NCBI RefSeq assembly: GCF_005116655.2
Contig: NZ_CP050698.1
Span: 2,262,501-2,326,500, forward strand
Direction: 5' to 3'
Length of the DNA stretch: 64,000 nucleotides
From: Desulfosediminicola flagellatus
Lineage (GTDB): Bacteria; Desulfobacterota; Desulfobulbia; Desulfobulbales; Desulfocapsaceae
Below are positions 1 to 64,000 of the stretch, piece after piece (the first letter of the stretch is position 1; each line of letters opens with the position of its first letter). A program made the position numbers and the translations under genes. Below the pieces are notes generated by a model. It saw only the letters and a program-made list of their open reading frames with translations. It was not told where the DNA came from and did not search any database.

Positions 1-262
1 AGTTTTTCGTTCTTCTTAGCTGGGAATAGCAAGACCAGCTATAGTCGTATCGAAGACAAGAATTGTAGCTGGTTTCAGTAAGGAAAACAGTAAACCAACC
101 TCCATTTAAAACTGTATCGTCGCGGGATAATCTCACTTTCCATTGGGCACAGGCCTATACCAGCCCCCAAAACCAGGACCATTGTCGGTTGCAGTTTTTT
201 GGGGGAAGATTTGTAATCGAGGCAAGTAGAATGTTTCAAATCTGCTTATTTGCCGGTTACGG

Positions 263-1534
263 CTAATAACAAATCCAGTTGAGCTGCTCCCTAGTCTCTG
301 CATCACGGATAATCGTGTTGCCCCGGCCGGTGCTCTTTTCCACAACAAGGACCGCGAGTTCGTCGACTCCATTTTGGTTCAGGTCGGCAACCGTGGTCAG
401 TCCCATGGCCATCCAGTCATTGTCGAGGAAGTAAACGCTGTTGAGCACCTCCCTGGTTTCACTGTCCAAGATTTTGACCCACACTTTGCCGTTTTCCTTT
501 TTCACGGCCAGGACCGCCAATTCATCGGTGCCGTTACCATTCATGTCAGCCAGGGTAGAAATGGCCTTTGGGGTCCATTTGTCGTTGAAAAAATAGATTC
601 TACCTACCTGGGTCTTGTTGTAGCTGTCCTTGAGAGTAACGTAGGTATGGCCGTTCCTGGTGTGCAGGACAGCTATCTCAGGAAATCCGTTTCCGTCCAG
701 ATCGGCAATGGAGGTTGCATCTTGGTACTTCCTGGAGACTGAAGTTAGTGGATTTTCACTAAACCTATCAGAGAAGTCGGTTTTAGCAAAATCATAGATT
801 ACAAGATTATCCATAGCAAAATTTTCATCATCATCATTACTACCACAAATGTCTGCCATATCTCCAACAGAAGTCCCCCAATTATTCTGTGTGGTACTAG
901 CAACTTTTACTCCATCAACATATAATCTCAGAGCTTCTGGTGTTCCAGCTATGCCATTTCTATCCCAAACAGCGGCTATATGTATCCAGGTATTGTTGAA
1001 TGTCGAAATATCTGTGTTTACTGAAGATGTTTCACCCCCAAACGCTAAGCTAAACACCAAGCCACCGTCCTCCACACTTTGAAATTGCATACCAGCACCT
1101 AAACCAAAGTCTCCATCAAATATTCTGTAAACATTGTTTACATAAGAAACAGGATCATTTTTTTGCATATACCAGACTGCAATAGTACCTTGTTCTGAAC
1201 TAACATAACTGCTTAAATTACTTAGGACTAAGTTGTGAATACGGGCGGTTACGTAATAAGGCCCCCCACTTAACATAACACCATTTCCAAATACACCAAA
1301 ATCGTATAGCCTGCCTCCTTCTACATCACAACATCCAGGTGGGTCGTGCAGGTCCTGGTCATAAAATTCAAGGTTCGGTCCTATTTCACTGTTCAATATT
1401 TCATCTTCACTCCCTAACTTATTCCAGAGCACCACGTAATCATCCGATTGCGCATTTAGGGTTGCGGTGAGCTGAAGCGTAATAAAAATTGAGAGAAATA
1501 AAATTTTCCATATGATTGTAGTTGCTTTTTTCAT
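263..1534 (-). CDS. Secreted LamG-like / FG-GAP repeat protein
   Basis: A 423-residue exported protein of unknown function. The start at 1534 is chosen because an AAGGGGGAC ribosome binding site lies just upstream and a clean signal peptide follows (MKKATT, then a hydrophobic run ending in LNAQS). Residues about 30-230 look like a LamG/concanavalin-type jelly roll, with the typical WIHIAAVWD and LYVDGVKVAS strands. The last 150 residues hold three FG-GAP/VCBS-type repeats with DLDGNG, DMNGNG and DLNQNG calcium-loop motifs, each followed by a strand of the ELAVL type. Such proteins usually bind carbohydrate or act in surface adhesion. It is followed on the same strand by nothing recognisable and preceded by the secreted gene at 1685-3001. 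Domain calls are by eye. Confidence 0.8.
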   Translation of the reverse strand: MKKATTIIWKILFLSIFITLQLTATLNAQSDDYVVLWNKLGSEDEILNSEIGPNLEFYDQDLHDPPGCCDVEGGRLYDFGVFGNGVMLSGGPYYVTARIHNLVLSNLSSYVSSEQGTIAVWYMQKNDPVSYVNNVYRIFDGDFGLGAGMQFQSVEDGGLVFSLAFGGETSSVNTDISTFNNTWIHIAAVWDRNGIAGTPEALRLYVDGVKVASTTQNNWGTSVGDMADICGSNDDDENFAMDNLVIYDFAKTDFSDRFSENPLTSVSRKYQDATSIADLDGNGFPEIAVLHTRNGHTYVTLKDSYNKTQVGRIYFFNDKWTPKAISTLADMNGNGTDELAVLAVKKENGKVWVKILDSETREVLNSVYFLDNDWMAMGLTTVADLNQNGVDELAVLVVEKSTGRGNTIIRDAETREQLNWICY

Positions 1535-1684
1535 TTTTCGTCCCCCTTTATTTTTGTGTTTTCGTAGGGTGGTATGGAGTTTTAGGCCAAGGGTTTCCAT
1601 ACAGTATTTAAAAATGTTCCATTTAAGTAGAAGATCTAAATTTGTCATTACTGGGGAACACTGGGCTACAAGTGCCGCCACAGA

Positions 1685-3001
1685 CTATTTGCACGCATAA
1701 TCCGCACCAAATTCCAGAGCCGCCCCTTCAAATATATATTGATCAACACGTATGTAGCCAAAGAATGGAAACTTTATATATCCTTGTACCTTCACTTGTG
1801 TAGAAAAGGATTCTTGCCCCTCAGGGAGAAAGCCATCTTCTGTTGGAACTGAGACGTCTATAAAAGAATCTGTCGGTGCCTGAGCAGTAATAACGAGTTT
1901 TCGTAAACTATCTGTTGCCGTAATGGAGAAATATCCCGAGCATCCGTCAATCTCAGTTTCATACTCAGTATCTGGTAGAGTCGGCCTGAACTGCCATTTC
2001 AGGTAAGGAGAATGATAAGCAACCAACCACTGAGTCATGGTAGTATCTCCAAGATCGAGGACTCCGCCAGACAGGGCAAATTGCCTTGTGTTATTTTCAT
2101 TAATTCCTTCCGTCCAGATCCATGCAGGAGGAAACACACTTCCCCAGTTAGTTTCCTGGTGCGCAAAGCCTGTTCCTGATACCTCCTGATTTTCCAGGTC
2201 CAGGAGGGTGAAGCTATATTGCGAATTGGAACCCAGAGAATAAACAAACCAATGTAACGGAATAAAGGGCAGAAATTCAACCAGTCCTTCAGGGCCTAAC
2301 CATGTAATGAGGGAATTGTAAGGATTTCTCTCACCAATGGTGGCCGATACTTTAATATAACCTGGTATAGACACTTTGATCGATTCGTTTGTAATGACGG
2401 CAATTAAACCATTCTTGCCTTTACCTCGCCAGTAGAATGACTCCCACTCTGTAGAAGAGGGATCATCTAGAACCATCTCCCTATTGGACCAGAATACTGT
2501 TTGTTCCGGAAAAGCATCATACACAACAGTCATCTCTTCGTTATTTTTATCGATGAAGTTTATGATGACTCCTATGTATCCTGGAAGTTCACTGTTGAGC
2601 TTTGAACTCTCTTCAGGGAGGTACTGTGATGCACCAACCACAGCCAGAGACAGTTGATTGTCATGATCTACTATCCGGGTATACCAACCCTGAAACCAAC
2701 TTCCTCCGGATTCGAAGGTTAATGTCTCTTGCGTTTCAGTACCAAATGACTCTGGACCAATTAACTCCTTAGTGATACGTTGCAGATCCTGTTGAAGTAG
2801 TTCATGGTTGATGTCTTTATCTACATTTTCCAACATGTTCGAACGCATGAGAGCCCGTTGTGCTGCTGATTTCCCGGCTCCCTTTTTCAGCAGTTGGGGC
2901 TCAAGATCTTTAGATGCCGACGCATTAGGGGGTGTTATAAAAACGAGAGAAGACACAACAAGAAAGAAAAAAGTCATTACCGCTGTGATATACCTTTTCA
3001 T
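1685..3001 (-). CDS. Secreted tocopherol-cyclase-like protein
   Basis: A 438-residue protein with an N-terminal signal peptide (MKRYITAVMTFFFLVVSSLVF, ending near NASAS). The mature part resembles the tocopherol cyclase-like family: a SWFQGWYTRI segment near residue 100 matches the family's FFEGWYFR signature, and NWGSVFPPAWIWTEG near residue 290 matches the later W-rich signature, followed by a FALSGGVL strand. In plants and cyanobacteria the family closes the chromanol ring of tocopherol; bacterial secreted relatives have no established role and the substrate here is unknown. Promoter and start face the 3.0-4.1 kb non-coding stretch. Family assignment is moderate and rests on motif recall only. 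Confidence 0.6.
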   Translation of the reverse strand: MKRYITAVMTFFFLVVSSLVFITPPNASASKDLEPQLLKKGAGKSAAQRALMRSNMLENVDKDINHELLQQDLQRITKELIGPESFGTETQETLTFESGGSWFQGWYTRIVDHDNQLSLAVVGASQYLPEESSKLNSELPGYIGVIINFIDKNNEEMTVVYDAFPEQTVFWSNREMVLDDPSSTEWESFYWRGKGKNGLIAVITNESIKVSIPGYIKVSATIGERNPYNSLITWLGPEGLVEFLPFIPLHWFVYSLGSNSQYSFTLLDLENQEVSGTGFAHQETNWGSVFPPAWIWTEGINENNTRQFALSGGVLDLGDTTMTQWLVAYHSPYLKWQFRPTLPDTEYETEIDGCSGYFSITATDSLRKLVITAQAPTDSFIDVSVPTEDGFLPEGQESFSTQVKVQGYIKFPFFGYIRVDQYIFEGAALEFGADYACK

Positions 3002-4082
3002 GACCGCCCTCCCTTTCTATTTACTTACGAGTTTACGTGTATGCATATCGAAAGATGTTATTGAGCCCTTTCTATGGCAGGCTACTTTCGAAATGATATC
3101 AGCACTGAAAAGAGTTTGTCAGAGCCGCATTACTTATAAAAAAGCTTAATTACAATATGTTGAAATGAAAGTGGTCCAGCTTTTAGGGCCACTTCTCTAA
3201 TAGAATAACGCCATCAGCACATATGTGGTCGATATAGTCTGGTTGCTGATGCTTGGTTGGTAGCATTTTTCCTCAAAATGCGCCTAGGACTAATGAAATG
3301 ATGTCATGTCATGCATCAAAAATAAGTTAGGCACAATGCTGAGTCAATGTTACATGGTGGCAGTCGTTGGTTTATATTGAAATATGACAATGCCGAAAAA
3401 ATATTCAATGCTAAACAAACCGAAGGCCTGATAGAATCTTCTTATAATGCTTGCTGCCGGTAGAGGGAGAGCCATTTGCAAATTGTCATGGCAAGTTAGG
3501 TTAGTAAGGACCGGCGTGATAAGGATCGGCACAGGTTTGGGGCAGTTCATGAATTGCATGTGGTTTCTTCACTTGCTTCCGGTGTTTGTTTTCCGTTTCC
3601 GATGTGGTGGTACAGATTTTTCTTTGAATTCATTTGTGTAGTTACGCCTTTTTCGTTTGGTCATAAATCACCTTCTCAAGAATTGTTATTTCACTCTTAA
3701 GAACGTGTCTATCAATTTTCTACTACATCATGTTTGCAAAGGGTTAATCAACCCGGGGGAAAAACAAAATCGATGTGTGCCTTTGTATAGCCTTCCTTTA
3801 TGTATTCACGCCTTTTTACTCTTGATGACGTTTTGAGTATGCGTCGGGTACTACCCCAAACATGCTCTCGACAATCATCATAGTTTCTACAACTATATCC
3901 AGCTGTAAACCGTTGTGTCATTGAAATGTTACTATTGAATAGTGCTACATTACGTGTGACCTTGTGTTATTTGGAGTTATTATTCGGATGTGAATAATTA
4001 TTCAATACTGTATATTCGGATTGGCAGGGTGGTTTGTATGCGATTTTAAAGAGTAGCTCTTAACGATTAATGAAGAGATTTT
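3002..4082. other. Long intergenic stretch with two short palindromes
   Basis: About 1.1 kb without a convincing gene; short frames here lack ribosome binding sites and protein-like composition. It holds the promoter of the secreted gene ending at 3001 and that of the regulator starting at 4083. Near the regulator there are two perfect palindromes, ACTATTGAATAGT at 3931-3943 and GAATAATTATTC at 3992-4003, and a repeated TATTCGGAT at 3981 and 4013. They share the ATTCAA/TTGAAT core of the larger palindrome at 5885-5910, so they may be binding sites for the regulator itself. TTGGCAGGGTGGTTTGTA at 4021 resembles a -24/-12 promoter with a mismatch in the -12 box. Confidence 0.4.
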
Positions 4083-5858
4083 GTGAAAAAATTACATAAG
4101 TTATCCGATGAAGTTGAAGCTCTGATCGAAAACCAGCCACGTGATTGGCTGCTGCTCAGTCAGGCAATTGTTAACGTCTCAAGAAACTGCATTGTAGCAG
4201 TTGATCGGCATGGGGCTATTTTCCTGACTAACACCATAGCAGAACAAAAATTTGGAGTTTCAATAGGAGAACTATTGATCGACGTTGTACCAAGTTTGAT
4301 GGAGCAGGTAAAAGAAACGCTTGCAGATGGAAGGCGTCGGGTTTGGCCATCTGTTCAGGTTGAGGAAGAAGAGTATCGAATCACATTAAACCCACTCAAG
4401 TTTCAAGATGAATCAATTGGGGTCGTCTGCTCGCTTGAAGAAAGTACCGAGCTTGAGAAGGTTGCTAGGCAGATGAGCTTTTTTCAACATTTGACCAGAG
4501 AGCTGGAAGCTATAATTGATTCCTCATCTGATGGTTTATTTGTTTGTGATGCCAAGGCAAATGTCATTCGTGTTAATCCAGCCTCAGAGCGAATACATAG
4601 AACTCCGGCAAAGGAGTTGATCGGCAAAAATATGGTGGATCTTATTAACGAAGGATTTATCAATAAATCAGCTGCACTACAGGCTATTCATCAAAGAGAA
4701 ACCGTTAGCCTCCTTCAAGAAAAAGATAACCGCAAATTGATTTCTATCGGGACCCCTGTTTTTGATGACAACGATTCCCTCATTTCTGTTGTTGTGAGTG
4801 AGCGCGATATTACAGAAATTGATACTTTACACCGCGAGTTGGAAGAACAGGAATTGTTGACAGATCAACTGCAATCCCAGTTATTTGAATTGCAGTTGGC
4901 AGACTTGAAAACGCATAAAATTATTGCCCGAAGTTCTTCTATGATCAGGGTTTTAGAAAAGGCGATGAAGGTGAGTCCCGTCAACTCAACAGTCCTGATT
5001 ACAGGAGAATCCGGAGTCGGGAAGGGGCTCATTACCAACCTTATACATAAAAATTCTACTCGGTCCAAGAAACCACTCATCAGGATTAACTGCGGTGCCA
5101 TACCGGAGTCACTCATCGAATCAGAGCTGTTTGGTTATGAAGAGGGTGCCTTTACCGGAGCTAAAAGAGGCGGAAAACCAGGATCTTTAGAGCTCGCTGA
5201 TGGCGGCAGTTTGTTTCTCGACGAAATAGGTGAGTTACCGCTGGCATCCCAGGTGAAATTGCTCCGTTTTCTTGAAAATGGACGATTGACGAGGGTTGGT
5301 GGGTCGAAAGTCATAAACACTGATGCCCGTATTCTGGTTGCAACCCATCGTAACCTTCAAGATATGGTTGCAAAGGGGACATTTCGGCAGGACCTCTATT
5401 ATCGTCTCAGTGTTATTCCTTTACATGTTCCGGCGTTACGTGATCGAAAAGACTGTATCTTACCTTTAGTACGATATTATTTTGATTACTTTGCGGACAT
5501 CACCAACACACACAAACGAGTAAGTCGAGCTGCTATAGATGCGTTGCTCTCGTACTCTTATCCCGGTAATGTCCGTGAGTTAATGAATATCTGTGAACAT
5601 GCCATAGTCCTTTCAGATACCGAAATCATTGACAGAATGGATCTTCCTAAAGGTGTACGCAGCAACAGTTCTGATCCATCTGTTTTAGAAGCTGGGTGGC
5701 CGAGAGGGCAGTCGTTGAAACAAATCCTTGAAAATGTAGAGCGAAACGTCATTCTGCAGACGCTTAAAACACATAAAAAACAGGCTGCTGTTGCTGATGT
5801 ATTAGGAGTGAGCCAACCCACTATTGCCCGTAGGATGAAGAAATTCAATATTGAGTAA
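4083..5858 (+). CDS. Sigma-54-dependent transcriptional activator with two PAS domains
   Basis: A 591-residue enhancer-binding protein. Two PAS-type sensor regions (about 25-125 and 140-255) are followed by a short coiled linker and an AAA+ domain: Walker A GESGVGKG near 308-315, the sigma-54 contact loop GAFTGA at 355-360 and Walker B GGSLFLDE near 374-381. A Fis-type helix-turn-helix ends the protein (VADVLGVSQPTIARRMKK). There is no receiver domain, so the signal is probably a small ligand sensed by PAS. Translation starts at GTG. It lies directly upstream of proline dehydrogenase and a TRAP transporter, with a near-perfect sigma-54 promoter (6139-6155) and a large palindrome (5885-5910) in between, so it most likely activates that block. 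Confidence 0.93.
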   Translation: MKKLHKLSDEVEALIENQPRDWLLLSQAIVNVSRNCIVAVDRHGAIFLTNTIAEQKFGVSIGELLIDVVPSLMEQVKETLADGRRRVWPSVQVEEEEYRITLNPLKFQDESIGVVCSLEESTELEKVARQMSFFQHLTRELEAIIDSSSDGLFVCDAKANVIRVNPASERIHRTPAKELIGKNMVDLINEGFINKSAALQAIHQRETVSLLQEKDNRKLISIGTPVFDDNDSLISVVVSERDITEIDTLHRELEEQELLTDQLQSQLFELQLADLKTHKIIARSSSMIRVLEKAMKVSPVNSTVLITGESGVGKGLITNLIHKNSTRSKKPLIRINCGAIPESLIESELFGYEEGAFTGAKRGGKPGSLELADGGSLFLDEIGELPLASQVKLLRFLENGRLTRVGGSKVINTDARILVATHRNLQDMVAKGTFRQDLYYRLSVIPLHVPALRDRKDCILPLVRYYFDYFADITNTHKRVSRAAIDALLSYSYPGNVRELMNICEHAIVLSDTEIIDRMDLPKGVRSNSSDPSVLEAGWPRGQSLKQILENVERNVILQTLKTHKKQAAVADVLGVSQPTIARRMKKFNIE

Positions 5859-5884
5859 CTGCTCAAGTGCGGCAATGCTGCAAA

Positions 5885-5910
5885 GGGATTATTCAAAATT
5901 GAATAATCCC
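5885..5910. promoter_or_regulatory. Perfect 12-bp-arm palindrome, candidate upstream activator site
   Basis: GGGATTATTCAA and its exact reverse complement are separated by two A residues. No U-run follows, so it is a poor intrinsic terminator. It lies about 230 bases upstream of the -24 element at 6139, a normal distance for the enhancer site of a sigma-54 activator. The core TTCAA/TTGAA is shared with the smaller palindromes upstream of the activator gene. That it binds this activator is inference. Confidence 0.5.
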
Positions 5911-6138
5911 CTCATGTAATCTGCACATTTCCCTACAGCTCGCGTGTGTATCTTTTCCTTTTTTTCTATGATCTCCGTCATTACATATATTCTGTATGTA
6001 GCCAAGTTGTAATCTTTATAACATTCTGATATCCTTATTTTTGATTAGAGTATCTGTCCTTTCAGCCGACCTGGTGAAACTCCATAATCAGGCTCTCAGC
6101 AGGTGATAATTCCAACCACTTTCTGTGTGCATAAGCCA

Positions 6139-6155
6139 TTGGCACATTCTTTGCT
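6139..6155 (+). promoter_or_regulatory. Sigma-54 (-24/-12) promoter of the proline dehydrogenase block
   Basis: TTGGCACATTCTTTGCT matches the consensus TGGCAC-N5-TTGC, with GG and GC exactly ten bases apart. Transcription would begin near 6165, leaving a leader of about 90 bases before the ATG at 6253. The gene for a sigma-54 activator is immediately upstream. Confidence 0.75.
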
Positions 6156-6252
6156 ATGAAAGAACCATTCGTATAGCGTTCATAAAAGTCTGGAAACCTG
6201 GTTTCGATGCGCCGGGTTGCGACAACATATCCTCTAACTATAAGGGACCAGA

Positions 6253-7164
6253 ATGTTAAATAAGCTGATATCAAACATATTGCCGTACATGCCACAGAAA
6301 CTCGTTTGGCAGTTTTCCAAAGACTATATTGCCGGTGAAACAATTGATGATGCGGTACAAGCTGCTTTGAAACTCAATGAAGAGGGCATTCTGACCACCA
6401 TAGATGTTCTGGGTGAGTTCATCAAAAACCTCGATGAGGCTGAGGCGAATAAAAACGAGTATCTTGAGGTTATTGAAAAGGCAGAGAAGGCTAACGTTAA
6501 AGGGAATTACAGCCTTAAACCAACATTTTTTGGGTTACTTATAGACAAGGAAGTGGCCTATAAACATATCCGTGAAGTTGTTGAAAAGGCGGCGAGTTAC
6601 AACAATTTCGTCAGAATTGACATGGAAGATACTCCATGCACAGACATGGAAATCGATATCTTTAGAAGGATAAAAGAGGAATTTCCGGAAAATGTCGGTC
6701 TTGTTTTGCAATCGTATCTCAAACGAACTCATCAGGACATAAAGAATCTCAAAGATCTTCACAGTGAAGAAGTTCCACTTAATTTCAGGCTATGTAAAGG
6801 GATTTATGTCGAGCCTGCATCTCTTGCGTACAAAAAGTATGACGAGATAAACCAGCATTTTCTTGAAGATATAGAGCTCATGATCAAAGAGGGAATGTAT
6901 CCGGCAATTGCAACTCATGACAAGCCTGTCATTGAGGGTTCCTACAAACTTCTCGAAAAATATAATTACCCAAAAGAAAAGTACGAATTTCAGATGTTGT
7001 ACGGGGTTACCCCGGCACTTCGAAAATCCGTTCTCGATGCCGGTCATACAATGCGTGTGTATGTTCCATTCGGGCAACACTGGTTTGGTTACTGTACTCG
7101 ACGCGTGAAAGAGAATCCCTCTATGGCCATGGTAATTATTAAGGCTATTTTCTTTAAAGGCTAG
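6253..7164 (+). CDS. Proline dehydrogenase
   Basis: A 303-residue FAD enzyme of the monofunctional PRODH family that oxidises L-proline to 1-pyrroline-5-carboxylate. Family marks include the barrel strand RLCKGIYVEP and the C-terminal signature YVPFGQHWFGYCTRRVKENP, which contains the paired arginines that hold the proline carboxylate. AAGGGAC precedes the ATG. No P5C dehydrogenase domain is fused and no separate P5C dehydrogenase gene is in the window, unlike most proline degradation loci. It is followed by a TRAP transporter and an AOR-family enzyme on the same strand. Its TAG stop is formed partly by a MITE-like element inserted right at the gene end. Confidence 0.95.
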   Translation: MLNKLISNILPYMPQKLVWQFSKDYIAGETIDDAVQAALKLNEEGILTTIDVLGEFIKNLDEAEANKNEYLEVIEKAEKANVKGNYSLKPTFFGLLIDKEVAYKHIREVVEKAASYNNFVRIDMEDTPCTDMEIDIFRRIKEEFPENVGLVLQSYLKRTHQDIKNLKDLHSEEVPLNFRLCKGIYVEPASLAYKKYDEINQHFLEDIELMIKEGMYPAIATHDKPVIEGSYKLLEKYNYPKEKYEFQMLYGVTPALRKSVLDAGHTMRVYVPFGQHWFGYCTRRVKENPSMAMVIIKAIFFKG

Positions 7165-7300
7165 GAAGTTGCCAGAGAATAGCAATTTTGTCCGTATCCA
7201 GGCATGTTGGGAAAAATGAGCGCAGCCCTATGTATAAAATTGCGAGCATTATATTTTCTACATAATGACGATATAGGACAAAAGGGCAGTCCCGTACCGG
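7165..7300 (+). mobile_element. MITE-like element, family 1, copy A
   Basis: The left terminus GGAAGTTGCCAGAGAATAGC and the following AATTTTGTCC, GCGAGCATTATATTTT and AATGACGA blocks match the copy at 28567-28707 in the same orientation. The right end is diverged. The TA before the element together with its first G forms the TAG stop of proline dehydrogenase (7162-7164). Confidence 0.65.
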
Positions 7301-7316
7301 CTCTTGATAAGCTTGC

Positions 7317-7332
7317 CGGCACTTCCGTTTCA
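7317..7332 (+). promoter_or_regulatory. Possible weak sigma-54 promoter before the TRAP genes
   Basis: CGGCACTTCCGTTTCA keeps GG and the final C at -24/-12 spacing but has T instead of G in the -12 box. It lies about 95 bases before the dctP start. It may be a second promoter made necessary by the repeat inserted upstream. Confidence 0.25.
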
Positions 7333-7424
7333 ACGACCACGACACAAAGGAGGCTAAAAGAAATACGACGCTGTTATTGTTGATGACATTTACTTTGCAA
7401 CTTACATCAAAAGGAGATTTAGAC

Positions 7425-8438
7425 GTGTACAAATCAATAAAAAATATCATTGGTATCGCCCTGATCCAATCACTTGTTATGCTCGGGGCCGGAGCAGCTT
7501 TTGCGGCTCCTGAAATGGTTCTCAAGTTTGCCGGACAAAGTAATGCAGATCATCCCGCAACCTTATTGATGAAAGAAATTGCGAAAGAAATTGCCGAAAA
7601 AACTGACGGCCGCATTGAAGTTAAAGTGTATCCAGCCAGCCAGCTTGGTGATTACACTCTGGTTTATGAAGAGCAGATTCGTGGAACCATCGATATGTCA
7701 TGTATCTCTGTTCCTAGCCAGTTTGATCCCCGAATGGAACTTATCTACATCAATGGTTTTGCAAGCAATTACGAAGATTTGAAAACTGTTTTTGCTCAGG
7801 ACGGCTGGATGTTCAAAAAAATGGATGAGTTCAATGAGAGACTTGGTGTGAAACTCCTCGGTTTCTTTGTTGAAGGTATGATTGGAACCGGTACCACCAA
7901 GCCAGCGAAAGACCCTCTCAATCCTGCGGTAAACAAGGGTGTTCTTATTCGCGTACCAGGAATGGATGTGTACAAACTTGCTGCAGAAGCTATGGGATAT
8001 AATTCTGTAGGTATTCCATATGCCGATGTATATCAGGCAATTCAAACCGGCGTTGCAAATGGTGTTAACGGTTATCCTGTTGCTTCAGCATATACCACTC
8101 TTGGAGATGTTCTCAAATACTGGTACATGACCAACTATTCTGTTGAAGTTCTCAATTTCATGATCAGTGGTCAAACCTGGGCGAAGCTCAAGCCACAAGA
8201 TCAGAAAATTATTCAGGACATTCTTGCTCAGGCTACCATCGACAGTATCAACAATGCCAAAGAACTTGATGAGCATCATATGGATCTCATGAGAAAGAAA
8301 GGTATTGAAGTATTCACCTATACCAAAGAAGAGTTAGCCCCAATTATGGAGGCGTGTGCTTCAACTTGGCCAAAACTTGAAAAGAACATGACCAAAGAAC
8401 TGATGGACGAGTTCAGGAAAGAGCTGGGCCCTAAGTGA
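7425..8438 (+). CDS. dctP: TRAP transporter solute-binding protein DctP
   Basis: A 337-residue periplasmic binding protein of the DctP/TRAP family. The GTG at 7425 is chosen because AAAGGAGATTTAGAC precedes it and a signal peptide follows directly (MYKSIKNIIGIAL, cleaved near AFAAPE). Family features include the early strand VLKFAGQSNADHPATLL, VKVYPASQLGDY and the conserved arginine strand GVLIRVPGMDVYKLAAEAMGYN near residue 175. It delivers a carboxylate-type substrate to the DctQM membrane parts encoded next. Position in a proline dehydrogenase block suggests proline or a related compound, but the substrate cannot be read from the sequence. Confidence 0.94.
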   Translation: MYKSIKNIIGIALIQSLVMLGAGAAFAAPEMVLKFAGQSNADHPATLLMKEIAKEIAEKTDGRIEVKVYPASQLGDYTLVYEEQIRGTIDMSCISVPSQFDPRMELIYINGFASNYEDLKTVFAQDGWMFKKMDEFNERLGVKLLGFFVEGMIGTGTTKPAKDPLNPAVNKGVLIRVPGMDVYKLAAEAMGYNSVGIPYADVYQAIQTGVANGVNGYPVASAYTTLGDVLKYWYMTNYSVEVLNFMISGQTWAKLKPQDQKIIQDILAQATIDSINNAKELDEHHMDLMRKKGIEVFTYTKEELAPIMEACASTWPKLEKNMTKELMDEFRKELGPK

Positions 8439-8479
8439 TTCTCTGCTAATTTCCACAGTTGTTTTTTCAATAAACTATG

Positions 8480-8520
8480 AGGCCCGGGACCTGATGTCCC
8501 ACCCATTGCGTCCCGGGCCT
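8480..8520 (+). promoter_or_regulatory. Strong stem-loop between dctP and dctQ
   Basis: AGGCCCGGGAC at 8480-8490 pairs perfectly with GTCCCGGGCCT at 8510-8520 around a 19-base loop, with no U-run after it. Hairpins here typically protect the 3' end of the binding-protein transcript and reduce readthrough, giving more DctP than membrane subunit. Confidence 0.65.
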
Positions 8521-8543
8521 TGTGGTTGCCAAGGAGGTTTTAC

Positions 8544-9149
8544 GTGTCTGAAAAAACCGAAAAAGAAGAAAAACAATTACCTTCTTTCCAATGTGACACC
8601 ATGCCCCTGGGTGTGCTTACTGCCGATGCATCTAAGAATTTTTTTGATAAAATCGTCATCAATGGTTTTTCCATTATCTGTTTCACCACCACCATTGTCC
8701 TGACACTGGTCATTTGTGCCGCTGCATTCTTTCGCTATATCCTCAACGGGGACCTTACCGGCTATGAAGAATGGGTGAAAATATTTGCCTTTTGGCTTTA
8801 CTTTTCGGCCGCAGTCATTGGTGCCTACAACCGCACTCACGTTTCAGCAGATCTCGTACAGGCATATGTTCCTGGTGGTAGTTTAAAAGATTTTCTTGTC
8901 GTCATAAAAGATCTTATTACCGTTGGAGTTTGTCTTCTCTTTACCTGGTATGGATATGAGTTTTTCATGTTTGGGTTCATGGGGCCATTAGGGACAGGAA
9001 TTGCCATTCCGAAAACAAGTGTCTGGAGAATTAGTCTGTGGATTGGATATTTACCCGTCTTTCTTGGACTCATTTTCATGACCTACTATTTTACCAGAGA
9101 TCTTTTCCTGAACTTACGAAGACTTCTAAGGAGGATGAGAGACAAATGA
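8544..9149 (+). CDS. dctQ: TRAP transporter small membrane subunit DctQ
   Basis: A 201-residue inner-membrane protein with four predicted transmembrane helices after a charged N-terminal tail. The GTG at 8544 is preferred because AAGGAGG lies seven bases upstream. The conserved FFRYILNGDLTGYEEWVKIFAFWLY-like stretch (helix 1 end to helix 2) is typical of DctQ. Its stop overlaps the dctM start in an ATGA, showing translational coupling. It anchors the large DctM subunit to form the substrate:sodium symporter fed by DctP. Confidence 0.92.
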   Translation: MSEKTEKEEKQLPSFQCDTMPLGVLTADASKNFFDKIVINGFSIICFTTTIVLTLVICAAAFFRYILNGDLTGYEEWVKIFAFWLYFSAAVIGAYNRTHVSADLVQAYVPGGSLKDFLVVIKDLITVGVCLLFTWYGYEFFMFGFMGPLGTGIAIPKTSVWRISLWIGYLPVFLGLIFMTYYFTRDLFLNLRRLLRRMRDK

Positions 9150-10462
9150 TTTATATAGCCCTGTTAATTCTCGTTTTATGCCTCATTATAGGTGTCCCTG
9201 TACCAATTAGTTTTATGGCCTCCGGTGCCTGGCTTGTCTTTTTTGGTGGAGTTGACGGAACTGGTTATGCAGCAAGCCAGTTGTTACCCTATGGGTATAA
9301 GCAAATGGACTCTGTTCCACTCATCGCCATTGCCCTCTTCATTGCCGCCGGCGGCATCATGGAGCGGGGGAAAATCGGCGAAAAGCTCATTGATTTTGTC
9401 GATGTCTTTGTTGGCGATCTTAAAGGTGGGCTAGGGATTGTTGCTACAGTCTCCTGTGCTATTGTTGGTTCAATCTGTGGTGCTGCCTGCGCCACACTGT
9501 CGTGCGTCGGTACAATAACCTTTCCACGGTTCAAGGCAGAAGGATATCCAAGAGGTTTATCCGCAGCACTTCTGGCCAACGCCTCTCTTCTCGGTCTGCT
9601 AATTCCACCAAATGCAACGCTCATTATCTTTGCCTGGATAACCGGCCAGCCTGTTTTAGCCTGTTTTTTGGCAACTGTTGTTCCCGGCTTTATGGTTATA
9701 TTTCTCTTATGCGTTGTTAACAGGTGGCTTTTACGCAAAAACACCACGGTAATGGTTGCTGAGAAAAGATCAACTTCACAGAAGTTCGAGCTTCTGAGGA
9801 ATAGAACAAGGCAGGCGGCCCCGTCGCTGCTGCTTCCGTTCATTGTTTTAGGTGGTATTTACGGCGGGTTCATGACTACCACCGAGGCATCTGCCGTTGC
9901 GGTTCTTTACGCCATTCCTGTAGGAATGCTTGTATACAAAGCACTCAACCTGAAAGGTGCTTACGAGGTGCTTATTGAGTCGGCCATCACCACGGGTGTT
10001 ATCATGGTGATGCTTTATTCTGTTGCTATGTTAAGCCGGCTTTATCTTCTTGAAGATCTACCCGAGGTGTTACTAGGAATATTTCAGGCAGTCTCAAGTA
10101 ACCCTATGGTTATCATGTTCATGATCAACATTTTTCTTGTGATCATGGGTATGTTAATGGATGACATCAGCGTGGTTGTTCTTGCAACTCCTATTCTGAT
10201 GCCAATCGTTATGCAGCTTGGGTTCAGCCCGATTCATTTTGCAGCAATTATTGGTGTGAATACAGGGCTTGGCTGTATTACTCCGCCTGCCGCTCCGGTT
10301 TTGTATTTGTCCGGAAGGCTGGGGTCTGCTCCCATTGATGAGATGATGAAACCCTGCCTCTGGTTTATCGCGCTGTGCTGGGTACCGGTGCTTGCTCTAG
10401 TGGTGTTCTTTCCAAAGATATCTTTACTGTTGCCTCATCTGTTTTTGGGCACACCGTGGTAG
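9146..10462 (+). CDS. dctM: TRAP transporter large permease subunit DctM
   Basis: A 438-residue protein with about twelve transmembrane helices, the transport channel of the TRAP system. The ATG at 9146 overlaps the dctQ stop by four bases and begins a normal DctM start (MIYIALLILVLCLIIGVPVP). Family motifs are GKIGEKLIDF, the GSICGAACATLSCVG repeat and LLIPPNATLIIFAWITGQP, plus the second inverted half with GMLMDDISVVVLATPILMPI and CITPPAAPVLYL. It completes a DctPQM set driven by an ion gradient. Confidence 0.94.
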   Translation: MIYIALLILVLCLIIGVPVPISFMASGAWLVFFGGVDGTGYAASQLLPYGYKQMDSVPLIAIALFIAAGGIMERGKIGEKLIDFVDVFVGDLKGGLGIVATVSCAIVGSICGAACATLSCVGTITFPRFKAEGYPRGLSAALLANASLLGLLIPPNATLIIFAWITGQPVLACFLATVVPGFMVIFLLCVVNRWLLRKNTTVMVAEKRSTSQKFELLRNRTRQAAPSLLLPFIVLGGIYGGFMTTTEASAVAVLYAIPVGMLVYKALNLKGAYEVLIESAITTGVIMVMLYSVAMLSRLYLLEDLPEVLLGIFQAVSSNPMVIMFMINIFLVIMGMLMDDISVVVLATPILMPIVMQLGFSPIHFAAIIGVNTGLGCITPPAAPVLYLSGRLGSAPIDEMMKPCLWFIALCWVPVLALVVFFPKISLLLPHLFLGTPW

Positions 10463-10475
10463 GAAGGTAAGGACG

Positions 10476-10628
10476 ATGACTTTTTATCGGAATTTTTTTG
10501 CAGTCCTCTGTTTTGCTTTTTTTCTTGCTGGCATTACAACACAGGCGCCGTTTGCGTTTCTTGTGGCGCTCTGTTGTGGAGCCTTATCGAGAACTGCGGG
10601 GAAGAGGGGGTGGCCAGACCCCTTTTGA
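10476..10628 (+). CDS. Small hydrophobic peptide downstream of dctM
   Basis: A 50-codon frame starting 13 bases after the dctM stop, preceded by AAGGTAAGGA. It encodes a basic start (MTFYRN), about 29 mostly hydrophobic residues in one or two membrane segments, and a charged tail ending in WPDPF. Spacing and ribosome site support translation with dctM. I recognise no family; it could be a small accessory membrane protein of the transporter. Confidence 0.5.
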   Translation: MTFYRNFFAVLCFAFFLAGITTQAPFAFLVALCCGALSRTAGKRGWPDPF

Positions 10629-10778
10629 TAAACACTGGTTGAGCAGTGTACGCGACCATTGTATATAGAGAGCGCTTGCATCTGGAATGTTGTGAGAAGT
10701 GAGTGTTACATCAAACACACTATGAAAATTATTTTTTTGTATATCGGCTGATGAAAGAGGCAGCCAAGGAGAATTGCG

Positions 10779-12485
10779 GTGTTTTCAACATTACGAATCA
10801 ATACGGTTACGGGAAATGCAGTTAAAGAGCAATCTGATTCACTGGAATTCCTGTTGGGCGGGCGTACGTTGTCTTCTTATCTGGTGAGTAAAGAGGTGCC
10901 GGCGGATTGTGATCCATTTGGCAAAAATAATAAGCTCTTTTTTTGTAACGGCTCACTGGCAGGTACAACGGTTTCAAGTGCAAACAGGCTCAGTGTTGGC
11001 GCGAAAAGCCCTTTGACCGGTGGCATAAAAGAGAGCAATGCAGGCGGTATCGTGGGCTTGAGGATGGCGCAACAAGGGCTCCGCTGTATTGTTCTTGAGG
11101 ATATGCCGAAAGAAGACACCCCATGGAAAATCGTCGTTATAGGGAAAGACAAAACAGAGCTTATCGATGGAAGTTTTCTCGTTGGCAAAGGTGTATACGA
11201 AAAATCTGATCTGTTGTCTGAGAAATTCGGTAAAAAGGCTGGATGTATAACCATCGGCCCTTCAGGTGAAAACCTTCTGCTTGCCTCAGGGCTTGCGTGC
11301 TCTGATCCGCATGGTGTCTGTTCACGATATGCAGGTCGTGGTGGCCTTGGTGCAGTAATGGCCTCTAAGCGTATAATTGCCATGGTCATTTTAGATGATG
11401 GCGACGTGAAGCCGAAATACGCAGATCAGGAGGCTTTCCGGGATGGTGCCAAAACCATTATAAATCTTCTGAAAGAAAATCCTGTTTCTTCATTGTTTAC
11501 GAAGTATGGAACCGCCGCTATGGTCGATATCTGCCAGGCTCTGAAGGTTTTGCCAACCAGGAACTTCACCAGTGGCACAATGGAAGATGCTGAAAAGATA
11601 AATGCCCAGACGATGTACGATACCATCAAGGCACGTGGTGGAGAGGGAAAGACCCAGCATGCCTGTATGAATCCGTGCGCTATCCAGTGCTCAAACGTCT
11701 ATCCAAATGAGAAGGGAGAATTGCTCTGTTCTCCAATTGAGTATGAGACAATGGCCCTAATGGGTTCTAACCTCTGCATTAAAAACCTCGATACTATCGC
11801 AGAGATGAACAGGATAGCCAATGATGCAGGTGTCGATACTCTGGATGTTGGTGCTGCCATTGGTGTCGCGATGGAGGCTGGTATTGCTGAATTTGGTGAT
11901 GATGTTGCCGTTATTCGTTTGATGAATGAGGTACTCAATGTAACGCCGACGGGCCGTATCCTGGCATCCGGCTGCAAGGTTGCTGCACAGGTTCTTGGGG
12001 TAAAACATGCACCGCATGTGCTTGGCCAGGGGTTGCCGGCTTATGAGCCTCGAGGAACGAAAGGCATGGCGATGACCTACCTCTCCTCGCCCATGGGTGG
12101 TGACCACACTTTTGGTTTTACCTTAAGGGATGAAGAAGATCCTATTACAAAAGAGGGCAAAGTTGCCCTGTCTAAAAAGTTTCAGGTAATTGGCTCTCGC
12201 ATGGATGCTATGGGAACGTGTAATTTTGTTCGCTACTCTGTGCGCAATGATATGTCACCGCTCCTTAATCTGCTTAAAGCCTATTATGACGTTGAGATTA
12301 CACCGGATGAGTTTGATAATTTTGTAAAAGATACACTGCGTAGAGAACATCAGTTTAATAGTGATGCAGGAATAACTCTGAAAGATCATCGCTTTTCGGA
12401 GACTTTCTACTCGACTCCACAGGTTGATACCCAGGAAAAAATGGATATAACTGACGAAGAGGTGGCTGAGGCAATGCGGTGGTAA
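10779..12485 (+). CDS. Tungsten-type aldehyde:ferredoxin oxidoreductase family protein
   Basis: A 568-residue cytoplasmic enzyme of the AOR family, which oxidises aldehydes to carboxylates and passes electrons through a [4Fe-4S] cluster to ferredoxin. It starts at GTG after CCAAGGAG. Visible family marks are SPLTGGIKESNAGG (about 77-90), the pterin-binding AGRGGLGAVMASKR, the cysteine cluster CMNPCAIQC near 298-306 and a fourth cysteine in MGTCNF near 492. The CX3CX3C spacing places it in a divergent AOR branch rather than with the classical CX2CX3C enzymes. A MoaD-like sulfur carrier overlaps its end. Beside proline dehydrogenase and without P5C dehydrogenase, glutamate semialdehyde is a reasonable candidate substrate, but this is inference. 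Confidence 0.88.
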   Translation: MFSTLRINTVTGNAVKEQSDSLEFLLGGRTLSSYLVSKEVPADCDPFGKNNKLFFCNGSLAGTTVSSANRLSVGAKSPLTGGIKESNAGGIVGLRMAQQGLRCIVLEDMPKEDTPWKIVVIGKDKTELIDGSFLVGKGVYEKSDLLSEKFGKKAGCITIGPSGENLLLASGLACSDPHGVCSRYAGRGGLGAVMASKRIIAMVILDDGDVKPKYADQEAFRDGAKTIINLLKENPVSSLFTKYGTAAMVDICQALKVLPTRNFTSGTMEDAEKINAQTMYDTIKARGGEGKTQHACMNPCAIQCSNVYPNEKGELLCSPIEYETMALMGSNLCIKNLDTIAEMNRIANDAGVDTLDVGAAIGVAMEAGIAEFGDDVAVIRLMNEVLNVTPTGRILASGCKVAAQVLGVKHAPHVLGQGLPAYEPRGTKGMAMTYLSSPMGGDHTFGFTLRDEEDPITKEGKVALSKKFQVIGSRMDAMGTCNFVRYSVRNDMSPLLNLLKAYYDVEITPDEFDNFVKDTLRREHQFNSDAGITLKDHRFSETFYSTPQVDTQEKMDITDEEVAEAMRW

Positions 12486-12697
12486 TTGTGCATTTTAAGC
12501 TTTCTGATGTGGGGCCACTTTCTTTGAATATCGATTTTCCCGAGACTCTGGACAATATCTTAGAGATGTGTGCTGGCCAGCTCGAAAAACCTGTCGGCTC
12601 GGTCATAGTTGTTCGGGCCGGCCAGGTGGTCCCCAATAAAGCTCAAATAGAACCAAACGACGTACTTGATGTTTACCCAGCCATTTCAGGTGGCTAA
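12479..12697 (+). CDS. MoaD/ThiS-like sulfur carrier protein
   Basis: A 72-residue ubiquitin-fold protein ending in the diagnostic Gly-Gly (AISGG). It starts at GTG inside the end of the AOR gene, a seven-base overlap that implies coupled translation. MoaD-like proteins donate sulfur for the dithiolene of molybdopterin; copies next to AOR genes probably serve tungstopterin synthesis or maturation. The TAA stop coincides with the terminus of a 153-bp inverted-repeat element. Confidence 0.85.
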   Translation: MVIVHFKLSDVGPLSLNIDFPETLDNILEMCAGQLEKPVGSVIVVRAGQVVPNKAQIEPNDVLDVYPAISGG

Positions 12698-12847
12698 CCC
12701 GTATATTTCATGAAAAACTGTGACAGAGTCTTTCCGGGTAATTGTGTACAAACTGTAACCGCGAGACAAATCAAAATAGATGAGGTAACTGTTTGAATAT
12801 AAGAAGTAATTCAGCTGTGCTGGGTTTGTCATGAAATATCCGGGCTA
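12695..12847. mobile_element. MITE-like element, family 2
   Basis: TAACCCGTATATTTCATGA at 12695-12713 is the inverse of TCATGAAATATCCGGGCTA at 12829-12847 with two mismatches. The outer TA pairs look like target duplication. No gene lies inside. The left TA plus the next base form the TAA stop of the MoaD-like gene. Only one copy was recognised in the window. Confidence 0.55.
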
Positions 12848-12906
12848 ATCGTATGAGAACTTGAACCAAACCGCTTGTAGCAAACGTTTATAAAGGAAAT
12901 AAACAG

Positions 12907-13137
12907 ATGGGTTACTTAGCAACGAAGCACCAGGTTTTGAAAGCACTTGAAGAGAATCTCAGCAATACACATCCACAAGTGATGGAGGCCAAATGGATTG
13001 CTGATAAACTGAACATCAACCCGAAAGAGCTGAACCAGGTAATTCGAACGATGAATAAAATGGGTGAAGTTGAATGCGATCAGGAATGCACGCGACTTCT
13101 CATCACACATACAGGTTTGTCCCATCTTGGTAAATAA
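12907..13137 (+). CDS. Small winged-helix-like protein
   Basis: A 76-residue protein with a good ribosome site (AAAGGAAATAAACAG before ATG). The order of predicted helices and the segment KWIADKLNINPKELNQVIRTMNKMGEV resemble a winged helix-turn-helix core, followed by a short strand region with two cysteines (CDQEC). No family recognised. It could be a small DNA-binding protein tied to the AOR block, or unrelated. A hairpin at 13163-13189 may end its transcript. Confidence 0.6.
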   Translation: MGYLATKHQVLKALEENLSNTHPQVMEAKWIADKLNINPKELNQVIRTMNKMGEVECDQECTRLLITHTGLSHLGK

Positions 13138-13736
13138 TGACCGGTGTTTCAATAGCATATGTAGCAGTTCATCTTCTCATTGAGCTGCTATAGATGCTTT
13201 GGTACCTGCAGTTTTTAGATTAGTTGGGGATTTTCATATGTAAAATATTGATACACATGAACAATGTAAAATGTTGGCATGTGTTTTTTTATTTAAAGTT
13301 GAAACCTCTATAATCGAACATCTCTGAAGTGTATTCTTCCCAGAAGATACTGCTCACGTACATATTGCTTGCAGAATACTACCCAGGCGACGACACGTTC
13401 CAGCTCAGCCATTTGTGCTGCACTGCAAGCCTGGACATGAATGCAGTTGTAGTTGAGACAGTAGATTGGTTTAAACGGGAAAATACACCCCTTTCGCCTA
13501 GAAATATACATTCTCAGCAGTAGTTCACCCACGATGTACGACCTTGTTGTATTGACAGACCGTCATGCCTAACTAAGTTTATGGGTGAAGCAGTCGTCTG
13601 GTGCGCTCTTCAGGCGGTTTACACTGAAACTATGGTTATGCCCAGGAGATTCATGGGCTGTAGTTTTAACCCTCTCATCCCTAATGAAGACACGATGTAT
13701 ATAACAGGTTGATTTTCAGAGAAAGGAGAACTCAAC
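13138..13736. other. Intergenic stretch without a supported gene
   Basis: About 600 bases. AGCAGTTCA at 13163-13171 pairs with TGAGCTGCT at 13181-13189 (one G-U pair) 25 bases after the preceding stop and may act as a weak terminator. Overlapping frames around 13308-13532 on both strands lack ribosome sites and recognisable protein character. The end holds the promoter of the gene at 13737. Confidence 0.4.
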
Positions 13737-14120
13737 ATGATACAGAAAACCAAAACAACAAGGATGATAATGGTATCTATTGTCTGTGCTGCATTTGTCC
13801 CCTCTCTGGCAATTGCAGGTGAGTATTGGTGGGTCAGATGTAAATCTCATGGATACGGGATAGATTTCAACATAGCGGCGCGAAAAGCTATGATAATTTT
13901 CACAACAGACAGCGGGGGCACAATTCCTGCGGCATCCACGGATAAGATTCTGCAATTTGTGAACAGGCCCAATGATAAGCATGCAATCTTTGATTTTGGT
14001 AGCGCAACAAAAATAGGGGTGAATGTCAGTCGTCCTGAAAGAACAATTATTTACAGAAGATTACAGGGCAAGACATACCCGGTCTGCGATGCTGAAGCAA
14101 AAATACGGATTGAACCCTAA
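13737..14120 (+). CDS. Small exported protein of unknown function
   Basis: A 127-residue protein with GAAAGGAGAA before ATG and a clear signal peptide (basic start, hydrophobic core, cleavage near AIAGEY), leaving a mature protein of about 100 residues. It contains two cysteines that could form a disulfide. No family recognised. It stands alone, convergent with the hybrid kinase gene ending at 14274. Confidence 0.72.
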   Translation: MIQKTKTTRMIMVSIVCAAFVPSLAIAGEYWWVRCKSHGYGIDFNIAARKAMIIFTTDSGGTIPAASTDKILQFVNRPNDKHAIFDFGSATKIGVNVSRPERTIIYRRLQGKTYPVCDAEAKIRIEP

Positions 14121-14273
14121 ATTGCATATTCCAGGAGTGTTGTGGCAAAACGAGCCAGGTGTAATGATTAGACATCGATACCTGGTATAATTGCGCGGAA
14201 ATACGATTTCTGATTGCGTTGATTTTCTCCGTTGAAAAGAAAAATCTTTGAGGGAAAAGAGAAAATATAGGGA

Positions 14274-16646
14274 TCAGTTATGTAGCGCATTTTTAACAGC
14301 AGATCCGAGTGTTACTATTGAGTATGGCTTTTTAATATATAACAGCGCTCCGAGATCCATAGCTTCACTTACGATTTCACTATCAGCATACCCACTGGCA
14401 ATGATCACCCTCGAGTCAGGTCGTATTGCAAAAAGCCTTTTACATGTCTCAAGTCCATTAATTCCTGGTTCCATGATCATATCGAGCAGAATTAAATCCA
14501 CAGACTGACTTTGCAAAAAATCTAAAGCCTCCACCCCTCCACTCACACATCGGGTCTGATAATTCAATTTCTCAAGTATTGCAGAAGCAATCTTTCGTTG
14601 CACCTCTATGTCATCCACGATGAGAATAGTTTCGTTTCTTCCTTGTAACGATAACACATCTGGTTCATTTTGAGATTGCTGCAAAGCATCATGAGTAACT
14701 GGTAAAAAAATCCGTATTTCTGTACCGACACCAACACCGCTTTTGATATCGATATATCCTTGATGGTCTTTGACTGTATTCCAGACAATGGGCATGCCAA
14801 GACCGGTACCCGTTCTCCCCAATACCTTTTTGGTATAAAATGGCTCAAATATCTGCGCCAGGTCTTGTGGTTGAATACCGGTTCCTGAATCTTTTATTGA
14901 GAGACAAATGTAATCCCCTTCACAAACATTGTCATAGTTGGCTATGGGAACATCCAGATACACGTTACTTAGAGAAATTACAATTTCGCCTTCACCTTCA
15001 ATTGCATCTGCAGCGTTATAGGCCAGATTCATCAACAGCTTCGCCAAATGTACGGGTGAGCCTTTGATATTTTTAACATTTTCACGTATTGACAGACGTA
15101 TTTTCACACCAGGATGCGTCTTTGTCAGTTTCATGCTCTCTGGACTCAAGATATAGCTCATGAGCAGATCCTGCGGATTAAGCACTTCACAGACATTCAA
15201 CCCACTATTCGCCAGAGTCAGCATGTCCTGAACGATTACCGCTGCACTATCACCAGATTTCTGCATCAATTGAAGTGATCCTTTGAGTGGGCTGTCTTCA
15301 GGTAAATCCATCATCAATAGTTGCGGAAGCGTTACAATTCCTGAGAGAATATTGTTAAGATCATGAGCAATACCAGCTGCAAGTTTTCCAATTCCTTCCA
15401 TCCTTTGAGCTTGACGCAACTGGCTTTCCAATTGTTTACGTTTGGAGATATCTCGAATGAAAAATACCGACAAAAACGTGTCATTGCTCTCCAGTGGTCG
15501 ACTCTGTAATTCAATTTGCAGAGTTTTTCCGGACTTTGTCCGTGCGGTTGTTTCGACACTTATAGCCTCATCTGAAGCTATTTTTTGCCGAATAGTATCA
15601 CCACCTTCAGGGAGACAAATAACCTCTAACAAATCTCGCCCTGCAACTGACTCAAAAGAATAATCAAACATGTCTGTGAAAGAGGAATTCGTGTCAATTA
15701 TTCCGGCATTATTAACAAAAACAATCCCATCGATTGTTACCTCAGAGAATCTTCTGTAACGATCTTTGGTTTCTATAAGATCTGCCTGTGTGCTCTTATG
15801 TTTTTCAATTTCCTCTGAAAGTCTCGAATTAGTCTGGGTCAGCAAGGCCGTACGTTCGGACACTATCTCTTCAAGTCTATCGGTATAATCTTTTAATTTC
15901 CTTTCAACTGTCCTGCGTCTCGACAATTCAGATTCCAGACTGGCTGCCATTGAGTTAAAAGATTTTGATAATAAACCGATCTCATCTTCAATTTTTACTG
16001 TAATCCTATGCGAATAATTACCCTGGGAAAGTTCCCTGGTTCCTTTGACAAGGTCTTTTAGAGGAGCAGTCAATTGCCTGGCGAGATAAATGGCCATTAA
16101 TATGGCAACACATATCATCAAAAAACCTATTGCTATGTTCTCGTGAAAACGCTGAATAGCTTGCTGCTCGGCACGCTCAAAGGACACTAGTATTTTCAAC
16201 AAATAAACCACTTTGCCTAAAGCCTTAATTGGGCTAACAGATTCTACAACCTTGCGTCCATTTAGCTCGACTATGCGGGAGTGTATTTTTTTATCCTCAA
16301 AAATTTGTTTATAGAAAGCGTCATTTGAGGGTATTTGTGGTTGATATCCCGATGTGCTCATCCAGGTTCTGCCACTGGCGCCAACGATGGACACATTTTT
16401 TATGTCACTATTGTCAAGAATTCTTGTAGTAATATCAATAACAGTTACGTAATCTGACTCGAAGATATATGGAGCAATAGTCTGGCTTAAGATTTTTACA
16501 ACTTCAGTACCATGCTTTTCCATCTCAACGTGCATGGCCTTCATTGTGTGAAGGTAAGAGAGCACTGCAAATACACCGCTCATAGAAACAACAACAGCAA
16601 TAAAACACAGCGTAATCTTCGTACGAATACTGAAAACAGGCACCAC
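14274..16646 (-). CDS. Membrane hybrid sensor histidine kinase
   Basis: A 790-residue kinase. Order: transmembrane helix 9-30, periplasmic sensor about 31-165, second helix near 170-190, HAMP about 190-245, coiled coil, PAS about 290-405, HisKA with the phospho-acceptor in GIAHDLNNILSGI, HATPase_c (DSGTGIQPQDL, then GTGLGMPIV) and a C-terminal receiver with the acceptor aspartate in LILLDMIMEPGINGLE. The start is GTG after AGAGG. The gene follows a periplasmic PhnD-like binding protein by 47 bases, so the pair probably senses a small periplasmic ligand. No output regulator is adjacent. Confidence 0.93.
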   Translation of the reverse strand: MVPVFSIRTKITLCFIAVVVSMSGVFAVLSYLHTMKAMHVEMEKHGTEVVKILSQTIAPYIFESDYVTVIDITTRILDNSDIKNVSIVGASGRTWMSTSGYQPQIPSNDAFYKQIFEDKKIHSRIVELNGRKVVESVSPIKALGKVVYLLKILVSFERAEQQAIQRFHENIAIGFLMICVAILMAIYLARQLTAPLKDLVKGTRELSQGNYSHRITVKIEDEIGLLSKSFNSMAASLESELSRRRTVERKLKDYTDRLEEIVSERTALLTQTNSRLSEEIEKHKSTQADLIETKDRYRRFSEVTIDGIVFVNNAGIIDTNSSFTDMFDYSFESVAGRDLLEVICLPEGGDTIRQKIASDEAISVETTARTKSGKTLQIELQSRPLESNDTFLSVFFIRDISKRKQLESQLRQAQRMEGIGKLAAGIAHDLNNILSGIVTLPQLLMMDLPEDSPLKGSLQLMQKSGDSAAVIVQDMLTLANSGLNVCEVLNPQDLLMSYILSPESMKLTKTHPGVKIRLSIRENVKNIKGSPVHLAKLLMNLAYNAADAIEGEGEIVISLSNVYLDVPIANYDNVCEGDYICLSIKDSGTGIQPQDLAQIFEPFYTKKVLGRTGTGLGMPIVWNTVKDHQGYIDIKSGVGVGTEIRIFLPVTHDALQQSQNEPDVLSLQGRNETILIVDDIEVQRKIASAILEKLNYQTRCVSGGVEALDFLQSQSVDLILLDMIMEPGINGLETCKRLFAIRPDSRVIIASGYADSEIVSEAMDLGALLYIKKPYSIVTLGSAVKNALHN

Positions 16647-16693
16647 TCAAACCTCTTCTACTGATGATTGCAAAAAAACTCCGCAAATGGTTG

Positions 16694-17569
16694 TTATTGA
16701 TTTTTCATCCATTTTATAACCTCGCGAATATTATCATAGTCGCTGTCCTTCGCTTCAATAAATCCCTTCGTGGTAAGTTCATTAAAAATTTCATCATTCT
16801 CGCTTCTGTCTGGTTTACCGATCTTCAGCATTGCCTTTTTGATTTTTTCAAATTTGTCATCAGGCAGATCATTTCCTGCTATCCATGGGCCTCGATAAAT
16901 TGGCTCTGATTTCCAAATTATCTTCAGTTTATCCATATCAATGTCCACTTTATCTACTGCAGTGACAGAAGTAGCTCCTGCATCAACATCACCCATATAT
17001 ACAGCTAAAAGAGAATTGGCATGTCTTTTGAGATATCTAACATCTGAGAAGTCGCTTAAGGAAATACCCGACTTCTTTAGCTGCGTCATTGGGAAAAGAT
17101 AACCGCTCGTGGATTTGGGGTCTGTAAATGCGAAAGTTCGTCCTTTGAGATCCTGTATATTTTCTATACCTGAATTCTTTTGTGTTACAATCATGCTATG
17201 ATAAAATTCCTCACTGTCTTCGCTCAAAGTTCGGCATATAAGTCTAACACCAAAACTGTCCTGAGCATCCACATAAGCAAATGGCCCGACATAACCCATT
17301 TCAGCCTTTCCTGTTTTGATATTTTTTATAACATCATCATACGTTTTGCTGCCGATCCACTCAAAAGTATACCCGGTCTCCACTTCCATTCTACTAAAGA
17401 ATGCGTTGTAAGCTTCTTCATTCCCAAGGTTTGAGCGATGTGGAATGATAGTAACCTTAATCACTTCCTGGGAGGATTGGGCGTATCCGGATTGTCCTGA
17501 AAGACATATTTGGAGGATGAGCAATAAACCTCCCAATACGTAGTCTTTTATCGACCTGTAGTGATTCAT
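16694..17569 (-). CDS. PhnD-like periplasmic binding protein, probable kinase partner
   Basis: A 291-residue exported protein of the phosphate/phosphonate-binding (PhnD) family. The ATG at 17569 follows GGAGGATAT and opens a signal peptide cleaved near GYAQSS. Family motifs are EMGYVGPFAYV and TDPKSTSGYLFPM. No phosphonate ABC permease or ATPase genes are nearby. Instead the hybrid kinase gene follows on the same strand, so it is probably a dedicated sensor protein that presents ligand to the kinase, as TorT-like proteins do for TorS. Confidence 0.87.
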   Translation of the reverse strand: MNHYRSIKDYVLGGLLLILQICLSGQSGYAQSSQEVIKVTIIPHRSNLGNEEAYNAFFSRMEVETGYTFEWIGSKTYDDVIKNIKTGKAEMGYVGPFAYVDAQDSFGVRLICRTLSEDSEEFYHSMIVTQKNSGIENIQDLKGRTFAFTDPKSTSGYLFPMTQLKKSGISLSDFSDVRYLKRHANSLLAVYMGDVDAGATSVTAVDKVDIDMDKLKIIWKSEPIYRGPWIAGNDLPDDKFEKIKKAMLKIGKPDRSENDEIFNELTTKGFIEAKDSDYDNIREVIKWMKNQ

Positions 17570-17842
17570 ATATCCTCCATTTGCAGGGAATTCTTTATGT
17601 GCCATATGCACACCATTAACAAATGAGTTGAACAAAGAACGTGATCAGCTCATTGCTCGATACGTCATTCTGGGCTAAAAATATAATACAGCGCTAAAAA
17701 ATACTATTTTTACGTATAGCTACTGTTCACCTACACGTCTATAAACGGCATCATTGAGAAGAACTACGAAAAGTTCATCACCCCGTTACCTAACAATACT
17801 TTGCAGGGCGAGAAACCTTGCCGTCTACAAAACGTCACTGGC

Positions 17843-18874
17843 TTATTTATCGTTTACAACGAGTTGAGCAGAACTTTCACGGACCACCAGAAGCGGCTCA
17901 AGGACGATTCTGGATTGTGCCGTGTCTTTATCCTTAATCCTTTGCAAAAGAAGGGTGGCTCCTGTTTCACCCAACTCTCTTTTCGGCTGCGCGATCGTGC
18001 TTAGACTGGGGATTATCATTGAAGCCATTGCAATATCGTCAAAACCAACAATTGAAAGTTGATCAGGTACATGAATTTCCAATTGCCGTGCTGCTGCAAG
18101 TGCGCCAAAGGCCATAAGATCATTGCAAACAAAAACTGCCGTTGGTGGTTCCGGCTGATTCATCAGGCGCATGAGGCAATCGCCGCCGCTCTGACTTTTG
18201 AAATCACCTGTCTCGATCAATGTACTATCGATTGCAATCCCTTTTTCTTTGAGGGCTTGAATATATCCTTCAAGTCGTTGCGCACTCGGTGTTATTTGGC
18301 TTGAACCGGTTATGCAGCCTATTCGGGTATGGTCCAGATCAAGTAAATGTTTGGTAGCCTTATATCCGCCAGCCAGGTTATCGACAAGAACAGAATCACT
18401 GTTCAAGCTTTCGATGTCCCGGTCGATGATGACTTTCGGTATTTTTCCCTGATCGAGGAACTTGAGAGAGTCACTATCATTTCCTGTGGAAACGAGCACC
18501 ATCCCGTCGACCCCTTTTTCACGCAGTAATTTTATATAATTGTATTCTTTATCCGGGTCTCCGTCAGAATTGCAGAGGAAGACCGAGTACCCCTGTTTGT
18601 AACAATAGTCTTCAATGCCTCTTACAACTTCGGCAAAAAACGGATTGGTGTTGTCTGGGATAATCACTCCAAGACTGCCACTTGCTTTTGTGCGCAAACT
18701 TCTTGCCAGGCCGCTGGGCTGGTAATTCAATTCCCGGATGGCGTCATCCACACGTTTTACCAGGTCTTCGCTGACGAATCGTGTCTTATTGATTACGTGG
18801 GAGACTGTGGTAACAGATACCCCTGCCTTCTCAGCAACGTCTCGGATTGTACTTATATGTGAACTTCTTGCCAT
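17843..18874 (-). CDS. rbsR: LacI-family transcriptional regulator (RbsR-like)
   Basis: A 343-residue repressor. The helix-turn-helix TIRDVAEKAGVSVTTVSHVINK is at residues 9-30 with the hinge helix near LARSLRTKASG; the rest is a ribose-binding-protein-like effector domain (GVIIPDNTNPFFAEVVRGIE, and VGFDDIAMASMIIPSLST near the end). It is divergent from the rbsDACBK operon, and a 34-bp palindrome with a LacI-type core lies before rbsD. Control by ribose or its phosphate is the obvious inference. Confidence 0.88.
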   Translation of the reverse strand: MARSSHISTIRDVAEKAGVSVTTVSHVINKTRFVSEDLVKRVDDAIRELNYQPSGLARSLRTKASGSLGVIIPDNTNPFFAEVVRGIEDYCYKQGYSVFLCNSDGDPDKEYNYIKLLREKGVDGMVLVSTGNDSDSLKFLDQGKIPKVIIDRDIESLNSDSVLVDNLAGGYKATKHLLDLDHTRIGCITGSSQITPSAQRLEGYIQALKEKGIAIDSTLIETGDFKSQSGGDCLMRLMNQPEPPTAVFVCNDLMAFGALAAARQLEIHVPDQLSIVGFDDIAMASMIIPSLSTIAQPKRELGETGATLLLQRIKDKDTAQSRIVLEPLLVVRESSAQLVVNDK

Positions 18875-19050
18875 TGTACCTGCTATAATAAAATAATTTT
18901 TTATGCACTATCAGTATTTGCTTTCGCAACAATGGTACTGCCTTTTGCTGAGTTTCGGGAAAAAAACTAAATATTTGGAATAAATAAGCTATTTGCAGTA
19001 CCCATCTGCCTTCAGCGATATCAGCCTCCCAGGGCAATACCGGGCTCCTA

Positions 19051-19207
19051 GGAGGCTGTCCGACAATAGCCTTTCGAAGTCTATGCTATCTGCCCAAACT
19101 CTTCGGAATTTTCAAAAAATAATGCTCGCAATATCATCTATATGGCTGTGCTTATTTTGGGAAAATATCTCGATTATGACCAAAACCCCTATTCTCGGAC
19201 AACCTCC
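19051..19207 (-). mobile_element. MITE-like element, family 1, copy C
   Basis: A 157-bp element with inverted termini: GGAGGCTGTCCGACAATAG at the left and the inverse of GGAGGTTGTCCGAGAATAG at the right. TA precedes the left end. It holds no gene. It lies between the divergent rbsR and rbsD promoters. Confidence 0.75.
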
Positions 19208-19319
19208 TGGTTATGGTAGAATCATTTTTATGGAATGTACGCAAGAATAGAGTGGTAGAAAAGTCTTTTCTGGCTCTGTTGTTCAACGGAATAGATAAAA
19301 ACAGAAAAATAATAGCACT

Positions 19320-19353
19320 CAAAAGAAAACGTTTGCGCAAACGTTTTCTTTTG
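19320..19353. promoter_or_regulatory. 34-bp perfect palindrome, candidate RbsR operator
   Basis: Two perfect 17-base arms meet at the core CGTTTGCGCAAACG, which matches the general LacI-family operator form with central CG/GC symmetry. It lies 44 bases before the rbsD start and downstream of the likely promoter, a good position for repression. As RNA it would also form a long hairpin in the leader. Confidence 0.8.
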
Positions 19354-19396
19354 GGTATTTCTGAGCGTCGAACATAACAATAAGGGAGGAAAAACG

Positions 19397-19816
19397 GTGA
19401 AAAAAGGAACCTTACTGAACGGTCCCATCTCAAGGGTAATATCCCTGTTAGGGCATGGTGATTCCATATGCATCGCTGACGCAGGTCTTCCCATCCCTGA
19501 GGATGTGGAGCGCATTGATCTGGCAGTGACCCACGGGATGCCTCCGTTTCTTGCTATTGTAGAGGCGGTGGTCGCCGAACTTTGCGTTGAGCGTGTGGTA
19601 CTTGCAACCGAATTTGCTTTAACGAAGAGCGAGGTGCACACAGCCCTTTTAAAAATGTTTTCCTCACTGGAGTCGACTCAGGGAAATAACATCACTATAG
19701 ATGAATGTTCCCATGAAGAATTTAAAGAGCGCACTAGAAATTGTCGAGCCGTTATCCGAACCGGTGAGTGTACCCCTTATGCCAATGTCATACTCCATGC
19801 CGGAGTAACATTCTAG
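19397..19816 (+). CDS. rbsD: D-ribose pyranase
   Basis: A 139-residue enzyme that interconverts pyranose and furanose forms of ribose before phosphorylation. Family marks: GHGDSICIADAGLPIP with the catalytic histidine and aspartate region, the substrate segment DLAVTHGMPPF, and C-terminal RTGECTPYANVIL. GTG start after AAGGGAGGAAAAACG. First gene of the rbs operon. Confidence 0.95.
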   Translation: MKKGTLLNGPISRVISLLGHGDSICIADAGLPIPEDVERIDLAVTHGMPPFLAIVEAVVAELCVERVVLATEFALTKSEVHTALLKMFSSLESTQGNNITIDECSHEEFKERTRNCRAVIRTGECTPYANVILHAGVTF

Positions 19817-19827
19817 GAGAAGACACC

Positions 19828-21309
19828 ATGTCTTTATTACTGGAACTTCAGGCTGTTAATAAATCGTTTGGTCCTGTTGAGGTTCTCAAGGGTGTTAACT
19901 TCACCGTCACTTCGGGGAAAGTTACAGCGCTTGCCGGGGAGAACGGTGCCGGTAAATCAACCCTCATGAAGATTATTTCAGGCATTTATTCACGAAACGG
20001 CGGGACAATGTCCTATCTCGGTAAAGAGGTGACATTTAAAAATCCACGCCAGGCGATGACTGCCGGAATTGCCATAATCCATCAGGAGTTGAATCTGCTC
20101 ACGACAATGCGTGTCGGAGAAAATATCTTTTTAGGTCGGGAACCTGTAAACAATTTTGGAAAAATAGACTGGGAAACAGTACGATCTGAATCGGCACGAT
20201 GGCTCAAAGTATTGAAGCAGGACATAGATCCGGATACCATCCTCGGCTCACTCAGTATAGCGCAGCAGCAGATGGTGGAGATTGCCCGCGCACTCTCCTT
20301 AAATGCCCAGGTCATCATCATGGATGAGCCAACTGATGCACTTACCGATATCGAGACCGAGATCCTTTTCGAAGTTGTTGAAGAGTTACGGGATCAGGGG
20401 AAAGGGCTGGTTTTTATTTCCCATCGTTTAGGTGAGATCTTTCGACTATGTGACGACGTTGCCATTCTTCGAGATGGTGTGATGGTGCATCAGGGGCCGG
20501 TGACAGAATTAGACGAGGATGATCTGATTCGCCACATGGTTGGCCGTGAACTATCCAGCCAATATCCTTACACGCAAGTTGAGTCGGGAGAAATTCGTTT
20601 ACAGGTAAATGGGTTAACCTCCAAAGGCTTTAGCGATGTCTCGTTTTCTGGTTGTGCCGGCGAAGTCGTTGGCTTTGCCGGGCTTGTGGGTGCAGGCCGA
20701 ACAGAGCTTGCCAAAACCTTATTTGGAGCACAAAGAGCTTTGGCTGGTGATGTTTATATAGACGGTGAAAAAGTGTCAATCCACACTCCCCACCAGGGCG
20801 TACTTGCAGGTATCGGCTACGTGACAGAAGATCGCAAGCATGAAGGTCTGATCCAGTCCCAGGGTTTGCAGAGCAACATGTCTCTTACGGGATTGAAACG
20901 TTTTACAGGTCCTACAGGTCATCTTAAAAAAAAGGAAGAACGCCGGATTATAGGCGAATATATTCGGGCTTTTTCCATAAAGACCCATTCGATAGACTCA
21001 ATCGTCTCGGAGTTGAGCGGTGGTAATCAGCAGAAGGTTTCTATTGCCAAATCACTCCTGCCCGAACCGCGTATTCTTATACTGGATGAACCTACCCGTG
21101 GCGTGGATGTTGGCGCAAAACGGGAAATCTATACACTTATTAACGAACTGAAACAGAAGGGCCTCTGTATCTTGTTGATGTCTTCCGACATGCCTGAGTT
21201 ACTTGGTATTTCCGATCGAATTCTGGTGTTGTCGCGAGGCAGGCTAACAGGTGAGTTTTCACGCAGCGAGGTCACACAGGAATCTATCATGCGTTGTGCA
21301 GTGGCTTGA
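19828..21309 (+). CDS. rbsA: Ribose ABC transporter ATPase
   Basis: A 493-residue protein with two fused ABC domains. The ATG at 19828 follows TAGGAGAAGACACC. Domain 1 has Walker A GENGAGKST, signature LSIAQQQM and Walker B IIMDEPTDALTD. Domain 2 has the usual degenerate Walker A (GLVGAGRTE) and a normal signature LSGGNQQKVSIAK with ILDEPTRGVDVG. It powers ribose uptake through RbsC and is 11 bases after rbsD. Confidence 0.95.
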   Translation: MSLLLELQAVNKSFGPVEVLKGVNFTVTSGKVTALAGENGAGKSTLMKIISGIYSRNGGTMSYLGKEVTFKNPRQAMTAGIAIIHQELNLLTTMRVGENIFLGREPVNNFGKIDWETVRSESARWLKVLKQDIDPDTILGSLSIAQQQMVEIARALSLNAQVIIMDEPTDALTDIETEILFEVVEELRDQGKGLVFISHRLGEIFRLCDDVAILRDGVMVHQGPVTELDEDDLIRHMVGRELSSQYPYTQVESGEIRLQVNGLTSKGFSDVSFSGCAGEVVGFAGLVGAGRTELAKTLFGAQRALAGDVYIDGEKVSIHTPHQGVLAGIGYVTEDRKHEGLIQSQGLQSNMSLTGLKRFTGPTGHLKKKEERRIIGEYIRAFSIKTHSIDSIVSELSGGNQQKVSIAKSLLPEPRILILDEPTRGVDVGAKREIYTLINELKQKGLCILLMSSDMPELLGISDRILVLSRGRLTGEFSRSEVTQESIMRCAVA

Positions 21310-21320
21310 GGAGTCGTATC

Positions 21321-22265
21321 ATGAATGTCAAACAGTTTGCTTCCGATAATAAATCGCTCATAGGGTTGCTGGTCCTGATGTTTTTGGTCTCGCTGGTCAG
21401 CCCGAGTTTTTTGAGCATTGATAACCTGCTCAATATCCTTCGCCAAACGTCTATCAACGGCATCATCGCAATGGGTATGACCTTTGTAATACTCACTGCC
21501 GGTATCGATCTCTCCGTTGGTTCAGTTCTTGCCCTTTCCGGTGCGGTCTGTGCCAGCATGATTGCAGCTGACGTCAGCCTGCCACTGGCTCTGGTGGGAA
21601 CCCTTGCTGTAGGTGCCGCATTGGGTGCAGCCAATGGCGCGGTTATAAGTTTTTTTGGGGTACAGCCTTTCATTGCCACACTTGTTGGCATGACCATGGT
21701 GCGAGGCGCCACGCTGGTCTTTTGTAGCGGTAGACCAATTTCTACCGGCGATTTCGATGTTGCGGAATCGTTTTATAATCTAGGTGGTGGCTATATATTC
21801 GGGATTCCGAATCCGGTAATCATTGCATTCATTGTGTTTGTTGTATGCTGGTATGTACTTAACCATACCCGAACCGGCCGCTATGTCTATGCACTTGGCG
21901 GTAATGAACAGGTTGCCAGACTTTCCGGTGTTAACGTAAACCGGATAAAGATGGCGGTTTACATGATCTCCGGTGTGCTGGCAGCTCTTGCCGGTATTAT
22001 CCTTACCGCCCGTCTGGAATCAGCCCAACCAACAGCCGGACTTGCTTATGAGCTTGATGCCATTGCTGCTGTTGTTCTAGGCGGAACAAGCCTCATGGGT
22101 GGTAAAGGAAGAATTTTTGGTACCATTGTCGGAGCTCTTATTATCGGAGTGCTCAATAATGCTCTCAATCTTATGGATGTTTCATCGTACTTTCAAATGA
22201 TCGCCAAGGGTGCGGTCATTCTACTTGCCGTGGTCATCGACAGCCGCGGTAAATCAACCAATTAA
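21321..22265 (+). CDS. rbsC: Ribose ABC transporter permease
   Basis: A 314-residue permease with eight to ten membrane segments. The ATG at 21321 is used because GAGGAG lies upstream and the protein then begins like other RbsC proteins. Motifs include MTFVILTAGIDLSVGSVLAL and the C-terminal AIAAVVLGGTSLMGGKGR. It follows rbsA by 11 bases and forms the channel of the RbsABC importer. Confidence 0.95.
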   Translation: MNVKQFASDNKSLIGLLVLMFLVSLVSPSFLSIDNLLNILRQTSINGIIAMGMTFVILTAGIDLSVGSVLALSGAVCASMIAADVSLPLALVGTLAVGAALGAANGAVISFFGVQPFIATLVGMTMVRGATLVFCSGRPISTGDFDVAESFYNLGGGYIFGIPNPVIIAFIVFVVCWYVLNHTRTGRYVYALGGNEQVARLSGVNVNRIKMAVYMISGVLAALAGIILTARLESAQPTAGLAYELDAIAAVVLGGTSLMGGKGRIFGTIVGALIIGVLNNALNLMDVSSYFQMIAKGAVILLAVVIDSRGKSTN

Positions 22266-22288
22266 ATTGAAGTAAAGAGGAGAATCCA

Positions 22289-23170
22289 ATGAAGAAGCTT
22301 TTGCAACTGACCGCTGCTGCCGCTGTGCTTGCCGCCAGTACACTAACTGCTCAAGCGCAGGATTCGATGGCTTTAGTCGTGTCGACCCTGAATAACCCGT
22401 TTTTTGTTACCCTTAAAGAAGGTGCCGAAACCAAAGCAAATGAACTGGGGTATAAACTGATGGTCCTGGATTCTCAGAATGACCCTGCAAAAGAGTTGGC
22501 CAATGTAGAGGATGTTCTTAATAAAAAAATTGCCCTGTTGATGATTAACCCGACTGATTCAGATGCAGTTCGCAGTGCAATCAAGGCGGCTAATCGTAAG
22601 GACGTGCCGGTTGTGACTCTGGATCGTGGAGCTAACGGTGGCAAGGTTGTTTCTCACGTTGCTTCCGACAACGTGCTTGGCGGGGAGATGGCAGGCAAAC
22701 TGATCATCGAAACCCTTAAAGGCAAAGGAAAGGTTGTAGAACTTCAGGGCGTTCCGGGTACTTCTGCAGCCCGAGATCGTGGTGATGGTTTCAATAAGGC
22801 GCTCAAGGCGGCTGAAGGTCTTGAAGTTGTAGCAAGTCAGCCAGCCGATTTTGATCGTACCAAAGGACTGAACGTAATGGAGAATATTCTCCAGGCTCAG
22901 CCGGAAATCGATGCGGTTTTCGCGCACAATGACGAAATGGCCCTTGGTGCAATCAAGGCAATACAGGCAGCCAAGCGTGACATCCTGGTTGTAGGTTTTG
23001 ACGGTACCGATGATGGTGTAAAAGCTGTTCAGGATGGCTCTATGCTTGCTACTGTTGCCCAGCAGGCTGGCAAGATCGGTGAGATCGGTGTTGAAACTGC
23101 AGATAAGGTCTTGAAAGGTGGTCAGGTCGAAGAATATACACCTGTTGCGTTGAAGCTTATTACAAAGTAA
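22289..23170 (+). CDS. rbsB: Ribose-binding periplasmic protein
   Basis: A 293-residue protein with a signal peptide cleaved near TAQAQDS. It follows the RbsB pattern: [19 protein letters not shown] at the start of the fold, [35 protein letters not shown] in the sugar site and a FDGTDDGV segment near the end. AAAGAGGAGAATCC precedes ATG. It captures ribose for RbsAC. Confidence 0.95.
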
Positions 23171-23241
23171 ACGGACGAAAAGATCGTGTTGATGGGGAGG
23201 CCTTAGCTTCCCCATTTTCTTCCTGAAAATTGAGGTGCATT

Positions 23242-24165
23242 GTGGCCATTGTTGTCTTCGGTTCCATTAATATTGATCTGGTAACATATAGTCAAACACT
23301 TCCCCGACCGGGTGAGACGTTGCATGGCAAGAGTTATGCGATTGGCCTGGGTGGAAAAGGATGCAATCAGGCTGCAGCAGTTGCTGCATTAAACGGAGAT
23401 GTACGGCTTGTGGGCCGGATTGGTACCGATGATTTTGGTCGTACAGCCACAGCACTGCTTCGGGAAAACAGTGTTCCCACCAAACACATAACTGTTGATA
23501 ATACCACAAATACCGGATTGGCAGTTATCGGTGTCGATGGTGATGGCCAGAACTGTATCACCGTAATCGGTGGCGCCAACATGGCCATAAATGAACAGGA
23601 TGTTCATTCCAACCAATCTCTGTTTGAAAAGGCAGAGCTATTACTGCTGCAAATGGAGATCCCGCTCAGTGCGGCTATGCAGGCTGCCGATCTGGTTCGT
23701 TCAGCTGGTGGTAGAGTTATTTTTGATCCGGCACCAGCTCCCAAAGATGGGCTTCCAGCAGAAGTACTGGAACGGATCGATATTATCACTCCAAATGAAA
23801 CAGAGACTGAATTGTTGACGGGGATTTACCCATCAGATGAAACTGAAGCTGCCAGGGCTGCACAAATACTGCTCGACAAGGGTGTGCAGGTTGTATTAGT
23901 GAAGATGGGAGCACGCGGTGTCTGCTATTGTTCCAGAGATAAGAATCTCTACATCCCTCCATTTCAAGTAACACCAATAGATACGGTGGCGGCCGGGGAT
24001 TGTTTTAACGGTGGCCTGGCTTATGCGCTTTCGAAAGGCCGAGAAATCGAAGATGCTGTACGATTTGCTTCTGCCTGTGGAGCCTTATCAACCACGAAGG
24101 CCGGGGCCTCGTCTTCCACTCCAACTCTTGATGAGGTAGAGAGTTTTCTAAAAGCGAGTAGCTAG
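23242..24165 (+). CDS. rbsK: Ribokinase
   Basis: A 307-residue PfkB-family kinase forming ribose 5-phosphate. The GTG at 23242 after GAGGTGCATT gives a start (MAIVVFGSINIDLV) like known ribokinases. Motifs are GGKGCNQAAAVAAL in the sugar site, DPAPAP, TPNETE and the ATP/anion-hole motif DTVAAGDCFNGGLAYAL; the usual TGAGD is VAAGD here, as in some ribokinases. It closes the rbs operon. Its TAG stop is partly built by the adjacent repeat. Confidence 0.94.
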   Translation: MAIVVFGSINIDLVTYSQTLPRPGETLHGKSYAIGLGGKGCNQAAAVAALNGDVRLVGRIGTDDFGRTATALLRENSVPTKHITVDNTTNTGLAVIGVDGDGQNCITVIGGANMAINEQDVHSNQSLFEKAELLLLQMEIPLSAAMQAADLVRSAGGRVIFDPAPAPKDGLPAEVLERIDIITPNETETELLTGIYPSDETEAARAAQILLDKGVQVVLVKMGARGVCYCSRDKNLYIPPFQVTPIDTVAAGDCFNGGLAYALSKGREIEDAVRFASACGALSTTKAGASSSTPTLDEVESFLKASS

Positions 24166-24300
24166 GAAGCTGTCCGACAATGGCCTTTCGAAGGCTACGC
24201 TATCTGCCCAAACTCTTCGACATTTCCAAAAAACAATGCTCGCAATATCAAATATATGACTGTGCTTATTTTTTTTAAATGTCTCGATTTTAAAAAGTAA
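24166..24300 (-). mobile_element. MITE-like element, family 1, copy D (right end lost)
   Basis: From GGAAGCTGTCCGACAATGGC onward this matches copy C through the ATCTGCCCAAACTCTTCG and GCTCGCAATATCA blocks, then diverges at about 24300 without the second terminus. TA plus its first base form the rbsK stop TAG (24163-24165). The rest of the gap to 24441 shows no gene. Confidence 0.7.
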
Positions 24301-24441
24301 GGGGTCGCGTCTTTGCTTGACTCATCTAACAGGTAAAGTTCTCATGGATGTCGCCTTTTACCAAAGTATATATATACATGTATAGTCAACAGGAGGGAGT
24401 CCGAGAGTATACATTTGGTTCATGCAGCACCATACTTCTGC

Positions 24442-25953
24442 TTAACATCTCATGCCTTTTGTCGGCATTTTCTTAAGCAACAACACAGTGCAAACAAGGC
24501 AGAGCAACGTCGCTCCGAAAATAATCCAGAAAACCATCGACATCGCGTTCGATACTGCCAACTCTAGAAGAGCTTTACTCTGTTCATTCAGCATTTGCCT
24601 GAATTCCTCGCGAAAAAGATTCTCCAGACTTTTATGCAGCAGATCCATAATCGAGGATGGAATCATAGCAGAAGACTCTTGCAGATTATTAAGTAACCCG
24701 TTTGTCGCCACTCCACCACAAATACCCACGCCGATCGTTCCGCCAAGAGTCCTGGAAAACTGGTGAAAGGAAGTCGCCACTCCCAGATTAACATTGGAAA
24801 GATCTGCTTGTACCAGCAATAGGGTGGACAGAGTGACAAATCCCATACCTAGACCGGCTAGCAGAAAGACCATGAAGCAGACGACCAGCGAGGTCTGCGG
24901 GGTAAAAAACAGCATAGCCGAGCTGCTGATCACCAGTATACCCCCACCCAGTACGGCAGCCTGTTTGCTGCCTGTGCCGTCAACGAATCGTCCTAACACA
25001 AGAGAACCTGCTGACCATCCAAGGCTCAGGGAGAGCATGGTTAGTCCCACCTGCATGGGGGATTGGCCCAATGCCCCTTCTATAAAGAGTGGAACATAGG
25101 CAAAGAGCGAAAAAATTGCAAAGCTGGCGCAGAATGCAGCGCCATTGCCAAGGGCAAAGACTGGCCGGGCGAAAAAGCGCAAGTCGAGCACAGGATCTGC
25201 AGCTCGTTTTTCAATGACTATAAAAAGCACTGCAAAAATCGCAGACAGAACACCGAGCCCTAGTATTTCGCTGGACAACCAGCTGTAATTCCGTCCACCG
25301 GTGATGAAGATGGTCAGAAAAGAAAGAATAAAACAGGAAAGACAGGTAATACCTGCAATGTCCAACCGTACCTTTTTCGGGGTAGGGGCCTGTTGCGGCA
25401 GGCAGCGACCTATTGTTGCCAAGGATGCGAGCGCCAGCGGCACATTGAGAAAAAAGATCCATCTCCAGGAGACATAGGTGACGATAACGCCGCCTAAGGT
25501 CGGGCCGATAATCGAGGAAATTCCCCAGACAGAACTGGCAAAAGACAGCGTCTTGCCGCGTTCACCTGGGGGAGAAATATCCGAAAGCACGATATATACC
25601 AGAGCAAAGATTCCTCCCGCACCGATTCCCTGAAATACCCTGGCACTGATGAGGATACTCATGGACGGCGCCGCACCGGCAGCAAACGAGGCCAGCAGAA
25701 AAACGGTGATAGAAAAGAGGAAGAGCCTTCTGGTGGAGTATCGGTCGGCAAGCTTGCCGAAAACAGGCAGGGACACTGCCCGGGCAAGAAAATACGCGGA
25801 ATAGACCCAACTGTACAGAGTCAGTCCTCCGAGATCGGTGACTATAGAAGGCATTGCCGCACTGATAATCAGGGCATCGAGGGCTCCTAGGAAAAGTGCC
25901 ATAAGTGCGGCAATAATGATAAATGGCCGGTTTTGCAGAGTGAGTTCATTCAT
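24442..25953 (-). CDS. MFS drug/metabolite exporter, 14-helix (DHA2) type
   Basis: A 503-residue inner-membrane transporter of the EmrB/QacA type. The N-terminal FLGALDALIISAAMPSIVTDLGG matches the DHA2 motif, GKLADRYSTRRLFL is MFS motif A and GPTLGGVIVTYVSWRWIFFLNVP is motif C plus the family's WRWIFFINVP signature. Fourteen helices are likely. It lies downstream of the radical SAM gene on the same strand, 289 bases away with a repeat between, so it could export the modified peptide, although it may equally be a general efflux pump. Confidence 0.92.
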   Translation of the reverse strand: MNELTLQNRPFIIIAALMALFLGALDALIISAAMPSIVTDLGGLTLYSWVYSAYFLARAVSLPVFGKLADRYSTRRLFLFSITVFLLASFAAGAAPSMSILISARVFQGIGAGGIFALVYIVLSDISPPGERGKTLSFASSVWGISSIIGPTLGGVIVTYVSWRWIFFLNVPLALASLATIGRCLPQQAPTPKKVRLDIAGITCLSCFILSFLTIFITGGRNYSWLSSEILGLGVLSAIFAVLFIVIEKRAADPVLDLRFFARPVFALGNGAAFCASFAIFSLFAYVPLFIEGALGQSPMQVGLTMLSLSLGWSAGSLVLGRFVDGTGSKQAAVLGGGILVISSSAMLFFTPQTSLVVCFMVFLLAGLGMGFVTLSTLLLVQADLSNVNLGVATSFHQFSRTLGGTIGVGICGGVATNGLLNNLQESSAMIPSSIMDLLHKSLENLFREEFRQMLNEQSKALLELAVSNAMSMVFWIIFGATLLCLVCTVLLLKKMPTKGMRC

Positions 25954-26010
25954 ATCGATAAAATGTACTATCGACCGGTTGTACTAGCAATAAGGAAGTA
26001 TGAATTTGCC

Positions 26011-26135
26011 TAAGAGGTTATCCGAGAATGGCCTTTTCTCCAAACTCTTCGGAAGTTTCAAAAAATAATTCTCTAAATATCATGCACATGACTGCTGTTG
26101 TCTATCTGAAACTCTATCAGTAGCTCGGATAATGA
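26011..26135 (-). mobile_element. MITE-like element, family 1, degenerate copy E
   Basis: TAAGAGGTTATCCGAGAATGG, then CTCCAAACTCTTCGGAAGTT and AAAAAATAATTCTC, follow copies C and D with an internal deletion. A faint right end (CTCGGATAATG) is visible near 26125. It lies between the MFS gene and the radical SAM gene. Confidence 0.5.
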
Positions 26136-26242
26136 CCCGATTACATCTATCGATGTGATCTCTTGCCGACAGGGAAAAGTGGAACAGAAAATGGTGAAAA
26201 AGGTGTCAGAGAGGAGGGCTTTCAAGAGCGAGATCGCTTCTA

Positions 26243-27796
26243 CTATTGATCAATAAAGCAATAGGGATCAAGGTCAGTAAGGCTTTTCTTGCCAAAGCCG
26301 TGAGTGACTGCAAGGCATCCGCCGCATACCGGTCGAATCTTACAACTATGGCAGGCACTGGTTCCCAATCTATATCTCTGGGCTATATCATTCTCATATA
26401 TTGTATTAAAATTGTGGTGTTTGATGTTGCCTAGCAGGGAAGGGAACTTTCGGCAGGCATGTACTTGCCCGTCAGGCAGGAGAGAAACAAAATTGAAAGC
26501 TGCCCCGCATCCATGGCCTGTGCATCCGCCTGTCAACTCAGTACCTTGGTTTAAATTAATGAGATTAAATAGATTGTCTTTTAATCTCATGGTTGAGTTA
26601 TTCTCTGCCGCCGCTCTGTATGATTTGAGAAAATGACTAAATTCATCTGGATTTACGGAAAGAAGAGATGCGCCATCTCCGACCATTGCCAGTCGGTTAA
26701 ATGTGAAAAGATCTACTCTTTTTTGCAGATACTCAGCGAGAGGGATTACCTGGTCCTGATTGGCTCTGGTAAGCGTGAGCATGACCATGGAGTAAATATC
26801 AAGATCTTTAAGAACTTCCAGAAATCGTATCACTCTTTCAAAATACCCCTCTCCCCGAATATAGTCATTGTGCTGAGACATACCTTCCAGGCTCACCTGA
26901 AAAAACTCGGGCATTTGTATGTCAATAATGCGCTCAAGTGTATTTCGGGATACTGGATTACCAAGGATCGCTGTCATCAAACCCCTTTCGCTGGCGGCAC
27001 GATACAGTTCGAAAAAGTGAGGATGCAGTAAAGGGTTTCCCCCGGTGAAACTGACCTGGCCTGCTACGTTATACTGTTTGCAGAACTCGTAAAACTGGTT
27101 GAGTATTTCCTCTCCTGTGTTGAGAGTTACCTCCTCTCGTTCCGTCCTGTCATAGCAGTGACGACAGTGAAGATCGCAGGCTTGGGTAATGTGCCATTGT
27201 AAGGTGAACACGTTAGACGTGAGGAAGCGTTCATACCCGGAACTGTCAGCACAAAAAGTAGGTGGTCGTGTAATTTTTGATGCTGGTTTTACGATGATCC
27301 TTTTGGAGACTGCCAAGGTCAAGATGTTTTGAAGAAGAGCAACAGGCACACTGGTTTCTTTTGCGAGCCTGAGTATATCAAGATCTTCGGTCACTATTTT
27401 GAGTGCCAATAGACTATGACTGTCGGGGGTTACGACTTCTGCCAGAGTGCCAGGGCGTTGCGGGATGATCAGTATCAGGGATTTCTGTTTTTCTGGTTCG
27501 ACAGCATTACCGCACAGGAGCTCCGGGATCCCAGACCAGGAGACTTCAATCAGTTCAACCCCGGGTCGAATCTGCCATGTGTTTAATTCTTCTGGTAATG
27601 AGGGAGGACTTTGATGAAGCCGATCTCGCAGTAATTCGACCTCGACAAGTTCAAGAAGGAAAGGATATTTCTCCAGCAGCACGGCGTTGGCTTGTATTCT
27701 TTCAGGTAACTCTTTGAGATGAGTGCATGTGAAGTTGTCTGGAAGAAATGTCGTCGTTACTGGTAGACGGCTATGAAGAGTTGTTCTTACCATCAT
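26243..27796 (-). CDS. sbtM: Radical SAM/SPASM peptide maturase, SbtM-like (selenobiotic type)
   Basis: About 517 residues, counted from the ATG at 27796; the frame is open to a TTG at 27826, but that codon abuts the terminator hairpin, so the later ATG is preferred even though its ribosome site is weak. A 190-residue N-terminal region, including a winged-helix-like stretch that may bind the leader peptide, precedes the radical SAM core with CX3CX2C (Cys 207, 211 and 214 in CDLHCRHC) and the SAM-binding GGNP. The C-terminal SPASM part has cysteines in CTGHGCG, HACRKFPSLLGN, CHSCKIRPVCGGC and DPYC for extra Fe-S clusters. Such enzymes modify ribosomal peptides. The upstream gene encodes a peptide with three UGA codons, matching the SbtA/SbtM pairs described from Geobacter (family name from memory). 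Confidence 0.88.
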   Translation of the reverse strand: MMVRTTLHSRLPVTTTFLPDNFTCTHLKELPERIQANAVLLEKYPFLLELVEVELLRDRLHQSPPSLPEELNTWQIRPGVELIEVSWSGIPELLCGNAVEPEKQKSLILIIPQRPGTLAEVVTPDSHSLLALKIVTEDLDILRLAKETSVPVALLQNILTLAVSKRIIVKPASKITRPPTFCADSSGYERFLTSNVFTLQWHITQACDLHCRHCYDRTEREEVTLNTGEEILNQFYEFCKQYNVAGQVSFTGGNPLLHPHFFELYRAASERGLMTAILGNPVSRNTLERIIDIQMPEFFQVSLEGMSQHNDYIRGEGYFERVIRFLEVLKDLDIYSMVMLTLTRANQDQVIPLAEYLQKRVDLFTFNRLAMVGDGASLLSVNPDEFSHFLKSYRAAAENNSTMRLKDNLFNLINLNQGTELTGGCTGHGCGAAFNFVSLLPDGQVHACRKFPSLLGNIKHHNFNTIYENDIAQRYRLGTSACHSCKIRPVCGGCLAVTHGFGKKSLTDLDPYCFIDQ

Positions 27797-27831
27797 TGGT
27801 ATACCGACTGATTGACTTGAAAACAATTGAA

Positions 27832-27856
27832 AAGCCGGTATAGATAATACCGGCTT
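27832..27856 (-). terminator. Hairpin between the selenopeptide and radical SAM genes
   Basis: On the minus strand AAGCCGGTAT pairs perfectly with ATACCGGCTT around a five-base loop and is followed by TTCAATTGTTTTC. It would end most transcripts after the peptide gene and let a fraction read through into the maturase, giving peptide excess over enzyme. Confidence 0.7.
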
Positions 27857-27876
27857 ATTAGGCGTGTTAGACGATA

Positions 27877-27893
27877 ACGCGCAGTCCGCGCGT
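27877..27893 (-). promoter_or_regulatory. SECIS-like hairpin for UGA codon 114
   Basis: ACGCGC-GGACT-GCGCGT, a six-base-pair stem. The loop starts 18 bases after the UGA at 27905-27907, the same distance as for the first UGA. It lies beyond the TAA stop, so it does not constrain the protein and is there for another reason. Confidence 0.6.
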
Positions 27894-27898
27894 CTATT

Positions 27899-28246
27899 TT
27901 AGCTTCAGCCACTCTTTCCGGATTTTTGTGGTGGAATTATTTTTTTCACAGCCTCTTCAGCACTCTTTTCAGCTGTGTCTTCACTTGCTTGACCGGCAAC
28001 TTCCTCAGCCTCTGTCACGGCTGTTTCTACTTGCTTTTTTACATCCTCAGCTTCAGCACTCACGGTGCTTTTCTTTGAGCCGCTTCATCCACTCGCTGCG
28101 GCTTCTTTTTTCACTTCAGCGCTACCTGCGCTTTTGTCTGCTCCTCAGCCACTCCCCGATGCAGCTCCTGGAAGAGTTAGTCCTCCAGCACCGATCAGAC
28201 TCGCGGCGCCGATACCTGCAAGAATCTTTTTGAGATCTTTTTTCAT
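27899..28246 (-). CDS. sbtA: Selenobiotic-type precursor peptide with three in-frame UGA (selenocysteine) codons, SbtA-like
   Basis: A 115-residue product if UGA is read as selenocysteine (U). The start has a strong AGGAGGACAT ribosome site. Residues 1-29 form a leader (MKKDLKKILAGIGAASLIGA, then GGLTLPGAA). UGA codons are 34, 54 and 114 (28145-28147, 28085-28087, 27905-27907). Each stands in the same context: SGSG-U-G, AASG-U-SGS and KSG-U-S, with TAA two codons after the last. Between them the frame is open and rich in Ala, Glu, Lys and Ser (residues 57-103, helical). There is no cysteine. Each UGA is followed by a hairpin 12-16 bases on. The maturase gene is directly downstream. Ordinary gene calling would stop at residue 33. 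The alternative, a pseudogene, does not explain the repeated context, the hairpins or the lack of TAG/TAA. Confidence 0.85.
28055..28069 (-). promoter_or_regulatory. SECIS-like hairpin for UGA codon 54
   Basis: AGCAC-CGTGA-GTGCT, a five-base-pair stem with GU in the loop, beginning 16 bases after the UGA at 28085-28087. Confidence 0.6.
28118..28132 (-). promoter_or_regulatory. SECIS-like hairpin for UGA codon 34
   Basis: AGCGC-AGGTA-GCGCT. The GCAGGU core begins 16 bases after UGA, the same core and position as in the E. coli fdhF SECIS as I recall it (GCAGGUCUGC after 15 bases). It is the best of the three hairpins. Confidence 0.7.
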
Positions 28247-28337
28247 ATGTCCTCCTGTTACTTTGGAAATGGTGACATAGAAATAGATAGAGATTTTCTA
28301 TGCGTGAAACAGAATGCTATAGGCTATTTATATATTA

Positions 28338-28372
28338 AAAAAAAGGCACCTGTCAAATGTTAGGCGACAGGC
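28338..28372 (-). terminator. Intrinsic terminator, minus strand
   Basis: On the minus strand GCGCCTGTC pairs with GACAGGTGC (one G-U pair) and is followed by eight T. It would end transcription from the Hsp70-like gene and isolate the selenopeptide promoter downstream. The rest of the 28247-28706 gap holds repeat copy F and no convincing gene. Confidence 0.75.
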
Positions 28373-28566
28373 GCAATGATCATCGCATTGAGTGATGGGA
28401 GTATCAGTTTGTAAGTTACAGACATTGCGATAAGAATGTTTAGACTTCATGAGAATCTCGAACTTTAATCTCAGTGAAAATGGGGGAGGTTCAGGTTGAC
28501 CCTGAATTTCCATATGAGCAGGTGAGCGAAGACTCCGCAGGGAGGACATAATCCGACAACCTTTTA

Positions 28567-28707
28567 GGAGGTTGTCCGAGAATAGCAATTTTGTCTCGAA
28601 TCGAGGCATTTTGAAAAAAGAAGCGCAGTCATATAAATGATATTACGAGCATTATATTTTATAAATAACGAAGATTGGAGGCTAAAGGGTATTGACGGAC
28701 AGCTTCC
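28567..28707 (+). mobile_element. MITE-like element, family 1, copy F (complete)
   Basis: A 141-bp element with inverted termini GGAGGTTGTCCGAGAATAG and the inverse of GGAAGCTGTCCGTCAATA, flanked by TA on both sides (28565-28566 and 28708-28709). On the minus strand the right TA plus the element's first base give the TAG stop of the Hsp70-like gene. Confidence 0.8.
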
Positions 28708-29984
28708 TAGACAAAGCGACTCCCACAGATACCAAGCCCTTGGCCGACACTGGTAAATGTGTCTGTTTTGATCGTTTTTTGTGGCCCGAAAGTGCTGTCA
28801 AGAAACGTACTGATCAATGACACGTTTGACGTACCACCAGTTAAAATCACTTTATCGATATCGCCTAATCTCAAACCAGCGTCAGAGACTGTTTCAATTA
28901 TGCAGTTTTCTATTTTATTAATAGCATGAGTTATTATTGCATTATACCTCTCAATTGTTATTGGTCGGTGTATTGAAATGTTGTAGTCGACATAATTGAT
29001 TGAGGAATTATTCATGCTTGAAAGATCTATTTTTGTCTTTTCAATAGCTTTGAATAAGGTGTATCCATAGTTGTTTTCTATCAACGAGAGAAGGTTTTCA
29101 ATATATTGAGGCTGGTCAGCATATCCTTTGATTTCTCGCAAAACCTTTATCATTTTTGGAGTATTTAGGAGAGGCGTTAAATGCCATTTTTTCAATTTAC
29201 TCATAATGGATAATGGCATATTGACCAAAGAATTACTCATTGGGTATGATAGCTTTACATTCTTTCCAAATTCTGTTGCTACTTCTTCCCACATTAAGAG
29301 TGAATCTAGCGTATCACCACCGATATAAATTCCACCGAGAGATAATATATCCTGTTTGCGATCATGATTTTGTCCAATATGATTTTTCCCCACTTTTATT
29401 ACTGAGAAATCTGACGTTCCACCTCCAAAATCACATACTAAAACTACCTGCTCATCAGTAGCAGCTACTTGCTGTTCATAGCACATTGCAGCGGCGATAG
29501 GCTCATACTCCAAATGGATATTTTTAAATCCGGCCAATTTTGCCGCAGCAATCAATCTTTCCTGAGCCATATTTTCTTCATCTTCAATTTCAGAAAATAT
29601 TACCGGTCTACCGATTACAACGTCATCAACCTCACAACCGATTTGAGACTCACCTGCCATCTTAATTTTTTCAAGTATGAGACTGATTATCTTCTCAAGT
29701 GTAAATGTTCTTCCACCAATCTGGGTATCTTTGAAACTTAAATCAGGCAAATAGCTTTTCACTGATTGAATATAACGGCCATCAGCGTCTGTTTCGATAT
29801 ATCTATCAATTGCATGCTGACCAAAGAAGTACGTATGCTCAAAATAATCATAAAATATGATAGATCGTAATAACTTCGTATTGTCGTTAGAATCGTCAAG
29901 ATCAATTGCTTGCGTTTTTCCATCAACATTTATAGACAAAGATGAATTTGATGTGCCAAAATCGATACCAAAAGCAATTCCCAT
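28707..29984 (-). CDS. Hsp70-family ATPase (YegD-like)
   Basis: A 425-residue actin-fold ATPase. The N-terminal phosphate loop GIDFGTSNSSLSI, the EYEPIAAAMCYE segment, the second phosphate loop VCDFGGGTSDFSV and the adenosine motif VILTGGTSNVSLI are all present. Like YegD it is only the nucleotide-binding domain, with no substrate-binding beta domain or lid, so it is about two thirds of DnaK length. Function of this group is unclear. No DnaJ or GrpE genes are near. It ends at a repeat insertion that leaves its stop intact. Confidence 0.88.
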   Translation of the reverse strand: MGIAFGIDFGTSNSSLSINVDGKTQAIDLDDSNDNTKLLRSIIFYDYFEHTYFFGQHAIDRYIETDADGRYIQSVKSYLPDLSFKDTQIGGRTFTLEKIISLILEKIKMAGESQIGCEVDDVVIGRPVIFSEIEDEENMAQERLIAAAKLAGFKNIHLEYEPIAAAMCYEQQVAATDEQVVLVCDFGGGTSDFSVIKVGKNHIGQNHDRKQDILSLGGIYIGGDTLDSLLMWEEVATEFGKNVKLSYPMSNSLVNMPLSIMSKLKKWHLTPLLNTPKMIKVLREIKGYADQPQYIENLLSLIENNYGYTLFKAIEKTKIDLSSMNNSSINYVDYNISIHRPITIERYNAIITHAINKIENCIIETVSDAGLRLGDIDKVILTGGTSNVSLISTFLDSTFGPQKTIKTDTFTSVGQGLGICGSRFV

Positions 29985-30418
29985 AACCTACATTCCTTCT
30001 AGATGAAGCGTAAAAATATTTGTACGTGAGCCCCGGTTTAAAAATGCTCGTATTGGGTACAGGGCAAATGTAACTGTACCATTGTTTGTCGGAGCGATTC
30101 CTTAAAGGCGACATTTGTTAATGTATAGACAGGACAAGCAGCTGTTTCTGTGTTTTTTCTTCGCTTAAATTGACAGAGAGGTATTCCTACATGGTGGAAA
30201 CGGGGCAGGTAAAGCCAGTTTTTGGGTGTTTAATTTATATAATTTCATGTGATTGGAGTCTTTTAATCATGATATTTCTAGGGTGTTAAGCATACTATTC
30301 GGAGTCTTTTAGATATGGTCAGGAACACTCTGGTGGACCTTACCACCAACAAAGCAAATTTCTTTGAGATTTCCCCCTCTATAAAATGGAGGGGGAAGTT
30401 ATATACAGCAGTTGTAGC
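29985..30418. other. Intergenic stretch without a supported gene
   Basis: Holds the promoter side of the Hsp70-like gene and the 3' side of the HxlR gene. TTCCCCCTC at 30373-30381 pairs with GAGGGGGAA at 30391-30399 about 20 bases beyond the HxlR stop and may be a terminator for it, although no U-run follows. Nothing else seen. Confidence 0.4.
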
Positions 30419-30712
30419 TTATGTGCAAATAATTCTATCATCCTGAGCCTTCATCATTCTTGGTTTGAGCTTGACTTTGGGATACCGTTTCCGAAACAGA
30501 TTGGCAGAATACCAATTGATTTTTGTAAGTTGGTTAACCAGACTCTCTATATGTTCAGGCGGACTTAATCCCGGTAATATTCTTGTTATCTCTTTGTAAC
30601 ATCTTGTCCCTTCATTCAAACGCCAAAGCATTAGGCATTTCCATTTTCCATTGAGCAGGTCCATGGAAACTTCAACAGAGCAGTGATACCACTTTGCCCT
30701 CCACTTGATCAT
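30419..30712 (-). CDS. HxlR-family regulator, C-terminal part divergent
   Basis: A 97-residue protein. Residues 10-50 match HxlR winged-helix regulators closely (CSVEVSMDLLNGKWKCLMLWRLNEG, then RCYKEITRILPGLSP). Beyond residue 60 the usual DGLV-R-Y-PPKVEY stretch is only loosely recognisable (RYPKVKLKPRM), so the wing may be altered by an old frameshift. HxlR proteins often control adjacent reductase genes in response to electrophiles. Here a divergent three-gene redox set starts at 31076 and two perfect palindromes lie between. Confidence 0.65.
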   Translation of the reverse strand: MIKWRAKWYHCSVEVSMDLLNGKWKCLMLWRLNEGTRCYKEITRILPGLSPPEHIESLVNQLTKINWYSANLFRKRYPKVKLKPRMMKAQDDRIICT

Positions 30713-30767
30713 ACTATTGTTTCGCCATCAAAAAAAATAACCTTGGCCCCCACTAAATAGTGCAATT

Positions 30768-30801
30768 CGAACCAATTGGTTCGTATCGGACAATATTGTC
30801 C
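30768..30801. promoter_or_regulatory. Two adjacent perfect palindromes, candidate HxlR operators
   Basis: CGAACCAATTGGTTCG (30768-30783) and GGACAATATTGTCC (30788-30801) are both perfect and lie 56-90 bases upstream of the HxlR start in the divergent promoter region. HxlR proteins bind as dimers to such sites. Confidence 0.55.
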
Positions 30802-30870
30802 CTTCTTGTTATTCTATTTCCAATAGCTATAGTGAAATTGCACCCACGGTAACGTCATAAATAGACACAT

Positions 30871-30950
30871 CCTGAGAAGCAGTCCGATAATGATCGTTTT
30901 CTCAAAATCTTCTGAAGCATTTTAAAACAATGACTTAACGTGCACCGACA
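30871..30950 (-). repeat. MITE-like element, family 1, degenerate copy G
   Basis: GAGAAGCAGTCCGATAATGATC, then TTTTCTCAAAATCTTCTGAAG, aligns with copy E but the remainder is unrecognisable. A fossil fragment at best. Confidence 0.35.
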
Positions 30951-31075
30951 TCGAAAAAGCTATTGAATTGTAGACTGAGAAGCTTAGTGGATACTCCATC
31001 ATACACTCAATAGAGATCGTGGTTGACCATTCTGCAATGTAGTCTCCATCAACGTTCTTCAAAAGGAAATCCAAG

Positions 31076-31375
31076 ATGAATACTGTTTATGTTACCGCAA
31101 CAGTGAAAGCCAAACCTGGCATGGAAAAATCACTGGCACGTGAGCTGAGTGCAGTTGTCCCCAAGGTGCGCAGTGAAAAAGGCTGCCTCCGATACGATCT
31201 GCATATCAGCACTGACGATGTATCCACCTTTTTGTTTTATGAAATATGGGAAAGCAAGGAGGCTCTTGAAGCCCATGCCAAAGCGCCCACACTGACCACT
31301 CTGCAGGAAAAAATCGCGGACATGATTGTCTCAGGCGAAGTGAGAACCTGGTCTGAAATGAACATTCTCATGTAA
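31076..31375 (+). CDS. Antibiotic biosynthesis monooxygenase-fold (YgiN-like) protein
   Basis: A 99-residue single ABM domain. The pattern VTATVKAKPGMEKSLARELSAVV, then EKGCLRYDLHIS, FLFYEIWESKEALEAHAKAP is the dimeric ferredoxin-like fold of YgiN-type quinol monooxygenases. These proteins act on quinones or detoxify reactive compounds. AAAAGGAAATCCAAG precedes ATG. It is the first gene of a set with a nitroreductase and an Old Yellow Enzyme homologue, opposite the HxlR gene. Confidence 0.88.
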   Translation: MNTVYVTATVKAKPGMEKSLARELSAVVPKVRSEKGCLRYDLHISTDDVSTFLFYEIWESKEALEAHAKAPTLTTLQEKIADMIVSGEVRTWSEMNILM

Positions 31376-31451
31376 CACTTCACGCCCCAGGTTATTTTTG
31401 TTGAGTCCTAACACCAATCATACCCACTACAATCACCCCAAGGAAATTGAA

Positions 31452-31961
31452 ATGAGTGTGCATGAAGCTATTATCACCAGACGAAGCATCCGTAAATACA
31501 CCAACGCGCCTGTGACCGACGAGCAGATCAGTACCATTCTGGAGGCAGCCATGATGGCCCCCAGCGCTGGCAATCAACAGCCCTGGCAATTTATCGTTGT
31601 GAAGGACAAGGAAATTCAGGGTAAACTTAAAGATATCAACCCTTATGCTGCTATGGCAGACAAGGCCCCACTTGGTATTCTTGTCTGCGGCGACCTAAGT
31701 CTTGAAAAACACCCCGGATTCTGGGTTCAGGACTGCTCAGCCGCGGTTCAGAACATTTTGCTGACCGTGCATGATCTTGGACTGGGGGCGGTCTGGACCG
31801 GGATTCATCCGATGAAAGACCGGGAAGCAGGATTTAAAAAACTTTTCAATCTCCCGGAGCAGATCATCCCTCTGGGATATATTGTCATCGGTCAGCCAGA
31901 CCAGCACCCCACAGCAGTAAGCCGTTACAAAGCTGAACGGGTGCATTACGATACATGGTAA
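31452..31961 (+). CDS. Nitroreductase-family flavoprotein
   Basis: A 169-residue FMN reductase. The start at 31452 follows CAAGGAAATTGAA and gives the typical opening MSVHEAIITRRSIRKYTNAPV, whose arginines bind FMN phosphate. Further marks are AAMMAPSAGNQQPWQFIVV and GLGAVWTGIHP. It reduces nitro or quinone compounds with NAD(P)H as a dimer. It lies between the ABM gene and the ene-reductase on one strand. Confidence 0.92.
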   Translation: MSVHEAIITRRSIRKYTNAPVTDEQISTILEAAMMAPSAGNQQPWQFIVVKDKEIQGKLKDINPYAAMADKAPLGILVCGDLSLEKHPGFWVQDCSAAVQNILLTVHDLGLGAVWTGIHPMKDREAGFKKLFNLPEQIIPLGYIVIGQPDQHPTAVSRYKAERVHYDTW

Positions 31962-32043
31962 AATTCAGCAAAAGGTATTTCTTATAACCCGCCGTCAAAT
32001 GGTTGGCGGGAATATACGCAGCATATCCACTACGGAGTACACT

Positions 32044-33150
32044 ATGACAGCATCATCTCTTTTTGAAACATCCATCCTTGGCCCCATGACTCTCAAAAAC
32101 CGTTTGTGGCGTTCAGCTACCTGGGAGAACATGGCCGATGATGCCGGACATATGACCCCTGAACTTCTGGAGATTTATGAAAATCTCGCTAGAGGAGGTG
32201 TCGGAACCATTATTACCGGCTATGCATATATCCGAAAAGAGGAGCAGGCCAATCCGGGCATGATGGGCATCTACGACGATTCCTTCATTTCAGAGTACAA
32301 AACCTTTACAGACAGGATGCATGAACTTGGCGCCAATATCATTCTGCAAGGCTGTTATGGCGGTTCTCAGACCAACTTCAAACCCGAATCCAGGCTTATC
32401 TGGGGGCCCTCAGCAGTGGAACATCCGATATTCAAGGTCACTCCCACGTCAATGAACCAGGAGGATATTGCAGCATTGATAGATTCCTATGCCCAGGCAG
32501 GACGCAGGGCCAAGGCCGCTGGCTTTGACGGATTTCAAATCCACGGCGCCCATGGGTATTTGCTCAGCCAATTTCTGACCCCATATTTCAACCGGCGCAG
32601 TGACGAATACGGTGGCTCAATTGAAAATAGAGCACGGATTATCTACGAAGTACTTGAAGCTGTCAGAAAAGAGGTGGGCCCTGAATATCCCGTACTTATT
32701 AAGATGCATTCTACAGACGAATGGGGCGATCAGGGGCTGACTCCGGAAGAAAGTGTTTTTGTCGCTAAGGGGCTGGAAACACGCGGCATTACCGCAATTG
32801 AACTTTCAGGTGGTCATCTTTCCAAAGATCCCTCGACCTTGCCCATCAAACCCAAAATCATCAATGAAAGAAAACAGTCATATTTCCGTGGACCGGCAGC
32901 TATGATAGCAGCGGCTGTCGAGGTTCCTGTCATTCTGGTGGGCGGGAACCGGAGTGTTGCTGTTATGGAAGAAATCCTCGGATCAACTCCAATCCAATAT
33001 TTTTCTTTCGCTAGAACCCTGCTTTCAGAACCGGATCTACCGAACAAGTGGAAACAAGGGTTCCGCGACCGTCCCCGCTGCGTATCCTGCAACCAATGCT
33101 GGGGAGAAGATAAAAACATCTGTATTCTGGATAGAAAGAAAGAGGCGTAA
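32044..33150 (+). CDS. Old Yellow Enzyme-family NADH:flavin oxidoreductase
   Basis: A 368-residue FMN ene-reductase-type enzyme. The ATG at 32044 follows ACGGAGTACACT. The barrel strand motifs FDGFQIHGAHGYLLSQFLTPYFNRRSDEYGGSIENRAR are the family signature with the His-Ala-His substrate-binding set. The C-terminal CVSCNQCW cysteines recall the Fe-S-containing long members, but the Rossmann domains of 2,4-dienoyl-CoA reductase are absent. It would reduce activated C=C bonds and complete an HxlR-controlled electrophile-response set. Confidence 0.92.
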   Translation: MTASSLFETSILGPMTLKNRLWRSATWENMADDAGHMTPELLEIYENLARGGVGTIITGYAYIRKEEQANPGMMGIYDDSFISEYKTFTDRMHELGANIILQGCYGGSQTNFKPESRLIWGPSAVEHPIFKVTPTSMNQEDIAALIDSYAQAGRRAKAAGFDGFQIHGAHGYLLSQFLTPYFNRRSDEYGGSIENRARIIYEVLEAVRKEVGPEYPVLIKMHSTDEWGDQGLTPEESVFVAKGLETRGITAIELSGGHLSKDPSTLPIKPKIINERKQSYFRGPAAMIAAAVEVPVILVGGNRSVAVMEEILGSTPIQYFSFARTLLSEPDLPNKWKQGFRDRPRCVSCNQCWGEDKNICILDRKKEA

Positions 33151-33378
33151 TTCGAATTTTGTTGATCCCGTATGTTGTAATTCCCAGAGAAAGGCTAACG
33201 AGGGGCAGACTCAAAATATACTGAAAACACCATTTTTACAGGATAGTGATTGTGCTGGGTACACAAGAAAAGGGGGCAGCTCTACATTTGACCTATACAG
33301 AGATATTCAGGCTCTATACGTAACAAAGCTACAATAGGAGACATGGACTAATTCGCTTATTAACGCTCTGTTAATTCT
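33151..33378. other. Gap after the OYE gene
   Basis: Nothing recognisable apart from a short unsupported frame at 33344. Together with the terminator at 33379-33424 it makes up the 33151-33518 gap. Confidence 0.35.
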
Positions 33379-33424
33379 AACCCGTAGTTCTGTTTGCTGA
33401 TGCAAACAGAACTACGGGTTTTTT
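33379..33424 (+). terminator. Strong rho-independent terminator
   Basis: A 19-base stem (AACCCGTAGTTCTGTTTGC with its exact inverse) around a TGAT loop, followed by T4. It ends the redox set. Confidence 0.92.
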
Positions 33425-33518
33425 GGTTTCCAGCGTGTGGTGGTTTGAGGCAATATTGTGTTGTATATCAATTAAATACTCTCCTGACCGCTTAACTTGT
33501 GCACAATTTTGCCTTTTT

Positions 33519-34286
33519 TTAAGTCCTTACACCTACACCTTTCTTTAGCAGATAGAGGTTGGCTGAAAAAAGTAATATTGCAAAGAAAATCAGCATGGCA
33601 ATGCCTGTGGATACACTGATATCGGAGATGCCAAGAAAGCCATAGCGAAATCCGTTAATCATGTAGACTATGGGGTTGGCTTTCGATACCGCCTGCCAGA
33701 AGTCGGGAAGAAGGCTCAAAGAGTAGAAAACACCGCCCAGGTAAGTTAGTGGAGTAATAACGAAGGTGGGGATGATGGAGACGTCATCGAATTTTTTGGC
33801 GAATACACCGTTAATCATCCCTGCTAGTGAGAATACGAAGCTGGTCAACAGGGCGAAAAGTACTGTGTAGAAGATGTTGTGAATTGGCAGTCTGGTGAAG
33901 AACAGGCTGACCAGCGAGACCAAAAGGCCTACACTCAACCCCCGAACCATTCCCCCGGAAACATAGCCAAGTATGATTACCCAGTTGGGAGTTGGGCTTA
34001 CCAGGAGTTCCTCTATATTGCGTTGGAATTTGGCACTGAAAAATGATGAGACAGTATTTGTGTAGGAGTTGGTGATAATAGACATCATGATCAAGCCTGG
34101 GGCAATAAATGCCATGTAACTATGGCCCTCAATCTCACGAAGCTGGGAGCCGATGAAACTACCGAAGATGATAAAATAGAGGGTTATTGTAATGACTGGA
34201 GGCACCAGGGTCTGTATCCAGATACGAAAAATTCTGATTATTTCTTTTCTGGCTATTGTACTAAGTGATATAAGGTTTTCTTTCAT
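33519..34286 (-). CDS. ABC-2 type transporter permease (YadH-like)
   Basis: A 255-residue membrane protein with six predicted helices of the ABC-2 exporter family. FIAPGLIMMSIITNSYTNTVSSFF and the RNIEELLVSPTPNWVIILGYVSGG segment match YadH/NodJ-type permeases. Its ATG overlaps the ATPase stop by four bases (ATGA), so the two are translated together. The substrate is unknown. Confidence 0.92.
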   Translation of the reverse strand: MKENLISLSTIARKEIIRIFRIWIQTLVPPVITITLYFIIFGSFIGSQLREIEGHSYMAFIAPGLIMMSIITNSYTNTVSSFFSAKFQRNIEELLVSPTPNWVIILGYVSGGMVRGLSVGLLVSLVSLFFTRLPIHNIFYTVLFALLTSFVFSLAGMINGVFAKKFDDVSIIPTFVITPLTYLGGVFYSLSLLPDFWQAVSKANPIVYMINGFRYGFLGISDISVSTGIAMLIFFAILLFSANLYLLKKGVGVRT

Positions 34287-35200
34287 TTTTCCATTAGCTC
34301 CATGAACAGCTCCTCGAGCCTGTTTGATTTATTGCGCATGGACTCGACCGCGATGTTGCAGGCGGTAAGGTGATCGAAAATCGAATTCATGGATTGCTCT
34401 TTTGACTTGGTTACTTCCAGAGTTGTCTCGTCAACTGAGGTGAAGCTGGTTCCGGGAAGGGGTGGAATATCACTGTCTGCAATATATTTTGGACTGATCT
34501 CAAATACGAATGTCTCGTGATCCAGTTTCTTTAAAAGTGTTTTCTTGTCGGTGTTCTCAATGATTGTGCCATCTCGTATAATAGCAATAGTGTTGCAGAG
34601 CAGCTCAGCTTCTTCGAGATAATGGGTGGTGAGGATGATGGTTTTTCCCTGGCTGTTGAGTTTCAGGAGAAAGTCCCACATTCCGCGCCGTAGTTCGACA
34701 TCTACTCCAGCGGTGGGCTCGTCGAGGATAAGTAGTTCCGGTTCATGGATGAGGCCTCGCGCAATCATGAGCCTTCGTTTCATTCCACCTGAAAGTTCAC
34801 GAGCTGGACTGTTCCGTTTTTCCCAAAGCCCAAGCTGCCTGAGATAGCGTTCTGCATTGGCCAGGGCTTCATCCCGTGGAATACCGTAATACCCAGCTTG
34901 CTGTGTGACGATGTCCAGCACCTTTTCAAAGATGGCGAAGTTGTATTCCTGAGGAACAACACCGATAAGTTTCTTAGCCTGGGCAAAATCCTGGTCTATA
35001 TCAATCCCGAAAATCTCAACGTTTCCTTCACTCTTTGTGATAAGGTCCGTGATTATGCCAATTGTGGTACTTTTTCCTGCTCCGTTAGGGCCCAGCAGGC
35101 CAAAAAAGTCACCTTTGGCGACGTTAAGATCGACACCTTTTAAGGCTTGAAATCCGCTTGCGTAGGTTTTTTGCAGGTTAGTGATAGAGAGGGCGGTCAT
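34283..35200 (-). CDS. ABC transporter ATPase (YadG-like)
   Basis: A 305-residue ATPase. Walker A GPNGAGKST, Q-loop VPQEYNFA, signature ELSGGMKRRLMIARGL, Walker B LLILDEPTAGVDVELR and the switch histidine TTHYLEEAE are all present, with a C-terminal DUF4162-like tail. It pairs with the ABC-2 permease gene it overlaps. It lies 10 bases after gshB on the same strand, so exporter and glutathione synthesis are probably transcribed together. Confidence 0.93.
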   Translation of the reverse strand: MTALSITNLQKTYASGFQALKGVDLNVAKGDFFGLLGPNGAGKSTTIGIITDLITKSEGNVEIFGIDIDQDFAQAKKLIGVVPQEYNFAIFEKVLDIVTQQAGYYGIPRDEALANAERYLRQLGLWEKRNSPARELSGGMKRRLMIARGLIHEPELLILDEPTAGVDVELRRGMWDFLLKLNSQGKTIILTTHYLEEAELLCNTIAIIRDGTIIENTDKKTLLKKLDHETFVFEISPKYIADSDIPPLPGTSFTSVDETTLEVTKSKEQSMNSIFDHLTACNIAVESMRNKSNRLEELFMELMEK

Positions 35201-35210
35201 TATATGTTTG

Positions 35211-36089
35211 TTAACTCGCTATTTTGAGGAAATAATCGACAATCTGCCGTGGCAGGTCGGTTTTGTCCAATCGGGATATCTGGATGATTCCAGTGGGACA
35301 GGTAATATTGATCTCGGTAAGGTTTTCACCTATGAAATCGAGGCCGGAAAAGTGTATGCCCTGACTGACCATCCATGGCCCGACTTCGTCAACAATTGCT
35401 TGTTCGCGAGGGGTGAGATGTGTTTTTAGCGCGTCGCTGCTGGCGAAATTCGCATGGTAGCCGCTTCGTGGTTTTCGCATTGCTGCGCCTAGTACCTTGT
35501 CTCCCAGCATGATGACACGTTTGTCTCCCTCATAAACCAGCGTAAGGAATTTCTGTACCATTACAGGAGAGCGGCCCCCGAATGTGAATTCCTCTATTGG
35601 TTCATCTTGCCCTGGTTCTATTCGAAGGACCGACTTTCCCTGGAAACTGTCCAAAGACTTGATTACACAACTGCCATGTGTGTCGATGAACTCACTGATG
35701 AGTTGGGGGCTTGAGCTGACCAGGGTAGGAGGCATATGCGCAGAGAAGGGCAGGGCGATCAGCTTTTCGTTGAAATTCCGCAGTGACTCAGGGCTGTTTA
35801 CTACTGGAGTATTAGTAAGAGAAAGCAGCTGAGTGGCATAATGGAAAGCTAGATCGTAGGGCGGTTCTTTTCTCATGAAAATGAGATCATATTCGTCCAG
35901 CCCTCTTCGGTATTCTTTCTGGTCTTCAGCTGTTGCAACTACCCGCGCCTGCCCTGAAAAGTAGAGCAGGTCAATAGTGGTAGTGTCGACTTCAATTCCC
36001 TGGAGTCTTGCCTGCCTGATAATGGCCAGGGAGGTATCTGTTTCTTCCAGAAGTCCCTCAATAGGGTCAAGTATGACGAGCCATTTCAT
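35211..36089 (-). CDS. gshB: Glutathione synthetase
   Basis: A 292-residue ATP-grasp enzyme that adds glycine to gamma-glutamylcysteine. Typical features are the N-terminal ILDPIEGLLEETDTSLAI, the FMRKEPPYDLAFHYATQLL segment, PVVNSPESLRNFNEKL, and the C-terminal catalytic stretch GLDFIGENLTEINITCPTGI; family members usually read NVTSPTG here. It is slightly shorter than the E. coli enzyme (316). AAAGGACATGAACC precedes ATG. No gshA is in the window, so the first step must be encoded elsewhere. Downstream genes form an ABC exporter. Confidence 0.9.
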   Translation of the reverse strand: MKWLVILDPIEGLLEETDTSLAIIRQARLQGIEVDTTTIDLLYFSGQARVVATAEDQKEYRRGLDEYDLIFMRKEPPYDLAFHYATQLLSLTNTPVVNSPESLRNFNEKLIALPFSAHMPPTLVSSSPQLISEFIDTHGSCVIKSLDSFQGKSVLRIEPGQDEPIEEFTFGGRSPVMVQKFLTLVYEGDKRVIMLGDKVLGAAMRKPRSGYHANFASSDALKTHLTPREQAIVDEVGPWMVSQGIHFSGLDFIGENLTEINITCPTGIIQISRLDKTDLPRQIVDYFLKIAS

Positions 36090-36490
36090 GGTTCATGTCC
36101 TTTTGTGGTGGTATGCATATGGTGGTTTCCTGCTGAACAAAACAACAACAGTGATAATAACGGATTATCCTTTTGTCAAAAGGACGAATTGGTATCAGTG
36201 GCCTATTTATCGGACCAGTTGGGTTTAAAGTGGTCACCTTTTACGGGCAAGGTGACAATTGTGGTACTTTTGAAATCGATAAATTCCGCGGATCGCTTGT
36301 GTTACAAGGAACCCATCAAATCAATCGCTCCTACCTTGATAGATAGGTACTGTTGTATAACTACCAACAGTGATTACTTTCAGATTTCCACTGTTTATTA
36401 AACTTCTTATACCTGAAGATGTAGCAAATAGTGCTACGCCACAGGTTTTGATGAACTCTGCAGCATTAATCATGCACAAATGGAGATACC
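36090..36490. other. Divergent promoter region gshB / GST
   Basis: About 400 bases with no supported gene. A short inverted repeat CCTTTTGTCAAAAGG sits near 36169. It must hold the promoters of gshB (leftward) and the GST gene (rightward). Confidence 0.35.
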
Positions 36491-37102
36491 ATGTACACGC
36501 TTTATACCATTCCCGGATCTTGCTCATCTGGAATTACCGTTCTACTTGAGAAGCTACACGTTGAGTACACACCGGTTCGACGTGAAGATGTATCAAATTA
36601 TTCCGACATGGTGCCAACGAATCAGGTACCTGCATTACAATTACCTGATGGTCAAATTATCACAGAGGGGGCTGCAATTGCACTTTATCTCCTTGAGAAG
36701 CACAAATCATCGATGTTGCCAGCTGACCTTTCAAGCAAAGCAGAATTCTTGAGGTGGTTAATGTTTGATTATGCAACCCTGCATCCAGCCTATGGGAAAA
36801 TGTTTGCTATTATGTACAAAGTAAACATGGATGAAAACGAGAAGGTAAGTGTATTGAAACAATTGGCTCAATCTACCTCAGATTTATGGGCAATTCTTGA
36901 TAAAGAATTGGAAAATAAGACATTTATTACGGGGGAAGAGGCGACAATAGTGGACTATCTGGCAACTATTTACTCAAGTTGGGGAAAGAGTTTCAAGGGG
37001 ATAGAAATTACACTTGGCAAAAATGTGGAGCGTCTCATCAAGCAGGTGTCCAGCCTTCCTGAGTTTAAAGCTGCCTATAAGAAAGAAAACATCGAATTTT
37101 GA
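36491..37102 (+). CDS. Glutathione S-transferase
   Basis: A 203-residue two-domain GST. The thioredoxin-like domain has YTIPGSCSSGITVLLEKL with a serine/cysteine active-site region, NQVPALQLPDG with the cis-proline, and ITEGAAIALYLLEKH for the glutathione gamma-glutamyl group; the helical domain follows from residue 85. AATGGAGATACC precedes ATG. It lies opposite gshB and fits a local glutathione module. Confidence 0.92.
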   Translation: MYTLYTIPGSCSSGITVLLEKLHVEYTPVRREDVSNYSDMVPTNQVPALQLPDGQIITEGAAIALYLLEKHKSSMLPADLSSKAEFLRWLMFDYATLHPAYGKMFAIMYKVNMDENEKVSVLKQLAQSTSDLWAILDKELENKTFITGEEATIVDYLATIYSSWGKSFKGIEITLGKNVERLIKQVSSLPEFKAAYKKENIEF

Positions 37103-37132
37103 AGGGTGTATCCGAAAAAAAGCGTTGATAAT

Positions 37133-37168
37133 AAAACACTCCTGCCGTTATTGGTGGGAGTGTTTTTT
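37133..37168 (+). terminator. Rho-independent terminator after the GST gene
   Basis: AAACACTCC pairs with GGAGTGTTT, with CTGCCGTTATTGGTG at the top forming an internal loop, and six T follow. Confidence 0.75.
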
Positions 37169-37873
37169 GGTGGGGAGATGAGTAGCTCTGAATTTTTCGG
37201 AAATATCAATTGAATCCGATAAATTTTTAGGTAAGAACGCTGTCGTCTGCACTCCTCGTGCAATTAGCTGCTTCACGATATCTGCTGTTTTCATTTTGAT
37301 TGTCTCTCTGAGTATCCGTGCCGCCGGTGTTATCATTTCGATTGTAAACTTAACCACATAATTTTATGACTGAAAAATATCGTCCCGAATAGCAGGGTGT
37401 ATTAGGTTGAAATTAAAAATATATTGATGTGAAATCAGGCTAAGAGAGAACCGTTATAATTACATCAACCACCTACCTGTACACATCCCCAGCTCACTGT
37501 TGACTCGTCAACGCTGAATCAAAATTTCTCGCAGTATACATGTGCAGTATCTTTTTTATGCTGAAGAGCTTGTGAAACGATCATTCCTGAACAGCCTCAT
37601 CATGTTGATGGTGCTGAATATGTCATAGTCGAACCGATTGTAAAGTTTGGGGTATTTGCCCATTTCTTCTCACAATTCTTTGCCAGGATGAGTGGTAATC
37701 AGATTATGTATTTAACAATACAGTATTGCGTAAAACTATATTGTGAGATATGGTATTGCGTAATACTGTTTTGTTAAAAACTATCCTATTTCAATTCTGA
37801 GAAGCTACCAAATTTTCCGATTCCCAGATTATTTCTTTAATTTCAAATATTACCATGTGAGTACCAATTCGTT
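37169..37873. promoter_or_regulatory. Long upstream region of the betaine operon with repeated GTATTGCGTAA sites
   Basis: No supported gene. Around 37711-37780 the sequence GTATTGCGTAA occurs twice (37723 and 37753); the second is part of the imperfect palindrome GTATTGCGTAATAC. The outer flanks TTTAACAATACAG and CTGTTTTGTTAAA are roughly inverse to each other. This looks like a dimeric operator in front of the betaine transporter genes, possibly for the MarR-type regulator encoded at 41279. Confidence 0.55.
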
Positions 37874-39094
37874 ATGCCTGAAATATCCGTTAGAAATCTA
37901 TATAAAGTCTTTGGTAATTCGCCAACTAAAGCATTGAATTTGCTCAGTCATGGGCAAAGTAAGGAACAGATTTATGAAGAAACAGGACTGACCGTAGGAG
38001 TTCAGAACGCAAGTTTTGAAGTCGAAAAAGGTGAGATCTTTGTCGTCATGGGTTTGTCCGGATCTGGCAAGTCGACCCTTGTCCGAATGTTGAACAGACT
38101 TATTGAGCCTAGTGCAGGGGAAGTCTTGATTGATGGCGAGGATATCCTCAAAATGAATAAGCAGGAACTTGTAAAGTTCAGAAGACGTAAGACAAGCATG
38201 GTTTTTCAATCATTTGCACTTATGCCTCATTTGAGTGTCCTCGATAATGTTGCCTTTGGACTTGAGCTGGATGGTATTGAAAAATCTGTACGCGACGAAA
38301 GAGCCCTCGATGCTCTTGCGCAAGTTGGGCTGGAAGGCTGGGAGAAAGCATTACCTTCTGAACTGAGTGGTGGTATGCAGCAGCGTGTCGGTTTGGCACG
38401 AGGTCTTGCTGTGGACCCGGACATACTTCTCATGGATGAGGCCTTTTCCGCACTGGATCCACTTATTCGTACTGAAATGCAGGATGAGTTGCTTAAACTC
38501 CAGGACAGGCACGAAAGAACAATCGTCTTTATCTCTCATGATCTTGATGAAGCCCTTCGTATTGGAGATCGAATTGCAATAATGGAAGGTGGAAGAGTTG
38601 TTCAGGTTGGTACCCCTGAAGAGATCTTGCAAAATCCTGCAGATGATTATGTCCGTGCATTTTTTCGCGGTGTTGATCCAACTGGTGTGATTTCAGCTGG
38701 GGATATCGTTCGTCATAATCAGCCAACCGTTATTTGGCATACACCTCAGGGCAGTCCTCGCGCAACGCTTGAGATGTTAAACAATCGGGACAGAGAGTAT
38801 GCCTATGTTCTTGATTCAAAGCACCACTTTTTTGGAGTTGTATCTACAGACTCTCTCCGAAATCTCCTGGAATCAGGAACACCTGGAGAAAAAAAGAATA
38901 TAGAAGGTGCCTTTATACAAGAGGCGCTCGTTGTAAAAGATACAGAATGTCTTCAAGACATCCTACCCCAGGTTGCCTCCCATGCATGGCCTATTCCTGT
39001 AATTGATGAGAATTCTGTCTTTAAAGGCGTTGTGTCAAAAAATAGATTCCTCAAAACTCTTTATAGAGCAGAAAACGGCGATAGCATTATTTAA
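37874..39094 (+). CDS. proV: Glycine betaine/proline ABC transporter ATPase
   Basis: A 406-residue ATPase of the ProV/OpuAA type. It begins with the family's N-terminal extension (LYKVFGNSPTKALNLL), then Walker A GLSGSGKST, signature LSGGMQQRVGLARGLA, Walker B LLMDEAFSALDPLIR and switch SHDLDEALRIGDRI. Two C-terminal CBS domains (about 280-400) sense ionic strength in relatives. Its stop overlaps the next frame start. It drives uptake of an osmoprotectant. Confidence 0.94.
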   Translation: MPEISVRNLYKVFGNSPTKALNLLSHGQSKEQIYEETGLTVGVQNASFEVEKGEIFVVMGLSGSGKSTLVRMLNRLIEPSAGEVLIDGEDILKMNKQELVKFRRRKTSMVFQSFALMPHLSVLDNVAFGLELDGIEKSVRDERALDALAQVGLEGWEKALPSELSGGMQQRVGLARGLAVDPDILLMDEAFSALDPLIRTEMQDELLKLQDRHERTIVFISHDLDEALRIGDRIAIMEGGRVVQVGTPEEILQNPADDYVRAFFRGVDPTGVISAGDIVRHNQPTVIWHTPQGSPRATLEMLNNRDREYAYVLDSKHHFFGVVSTDSLRNLLESGTPGEKKNIEGAFIQEALVVKDTECLQDILPQVASHAWPIPVIDENSVFKGVVSKNRFLKTLYRAENGDSII

Positions 39095-39126
39095 TGCCAC
39101 ACTTTGATAATCTTCAGGAGATTATG

Positions 39127-39966
39127 ATGTTCAATTTTGAAGAAAAACGTATTCCGCTTGACAGTTGGATAACCCAATTTGTTGACTGGTTGGTTGAAGG
39201 ATATAGATGGTTTTTTCAGGGTTTAAAATGGCCTGTTGAAATAACTCTTTCTGGTTTGGAAAATACACTTCTGGCTATTCCTCCTCTGGCCATTATAGCC
39301 GTATTGGCTTTAATTGCCTGGAAAACATCCGGAATACGATTGGCTGTTTTCACCATAGTGTCCCTTGTGTTCATAGGGCTTCTCGGATTTTGGGAAGACA
39401 CCATGATAACCTTTGCTATGGTTTTTTCCTCGGTAGTTTTTTGTACAATTGTTGGAATTCCTTTAGGGATATGTGCAGGAAGAAACGACAGGTTTGAGTC
39501 TATCCTGCGGCCTATACTCGATGGAATGCAGACAACACCTGCTTTTGTATATCTTGTTCCAATTGTAATGCTTTTTTCTATCGGTAATGTGGCTGGTGTT
39601 CTTGCCACGATTGTTTTTTCCCTTCCCCCTATTGTTCGTTTGACAGCACTAGGTATACGACAGGTACATCCAGAGCTTGTTGAAGCTGCTCTGGCTTTTG
39701 GTGCAACCGGCAATCAGGTTCTTTTAAAAGTACAAATTCCAATGGCACTGCCGACGATTATGGCAGGCTTGAATCAAACCATCATGATGGCACTTTCAAT
39801 GGTGGTTATAGCAGCCTTAATCGGGGCTGGTGGTTTGGGTGCTCCAGTGGTTCGTGGACTTAATACACTTGATATTGGACTTGCTACAGTTGGCGGTCTT
39901 TCGATTGTACTTATAGCAATAATTTTAGATCGGATAACCCAATCTCTGGGATCTAAAGAAAATTAA
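39127..39966 (+). CDS. proW: Glycine betaine/proline ABC transporter permease
   Basis: A 279-residue permease. Of several in-frame ATGs, 39127 is best placed six bases after AGGAG; 39094 would add eleven residues. Features are the N-terminal PLDSWITQFVDWLVEGYRWFF, seven or so membrane helices and the EAA-like loop VEAALAFGATGNQVLLKVQIPMALPTIMAGLNQ. It follows proV directly and forms the channel. Confidence 0.93.
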   Translation: MFNFEEKRIPLDSWITQFVDWLVEGYRWFFQGLKWPVEITLSGLENTLLAIPPLAIIAVLALIAWKTSGIRLAVFTIVSLVFIGLLGFWEDTMITFAMVFSSVVFCTIVGIPLGICAGRNDRFESILRPILDGMQTTPAFVYLVPIVMLFSIGNVAGVLATIVFSLPPIVRLTALGIRQVHPELVEAALAFGATGNQVLLKVQIPMALPTIMAGLNQTIMMALSMVVIAALIGAGGLGAPVVRGLNTLDIGLATVGGLSIVLIAIILDRITQSLGSKEN

Positions 39967-39982
39967 AACAGGAGAAAAAGAG

Positions 39983-41011
39983 ATGTTTAAAAAAATAGTA
40001 ATGACGGCTGTAATGCTATCAATGACCATGATTGGTTCGGCATATGCGGATGACGCTAAGCCAGGCAAGGGTGTAAAGTTGCAACCTGCCAGAGCAACAT
40101 GGAACACAGGTTTCTTCCAAGAGGCATTGGTTCGTCGTGGTCTTGAAGAACTAGGATACAATGTCAAAAAGCCTAAAGATTTGCAAAATCCGATATTTTA
40201 TAAGTCTGTCGCCCTTGGTGACGTTGATTACTGGACCAACGGCTGGTTCCCAATGCACGATGGCCAGCTTCCAAAAGGTTTTTATGATAAAGCTGAAAAA
40301 GTTGGATATGTCGTAAAAGCTGGAGGACTACAGGGATACCTCGTCTCAAAGAAGCATGTTGACCAATTTGGTATTACATCTCTTGATGATTTTAAGCGGG
40401 ATGAAGTCAAAAAAGCATTTGATAAAAACAACGACGGGAAAGCTGATCTCACCGCCTGCCCTCCAGGCTGGGCATGCGAGCAGGTTATTGACCATCACAT
40501 GAAAGTGTATGGTCTTGAGGACCACATCAATCCGGTGAAAGCTTCATATGAGGCCGGGATGGCATCTGCCTTGGGTGAATTCAAGGATGGCGAACCTATT
40601 ATTTTCTACACCTGGGCACCAAACTGGACAATTTTTAAATTGAAGCCAGGCAAAGATGTCATGTGGATCAATGTTCCAGAAACACTGCCGAGTGATTCCC
40701 AGATGGCTGGTAAAGATCGCATGGAAGTAGGTGGCATAGAAGGGGCTGTTTCTGATCCTGCTAAGCTCGGCTTTGTTGTTTCAGATATACAGATTGTTGC
40801 CAATAAAGTATTTATGGAGAAGAATCCAGCGGCAAAGAAATTCTTTGAAGTGTTTACCTTGCCTCTCATCGATATAAACGAGCAAAATACCCGGATGAAC
40901 GAAGGTGAGAAGAGTCAAAAGGATATTGGTCGTCATGTAGATGAATGGATTGCTAAAAATACAGAAAAATGGAATGGTTGGCTTGATGCAGCTCGAAGTG
41001 CTGCAAAATAA
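39983..41011 (+). CDS. proX: Glycine betaine/proline-binding periplasmic protein
   Basis: A 342-residue ProX-type binding protein with a signal peptide cleaved near SAYADDA. Residues typical of the aromatic betaine cage are visible (DVDYWTNGWFPMHD, FYTWAPNWTIFKL, ACPPGWACE with its two cysteines). CAGGAGAAAAAGAG precedes ATG. It completes the ProVWX importer. Confidence 0.94.
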   Translation: MFKKIVMTAVMLSMTMIGSAYADDAKPGKGVKLQPARATWNTGFFQEALVRRGLEELGYNVKKPKDLQNPIFYKSVALGDVDYWTNGWFPMHDGQLPKGFYDKAEKVGYVVKAGGLQGYLVSKKHVDQFGITSLDDFKRDEVKKAFDKNNDGKADLTACPPGWACEQVIDHHMKVYGLEDHINPVKASYEAGMASALGEFKDGEPIIFYTWAPNWTIFKLKPGKDVMWINVPETLPSDSQMAGKDRMEVGGIEGAVSDPAKLGFVVSDIQIVANKVFMEKNPAAKKFFEVFTLPLIDINEQNTRMNEGEKSQKDIGRHVDEWIAKNTEKWNGWLDAARSAAK

Positions 41012-41156
41012 GTAGATTCCGTCCGAAAACGGTTTTTTCCATTTAACTCTGCGTTGCTCGATAAATTTTATCCTTACAATATTATATATATGGATGTGGT
41101 GAAATTTATTGAGCACCTCGATTTAGATGAAAAGCCCACGTTTCTGGATGTAAAGT

Positions 41157-41201
41157 AAAGACCCATGGGGGTAAGCTTTTTTTGCCCCATGGGTCTTTTA
41201 T
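41157..41201 (+). terminator. Rho-independent terminator after proX
   Basis: AAAGACCCATGGGG and its exact inverse flank a 14-base loop and TTTTAT follows. It separates the betaine operon from the MarR gene. Confidence 0.88.
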
Positions 41202-41278
41202 ATTGAGTATCTTACCAGAAATGCTTAACATCACATTTGCTGTTGGGTAACATGATTGATTTAACATGATATGGGTCA

Positions 41279-41752
41279 ATGGATAAGCGCATAGAACAAG
41301 AAAAAGCTATTACAAAGCAACTTAGGACAATTTTTAAAGCGATTCAGGCACACTCAAAGTGTGTTGAAAAAGCGTGTGGCCTAAGTAGTGTCAGGCTTTG
41401 GATGCTTTTTGAAATCAGCTCTATAGAAGGTATAAAAGTTTCAGAATTGGCATCAATCTTATCTATCCATAGGTCTACGTGTTCAAATATGCTGGATAAA
41501 CTTGAAGATAAAAATCTCATTTATCGCAAGCGTAGCAAGACCGATCAGCGAGCAGTCCGCCTCTATATCACCGAGGAAGGTGAAGCAATACTTGCAAAAG
41601 CTCCTTCACCTCCAGAAGGAAAATTGAGCGCCAGTTTAAATAAATTATCCCCACAGCAGTTAACAGAACTTGAAAAGAGTTTTGGTGTATTAGTAAAAGC
41701 AATGCACGTTGAAGATGAGCAAGCCGGTCTCATCCCAATTCAAACGATCTGA
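41279..41752 (+). CDS. MarR-family transcriptional regulator
   Basis: A 157-residue winged-helix regulator. The DNA-binding core is visible as IKVSELASILSIHRSTCSNMLDKLEDKNLIYRKRSKTDQRAVRLYITEEG. The ribosome site is weak. It follows the proVWX terminator on the same strand, so control of betaine uptake is likely but not shown. Cysteines 23, 28 and others near the N-terminus could be redox-sensitive. Confidence 0.9.
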   Translation: MDKRIEQEKAITKQLRTIFKAIQAHSKCVEKACGLSSVRLWMLFEISSIEGIKVSELASILSIHRSTCSNMLDKLEDKNLIYRKRSKTDQRAVRLYITEEGEAILAKAPSPPEGKLSASLNKLSPQQLTELEKSFGVLVKAMHVEDEQAGLIPIQTI

Positions 41753-42159
41753 TTCATTCGCTTACAAATTGTCACTTACGTTGCAGTGAATGCAGTTTAG
41801 TGGACCTCGACACGTACGAGTAGAGGTCCAATTGAAGCACTTCCGATAGCCTTGTCTTGATTGTTTCATCATGCTGTTTCCTGATCAAGCCACACCTTCC
41901 TGGATTCCTTCCTATTCAGTTCTTTCAGTTAATATCAGCGTCTGTTTTATGTACTGATTACAAAATCCTTATTTTCTACACATTGCCTCCATATTTCGAA
42001 GCTAATCTGCCTGTCAAATAGGTGTAGTCTCTCAATTGTGTCACCAATATATTGACCAAAGAGGCTCCTCATGAACATCTATGAAAAATGGCGGTCTGGA
42101 TATTGTGTTCTTTGGGGCACAGGCCCACGCGAGTGAAGTACAAAAAATGGAGAATTGAA
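41753..42159. other. Intergenic stretch before the DUF1566 gene
   Basis: GGACCTC at 41802 and GAGGTCC at 41824 form a small hairpin soon after the MarR stop, without a U-run. No gene is supported in the remaining sequence. Confidence 0.35.
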
Positions 42160-44775
42160 ATGAAATTACCTGAAGAAGTACCGAAGGGATTTTTTACGGT
42201 TTTTAAAGTTTTTCTGGCAGTAGGTCTGATATCCCCAGCCATCCATGCCCATGGTTCTAATATGTATGCAGAGGGAGTTATTGAAGGAAATGAAACGTGT
42301 AGTGTCACCATACCATCTCAGACCCCTGCCTGGAATAATCAGAATGGTAATCAAAACTATTTGAACCAAAACTATTATGCTCAAATCAGGACAAACACAA
42401 ATAATAGTTTAGACAAACACAATCGACGTTATCGCAACGTAAGCTATGCTATTGTCGATACCGGTCAAACAACCTGTTACGATGATCTTAATGCGCTTCC
42501 AGTTTGTCCTGCGCCGGGCGAAGATTTTCACGGTACAGATGGACTGTTTATTGGCAATCAGCCTTCATTTACAAATAATAGTGACGGAACTATTTCTGAT
42601 AATGTCACTGGCCTGATGTGGCAGAAAACTGCAGATACTGATGGTGACGGTGATATCGATGCTGCTGATAAACTCACCTATGCCGATGCAGTTGCGAGGG
42701 CAAGTGAACAAACGACAGGTGGGTACACTGACTGGCGACTTCCGACAATTAAGGAACTGTATTCGTTAATGAACTTTAACGGGGTTGACCCGAGCATGGT
42801 TCAAGATAACGATACATCTGGTTTGACGCCCTTCATTGATACGGATTATTTTGACTTCGCCTATGGTGACATTGCGGCTGGCGAGCGAATTATTGATGCA
42901 CAATATGCGAGCAGTACCCTCTATGTCGCGACAATCGGTGATGAGAATGGACTCCTTTTTGGCCTTAACCTGGCTGATGGTCGAATCAAAGGATATGGCC
43001 TGGTGCTGATGGGTCGTGATAAAACCTTCCAGGTTATGTATGTGCGCGGAAATCAGCGATATGGCCAAAATGACTTTAAAGATAATCGCAACGGTACTGT
43101 TACAGACAAGGCCACTACCTTAATGTGGTCCAAGGATGACAGCGGTGAGGGCATGATCTGGAAGGATGCCCTGGCCTGGGTTCAGGAAAAAAATGCAGAA
43201 CGTTATCTGGGCTACAACGACTGGCGATTACCTAATGCCAAGGAACTTCATAGTATCCTTGATTACAGCCGCTCACCCGATACTACGTATTCCGCCGCGA
43301 TTGATCCGGTGTTTAACGTGTCTGAAATCGTCAATGAAGCAGGTGAAAATGACTACCCATGGTTCTGGAGCGGCACCACACATGTGAGCATGGGAGAAGT
43401 TACAGGGAGTTGGGGGGCATACGTCGCCTTTGGTCGGGCTTTAGGGTATATGGAAGGGGAGTGGACAGATGTTCATGGTGCTGGTTGCCAGCGCAGTGAT
43501 CCGAAGATTGGTGATCCTGCTCAATGGCCATATGGTAACGGACCACAGGGTGATGCAATTCGTATCTTTAACTATGTTCGTTTGGTACGTGACACCGTAA
43601 GAGCACCGGGTATCAACACCACACCGATAGATGATAGTGATGACGATGACACCGATACTGATCCGGGTATCGACCCAATAGACGATGTGCCGGATACAGA
43701 CCCTGATATTAGCAGTACATACCAGGTTATCGATACTGGACAGACTAAATGTTATAATGACGAAGGTGCAGAAATAACCTGTCCGCTTTCAGGTGAATAT
43801 TTTGCGGGCCAGGATGCTCAATATGACGGCAATCAATTCAGTTATATCGATAATGGTGACGGTACAGTAACTGATAATACAACAGGTCTGACCTGGCAGC
43901 AATCACCAGTGAATACAGGTTGGAGCTATGAAGGTGCTGAAACATATTGTGATGATCTTGTATTGGCAGGGCACGATGACTGGCGCATGCCGACCTTAAA
44001 AGAACTGTTTTCAATAAGTGATTTTTCTAAAGGTTGGCCCTACCTGGATACTACCTATTATAATCTGGCCGGTGACACTGTAAGTAAAGATGAACAATAT
44101 TGGGCGGAACCTTATGTTGGCACTACTGTTGAAGGACAGGGAAATGCAGCCTTTGGTGTAAATCATGGTACAGGGCATATCAAGGCGTATCCGGCAGGAG
44201 TTTCCGGACCCATGGGGAATTATGTGCGTGCCGTTCGTGGTAATTCATATGGAACCAATGATTTTGTCGATAATGGCGACGGTACCGTCACCGACAGATC
44301 GACAGGGCTTATGTGGCAACAGGGAGATAGCGGCGAGGGCATGGATTGGACAACCGCTCTGGCGTATGCAGAAAACTCAATAGATGCAGGCTACGACGAT
44401 TGGCGTTTGCCAAACGTAAAAGAGCTTCAAAGCATTGTTGATTACACCCAGTCACCCAGTGCAAGTGTGACAGCAAACCTTGGTCCTGCTATTGATACCG
44501 ACTTCTTCCAGATAACAGAACTCCCATTTGGAACAACGAACTATGATACTGATTACGGCTATTTCTGGAGCAGCACAAGCGCCTATTTCGGTGGAGATAG
44601 TCTGGAATATTATTATGCGTGGTATGTAGCCTTTGGAACAGCGGTTGGCGAGAGTGGTGACGATTTTCACGGGGCCGGTGCGGTTCGATTTGATACCAAG
44701 GTTGAAGGTGGACCTCTGGGTGAAGGTGGCGAGCGATATTATAATTATGTCAGATTGGTACGAGACGTAGACTAA
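42160..44775 (+). CDS. Exported protein with four DUF1566 (Lcl-type) domains
   Basis: An 871-residue surface or periplasmic protein. The ATG at 42160 follows AATGGAGAATTGAA; a signal peptide ends near IHAHGSN. Two long tandem copies (about 125-495 and 545-870) each begin with VDTGQT-CY and an NGDGT-TDN-TGLMWQ strand. Each contains two Lcl/DUF1566 units marked by DWRLPT-KEL or DWRLPN-KEL motifs and by FWSGT or FWSST further on. The halves are joined by an acidic Asp/Thr-rich linker (DDSDDDDTDTDPG). The domain is common in secreted proteins of Gram-negative anaerobes and is linked to attachment; the precise role is unknown. Confidence 0.87.
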   Translation: MKLPEEVPKGFFTVFKVFLAVGLISPAIHAHGSNMYAEGVIEGNETCSVTIPSQTPAWNNQNGNQNYLNQNYYAQIRTNTNNSLDKHNRRYRNVSYAIVDTGQTTCYDDLNALPVCPAPGEDFHGTDGLFIGNQPSFTNNSDGTISDNVTGLMWQKTADTDGDGDIDAADKLTYADAVARASEQTTGGYTDWRLPTIKELYSLMNFNGVDPSMVQDNDTSGLTPFIDTDYFDFAYGDIAAGERIIDAQYASSTLYVATIGDENGLLFGLNLADGRIKGYGLVLMGRDKTFQVMYVRGNQRYGQNDFKDNRNGTVTDKATTLMWSKDDSGEGMIWKDALAWVQEKNAERYLGYNDWRLPNAKELHSILDYSRSPDTTYSAAIDPVFNVSEIVNEAGENDYPWFWSGTTHVSMGEVTGSWGAYVAFGRALGYMEGEWTDVHGAGCQRSDPKIGDPAQWPYGNGPQGDAIRIFNYVRLVRDTVRAPGINTTPIDDSDDDDTDTDPGIDPIDDVPDTDPDISSTYQVIDTGQTKCYNDEGAEITCPLSGEYFAGQDAQYDGNQFSYIDNGDGTVTDNTTGLTWQQSPVNTGWSYEGAETYCDDLVLAGHDDWRMPTLKELFSISDFSKGWPYLDTTYYNLAGDTVSKDEQYWAEPYVGTTVEGQGNAAFGVNHGTGHIKAYPAGVSGPMGNYVRAVRGNSYGTNDFVDNGDGTVTDRSTGLMWQQGDSGEGMDWTTALAYAENSIDAGYDDWRLPNVKELQSIVDYTQSPSASVTANLGPAIDTDFFQITELPFGTTNYDTDYGYFWSSTSAYFGGDSLEYYYAWYVAFGTAVGESGDDFHGAGAVRFDTKVEGGPLGEGGERYYNYVRLVRDVD

Positions 44776-45131
44776 GAATCGCGAAGAAATCTTCTCACCT
44801 TCTTGAGCGCAATCTGCTTAGGATCAAAATATTGAACTATGCAGATTGTGTTTTTGTTGTAAATCATCCTAAAAAAACAACATCAAAAAGAAGACTGCCA
44901 AAGTGTAGTTTCCTTCTCCCCCTGTTTCTCTATAGCTAAGAAATATCTCTATCATCACCAGCACATCTTTTTCTTCAGATTCTGGATAAGGTGTTCCCTG
45001 ATTCATACGATTTCCTTCTCTGAGACGGCTGTGATAGGATATTTAATAGTCAGTCGATAAATCCTTGAAAATAGTGAATTGAGTAGTGATTGATTCCAAA
45101 TAAATACCGGTGATTATTTGAGTTTGAAGTT
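44776..45131. other. Intergenic stretch without a supported gene
   Basis: Contains AATCTGC at 44811 and GCAGATT at 44841 as a loose hairpin after the DUF1566 gene. No coding signal seen. Confidence 0.35.
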
Positions 45132-45896
45132 ATGCAAACTACTACCAAGATAAGAATGACAATCAATGCAATGCATGGAATTCTGTTGCTCTTGTTGTCT
45201 GTGTGTATCCCATCTCCGCTGTTTGCTCAACAATCTCTTGTTCTGTCAGCTATTGAAAATACACCTCCGTTAGAAATGGTGAGTGAGGTGTTGCGAAGAG
45301 CATATCAAAAGATTGATATTACTGTTGAAATAATAAAAATGCCGGGAAAGCGAGCATTAAGAAGCTCAAGTGCAGGACTAACTGACGGTGAAGCATTTCG
45401 ATATGCTGATATTGAGGTGGAAAATCAAGATCTTATCAGAGTTGACGTAGTCATTCGGGTAGATCGTATGCATTTATATACAAAGAGGGGCGAAGAGTTT
45501 CGAGTTGATGGCTGGAAAAGTATTCCTAAGGATTATGTTATTGGATATCAACGCGGTCTACGATTTGCTGAAAAACATATCAAACAGTATGGGCTTTTCG
45601 CTGAAGCGGTCAATAGTACCGAACAGGTGTTTCTCCAACTGAGCCTTGGGAGGATAGATGTTGGTATTCATGGTGCGGATGGTGGACTTCAGATTATTCA
45701 AAAACATGATTTGAAAAATATTGTCAGGCTTGATCCTCCAATATATGAGGCACATTTGTATCATTATTTGCACAGGAAACATGCTCTACTCGTACCAAAA
45801 ATCACAACGGTGTTAGCTGATATGAAAGCTCAAGGTGAATTTGAGCGCATTCAGGCATCTATTGATTCAGCGACTATCCAACACCTTGGGGATTAA
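45132..45896 (+). CDS. Periplasmic solute-binding protein (SBP_bac_3-like)
   Basis: A 254-residue exported protein with a signal peptide cleaved near LFAQQS. The fold pattern resembles amino-acid-type binding domains: LSAIENTPPLEMVSEVLRRAY, LYTKRGEEF, VIGYQRGLRFAEKHI, LGRIDVGIHGADGGLQII. No ABC permease is near. A remnant of a sensor kinase starts one base after its stop, so it probably once delivered a signal to that kinase. Confidence 0.78.
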   Translation: MQTTTKIRMTINAMHGILLLLLSVCIPSPLFAQQSLVLSAIENTPPLEMVSEVLRRAYQKIDITVEIIKMPGKRALRSSSAGLTDGEAFRYADIEVENQDLIRVDVVIRVDRMHLYTKRGEEFRVDGWKSIPKDYVIGYQRGLRFAEKHIKQYGLFAEAVNSTEQVFLQLSLGRIDVGIHGADGGLQIIQKHDLKNIVRLDPPIYEAHLYHYLHRKHALLVPKITTVLADMKAQGEFERIQASIDSATIQHLGD

Positions 45897-45897
45897 C

Positions 45898-46206
45898 GTG
45901 TACGGGATATTTAACAATAATCGACTTTCTCGCCGTCTGCTGATTTATGTTGTGATCTGCAGTTCATTTCTTGTATCCATATTAACATTGAGTCAGTTGT
46001 ATTACATCTATAGAGGAGACCTGAAAACGTTGGATTCAAATGTGTAGTACATCGAAAAAGCATATTCGCAAGCTGAAGCTACTATTAGCAATCGTCTGAG
46101 TTCATTGGAAGTTCAGCTTAGCCCTGAATTTTCAGCAGATGCTAAGGTTGAAACAGTGATATGTATCTCACGTGATATAACAGATAGAAAAGAGCAGAAC
46201 AAAAAC
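45898..46206 (+). pseudogene. Sensor histidine kinase remnant
   Basis: A GTG frame begins with FNNNRLSRRLLIYVVICSSF, a typical kinase start with a membrane helix, then reaches TAG at 46045. The same frame continues as YIEKAYSQAEATISNRLSSLEV and jumps to a PAS/PAC end (VICISRDITDRKEQ). The sensor middle, HisKA and HATPase parts are gone. It shows one nonsense codon and at least one large internal deletion. The 3' end runs into the convergent AraC gene. Confidence 0.8.
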
Positions 46207-46240
46207 TCCGTGATTCTATTTTCTCAAACTATAGCCGACC

Positions 46241-47224
46241 TTACTTCTTCTCCAGCATCAAAAATTTATCTCTATATTCCCTGGGGGATAATCTCGTATG
46301 GCGCTTAAATAATCGACGGAAAGCGCTGCTGTCTTCATAACCTATTCGATGGGTTATCTCTTCAATACTATCCCGAGTGTTTTCCAATTGATTTTTAGCC
46401 GTTTGAATTCTCAATTTTTGCAGGTAATTCAGAGGGGAATCTCCTGTCGCATTCTTGAAACGTCTTTTGAAGTGTCGGGGACTTATGCAGACAACTTCTG
46501 CCACTTCATCAATAGAAATACTTGCTGCCAAGTGATCCCGCATGTATTGCTGGGCTTTCTGTATCTCAGTATCATTATGTTTTTCGTTGAGTGGATAGAT
46601 TGCGTAGGGAGCCTGACTGGCGTTATTAGAGTCTACAAGCATAGCTTTGGCACAGACGGATGCCAATTGACTTGATCCTTCCCGCTGTATTATTCGTAAT
46701 GCAAGATGCATTATCGCAGTAACCGCACCAGAACACATTATATTGTCGTTCTCTGTTAAAATCTCACCAATCTTAAGATGTACTTGCGGATAACGATACC
46801 TGAATTTCTTTTCAAATCGCCAGTTTGTCGTAGCACATTTCCCGTTTAATAAACCGGTTTCCGCGAGCAAAAATGCTCCAGTACATATTGAAGCAACTGT
46901 AGTTCCGGAAGAATATTTACGACATATATAATCAAGAACGTCTGAATTACGCATATCTCTTGATTTCGGAATAGGCAGGAGGGCTGGAATGATCAAATAA
47001 TCAGCGTTTATTTGGTCTTTGAAGGAGTAATGAGGATTGATTTGGATATTGTTAGAGCATATAACGGGATTGCCTGCTGGAGATACAATCTGTGTCTCGA
47101 ACAACGTTTCCCCGTTCTCGGAAAAGGATGCATGCCAGAGGTTGGCAATGGTGAAGCTGTCAATAAGGTTGGTAATACTGGAGGATAAACAGCCCTCAAT
47201 TGCAAGCAGCGCGATAGTTTTCAT
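46241..47224 (-). CDS. GlxA/FtrA-type AraC-family regulator
   Basis: A 327-residue regulator with an N-terminal DJ-1/PfpI-like domain (IALLAIEGCLSSSITNLIDSF; SICTGAFLLAETGLLNGKCATTNWR with the nucleophile-elbow cysteine) and two C-terminal AraC helix-turn-helix units (ISIDEVAEVVCISPRHFKRRFK and IEEITHRIGYEDSSAFRRLFKRH). It is divergent from the molybdopterin oxidoreductase gene, which it may control. Confidence 0.92.
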   Translation of the reverse strand: MKTIALLAIEGCLSSSITNLIDSFTIANLWHASFSENGETLFETQIVSPAGNPVICSNNIQINPHYSFKDQINADYLIIPALLPIPKSRDMRNSDVLDYICRKYSSGTTVASICTGAFLLAETGLLNGKCATTNWRFEKKFRYRYPQVHLKIGEILTENDNIMCSGAVTAIMHLALRIIQREGSSQLASVCAKAMLVDSNNASQAPYAIYPLNEKHNDTEIQKAQQYMRDHLAASISIDEVAEVVCISPRHFKRRFKNATGDSPLNYLQKLRIQTAKNQLENTRDSIEEITHRIGYEDSSAFRRLFKRHTRLSPREYRDKFLMLEKK

Positions 47225-47458
47225 CTAAAGTTCGTGGGCTATGAGTTAAATGATTGATGGCCAATTTCGCACGATATATGTCTCTTATGCCTCTTTTGCT
47301 CGTACATTACAAGTGGTATTGTTCTTACGTAAACGTGAAATTGATAATTCGGTGCTAACCCTGATTTCCATCAATATAGTTTTTCGCAGGGTGGGGCAAA
47401 ACACACTGTAAGAGAAAAGATACTAAGAAGTGCGTGCTAACGCATTACAGGAGACACC

Positions 47459-49804
47459 ATGGGGAAGTGGCAAAAAACCGGATGTGTTTTGTGTGCTCAA
47501 AACTGCGGCCTATTGGTTAACGTTTCAGATAATCAGATTGTACAAGTCAAAGGTGATCCGGAAAATCCGAGAAGTAAAGGGTATCTCTGTCGAAAGGGGT
47601 CAAATATTGCAAATTTCCAGCACCATGCTGATCGTCTTAAGACACCTTTAAAAAAGACAGATAAGGGTTTTGTTGAAATTTCCTGGGAACAGGCATACCG
47701 CGAAATTGGAATCAGGTTACGTGAAATCGTAGACGAGTATGGTCCTGAGAGTTTTGCATTAATCGGTGGTGGAGGGCAGGGCTCCCATTTTGATGCTGGA
47801 TTTTCGACATCGTTGATGCACGGGCTTGGTTCAAAGTATCATTATAATGCGCTCGCTCAGGAGTTGACGGGGTACTTCTGGTGCTCTGGTAGACTGCTTG
47901 GGCGGCAAAACAGATTTCCAATTCCTGATGAGCATAATGCAGATATGATCCTGGGCATCGGCTGGAACGGGATGGTCAGCCATCAGATGCCGAGAGCGCC
48001 TCTGGTCATAAAAGAATTTGCCAGGAATCCAGACAAGTTTCTCGCAGTGATTGATCCGAGAAAATCCGAAATAGCACGTGTTGCTAACCTCCATTTGGCG
48101 ATAACTCCTGGTTCTGACGCTCTACTTGCGAGAGCGATGATCGCAGTCATATTGAGTGAAAATTGGGAAGATAGTGAATACCTGGCTAAAAATACAACAG
48201 GCCTCGATAGCATACGCGGCTTGTTTGACAATTTTGATATTCAAAAAGCGCTGACTGTCTGCGGTGTTGAATACAGCCAGGTAAAAGATCTATGCAGAGA
48301 ACTCAGTACACGCAAATGGTGTATGCATACTGATCTTGGTGTTATCATGAACAGGCACTCCACACTGGCAAGTTATCTCTACATGTTACTTGCTGCGGTA
48401 TGCGGGAGGTTGTGTGTTTCAGGTGGATTAGTTATTCCTGGTAACATGCTTCCGCTTGGAGCCCACAGTGATGAGCGACTTGAGAAGACATGGCGGACAA
48501 AAGAGACAGATTTTCCGGCAATTTTCGGACTATTTCCTCCGAATGTTTTCCCGGAGGAAGTGCTTTCTGATCACGCACAACGATTGCGTGCTGTTGTCGT
48601 CAGTACCTCAAACCCGCTTCGCGCTTTTGCGGATACATACGCCTGGGAGAAGGCTTTTGAGAAACTCGACCTGAAGGTTACAGTCGAGATAGCCATGACG
48701 GAGACAGCAGAGTTATCAGATTATGTGCTTCCTGCCCAATCACCTTATGAGTCACATGACGCATCATTTTTTACCTGGACTCACCCTGAAGTCTATTTTC
48801 AAATGCGACATCCGTTAATAGAGCCCACCCCCGAAACAAAAGAAACTGGCCTGATACATGCTGAAATTGCTGATGCGGCAGGCATTGTTCCTGATCTTCC
48901 CGATTACCTCTATAGTGCTGCTAAAAAAGATCGGGTGACGTTTACTGCAGCACTTCTTACCTACTTACAACGAAACAAAAAGCATAGAAGACTGTCCGCC
49001 CTCATCATCGCCAAGGCCCGGGCTGGTTATACAGATTCTAACAATCTTGATGCAATGTGGGGGATTCTTCTATCTTCACCACGTGTTTTTCGGAAAAATG
49101 CAGCTCGGGCTGGATTTCCAATACCTTCAACTCTGGAGGCAGCATGTAATATAGGGAAACTTGTCAAAGCCTTTAAAGCTATAGTTACATACAGATCTCT
49201 GGTCCCTCTCGCTATTCTTAGCCCCCGTATAGCTCATGCTGAACTCATGTTTGATGCTATCCTGAAAAACAGATCAGGGCTTTGGGTGGGGAAGGCGGAA
49301 GACGATAATATGAAGGGAGTCGCTACAAAGGACCGTAAGATACACCTCTATATTGAGGAAATGGAAAAATGGATAACAGAAATAACCCCTGAGGCAGAAG
49401 AAAAAGCGTTGATGGTTGATCCGATATATCCATTTATTCTTAATGCCGGCAGGCATCTTCCGCAAAATGCCAATAACCTGATGAGAAAGCCGGACTGGAA
49501 TAAGGATAAACGCACCTGCACTTTGGCAATGAACCCCGCTGATGCTAAGCAGCTTAGTATTAGCGATGGTGAGTTTGTCAAGGTGACAACAGAAGCGGCA
49601 TCAGAAAGGATAGAGCTTGAGATCTCAGATGATGTGCGGGTAGGGCAGGTACTCATCCCACATGGGTTTGGTCTAAAATACAATGGGGTAACCCATGGGA
49701 TGGCTGTGAATAAGCTGACAAAAAACAGTCACCGGGATCGTTTAGCAGGGACACCGATTCATCGATATGTGCCGTGCCGCGTTGAAAAAGAACAAACTGA
49801 GTAA
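47459..49804 (+). CDS. Molybdopterin-dependent oxidoreductase (DMSO reductase superfamily)
   Basis: A 781-residue cytoplasmic enzyme without a Tat signal. The N-terminus carries a [4Fe-4S] site CX2CX3C (CVLCAQNC) with the fourth cysteine in GYLCRKG. Motifs of the bis-MGD fold follow (SFALIGGGGQGSHFD; VAIDPRKSE-like IDPRKSEIARVANLHLAITPGSDALL), and the C-terminal domain has FILNAGRHLPQNANNLMRKPDWN and VLIPHGFG. The metal could be Mo or W, and the substrate is not evident; the family includes formate dehydrogenase-like and acetylene hydratase-like enzymes. No electron-transfer subunit is adjacent. Confidence 0.88.
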   Translation: MGKWQKTGCVLCAQNCGLLVNVSDNQIVQVKGDPENPRSKGYLCRKGSNIANFQHHADRLKTPLKKTDKGFVEISWEQAYREIGIRLREIVDEYGPESFALIGGGGQGSHFDAGFSTSLMHGLGSKYHYNALAQELTGYFWCSGRLLGRQNRFPIPDEHNADMILGIGWNGMVSHQMPRAPLVIKEFARNPDKFLAVIDPRKSEIARVANLHLAITPGSDALLARAMIAVILSENWEDSEYLAKNTTGLDSIRGLFDNFDIQKALTVCGVEYSQVKDLCRELSTRKWCMHTDLGVIMNRHSTLASYLYMLLAAVCGRLCVSGGLVIPGNMLPLGAHSDERLEKTWRTKETDFPAIFGLFPPNVFPEEVLSDHAQRLRAVVVSTSNPLRAFADTYAWEKAFEKLDLKVTVEIAMTETAELSDYVLPAQSPYESHDASFFTWTHPEVYFQMRHPLIEPTPETKETGLIHAEIADAAGIVPDLPDYLYSAAKKDRVTFTAALLTYLQRNKKHRRLSALIIAKARAGYTDSNNLDAMWGILLSSPRVFRKNAARAGFPIPSTLEAACNIGKLVKAFKAIVTYRSLVPLAILSPRIAHAELMFDAILKNRSGLWVGKAEDDNMKGVATKDRKIHLYIEEMEKWITEITPEAEEKALMVDPIYPFILNAGRHLPQNANNLMRKPDWNKDKRTCTLAMNPADAKQLSISDGEFVKVTTEAASERIELEISDDVRVGQVLIPHGFGLKYNGVTHGMAVNKLTKNSHRDRLAGTPIHRYVPCRVEKEQTE

Positions 49805-49941
49805 CGAACTTCTAAAAAACAGAGCACTATATTATGGTCGAAAACTCACAGTAGCGCCAAGAACCCGAGGTTCATAAGATTTAGCAGTGAAGTTCATAAA
49901 TTCTAAGATAATGATACGTGCGGAGTAGGTGGATTTGAGTG

Positions 49942-52722
49942 TTATTCGGCGTGATCCAAACTGGGTAAAAAGGCTTTCAGTAATTGTAATTGCCCAAGTG
50001 CTTGTTGAAGGAGGAGCTGTATTTCATTAAATTGTTCCTCTGCTGCAGCCTGTTCCATCTCGCCGAAAAGATAAAATAACTGTTCGGCACAAACATTACC
50101 GGCGGCACCTTTCATTCTGTGTGACACGTGTTTTATCGCCTCGAAATTTCTATCTTCAATGTGTGTCTGGATTGTATCAAACTCAAAAGGAAGAGTGGTT
50201 ATAAATTCACGCAGGATAGTTATTGCAAAAGATTTATCACCGAAAAGCTTTTCGACTAGCGCGTTGTAATCTATGGCCGACGATGAAGCTGTAACTGGTC
50301 GTTGTGATGGTAGAGACTCGTGGGGGGCGGAACCATTCTCTACTGTATCAGACTGATCGTAAAGAACGTGCTCAATAGTAGTTTTTAAAATGTCCGGGTC
50401 CACCGGTTTCGTGACATACCCATTCATACCGCAGGAAAGATATTTTTCTTTATCTCCTTTCATCGCGTTAGCTGTAAGCGCAATTATCGGGACGTTTATG
50501 TTTTTTACGCCTGATAAACCTGATCTGATTCTCCGTGTTGCTTCCATCCCGTCGAGTTGCGGCATCTGAATATCCATCAGGACAAGGCTGTAGAGTTGCT
50601 GTTGCAGAGCATTAATAGCTTCATTACCATTTTTCACCGTATCGATATGCATGTAACCAAGGTGTTTCATTATCCCCTTTATTACAAGCTGGTTGATACT
50701 GTTATCCTCAGCGAGAAGGATTTTTTCGCTTGGCTTTTCAGCGTCTTGAATATCACCGGCTACAGTTAAAGAGGCCGGGGCGTCAGGTGCGGATTGCCCT
50801 GGGATGAATGTCCGAACGGTATCAATCAGGTTGCCATACCTGATTGGTTTCTTTATGCAGGCGAAAAAATCTGTATGGTAGTCATAGCCATTAGTTGGGA
50901 CATTGCCAAAAGGTTGCATAAGTATCATTTTGACATTGGGATAATATGTAGTGGCTGCAATTGCGTGACGAAGTTCGATACCGTCAGTTTCACCAAGATC
51001 CATGTCGATGAAGATGGCGTCTAACTCATTGCAATCATTATGCATGGTTTTTATTATCTCCAAGGCTTCAGCTTTACTTGATGCCTGTCTAACGTCTGCA
51101 CCCCATTCCTTGAGTTTTCGGCAAATCATTTGATTACAGGTGGTGTTGTCATCAACTACCAGAAAGCTGAAGTCCGTAAGCTTTTCGTGTAATTCAGGCA
51201 TAGAAACAGGTTGGACCTGTTTCTTGAATCTGGTTGTAAACCAGAAAGTAGCTCCTTCCCCTGCTTGACTTTTTATGCCAATCTTGCCGCCCAAAAGCTC
51301 TACCAGAGCTTTAGAGATAGCTAGACCAAGTCCCGTACCGCCGTATTTTTTGGTGGTTGAAATGTCAGCTTGAGTAAAGCTTTCAAAAAGCTGATCCTGC
51401 AGGTGTTTCGGAATGCCAATACCACTGTCAGTGACAGAAAAGAGAAGTTGAGCTTCAGTTGGCGATTGATGCTGACATTCTACTGTTACCTCAACTTCAC
51501 CCTTCTCAGTAAATTTTATTGCATTACTTAGCAGATTAAGCAATATCTGCCGCAATCTTCCCGGATCTCCTGCGAGTTGTACAGGGGTTGCGGAAGAAAC
51601 CGAGCAGATAAGCTCGAGTTTTTTTTCAATAATTATTGGGCTCATCACATCAATGATACCATCTAGGAGGTCATGGAGATCAAAATCGATTTCCTCTAAA
51701 TCAATTTTTCCGACTTCGATTTTAGAGAAGTCTAGAATGTTTTCGATAACAGTGAGTAGCGATTTACTACTGGCTTGCAATGTGTCGACGTAAAGACGCT
51801 GTGTGGCGTCCAGCTTACTATTATTGAGGAGGGAGGCTATACCAATGACGCCATTTAAAGGGGTGCGAAGCTCATGGCTCATATTGGCCAGAAATTGACT
51901 TTTGGCACGACTGGCTTCTTCTGTAAGTTGATTGGCCTTGAATAGCTGCTGCTGAGATTTTTGCCGTTCGGTTATTTCCCGATGTAATTGTTCGTTGAGA
52001 GCTTTATTGCGAAGGCTTACCAAGAGAGTTTGAAGGCTGGCTGAGTGCATTACTTTTCCAGTATGGGCAAGGATTGCGGAAAAAACCAGTCCAAGAAATC
52101 CCAGAGTGATGTACGTGAGATTTCCCCCCATAAGTAATCGAATTGAGAGTGGTATGATGGCGAGAAATAGAAAAGAAAGATAGGAAAAGGGCCACGTGCT
52201 GTATACCACCACAGCAGACGCACTTATAGCAACGATACAGATGGGCCAGACCATCTGATGCAATGGGTGATGGGCCGGCCATAACAGAATAGCTGGCGCA
52301 CCCCAGAGCAATGCAGCAACTATGGAGCCACAAACATGAATCCTCCCCCAGGTGTAGACCTCAACACCTGAAGGGTTTTTTCGTTGAAAGGAAATTGAAA
52401 AGAGAATCCGTAAAAGAATAACAATAGCCATAAGCCCAAGCCAAAGGAGTAATTTCCAATGTGGAATTACTGGCCAGAGCACAACTGTGACACAGAGTGC
52501 TACAAGAAGTGAACCTGCGAGGCCACCCCAGGTTTGCCGATATAACTGACGAACCTGTGATTCGCTGACCTTAAGGGATATATCAGCTTCATTTGTTGGT
52601 GTTGGCTTCAAGTATGGTGCCTTGTAGAATAAAAAATTGAGATTGGTGCATAGAGATTGTAGAGAACCTATTGTCACGTAGTCGATCAGATTGTACGTAC
52701 ACCAGCGTTGCGTGGTGATCAT
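49942..52722 (-). CDS. BarA-like hybrid sensor kinase with two receivers and Hpt
   Basis: A 926-residue protein. Six membrane helices (about 65-225) are followed by HisKA (SQFLANMSHELRTPLNGVIG), HATPase_c (GDPGRLRQILLNLLSNAIKFT, GGTGLGLAISK), a first receiver (about 530-645, DAIFIDMDLGE), a second receiver (about 670-790, LVLMDIQMPQLDGMEATRRI) and a C-terminal Hpt domain (HVSHRMKGAAGNVCAE). The first receiver lacks some conserved residues around MILMQPFG. The start is uncertain, since no ribosome site precedes the ATG at 52722. No partner regulator is adjacent. Confidence 0.92.
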   Translation of the reverse strand: MITTQRWCTYNLIDYVTIGSLQSLCTNLNFLFYKAPYLKPTPTNEADISLKVSESQVRQLYRQTWGGLAGSLLVALCVTVVLWPVIPHWKLLLWLGLMAIVILLRILFSISFQRKNPSGVEVYTWGRIHVCGSIVAALLWGAPAILLWPAHHPLHQMVWPICIVAISASAVVVYSTWPFSYLSFLFLAIIPLSIRLLMGGNLTYITLGFLGLVFSAILAHTGKVMHSASLQTLLVSLRNKALNEQLHREITERQKSQQQLFKANQLTEEASRAKSQFLANMSHELRTPLNGVIGIASLLNNSKLDATQRLYVDTLQASSKSLLTVIENILDFSKIEVGKIDLEEIDFDLHDLLDGIIDVMSPIIIEKKLELICSVSSATPVQLAGDPGRLRQILLNLLSNAIKFTEKGEVEVTVECQHQSPTEAQLLFSVTDSGIGIPKHLQDQLFESFTQADISTTKKYGGTGLGLAISKALVELLGGKIGIKSQAGEGATFWFTTRFKKQVQPVSMPELHEKLTDFSFLVVDDNTTCNQMICRKLKEWGADVRQASSKAEALEIIKTMHNDCNELDAIFIDMDLGETDGIELRHAIAATTYYPNVKMILMQPFGNVPTNGYDYHTDFFACIKKPIRYGNLIDTVRTFIPGQSAPDAPASLTVAGDIQDAEKPSEKILLAEDNSINQLVIKGIMKHLGYMHIDTVKNGNEAINALQQQLYSLVLMDIQMPQLDGMEATRRIRSGLSGVKNINVPIIALTANAMKGDKEKYLSCGMNGYVTKPVDPDILKTTIEHVLYDQSDTVENGSAPHESLPSQRPVTASSSAIDYNALVEKLFGDKSFAITILREFITTLPFEFDTIQTHIEDRNFEAIKHVSHRMKGAAGNVCAEQLFYLFGEMEQAAAEEQFNEIQLLLQQALGQLQLLKAFLPSLDHAE

Positions 52723-53168
52723 GTACTTGATAATATAGCAATAAATAAGAAAGCACTAGCGCGAAGTAGTACAGAGTGTAGCCATTATTCGAAATTATGA
52801 TGCTGGCTGTTGGAATTTTCAAATACAATTCCAAATAGTTGCTAGGAGCTTGTCCGAGAATAGCAATTTTCGCTCCTGTGCTGTCGGTGTATGTGTAACA
52901 TAGCCAGTCGCATCTGATCACAACTTTTATGATTAGAAAGTAAGTCTAACGTATCATTTTTCCAGTGGGAGCAAAACTTTGGCTTCTTTTCACACAAAAA
53001 AAAGTGTTTCTGATGTTCCCCTGATGCTATCAAGCTTGTCCTTAGTAGTTTTATTCGTCAGGAAAAAATCTGAGATAAACAGTTTTTCTCATTGATTTGA
53101 TTGTTTGATTGTCTTGCGCAGGAGAACCGATTTCGAGCCAATAATGTGGCAGCTTGCCTATCTGAAAT
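52723..53168. other. Intergenic stretch with a repeat fragment
   Basis: Contains GGAGCTTGTCCGAGAATAGC at 52844-52863, continuing AATTTTCGCTCC: one terminus of the family 1 MITE-like element (copy H), without the rest. No gene is supported. Confidence 0.5.
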
Positions 53169-53765
53169 TCAGGATATCTTCCTTGTCAGGGAATTGATCG
53201 TGTTCTGAATTTGTTCGGTTATTTTGGGAGATTGTTCTTTGCTGATTAGTCCGGTAAATATTGTACCAACTGTTTCAGCACCAATTGATTGAGCCGCTAT
53301 TTTTAGTTGCCTATGGGTTCCATACATCACGCGTCCTAAAAAACCGGGTGCTGCACATGATGAAACAATAATAGCTTTTTTCTTAGCTGTTTGTGCTTTT
53401 CGATACTTAGGCGCCATTGTGCCCCAGGGCCAATATGCATAAACAATAAGTCTTTCCATAAACCGTTTGAAAATAGCAGTGACTGAGTAAAAATTCGTTG
53501 GTGATGCAAGAATGTAAGCGTCTGCTTGTTCAATTTTATTAACCAACTCGCTCATCCCGTCGTTTAAGACACATTCTCCTGGATGTTCTCCTGATTGCTG
53601 GGTACACGCTCGACAATTAGTGCAGAACTCTATAGGTTGGTCTCTCAAGTGGATGACCTCTATTTCTGCGCCAGCGCTGGTGGCAGACTGTACAAAAGCA
53701 TTAAGAATTTGATCGGTAACACCATCTTTTCTATATGAACCATTGATTGCCAATATCTTTTTCAT
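53169..53765 (-). CDS. Flavodoxin-fold NAD(P)H:FMN reductase
   Basis: A 198-residue iron-sulfur-flavoprotein-like reductase. The start at MKKILAINGSYRKDGVTDQIL is the FMN phosphate loop; CTNCRACTQQSGEHPGECVLND is the cysteine-rich insert common in anaerobe members, and YILASPTNFYSVTAIFKRFMER the second flavin loop. It probably reduces flavin or quinone, possibly with a bound cluster if the cysteines serve one. Single gene. Confidence 0.88.
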   Translation of the reverse strand: MKKILAINGSYRKDGVTDQILNAFVQSATSAGAEIEVIHLRDQPIEFCTNCRACTQQSGEHPGECVLNDGMSELVNKIEQADAYILASPTNFYSVTAIFKRFMERLIVYAYWPWGTMAPKYRKAQTAKKKAIIVSSCAAPGFLGRVMYGTHRQLKIAAQSIGAETVGTIFTGLISKEQSPKITEQIQNTINSLTRKIS

Positions 53766-53846
53766 GATCACCACGTTGGATTTTATCTAAGATAGTTTAA
53801 TGATAAAAGGAGCAAGAGAGCTGATATATACCACCAAACTCTATAG

Positions 53847-54449
53847 CTACAGTCTGGATATTACCACTTTGGCTATATTCAGAGAGAATTGCAGATCCTG
53901 TGCTTCTGCGGCTTTCTTGGCTTCATCTTTACTTTCGAAGGCTCCAGCAAGGTAACTATTTGATTTAACAATGAACAGGTTGTTTCCCGTTAACACCCAA
54001 AGATCAGTACCGTTCCAAAACGCATCATCACCAATGTTGCTGATTTCCTTCAGTGTTGTTGACGCATAGGCATGATTAGCACGAGCTTTTTTCTGCCTGC
54101 TCATTAGATCGGCAGCGGAGTCATTTAATCCTTCATCTTTAATATCATCATCAGTGGATATTTTGACAGTGACTCCATAGACTGAGCCATTTTTCTGATA
54201 GGTGTAGCGGCAGCTTTGACCAGCCGGCATCGAACTTGCCCTTGAAAGTCCGTCTGAAACCTTAACGCCAAGGATCATGCCAACATCAGCCTGGGTAATA
54301 AGGTTGCAGGCATTGGTTTGCGGCCCATAAGCTTTGGCTGTTACAAACTGAGTTACAATAATTAAGAAAGAAATGGTGATTATGAAAAGGTGGTTTTGGT
54401 TCAATGTGTGCGAGAGAGTAAAATGTCTTTTGTCTGTTGCTGATAGCAT
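53847..54449 (-). CDS. Exported protein of unknown function
   Basis: A 200-residue protein. The ATG at 54449 is preferred because GGGAG lies eight bases upstream; an upstream in-frame ATG is possible. A single hydrophobic stretch (LFIITISFLIIVTQFVTA) is followed by a region with paired cysteines (ACNLITQADVGMILGV and SCRYTY), a pattern seen in small exported proteins of the DUF3558-like kind. WNGTDLWVLTGNNLFIV near the end is probably a beta-sheet core. Family not certain. Confidence 0.7.
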   Translation of the reverse strand: MLSATDKRHFTLSHTLNQNHLFIITISFLIIVTQFVTAKAYGPQTNACNLITQADVGMILGVKVSDGLSRASSMPAGQSCRYTYQKNGSVYGVTVKISTDDDIKDEGLNDSAADLMSRQKKARANHAYASTTLKEISNIGDDAFWNGTDLWVLTGNNLFIVKSNSYLAGAFESKDEAKKAAEAQDLQFSLNIAKVVISRL

Positions 54450-54872
54450 ACGGTATTCTCCCATATTAATAGGTGGGTGAGAAGAAGTAGATCTGAGTTT
54501 GAGTGATTTCAAATCAGTTGAATTTTACGCTAAGCAAGGAGCACAAAATATGTGTTGCAATTTAACTTTTTTGCAAATGTATGAAAATCCTTAACCAAGT
54601 ATCAGCTACTCGGAAAAGGCATCCGTTGATTCTGTTCACGTTCTGTTAATTTTATCGAAGGGTAGAAATTTATCAAACCATTCTATAAAGAATCTTTTTT
54701 TACTATGGTGGACTGTTTGGGATTTTTGAGTGAAAAAATGGAATATATGCTATTCAACAATCAGATATATTGGAAAAAATGAAGAGGAGACAGTGTTTTG
54801 TTGCAGCAACGAGATGGAGTTGTCCAGCACTTTCTTGCACCTATTTTTGAATAATGAGGAAGAGAGCTACAC
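54450..54872. other. Divergent promoter region
   Basis: No supported gene in about 420 bases between the leftward exported-protein gene and the rightward reductase gene. It is AT-rich, with no clear palindrome noticed. Confidence 0.35.
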
Positions 54873-55463
54873 ATGAAGATATCTGTAATTCTTGCACATC
54901 CTGACCCTACAAGTTTCAATCACGCAATTGCCAAATCTACGATAGCAACCCTCAATCAAAGCGGTTACGAGGTTTGCTTCCACGATTTATATCAAGAGAA
55001 CTTTGACCCTCTTTTGCCAGCTGCAGAAATTCCGAAAAATGCTGTGCTTCCAAACGAAATAGAGACGCACTGTAAAGAGGTTGCAGAAGCTGATGGCTTC
55101 GTTGTTATTCATCCAAATTGGTGGGGGACTCCTCCTGCAATTCTGACTGGATGGGTAGATAGGATAATGCGGCCCGGTATTGCCTATGAATTTGTTGAGA
55201 ACGATAAAGGCGAAGGGGTACCTAACGGTTTGCTCAATGCAAAAAAAGCCATTGTTTTCAACACGTCAAACACCGAAACTGAACGTGAAAAAACGGTTTT
55301 CCTGGATCCGCTGGAGACTATCTGGAAAAATTGTATTTTCGATTTGTGTGGAATACATGAGTTCCATCGGAAAATGTTTAATATCATCGTAACTAGCACA
55401 AGAGAACAGCGGGAAAAATGGTTGAGAGAGGTTGAAGAAACCGTATCCTCTGTTTTCAAATGA
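54873..55463 (+). CDS. Flavodoxin_2-family NAD(P)H quinone oxidoreductase
   Basis: A 196-residue flavoprotein of the KefF/MdaB kind. Signs: ISVILAHPDPTSFNHAIAKSTIATL at the FMN loop, FVVIHPNWWGTPPAILTGWVDRIMRPGIAYEF, and the C-terminal helix. GAGGAAGAGAGC precedes ATG. It reduces quinones by two electrons. It is alone on its strand; a hairpin of CCAGCCTG and CAGGCTGG at 55719-55758 may end it. Confidence 0.9.
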   Translation: MKISVILAHPDPTSFNHAIAKSTIATLNQSGYEVCFHDLYQENFDPLLPAAEIPKNAVLPNEIETHCKEVAEADGFVVIHPNWWGTPPAILTGWVDRIMRPGIAYEFVENDKGEGVPNGLLNAKKAIVFNTSNTETEREKTVFLDPLETIWKNCIFDLCGIHEFHRKMFNIIVTSTREQREKWLREVEETVSSVFK

Positions 55464-55794
55464 ATTTGACGTAACTCATGCTGTGAAACATAGCCACTCA
55501 ACTACTTCTGTGCAGCAGTCTTGTTAAGGGGCGTTGTGTAGATGCGTAGATAAGAAATTACATACTATATTTTGCGGGGGAACTCAAAACTGCTATTCGA
55601 CGTTTTCTTAAGAACAGGATGTAAGGTTTGCTCAAAATATTTAACACCCACAGAACTTTGACGAATCGTTTTCGCGCAAATTATTGCTTCTGTTCTTGAT
55701 GTAGATTCGGTGAATAGCCAGCCTGAGATAGAAGCTTCTCTTCTCCCAGGCTGGAGTCTTTCTCGTATTTTGCATTGAAGACTACTCCGTGACT
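55464..55794. other. Gap between convergent genes
   Basis: Holds the CCAGCCTG...CAGGCTGG hairpin (55719-55758), which could serve either convergent gene. Nothing else seen. Confidence 0.4.
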
Positions 55795-56478
55795 CTATTC
55801 TGCAGCAGGGTATTCATTACACAGAAGGTGAACTGGCGACTCATCCTCAATGATTTTCGGAAAACGCTTGAGGGGAGTAATAAACCGGTTGTCGTTATCA
55901 TCGTCATTGACATCCGACACCTCACCGACGATCACGGTCCCTTTACCCGATTCCCCGTAAAACCTGTGATACACATATGGTTCCAGGCAAATAGATTCCC
56001 CAGGTGTAAGGATAACCTTGTCACCGGGTTTACATTCTCTGGTAACTCCATCAACACTGACTGTAAACGTGAGGTCTGAGAGAGCTTCATTGTCATCAGC
56101 CTTATATAACTCGAGGACGAGATTGCCTCCGCCACGATTTATAATATCTTCACGCTTTTTCCAGTGGAAATGCATAGGACAGATCTGATTTTCTTTAATA
56201 ATCATAATTTTTTCTGCATACCCTTTGGGGTAGGTATCCCGGCGGTGATAGTTGCCATTGCGAATGGTAAAAAGGAGAAGTCCCATATTCTCATAGTCAT
56301 CTTCTCCGTAATCGGTAAGATCCCAGCCCAGCTGATTTATCCTGATCTCATCAGCCTCATGTCCTTTTGTGTTCCAGTCCTCAGCACTCCAAAATCCGAA
56401 AGGAGGGAGTTTGAAGGATATTGAATCAAACAGAGCCTTTGCTTCTTTGATGTATGTATTAATTTCAGATCGTTTCAT
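55795..56478 (-). CDS. D-lyxose isomerase
   Basis: A 227-residue cupin enzyme of the D-lyxose isomerase family, which converts D-lyxose to D-xylulose (and related ketose/aldose pairs). The metal site is visible in CPMHFHWKKREDIINRGGG, with a later histidine in YVYHRFYG. The start and length are usual for the family. Upstream on the same strand, 26 bases away, is the broken ribokinase-like gene, so the operon has lost its kinase. Confidence 0.92.
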   Translation of the reverse strand: MKRSEINTYIKEAKALFDSISFKLPPFGFWSAEDWNTKGHEADEIRINQLGWDLTDYGEDDYENMGLLLFTIRNGNYHRRDTYPKGYAEKIMIIKENQICPMHFHWKKREDIINRGGGNLVLELYKADDNEALSDLTFTVSVDGVTRECKPGDKVILTPGESICLEPYVYHRFYGESGKGTVIVGEVSDVNDDDNDNRFITPLKRFPKIIEDESPVHLLCNEYPAAE

Positions 56479-56504
56479 AGTGTCTGTTATTTCTGATGAT
56501 CGCG

Positions 56505-57165
56505 TTAGCTAAATGCCTGCGCGTATGCAAGTGTTTGTATAGAGACAGCTGCCCCCTGCATGGTGGCACTGATTGCTGCTACAACTGTTGCCTGTGTGAG
56601 TGCCTTTGTAATATCTCCATCGGCGGAGTAAGAAGAGAGGCGAAATCCGCTGAAAGTATCTTCGGCTCCGGTGGTGTTGATGGCGTTTACCTTTCTAGCT
56701 GGACTACGATGCTATTCTGCATTCTTTACCAAAAGAGCTCCCTCAAAATCAAGAGTATACAGTACTGCTGCGTTTGGAAATAGTTTCTGTATCTGGTTGA
56801 TAAAAGCCTACTGCTCATTTACCCAGCTGAGACCGCTCGCTGTAGTTTCATTGAGAGTGAAAATATACACGTAGTTCAGCGGTAATGTATGAACTTTACA
56901 AGTGAATGGTGCAGGAATAAAAACGATTTTCATGCTCTGTTTTTTTGACGATGAAAATGTAATCCGTCACACCTGATATCTCATTCTAGATAAGCAGATA
57001 ATTTCCTGGTGAAAACGTACGAATTGTATCCTCTATTTGCAGTCTCTCTATAGATCGGTTGGCTCTCCCAAAGATTACTATAGCGTTTTCACCATCATTG
57101 TTAATCTGGATTATTGCGCGCCCGGTAGGTGTTTCACAGGTGAGCGCGAATTGTATATCTATGAT
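56505..57165 (-). pseudogene. Ribokinase-like PfkB kinase pseudogene
   Basis: On the minus strand, ordered kinase motifs are split over frames and stops. From the 5' side: TGRAIIQINNDGENAIVIFGRAN, a segment ending LLI-stop-NEISGV (TAG at 56987-56989 where ribokinases have Q), a frame change near 56933, then IPAPF, TLNETTASGL, a TAG, LYTLDFEGALLV, another TAG, then INTTGAEDTFSGF (normally GAGD) and the C-terminal helix region to TAA at 56505. The first third of the gene is missing. It sits 26 bases before D-lyxose isomerase. Confidence 0.85.
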
Positions 57166-57175
57166 ATGCTTTTAG

Positions 57176-57532
57176 CCGAATACATCTTTATTGGATCTTT
57201 GTCAGGTTGTACTTGAAGGTGTGGCTCATTCAATTTGTGAAGGTGGTGCAAAAAGTAAAATTTGGGCTCAGATTATTACATCTGTGCTGAATATGCCGAT
57301 TTCTTTTTATAAAGGGAAGGAGGCTGTTCCTGCTTTTGGTGCTGCCCGTTTGGCTCAGTTGGCTATCATCGATGATGGAGTGAATGAGGTTTGCCCCGTA
57401 CCTGGAGTTGACGAAATCCTTGATCCAGATCCAGGGTTTGTGAAAAAATACCAGGAGAACAGTGAGCGATTCAGACGACTCTATCAGTCTTTGCGAACTG
57501 AATTTCAGTACCAATCAGGAGAATACCAATGA
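57176..57532 (+). pseudogene. Xylulokinase (FGGY) C-terminal fragment
   Basis: About 115 codons match the end of FGGY sugar kinases: LCQVVLEGVAHSI, then EGGAKSKIWAQIITSVLNMPI and AVPAFGAARLAQLAI. The usual twenty or so residues between the first two motifs are deleted, and the whole N-terminal actin-like domain is absent; a stop lies just upstream in frame. The frame still ends with an ATGA overlap with the next kinase gene, so the operon arrangement survives. It abuts the ribokinase pseudogene on the other strand. Confidence 0.82.
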
Positions 57533-58425
57533 AACGTGGCAAAAACGATATACCAATCATTGCAGGAATAGGCGAAATTCTTTGGGATGTGCTTGAAAGT
57601 TCTGAAGAGTTGGGTGGAGCTCCTGTTAATTTTGCTTTCCATGCAGGCGCTCTGGGTGCTGAAGCCTATGCTATATCGACTGTCGGGGACGATGATCGTG
57701 GCAAAGCTGCTCTTGAAGAACTTCGGCAGCGGAAAGTATCAATTGAGCATATCACTGTTATGCCGGGAGCAACTACCGGGTACGTGCTTGCTCAGGTCGA
57801 TTCGGAAGGTGTTGCAGCATATACTTTTCCGGACAATGTTGCATGGGATAGAATACAAATACATGATAAAACACGAAATCTTGCTGGTAGACTCGATGCT
57901 ATCTGTTTTGGCAGCCTTGCTCAGCGATCAGACATTTCCCGCGTGGCGATTACAGACTACTTGAAAAACGTACAGCAAACTACGCTCAAGGTGCTTGACC
58001 TCAACCTGCGTCAACAGTTTTACACTTCGGAAATTATCAAGGATTCTCTCAAGCTTGCTGACGTACTCAAACTTAATGATGATGAGATTCTGCATATTGC
58101 AGAAATGGAGCATCTTAAAGGGAGTGACGAGTCCAAATTGAAAATGCTGGTTGAGCGATATGGTTTGCAACTGGCAGCCCTGACTCGTGGAGGACAGGGG
58201 AGTCTGCTGGTGTCTGCTGCACAGGTTTCAAATCATCCCGGATATCAAGCCGAGGTTGTTGATACTATAGGTGCTGGAGACTCGTTCACTGCTGCAACAA
58301 TTCTTGGTCTGTTAAAGGGGTATTCGCTTGACGAAATAAATGACCACGCGAATCGCGTTGCCGCGTTTGTCTGCTCCCAAAAGGGTGCTATGCCAGCTCT
58401 GCCTGATGATTGCCGGATATACTGA
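57529..58425 (+). CDS. PfkB-family sugar kinase (fructokinase-like)
   Basis: A 298-residue kinase. It opens with IAGIGEILWDVLESSEELGGAPVNFAFHAGALG, as bacterial fructokinases do, and carries the catalytic anion hole DTIGAGDSFTAATILGLL. Its product would be a sugar phosphate for the phosphofructokinase encoded next. It overlaps the xylulokinase remnant by four bases and seems intact. Confidence 0.9.
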   Translation: MKRGKNDIPIIAGIGEILWDVLESSEELGGAPVNFAFHAGALGAEAYAISTVGDDDRGKAALEELRQRKVSIEHITVMPGATTGYVLAQVDSEGVAAYTFPDNVAWDRIQIHDKTRNLAGRLDAICFGSLAQRSDISRVAITDYLKNVQQTTLKVLDLNLRQQFYTSEIIKDSLKLADVLKLNDDEILHIAEMEHLKGSDESKLKMLVERYGLQLAALTRGGQGSLLVSAAQVSNHPGYQAEVVDTIGAGDSFTAATILGLLKGYSLDEINDHANRVAAFVCSQKGAMPALPDDCRIY

Positions 58426-58513
58426 TCTTAGTTTTGTATCTATTTAGAGTTTTGATGTGTCGAGATATACCACGGGGAAATGTGGTCAATCAAATTACAT
58501 AGAGGCCAATGCA

Positions 58514-59497
58514 ATGTCTGCTGAGATAAAGAACATAGCAGTAATGACTTCAGGTGGGGACGCACCGGGAATGAATGCTGCGATACGGGCCGTTGTCAGG
58601 ACCGCCGTTTTCTATGATAGAAAAGTTTTCGGGGTAGTAAAAGGGTATGACGGTTTGATACACGGGAACTTCATCACTCTTAACGCCCAGTCAGTATGTA
58701 ACATACTACATTACGGTGGAACGTTCTTAAAATCCGCACGTTGTTTGGAGTTTAAAGAAAAGGAAGGCCGACAGAAAGCCTATGACAGTCTTAAAAGTAT
58801 GGGAATAGATGCTCTAGTTGTGATTGGCGGTGACGGGTCGTTTACCGGTGCACATGTTCTTTACAATGAGTTCGGAATTCCTGTGATTGGTATCCCCGGT
58901 ACAATAGACAATGATCTTGCAGGAACAGATTTCACAATAGGTTTTGACACTGCGTGTAATACAGCAGCTTCGGCAATTGATAAAATCCGTGACACGGCAT
59001 CGTCACATGAACGTTTGTTTTTTGTTGAAGTGATGGGGCGGGATTCAGGGTCTATCGCCATCAATGCAGGAATTGCAGGTGGAGCTATCAGTACAATTAT
59101 TCCAGAGAGTGATATCACCATAGAAGATCTTATTCAAACGTTGAAACGAGGTACAGGCAGTGATCGTAGTACCAGCCTTGTTATAGTAGCTGAGGGAGGG
59201 CATCTTGGAGGAGCTTATCAGGTTGCGGAAATGGTGAAACCGCTCTTGCCCGATTACGATATACGTGTGACGATTCTTGGGCATTTACAGCGTGGCGGCG
59301 CGCCATCGGCATTGGACAGGGTGCTGGCGAGCAGGTTGGGGGTGGCTGCAGTTGAGGGGCTTCTGAAAGGGGCGTTTGATGTTATGGTCGGGATGATTAA
59401 TAATGCGATTGTGTATACTCCATTGGAGACAGCCCTTAATTCTGTCAAGGAACCTGATCCGGAGGATTTCAGGATAGCTGGAATTCTGGCGATTTGA
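58514..59497 (+). CDS. pfkA: ATP-dependent 6-phosphofructokinase
   Basis: A 327-residue group I phosphofructokinase. The ATG at 58514 follows AGAGGCCAATGCA. Catalytic and binding motifs are all present: TSGGDAPGMNAAIR, GGDGSFTGA, PGTIDNDLAGTDFTIGFDTA with the catalytic aspartate, VMGRDSGSIA and GHLQRGGAPSALDR. GGDGS with glycine after GGD (GGDG) indicates ATP rather than pyrophosphate use. It commits fructose 6-phosphate to glycolysis and follows the fructokinase-like gene. Confidence 0.94.
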   Translation: MSAEIKNIAVMTSGGDAPGMNAAIRAVVRTAVFYDRKVFGVVKGYDGLIHGNFITLNAQSVCNILHYGGTFLKSARCLEFKEKEGRQKAYDSLKSMGIDALVVIGGDGSFTGAHVLYNEFGIPVIGIPGTIDNDLAGTDFTIGFDTACNTAASAIDKIRDTASSHERLFFVEVMGRDSGSIAINAGIAGGAISTIIPESDITIEDLIQTLKRGTGSDRSTSLVIVAEGGHLGGAYQVAEMVKPLLPDYDIRVTILGHLQRGGAPSALDRVLASRLGVAAVEGLLKGAFDVMVGMINNAIVYTPLETALNSVKEPDPEDFRIAGILAI

Positions 59498-59604
59498 GCG
59501 GGTTTCTAAAAACTGAAAGCAAGTGGAAAAAACATTGATTGCATTAACTATATAAAATATTTAGCTCAGTAGCTAAATAATCATAAAAACCTTCTGCGGG
59601 GTTT

Positions 59605-59952
59605 TCATCTCTCATCGGGTGTTCGATTTAATACGATGATATTTTTTAGATGCAGGTAACTGTCCATTTCAAGTTCTGTAAATTTAATTGCTGTTTCCAG
59701 GTTGTCCTGACGAATTATTCTTCCTTTACCGCTGATTGTTAAAACACTTGATGCGCCTGTTACAGTAATCTCAAAATTACAGATGGTATTGACCTGGATA
59801 GGCGCGTTTGCGTTAAAGAGGGCGATTCCATCAAGGCTGATGTCTTTCAAGTCTGTGTCTGAAATTATTGTACTTCCGTTCACCTCTAAATTTACCACTG
59901 CTTTAAGCTTAACTCGAGAGGCTCCTCGACGTTCAAGATGGTCATGTGCCAT
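59605..59952 (-). CDS. PilZ domain protein
   Basis: A 115-residue single PilZ domain. The c-di-GMP binding marks RRGASRVKLK (RxxxR) near the N-terminus and DISLDGIAL (DxSxxG) near residue 37 are both present, so it probably binds c-di-GMP. It is the last of a minus-strand run of small genes and lipoproteins. Confidence 0.9.
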   Translation of the reverse strand: MAHDHLERRGASRVKLKAVVNLEVNGSTIISDTDLKDISLDGIALFNANAPIQVNTICNFEITVTGASSVLTISGKGRIIRQDNLETAIKFTELEMDSYLHLKNIIVLNRTPDER

Positions 59953-59971
59953 GTGAGAAAATCTCCTGCAG

Positions 59972-60205
59972 TTATTTGTTTCGTTTGGTTCCAGTGTGGG
60001 TGAAGGCGTTTGCTATCATTCTGTAATGACAACCTTTGTCTATTCCTATTTCTTTACCACAGCTACAATGGATCTTATGGCTAATGACCTCTGCATTGTA
60101 CATTCGCTGTATTCTGTCTTTATGGCAACGAACAACATGGCCGTGGCCAATTTTATCGTATTTCCATAATTTTTTCTTACACGCTGCGCACTGAATCGTT
60201 AACAT
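59972..60205 (-). CDS. Small cysteine-rich protein
   Basis: A 77-residue protein with CX2C near the N-terminus (CAACKKK) and CSC plus CH further on, suggesting a zinc ribbon. It lies 19 bases before the PilZ gene and 14 after the next gene, so the three appear co-transcribed. The composition is basic. No family recognised. Confidence 0.65.
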   Translation of the reverse strand: MLTIQCAACKKKLWKYDKIGHGHVVRCHKDRIQRMYNAEVISHKIHCSCGKEIGIDKGCHYRMIANAFTHTGTKRNK

Positions 60206-60219
60206 TTGTTTTGTGTTGA

Positions 60220-60528
60220 TTAAATTTTCTGACGGATCCTGTTTAGCTCTTCCGGGGAACTGAATTTAAAAAAACGAATTTTTCTGCTTCTTGGGAATTC
60301 ACGTTTAATGATTGTCTTGAGCTTTTTTGATAGTTCACTCATAGCAATTTCGATATCTTCAATCACATATCCATTTTCCTGAATTCTTATGGTGGAGTCA
60401 GAAGAACGAATGAGCGCAACTGTTCTATTCCGTTTGTAAGATAACAGTTCAACGCCACCATTTTCAGGACGTGTGTGCATGATTTTGACAGCATCCCGTA
60501 ATGCGGTATCGATATTAACCAGGGCCAT
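60220..60528 (-). CDS. Conserved-looking hypothetical protein
   Basis: A 102-residue basic protein with an alpha/beta pattern (VELLSYKRNRTVALIRSSDSTIRIQENGYVIEDI, then a helix MSELSKKLKTIIKREFPRSRKIRFFKF). I do not recognise the family. It is tightly placed between the cysteine-rich gene and the FlgO-like lipoprotein gene. Confidence 0.65.
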   Translation of the reverse strand: MALVNIDTALRDAVKIMHTRPENGGVELLSYKRNRTVALIRSSDSTIRIQENGYVIEDIEIAMSELSKKLKTIIKREFPRSRKIRFFKFSSPEELNRIRQKI

Positions 60529-60567
60529 GATGGTAGTATGTTGAAAGTATTGCAGGGAAAAAACAGC

Positions 60568-61230
60568 TCAATATAAAATAGAATTGAGTATCGGGCGCTT
60601 AGGCTCCTCTATTTCGTTTCCTCCACCTGTTTCACGCATTAGACCAAACATTGCAAGAATATTGTCGTCCATACAGATCCGGTAATCATTTGATGAAACT
60701 ATGGAGTTATCTGCAGGATTAACAAATCGTGCAGAAACATACAATGTCCTGTTTGAAATTGAGATTGTTCCAACAAGAATAGCCTGCCCTTTGGCCAGGG
60801 GAGCAAGTTTACGAAGATCTCTTGAAAGAATGGTTTCTCCGGATTTGTGTTCAATGAGCAGCTTGCCTGTCATTTTGATATCCTTAACTGAATACCCAAG
60901 TTGAACAAGCCTTGAGCGGATATGTTCCTGTAATATTCTGCCAAGAGTAGACGTTTTTGTGAGGTCGTGGTTGTCTACAAATGTTGTTACAAGAAGAGGC
61001 CTTTGCGGATCATGCGGAATAAGCGGGGGGAATGCAGCTTTGGTTAGTTCGTCAGCAATTGTATAGGAAAATGCTATGAGGTCTGTTTCATCACCAAGAT
61101 ATTTTTCGAATCTGGTACAGTTAAACTTCGAGCAACCTGAAAGGAATACGAAAGCCAATAGTACCAATATAAATCGATTGATTCTATGATGATAAGGTGT
61201 TTTGATTTTCATCTGTTTACTTGATAGCAT
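60568..61230 (-). CDS. FlgO-like outer-membrane lipoprotein
   Basis: A 220-residue lipoprotein with a lipobox (VFLSGC). The central RPLLVTTFVDNHDLTKTSTLGRILQEHIRSRLVQLGYSV matches the FlgO family domain of assembly proteins of Vibrio-type flagellar outer rings; relatives occur widely outside flagella. The start could also be the ATG at 61212. The following genes on the strand are small and of unknown role. No flagellar genes are in the window. Confidence 0.8.
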   Translation of the reverse strand: MLSSKQMKIKTPYHHRINRFILVLLAFVFLSGCSKFNCTRFEKYLGDETDLIAFSYTIADELTKAAFPPLIPHDPQRPLLVTTFVDNHDLTKTSTLGRILQEHIRSRLVQLGYSVKDIKMTGKLLIEHKSGETILSRDLRKLAPLAKGQAILVGTISISNRTLYVSARFVNPADNSIVSSNDYRICMDDNILAMFGLMRETGGGNEIEEPKRPILNSILY

Positions 61231-61299
61231 GTGAGGCCGTCTGATTGGTTGAAATCAATTAAGAGTGAAAACGTTCTGGAAAAGTAGGAACTACTCAGG

Positions 61300-62052
61300 C
61301 TATATGTTTGTATTCTCAGGGCCCATTGTCGTGGAATCCCCGGCTGAGTTCTTTTCTTCAGTAGGAATAATGCTGGTTCCCGGGCTGATTAAAGGAATTT
61401 CCAGTGTTTTGTCGTCTGAATCGTAATAATGCATAAAATCCCGGTCATTGATGTAGTAGATATCTGAGGATCTGAATAGATATTTGTCTCGACTAATCAT
61501 TGAGGTAGAGATAACCACCTCATGGGAACTTTCCATTACAGCTGTCTGGTTCATGAAATCTATGAGTCCTGCTGTGGCAATGGTCCTGAATTGATGAGGA
61601 GCATCGCGAAACACCATTACACCTGTAGCAATTGCAGTAATAAGGCCGGGTTTAATTGTACGTATCCGTATGGCCTTATGATAAACAATCTGAACTTTGT
61701 AGTGAACAATAATTGAATCATCAGTAACCTGTTGTTGCACAGGAACGCCGAAACTGACCAGTTCAGTGAGCAACAGATCTCTAAAGGCTTCATTGAATGA
61801 GCTGGTCTCATATGGCTCGCATGGAGAGTCTTCGTCTCCGCATGTAGTTTTGACATACACAGGTGTTTCCATGTAGTCATTAATAATGAGTTCGTTGTTG
61901 ATGCGATTGGCAACATCGTTTGCAAGAACATTCCAGTGATGGACCGCCTGCATTTTGGGTTGCTGAGTATACGGATATGAAATAGGTTCTGGTATTCTTG
62001 AACAGCCTGTTAGCAGAAGAAGGGTAAATATATAGAATGCTTTTTTAAGCAT
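61300..62052 (-). CDS. Lipoprotein of unknown function
   Basis: A 250-residue lipoprotein (lipobox LLLTGC). The ATG at 62052 follows CAGGAGCGCTTG. The region SSFNEAFRDLLLTELVSFGVPVQQQ resembles the helix-strand of FlgO/LPP20-like proteins, and it precedes the FlgO-like gene by 69 bases, so the two may act together in the envelope. The C-terminus is low-complexity. Confidence 0.7.
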   Translation of the reverse strand: MLKKAFYIFTLLLLTGCSRIPEPISYPYTQQPKMQAVHHWNVLANDVANRINNELIINDYMETPVYVKTTCGDEDSPCEPYETSSFNEAFRDLLLTELVSFGVPVQQQVTDDSIIVHYKVQIVYHKAIRIRTIKPGLITAIATGVMVFRDAPHQFRTIATAGLIDFMNQTAVMESSHEVVISTSMISRDKYLFRSSDIYYINDRDFMHYYDSDDKTLEIPLISPGTSIIPTEEKNSAGDSTTMGPENTNI

Positions 62053-62356
62053 CAAGCGCTCCTGGATGTTTCTTTTGTGTTTTTAATGAGTCAAAATATA
62101 TGTGTTGTAAAATCAATACATCCGCAAAAGGACAAAACGTTCAAGCATGAAGGGTGTTACCCTGAGTGTTCAGTGACTACATATTGTATCGGACAACAGA
62201 CGGAAAAGTATAAGGAAAATTGTTTGTCAGAAAGGCTGGTTTGTAATGCATATTCTATTCTGGTCAATATAAACAAAGAATTGCCCGGAAATCGGTCAGT
62301 GCATAAGGTCCGAGAAACGCAGCCTAACAAAATTTCAGAGAATAATAAATAATACA

Positions 62357-63196
62357 ATGTCATTAGATTTACATATACATTCAACTTTTTCCGATGGGAC
62401 ATTACGACCTTCAGAAATAGTTTCACTTGCAAAACGTAAAGGCCTGCAGGCAATATCTATAACAGACCACGATACAACCGAAGGTATTGAAGAAGCGTTG
62501 GAGGCTGGGCGTCAGGAAGGAATTGAGGTAATAACCGGTATTGAACTCAGTACCACACATAACGATCGACATATTCATTTGCTTGGATATCTTTTCAATC
62601 ATTTGGAACAGAATTTTTTAACAAGCATAGAGAGTATTCAAAAGGCAAGGGATGAACGAAATCTTCGTATCATAGAAAAACTCCAGGCGCTCGGTATTGA
62701 TATCACTCTTTCTGAGGTTCAGCAAAGATCTAAGGTTGGTCAGGTTGGGCGTCCGCATATTGCTCAGGTGTTGATAGATAAAGGTGTGGTGAGGTCAATC
62801 AATGATGCTTTTTCACGGTTTCTGAAAAAAGGTGAAGTGGCCTATTCTCCGAGAAAATTGTTACGAACAGACGATGCTATCTCACTGATACAGAATGCAG
62901 GCGGAATTGCGGTACTTGCACATCCGGTACTTATAGATCGGTCATTATCGGTTCTTCCTGAATTGCTGGATGAATTGGTTCCTGCGGGACTAGGTGGGCT
63001 TGAGGTTTTTTATCCGATTCATTCATCGAAAAATCAAAAACAATTAAGGAAGCTTGCGGACCGTTATGGTCTTGCTGTAACAGGCGGGAGCGACTATCAT
63101 GGTGACATTCGTCCGGGAACTATGCTTGCTGGCGGGAAAAATGTTTATGTACCACTTGAAGTTCTTCAGCAATTGAAGGATATGCTGATAGCTTGA
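62357..63196 (+). CDS. PHP-domain phosphoesterase (RNase AM/TrpH-like)
   Basis: A 279-residue metal-dependent phosphoesterase. Motifs are DLHIHSTFSDGT, ITDHDTTEG, GIELSTTH, the LAHPVLI histidine and GGSDYHGD. E. coli RNase AM (YciV) of this family removes 5' nucleotides from short RNAs and 3',5'-bisphosphates. It leads to an NtrC-type regulator on the same strand. Confidence 0.93.
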   Translation: MSLDLHIHSTFSDGTLRPSEIVSLAKRKGLQAISITDHDTTEGIEEALEAGRQEGIEVITGIELSTTHNDRHIHLLGYLFNHLEQNFLTSIESIQKARDERNLRIIEKLQALGIDITLSEVQQRSKVGQVGRPHIAQVLIDKGVVRSINDAFSRFLKKGEVAYSPRKLLRTDDAISLIQNAGGIAVLAHPVLIDRSLSVLPELLDELVPAGLGGLEVFYPIHSSKNQKQLRKLADRYGLAVTGGSDYHGDIRPGTMLAGGKNVYVPLEVLQQLKDMLIA

Positions 63197-63248
63197 AGCC
63201 TGTAGAGAACTTTCAGGATAACCACAAATCGCTCAGGATTAAACGATT

Positions 63249-64000
63249 ATGTATTCTATATTGATTGTAGATGATGAACCGAATTATTTGGTAGTGCTTT
63301 CCGAATTGTTGCGGGATGAGGGGTATGAGGTATTTACGGCTCCCGGTGGTGCCGAAGGCTTTGACATGGTCAAGCAACTCGACCTTGATCTTGTTATCAC
63401 AGATATGCAGATGCCCCAGGTAGACGGGTTGCAGCTGTTGCAGCATATAAAAGAACATAACGCTGATTTGCCGGTCATCATGATAACGGCCTACGCTGAG
63501 GTTGAAAAGGCTGTGAAGGCAATGCAGGCTGGTGCCTTCAGTTATCTTTCCAAACCATTCTCCAACGACGAATTACTGGTAAATATTGAAAAAGCGGTCA
63601 GGCTGTATTCGCTGGTTTTAGAAAATACCCGCTTGCGAAGAGAGATAAAAGGGAAAAGCGGCTTTAGCGGAATGGTCGGTAAGAATCCGCGGATGAAGCA
63701 GGTCTACGAGCTTATTGAAAAGGTTGCACCGACTCCGGCCTCGGTATTGATTTCAGGAGAAAGCGGAACAGGCAAAGAACTCGTCGCCAAGGCTATTCAC
63801 CACAATAGTCCGCGGCAGAACCAGGCATTTATAACCGTAAACTGTGCTGCGCTCTCAGAAAACCTATTGGAAAGTGAGTTGTTTGGTCATGAGAAAGGTG
63901 CGTTTACCGGTGCAGTCGCTATGCGCAAAGGTAGGTTTGAGCTCTCTGATAAAGGAACGATATTTCTTGATGAAATAGGTGAGATTCCTCTTGCTCTACA
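63249..64000 (+). CDS. NtrC-type sigma-54 response regulator, partial at window end
   Basis: The first 250 codons are present. A receiver domain ([20 protein letters not shown], phospho-acceptor D in [34 protein letters not shown]) is followed by the AAA+ domain with Walker [10 protein letters not shown], the loop GAFTGA and Walker [12 protein letters not shown], where the window cuts it. It is 52 bases after the PHP gene. Its kinase is not in view. Confidence 0.93.

Follow-up and report, generated by a model that had tools for sequence, protein, structure and literature searches.

A predicted selenopeptide precursor gene with hairpin-followed UGA codons and its radical SAM/SPASM maturase in Desulfosediminicola flagellatus

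The window analysed here, a 64,000-nucleotide stretch of the Desulfosediminicola flagellatus genome, carries on its minus strand a short gene, sbtA, followed by the maturase gene sbtM (Table 1). When UGA is translated as selenocysteine (Sec, U), the sbtA frame runs from an ATG at 28246 to a TAA at 27901-27899 and encodes MKKDLKKILAGIGAASLIGAGGLTLPGAASGSGUGADKSAGSAEVKKEAAASGUSGSKKSTVSAEAEDVKKQVETAVTEAEEVAGQASEDTAEKSAEEAVKKIIPPQKSGKSGUS. Read with the standard code, the frame would stop at codon 34, and on the forward strand reading through the same coordinates is interrupted by a stop. An earlier sequence-only reading of this DNA had proposed a 115-residue peptide with U at 34, 54 and 114 and without Cys, a strong ribosome site, Ser-Gly before all three UGA codons and a TAA as the second codon past the last of them. 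We confirmed each of these points: the Cys count is zero, Ser-Gly precedes U34, U54 and U114 (3/3), and the ribosome site is the AGGAGG at 28256-28251. An Ala/Glu/Lys spacer of about 50 residues had also been described between the second and third cassettes; the stretch is present, but U54 and U114 are 60 residues apart. To call the gene unannotatable, as that reading did, was too strong, because the NCBIfam leader model TIGR04081 detects it with 34.2 bits against a cut-off of 30.5 (36.9 bits in a whole-genome search). Judged from its sequence, sbtA of the window is a true, intact-looking member of the known selenopeptide family SbtA.

Table 1. Features of the sbtA-sbtM locus, in positions of the window
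Feature	Position	Strand	Basis
sbtA, 115-residue precursor with Sec predicted at 34, 54 and 114, without Cys, TAA stop	27899..28246	minus	frame and TIGR04081
Ribosome-binding site AGGAGG, four bases 5' of the sbtA ATG	28251..28256	minus	sequence
Leader, residues 1-26, basic start then hydrophobic stretch, signal-peptide-like	28169..28246	minus	TIGR04081 match
UGA codon 34, cassette 1, SG-U-G	28145..28147	minus	
SECIS-like hairpin 1, 5 bp, loop AGGUA from +17 nt after UGA; codes SAGSA	28118..28132	minus	
UGA codon 54, cassette 2, SG-U-S	28085..28087	minus	
SECIS-like hairpin 2, 5 bp, loop CGUGA from +20 nt after UGA; codes STVSA	28055..28069	minus	
UGA codon 114, cassette 3, SG-U-S; second codon thereafter is TAA	27905..27907	minus	
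SECIS-like hairpin 3, past the stop codon, 7 bp, loop GGACU	27876..27894	minus	scan
10-bp inverted repeat then U-rich sequence, in the sbtA-sbtM gap	27832..27856	minus	consensus scan without this entry
sbtM, radical SAM/SPASM maturase, next gene after sbtA	26243..27826	minus	TIGR04082, 628 bits
SbtM N-terminal domain, modelled fold of MNIO partner proteins (TglI, NGO1945)	27236..27796	minus	

The adjoining gene had been read as a radical SAM/SPASM maturase and the two genes as an SbtA/SbtM pair, and the curated models bear out both statements. The product of sbtM matches TIGR04082 far over its NCBIfam cut-off (628 against 350 bits), as the sbtA leader does TIGR04081 over its own, and contains Radical_SAM (PF04055) and SPASM (PF13186) domains. 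In a 36-sequence alignment the cysteines of the radical SAM CX3CX2C motif (C217, C221 and C224) and of the SPASM domain (C435, C440, C458, C492, C495, C501, C504 and C523) are invariant, and the SbtM core resembles RiPP radical SAM enzymes. The listed start of sbtM is a TTG, and an ATG at 27796 or 27793 is the likelier start because of the length of the closest homologue (among the best 120 of 3237 homologous proteins). A confident structural model gives the N-terminal domain the fold of the MNIO partner proteins TglI and NGO1945. The homology lies in the structure, and support from sequence is marginal, with NGO1945_C matched by the N-domain in 2/25 SbtM members (best E 0.019), and neither a comparison with solved structures at the sequence level nor a Pfam search of the window's N-domain gave a match. 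The inverted repeat between sbtA and sbtM is a possible terminator or attenuator. No MNIO gene is found among the two flanking genes scanned, which are MFS and Hsp70-like. An Hsp70/MreB-like ATPase ORF lies upstream of sbtA (28707-29984, minus strand).

The 6.75-Mb genome, one contig, contains a single gene over cut-off for each of SbtM and SbtA. Across 38 genomes, this one and 37 relatives, SbtM (TIGR04082) is over cut-off in 18 and TIGR04081 in the same 18, with one further genome having a TIGR04081 match below cut-off. SbtA lies on the SbtM contig in 15/18 genomes and on a different contig in three. Most named homologues among the matches listed belong to Desulfobacterota, Desulfobulbales above all, and a few to Nitrospirae, so that the host is probably related to sulfate reducers. 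Genome G031 has four TIGR04081 matches (L150, L166, L167 and L168), three over cut-off, L167 and L168 being divergent, and one SbtM over cut-off, and at L070 two different SbtA genes stand in tandem 5' of one SbtM.

Two orthologues from the same genus (G001 and G002) share the layout of the window's SbtA. The G001 orthologue (L130) keeps U at each of the three places, and the G002 orthologue (L126) has U, Gly (GGA, codon 57) and U with hairpin 2 intact. This GGA reads as an apparent recent loss of Sec by one base. L080 likewise carries a GGA near codon 78 in place of its relatives' UGA and retains the hairpin, another apparent recent loss. TAA or TAG in relatives, named in the sequence-only reading as a sign against the gene, occurs at the window's UGA places in 0/5 related SbtAs aligned; the one same-genus change is the GGA at the second place.

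We scanned 97 loci for an SbtA leader, comprising the best 80 of 360 SbtM loci and 17 from the relatives' genomes, and found candidates at 71 and none at 26. Five of the latter (L121, L122, L124, L127 and L128) do have a genomic SbtA by TIGR04081, on the same contig at L122 and L127, where the leader scan had overlooked it, and on another contig at L121, L124 and L128. Removal of duplicates, one truncated copy and weak matches left 69, and the window brought the survey set to 70 SbtAs with 194 in-frame UGAs; 18 of the 70 end at a UGA judged to be the true stop from comparison with relatives. The absence of Cys and the long spacing had been thought unusual, and the survey contradicts this: 35/70 SbtAs are Cys-free, 34/70 have three UGAs, and in the 44 SbtAs that have a C-terminal cassette and three or more U, the final gap ranges from 13 to 83 residues and is at least 45 in 20. 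Ser-Gly precedes the UGA in 150/194 cases. The first nine residues carry a net positive charge in 66/70 leaders, and by loose pattern counts 17 of the 70 leaders have a lipobox-like Cys, 44 an AxA-like end and nine neither. The window gene is thus one more SbtA, and its seemingly odd features are common in the family.

SbtA peptides have up to six Sec and are of low sequence complexity, which would also suit a selenium store or a redox buffer, in which Sec serves for selenium or electrons and not for metals. However, a maturase devoted to the peptide, whose radical SAM and SPASM cysteines are conserved, would use up the selenol, and UGA is wholly missing from 2/70 SbtAs, of which L097 has Cys cassettes. 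We consider a store or buffer improbable.

The genes around SbtM were compared at the best 80 of 360 loci, using ORFs of at least 110 residues. SbtM itself was found at 77/80 loci and the next commonest family at only 11/80; no conserved operon partner other than SbtM is general, and genes for metal resistance or export do not generally recur next to it. Among 14 recurring families, the eight that were identified resemble housekeeping or signalling genes. A peptidase family of the M16C (PreP) type occurs at 10/80 of these loci (e.g. L033:3410-6358), RNA methyltransferase and D-Tyr-tRNA deacylase families at eight each, and an ABC-transporter ATPase family at 7/80. The recurrence of the M16C, RNA methyltransferase and D-Tyr-tRNA deacylase families is probably chromosomal synteny. 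These neighbours bear on the view that the product is a selenobacteriocin, that is, a modified peptide released against competitors. This view has behind it the names selenobiotic and selenobacteriocin, the family label 'Selenobacteriocin' in the accessible text of PMC13188914, the RiPP-type pairing of precursor and maturase, and the peptidase and transporter families just described. Yet no immunity, transporter or leader-peptidase gene generally recurs beside SbtM at these loci, the identified families are of the housekeeping or signalling kind, and in the 70 SbtAs Gly, Ala, Lys, Ser and Glu make up most of the sequence beyond the first Sec, where Ile, Leu and Met each stay below 1%. A selenobacteriocin is therefore an unlikely identity for the product.

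Background on the bacterial Sec machinery and SECIS is given in the accessible parts of PMC8318568 and PMC1088965. The sequence-only reading had proposed a look for the Sec genes in the genome, and the outcome was divided. SelB (368 bits) is present, as are tRNA-Sec, which scores 75.9 bits and is also called SeC by ARAGORN, and two SelD genes that exceed their cut-off and both contain an in-frame UGA, whereas SelA gave no match to either of two family models (TIGR00474 and PF03841). A SelA protein from the same genus found weak matches in the genome, the best with E 0.003 and 17.9 bits over 70 residues. Archaeal-type Sec synthesis by SepSecS as a replacement for SelA was rejected, as none was found in the genome. 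SelA is over cut-off in 32/38 genomes, and the SbtM-bearing genomes without it are 3/18, namely this one, G001 and G008. In two same-genus genomes (G002 and G003) selA adjoins a conserved gene block; in the three genomes without SelA the block is present, and the adjoining readable bases, which hold neither selA nor its neighbour, are followed by unread bases. Because of these unread bases we do not claim that SelA has really been lost. At L024 and L025 the in-frame UGA of both SelD genes lies near the N-terminus, and at L024 SelD is followed by an ORF with a SirA/TusA-like start, CGLTCPAP.

A bacterial SECIS, such as that of E. coli fdhF, has a short stem with a G within the first two loop bases and lies close behind the UGA. 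The hairpins of the window share these properties: all three have a G within the first two loop bases and lie 3' of their UGAs at +17 or +20. Unlike the fdhF type, several hairpins occur in one sbtA, within a repeated peptide motif, and the last one in the window lies past the stop codon. By folding energy alone they are at best modestly better than shuffles and unconvincing singly, with single-sequence z-scores for hairpins 1 to 3 of -1.75, -0.60 and -1.48 in 42 nt and 0.59, -0.30 and -0.42 in 56 nt. The minimum-energy fold of hairpin 3 moves the loop by one base and the centroid retains GGACU, where relatives have GGUC or GGUCU. An Rfam search of the hairpins gave no match.

The survey of 70 SbtAs gave a much larger sample. 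A hairpin with G within the first two loop bases lies at most 42 nt from 193/194 UGAs, compared with 33% in mononucleotide shuffles. We separated internal UGAs, with at least 15 codons following (n = 140), from terminal UGAs (n = 54). For 130/140 internal UGAs the loop begins at +17 or +20, and a stem of at least 5 bp at these distances follows 130/140 internal UGAs, 0/26 Cys codons beyond residue 31 and 27/3243 other codons. When synonymous codons were redrawn with the peptide unchanged (200 rounds), strong hairpins, found at 133/140 internal UGAs, fell to a mean of 28 (maximum 40), and hairpins of any strength, originally 139, averaged 81 (maximum 97). All 54 terminal UGAs have a hairpin by the loose rule, mostly beyond the stop.

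Base pairing within the stems was also compared between genes. Over stem positions 1-6, 95.0% of cells are paired in 47 distinct terminal stems against 58.7% after partner shuffling (maximum 64.5%), and 95.8% in 120 distinct internal stems against 80.8% (maximum 82.9%), figures that leave out 12/194 UGAs (8/140 internal and 4/54 terminal), take the terminal hairpin as the best of several offsets and the internal one as the better of two, which favours pairing, and use a shuffle that ignores relatedness among SbtAs. Many two-sided changes in the terminal stems keep the pairing. In six further SbtAs outside the 70, a 5-bp stem is found at 10/14 UGAs by a 5-base-loop rule; of the four misses, two share the hairpin of the next UGA and two, both terminal (L149 and L168), have none by that rule.

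These data bear on the view that the UGAs are stops and that the sbtA frame is a decaying remnant from which only a 33-residue leader peptide is made. The standard-code end of the frame at codon 34 and the failure to find SelA in the assembly would fit decay. In opposition to it, hairpins follow the UGAs at a fixed distance and covary in the untranslated part, orthologues keep the UGA, SbtM is intact, and SelB, tRNA-Sec and the UGA-bearing SelD genes have been retained. We regard decay as very improbable. With a SECIS-like hairpin after each in-frame UGA, the UGAs would therefore be read as selenocysteine.

The commonest internal loops (CGUGA, AGGUA, CGGGA and AGGUG) are nearly always in one frame, encoding A-V-S, A-G-S or A-G-G, and the motif that recurs after internal Secs is thus the hairpin itself, translated. 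UGA pairs three to five codons apart at L034, L070, L079, L081, L094, L148 and L150 seemingly share one downstream hairpin. Ten SbtAs end in IEGC, with Cys in the C-terminal cassette (L030, L041, L046, L048, L049, L061, L062, L064, L085 and L102); after this Cys codon a hairpin at +17/+20 is found in 0/10 and by a looser rule in 6/10, one of them strong (L046). Elsewhere, a Sec UGA is followed at a distance of two or three codons by a UGA that is the apparent true stop (L032, L038, L047, L057, L094, L098, L123, L129, L130 and L131), so that the same codon would be read in two ways within 9 nt. UGA-plus-SECIS cassettes may thus be open to gain, loss, or conversion to Cys or Gly.

The chemistry of related systems allows the product to be considered. 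According to the accessible text of the review PMC11002830, substrates with Cys or Sec lose four hydrogens on treatment with SbtM, and NMR showed the product from Cys to be a thiooxazole. Modified SbtA (written 'SbtMa') is placed among 5-thiooxazole compounds by a band at about 305 nm in the available part of PMC12668002, which also has MNIO-made 5-thiooxazole peptides binding copper. The window's sbtA-sbtM pair agrees with what these partial sources describe for the SbtA/SbtM thio(seleno)oxazole RiPP system, with the same leader model, SG-U cassettes, an adjacent SbtM and a SECIS-like hairpin. The entry for selenobacteriocin TIGR04081 tabulated in the accessible text of PMC13188914 has the motif SGUG and two Sec, whereas the window's SbtA has three Sec and no Cys, which is common in the 70-member survey. 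No difference excludes the window gene from the SbtA/SbtM system (TIGR04081/TIGR04082).

A wider comparison is with captophorins and bufferins, which the sbtA-sbtM system appears to resemble in the signal-peptide-like leader of its precursor and, by the structural model, in the NGO1945 fold of the SbtM N-domain. They are MNIO-made, whereas the maturase here is radical SAM/SPASM; in the window the partner-like domain is fused to the maturase and Sec replaces Cys. TglHI of the 3-thiaglutamate pathway, as far as described in the available text of PMC9016710 and PMC12636315, pairs a distinct partner protein with an MNIO whose target is a C-terminal Cys, and its chemistry is unlike that of SbtM. 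Other partly accessible articles report signal peptides and a role in copper excess for bufferins (PMC12452194), RiPP lipidation via a lipobox (PMC12636315) and the pairing of DUF2063-associated recognition domains with precursors that bear signal peptides (PMC12710340). The accessible literature, most subscription journals lying outside it, held no statement of a partner-protein fold in SbtM, of metal binding by SbtA or of a repeat made by a translated hairpin.

Taken together, we favour, with a probability of about 0.85, the reading that the three hairpin-followed UGAs are Sec in an SbtA precursor, that SbtM makes selenooxazoles, and that the product likely binds soft metals. SelB would read each hairpin, two within the coding region and the third past the stop. 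The partner-like N-domain of SbtM would hold the SbtA leader, and a four-electron oxidation of the Ser-Gly-Sec sites would yield as many as three selenooxazoles, with the polar Ala/Glu/Lys stretch between the last two. The signal-peptide-like leader would then carry the product to the cell envelope and be removed. Finally, by analogy with captophorins and their thiooxazoles, mature SbtA might chelate soft metals such as Cu(I) in the envelope; this is the least sure step, and we put it forward tentatively.

At the level of the family, we suggest as a possibility, at odds below even, that SbtA/SbtM is the anaerobic, selenium-based branch of the captophorins, in which an MNIO partner module was fused to a radical SAM catalyst and the same ring is made from Sec. 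The product would be an exported selenooxazole metallophore that protects sulfate reducers from soft metals, an idea drawn from the product, the partner fold and the leader type together. The interest of the window's sbtA lies in this family-level inference, by which two unrelated enzyme classes may have arrived at one metal-binding ring with one recognition module. If the sbtA coding sequence is built of UGA-plus-SECIS cassettes, RNA structure would dictate part of the peptide repeat, so that SECIS hairpins may shape a repeated natural product at the level of its amino-acid sequence. The same arrangement offers a simple gene-finding rule, SG-UGA with a hairpin at +17/+20.
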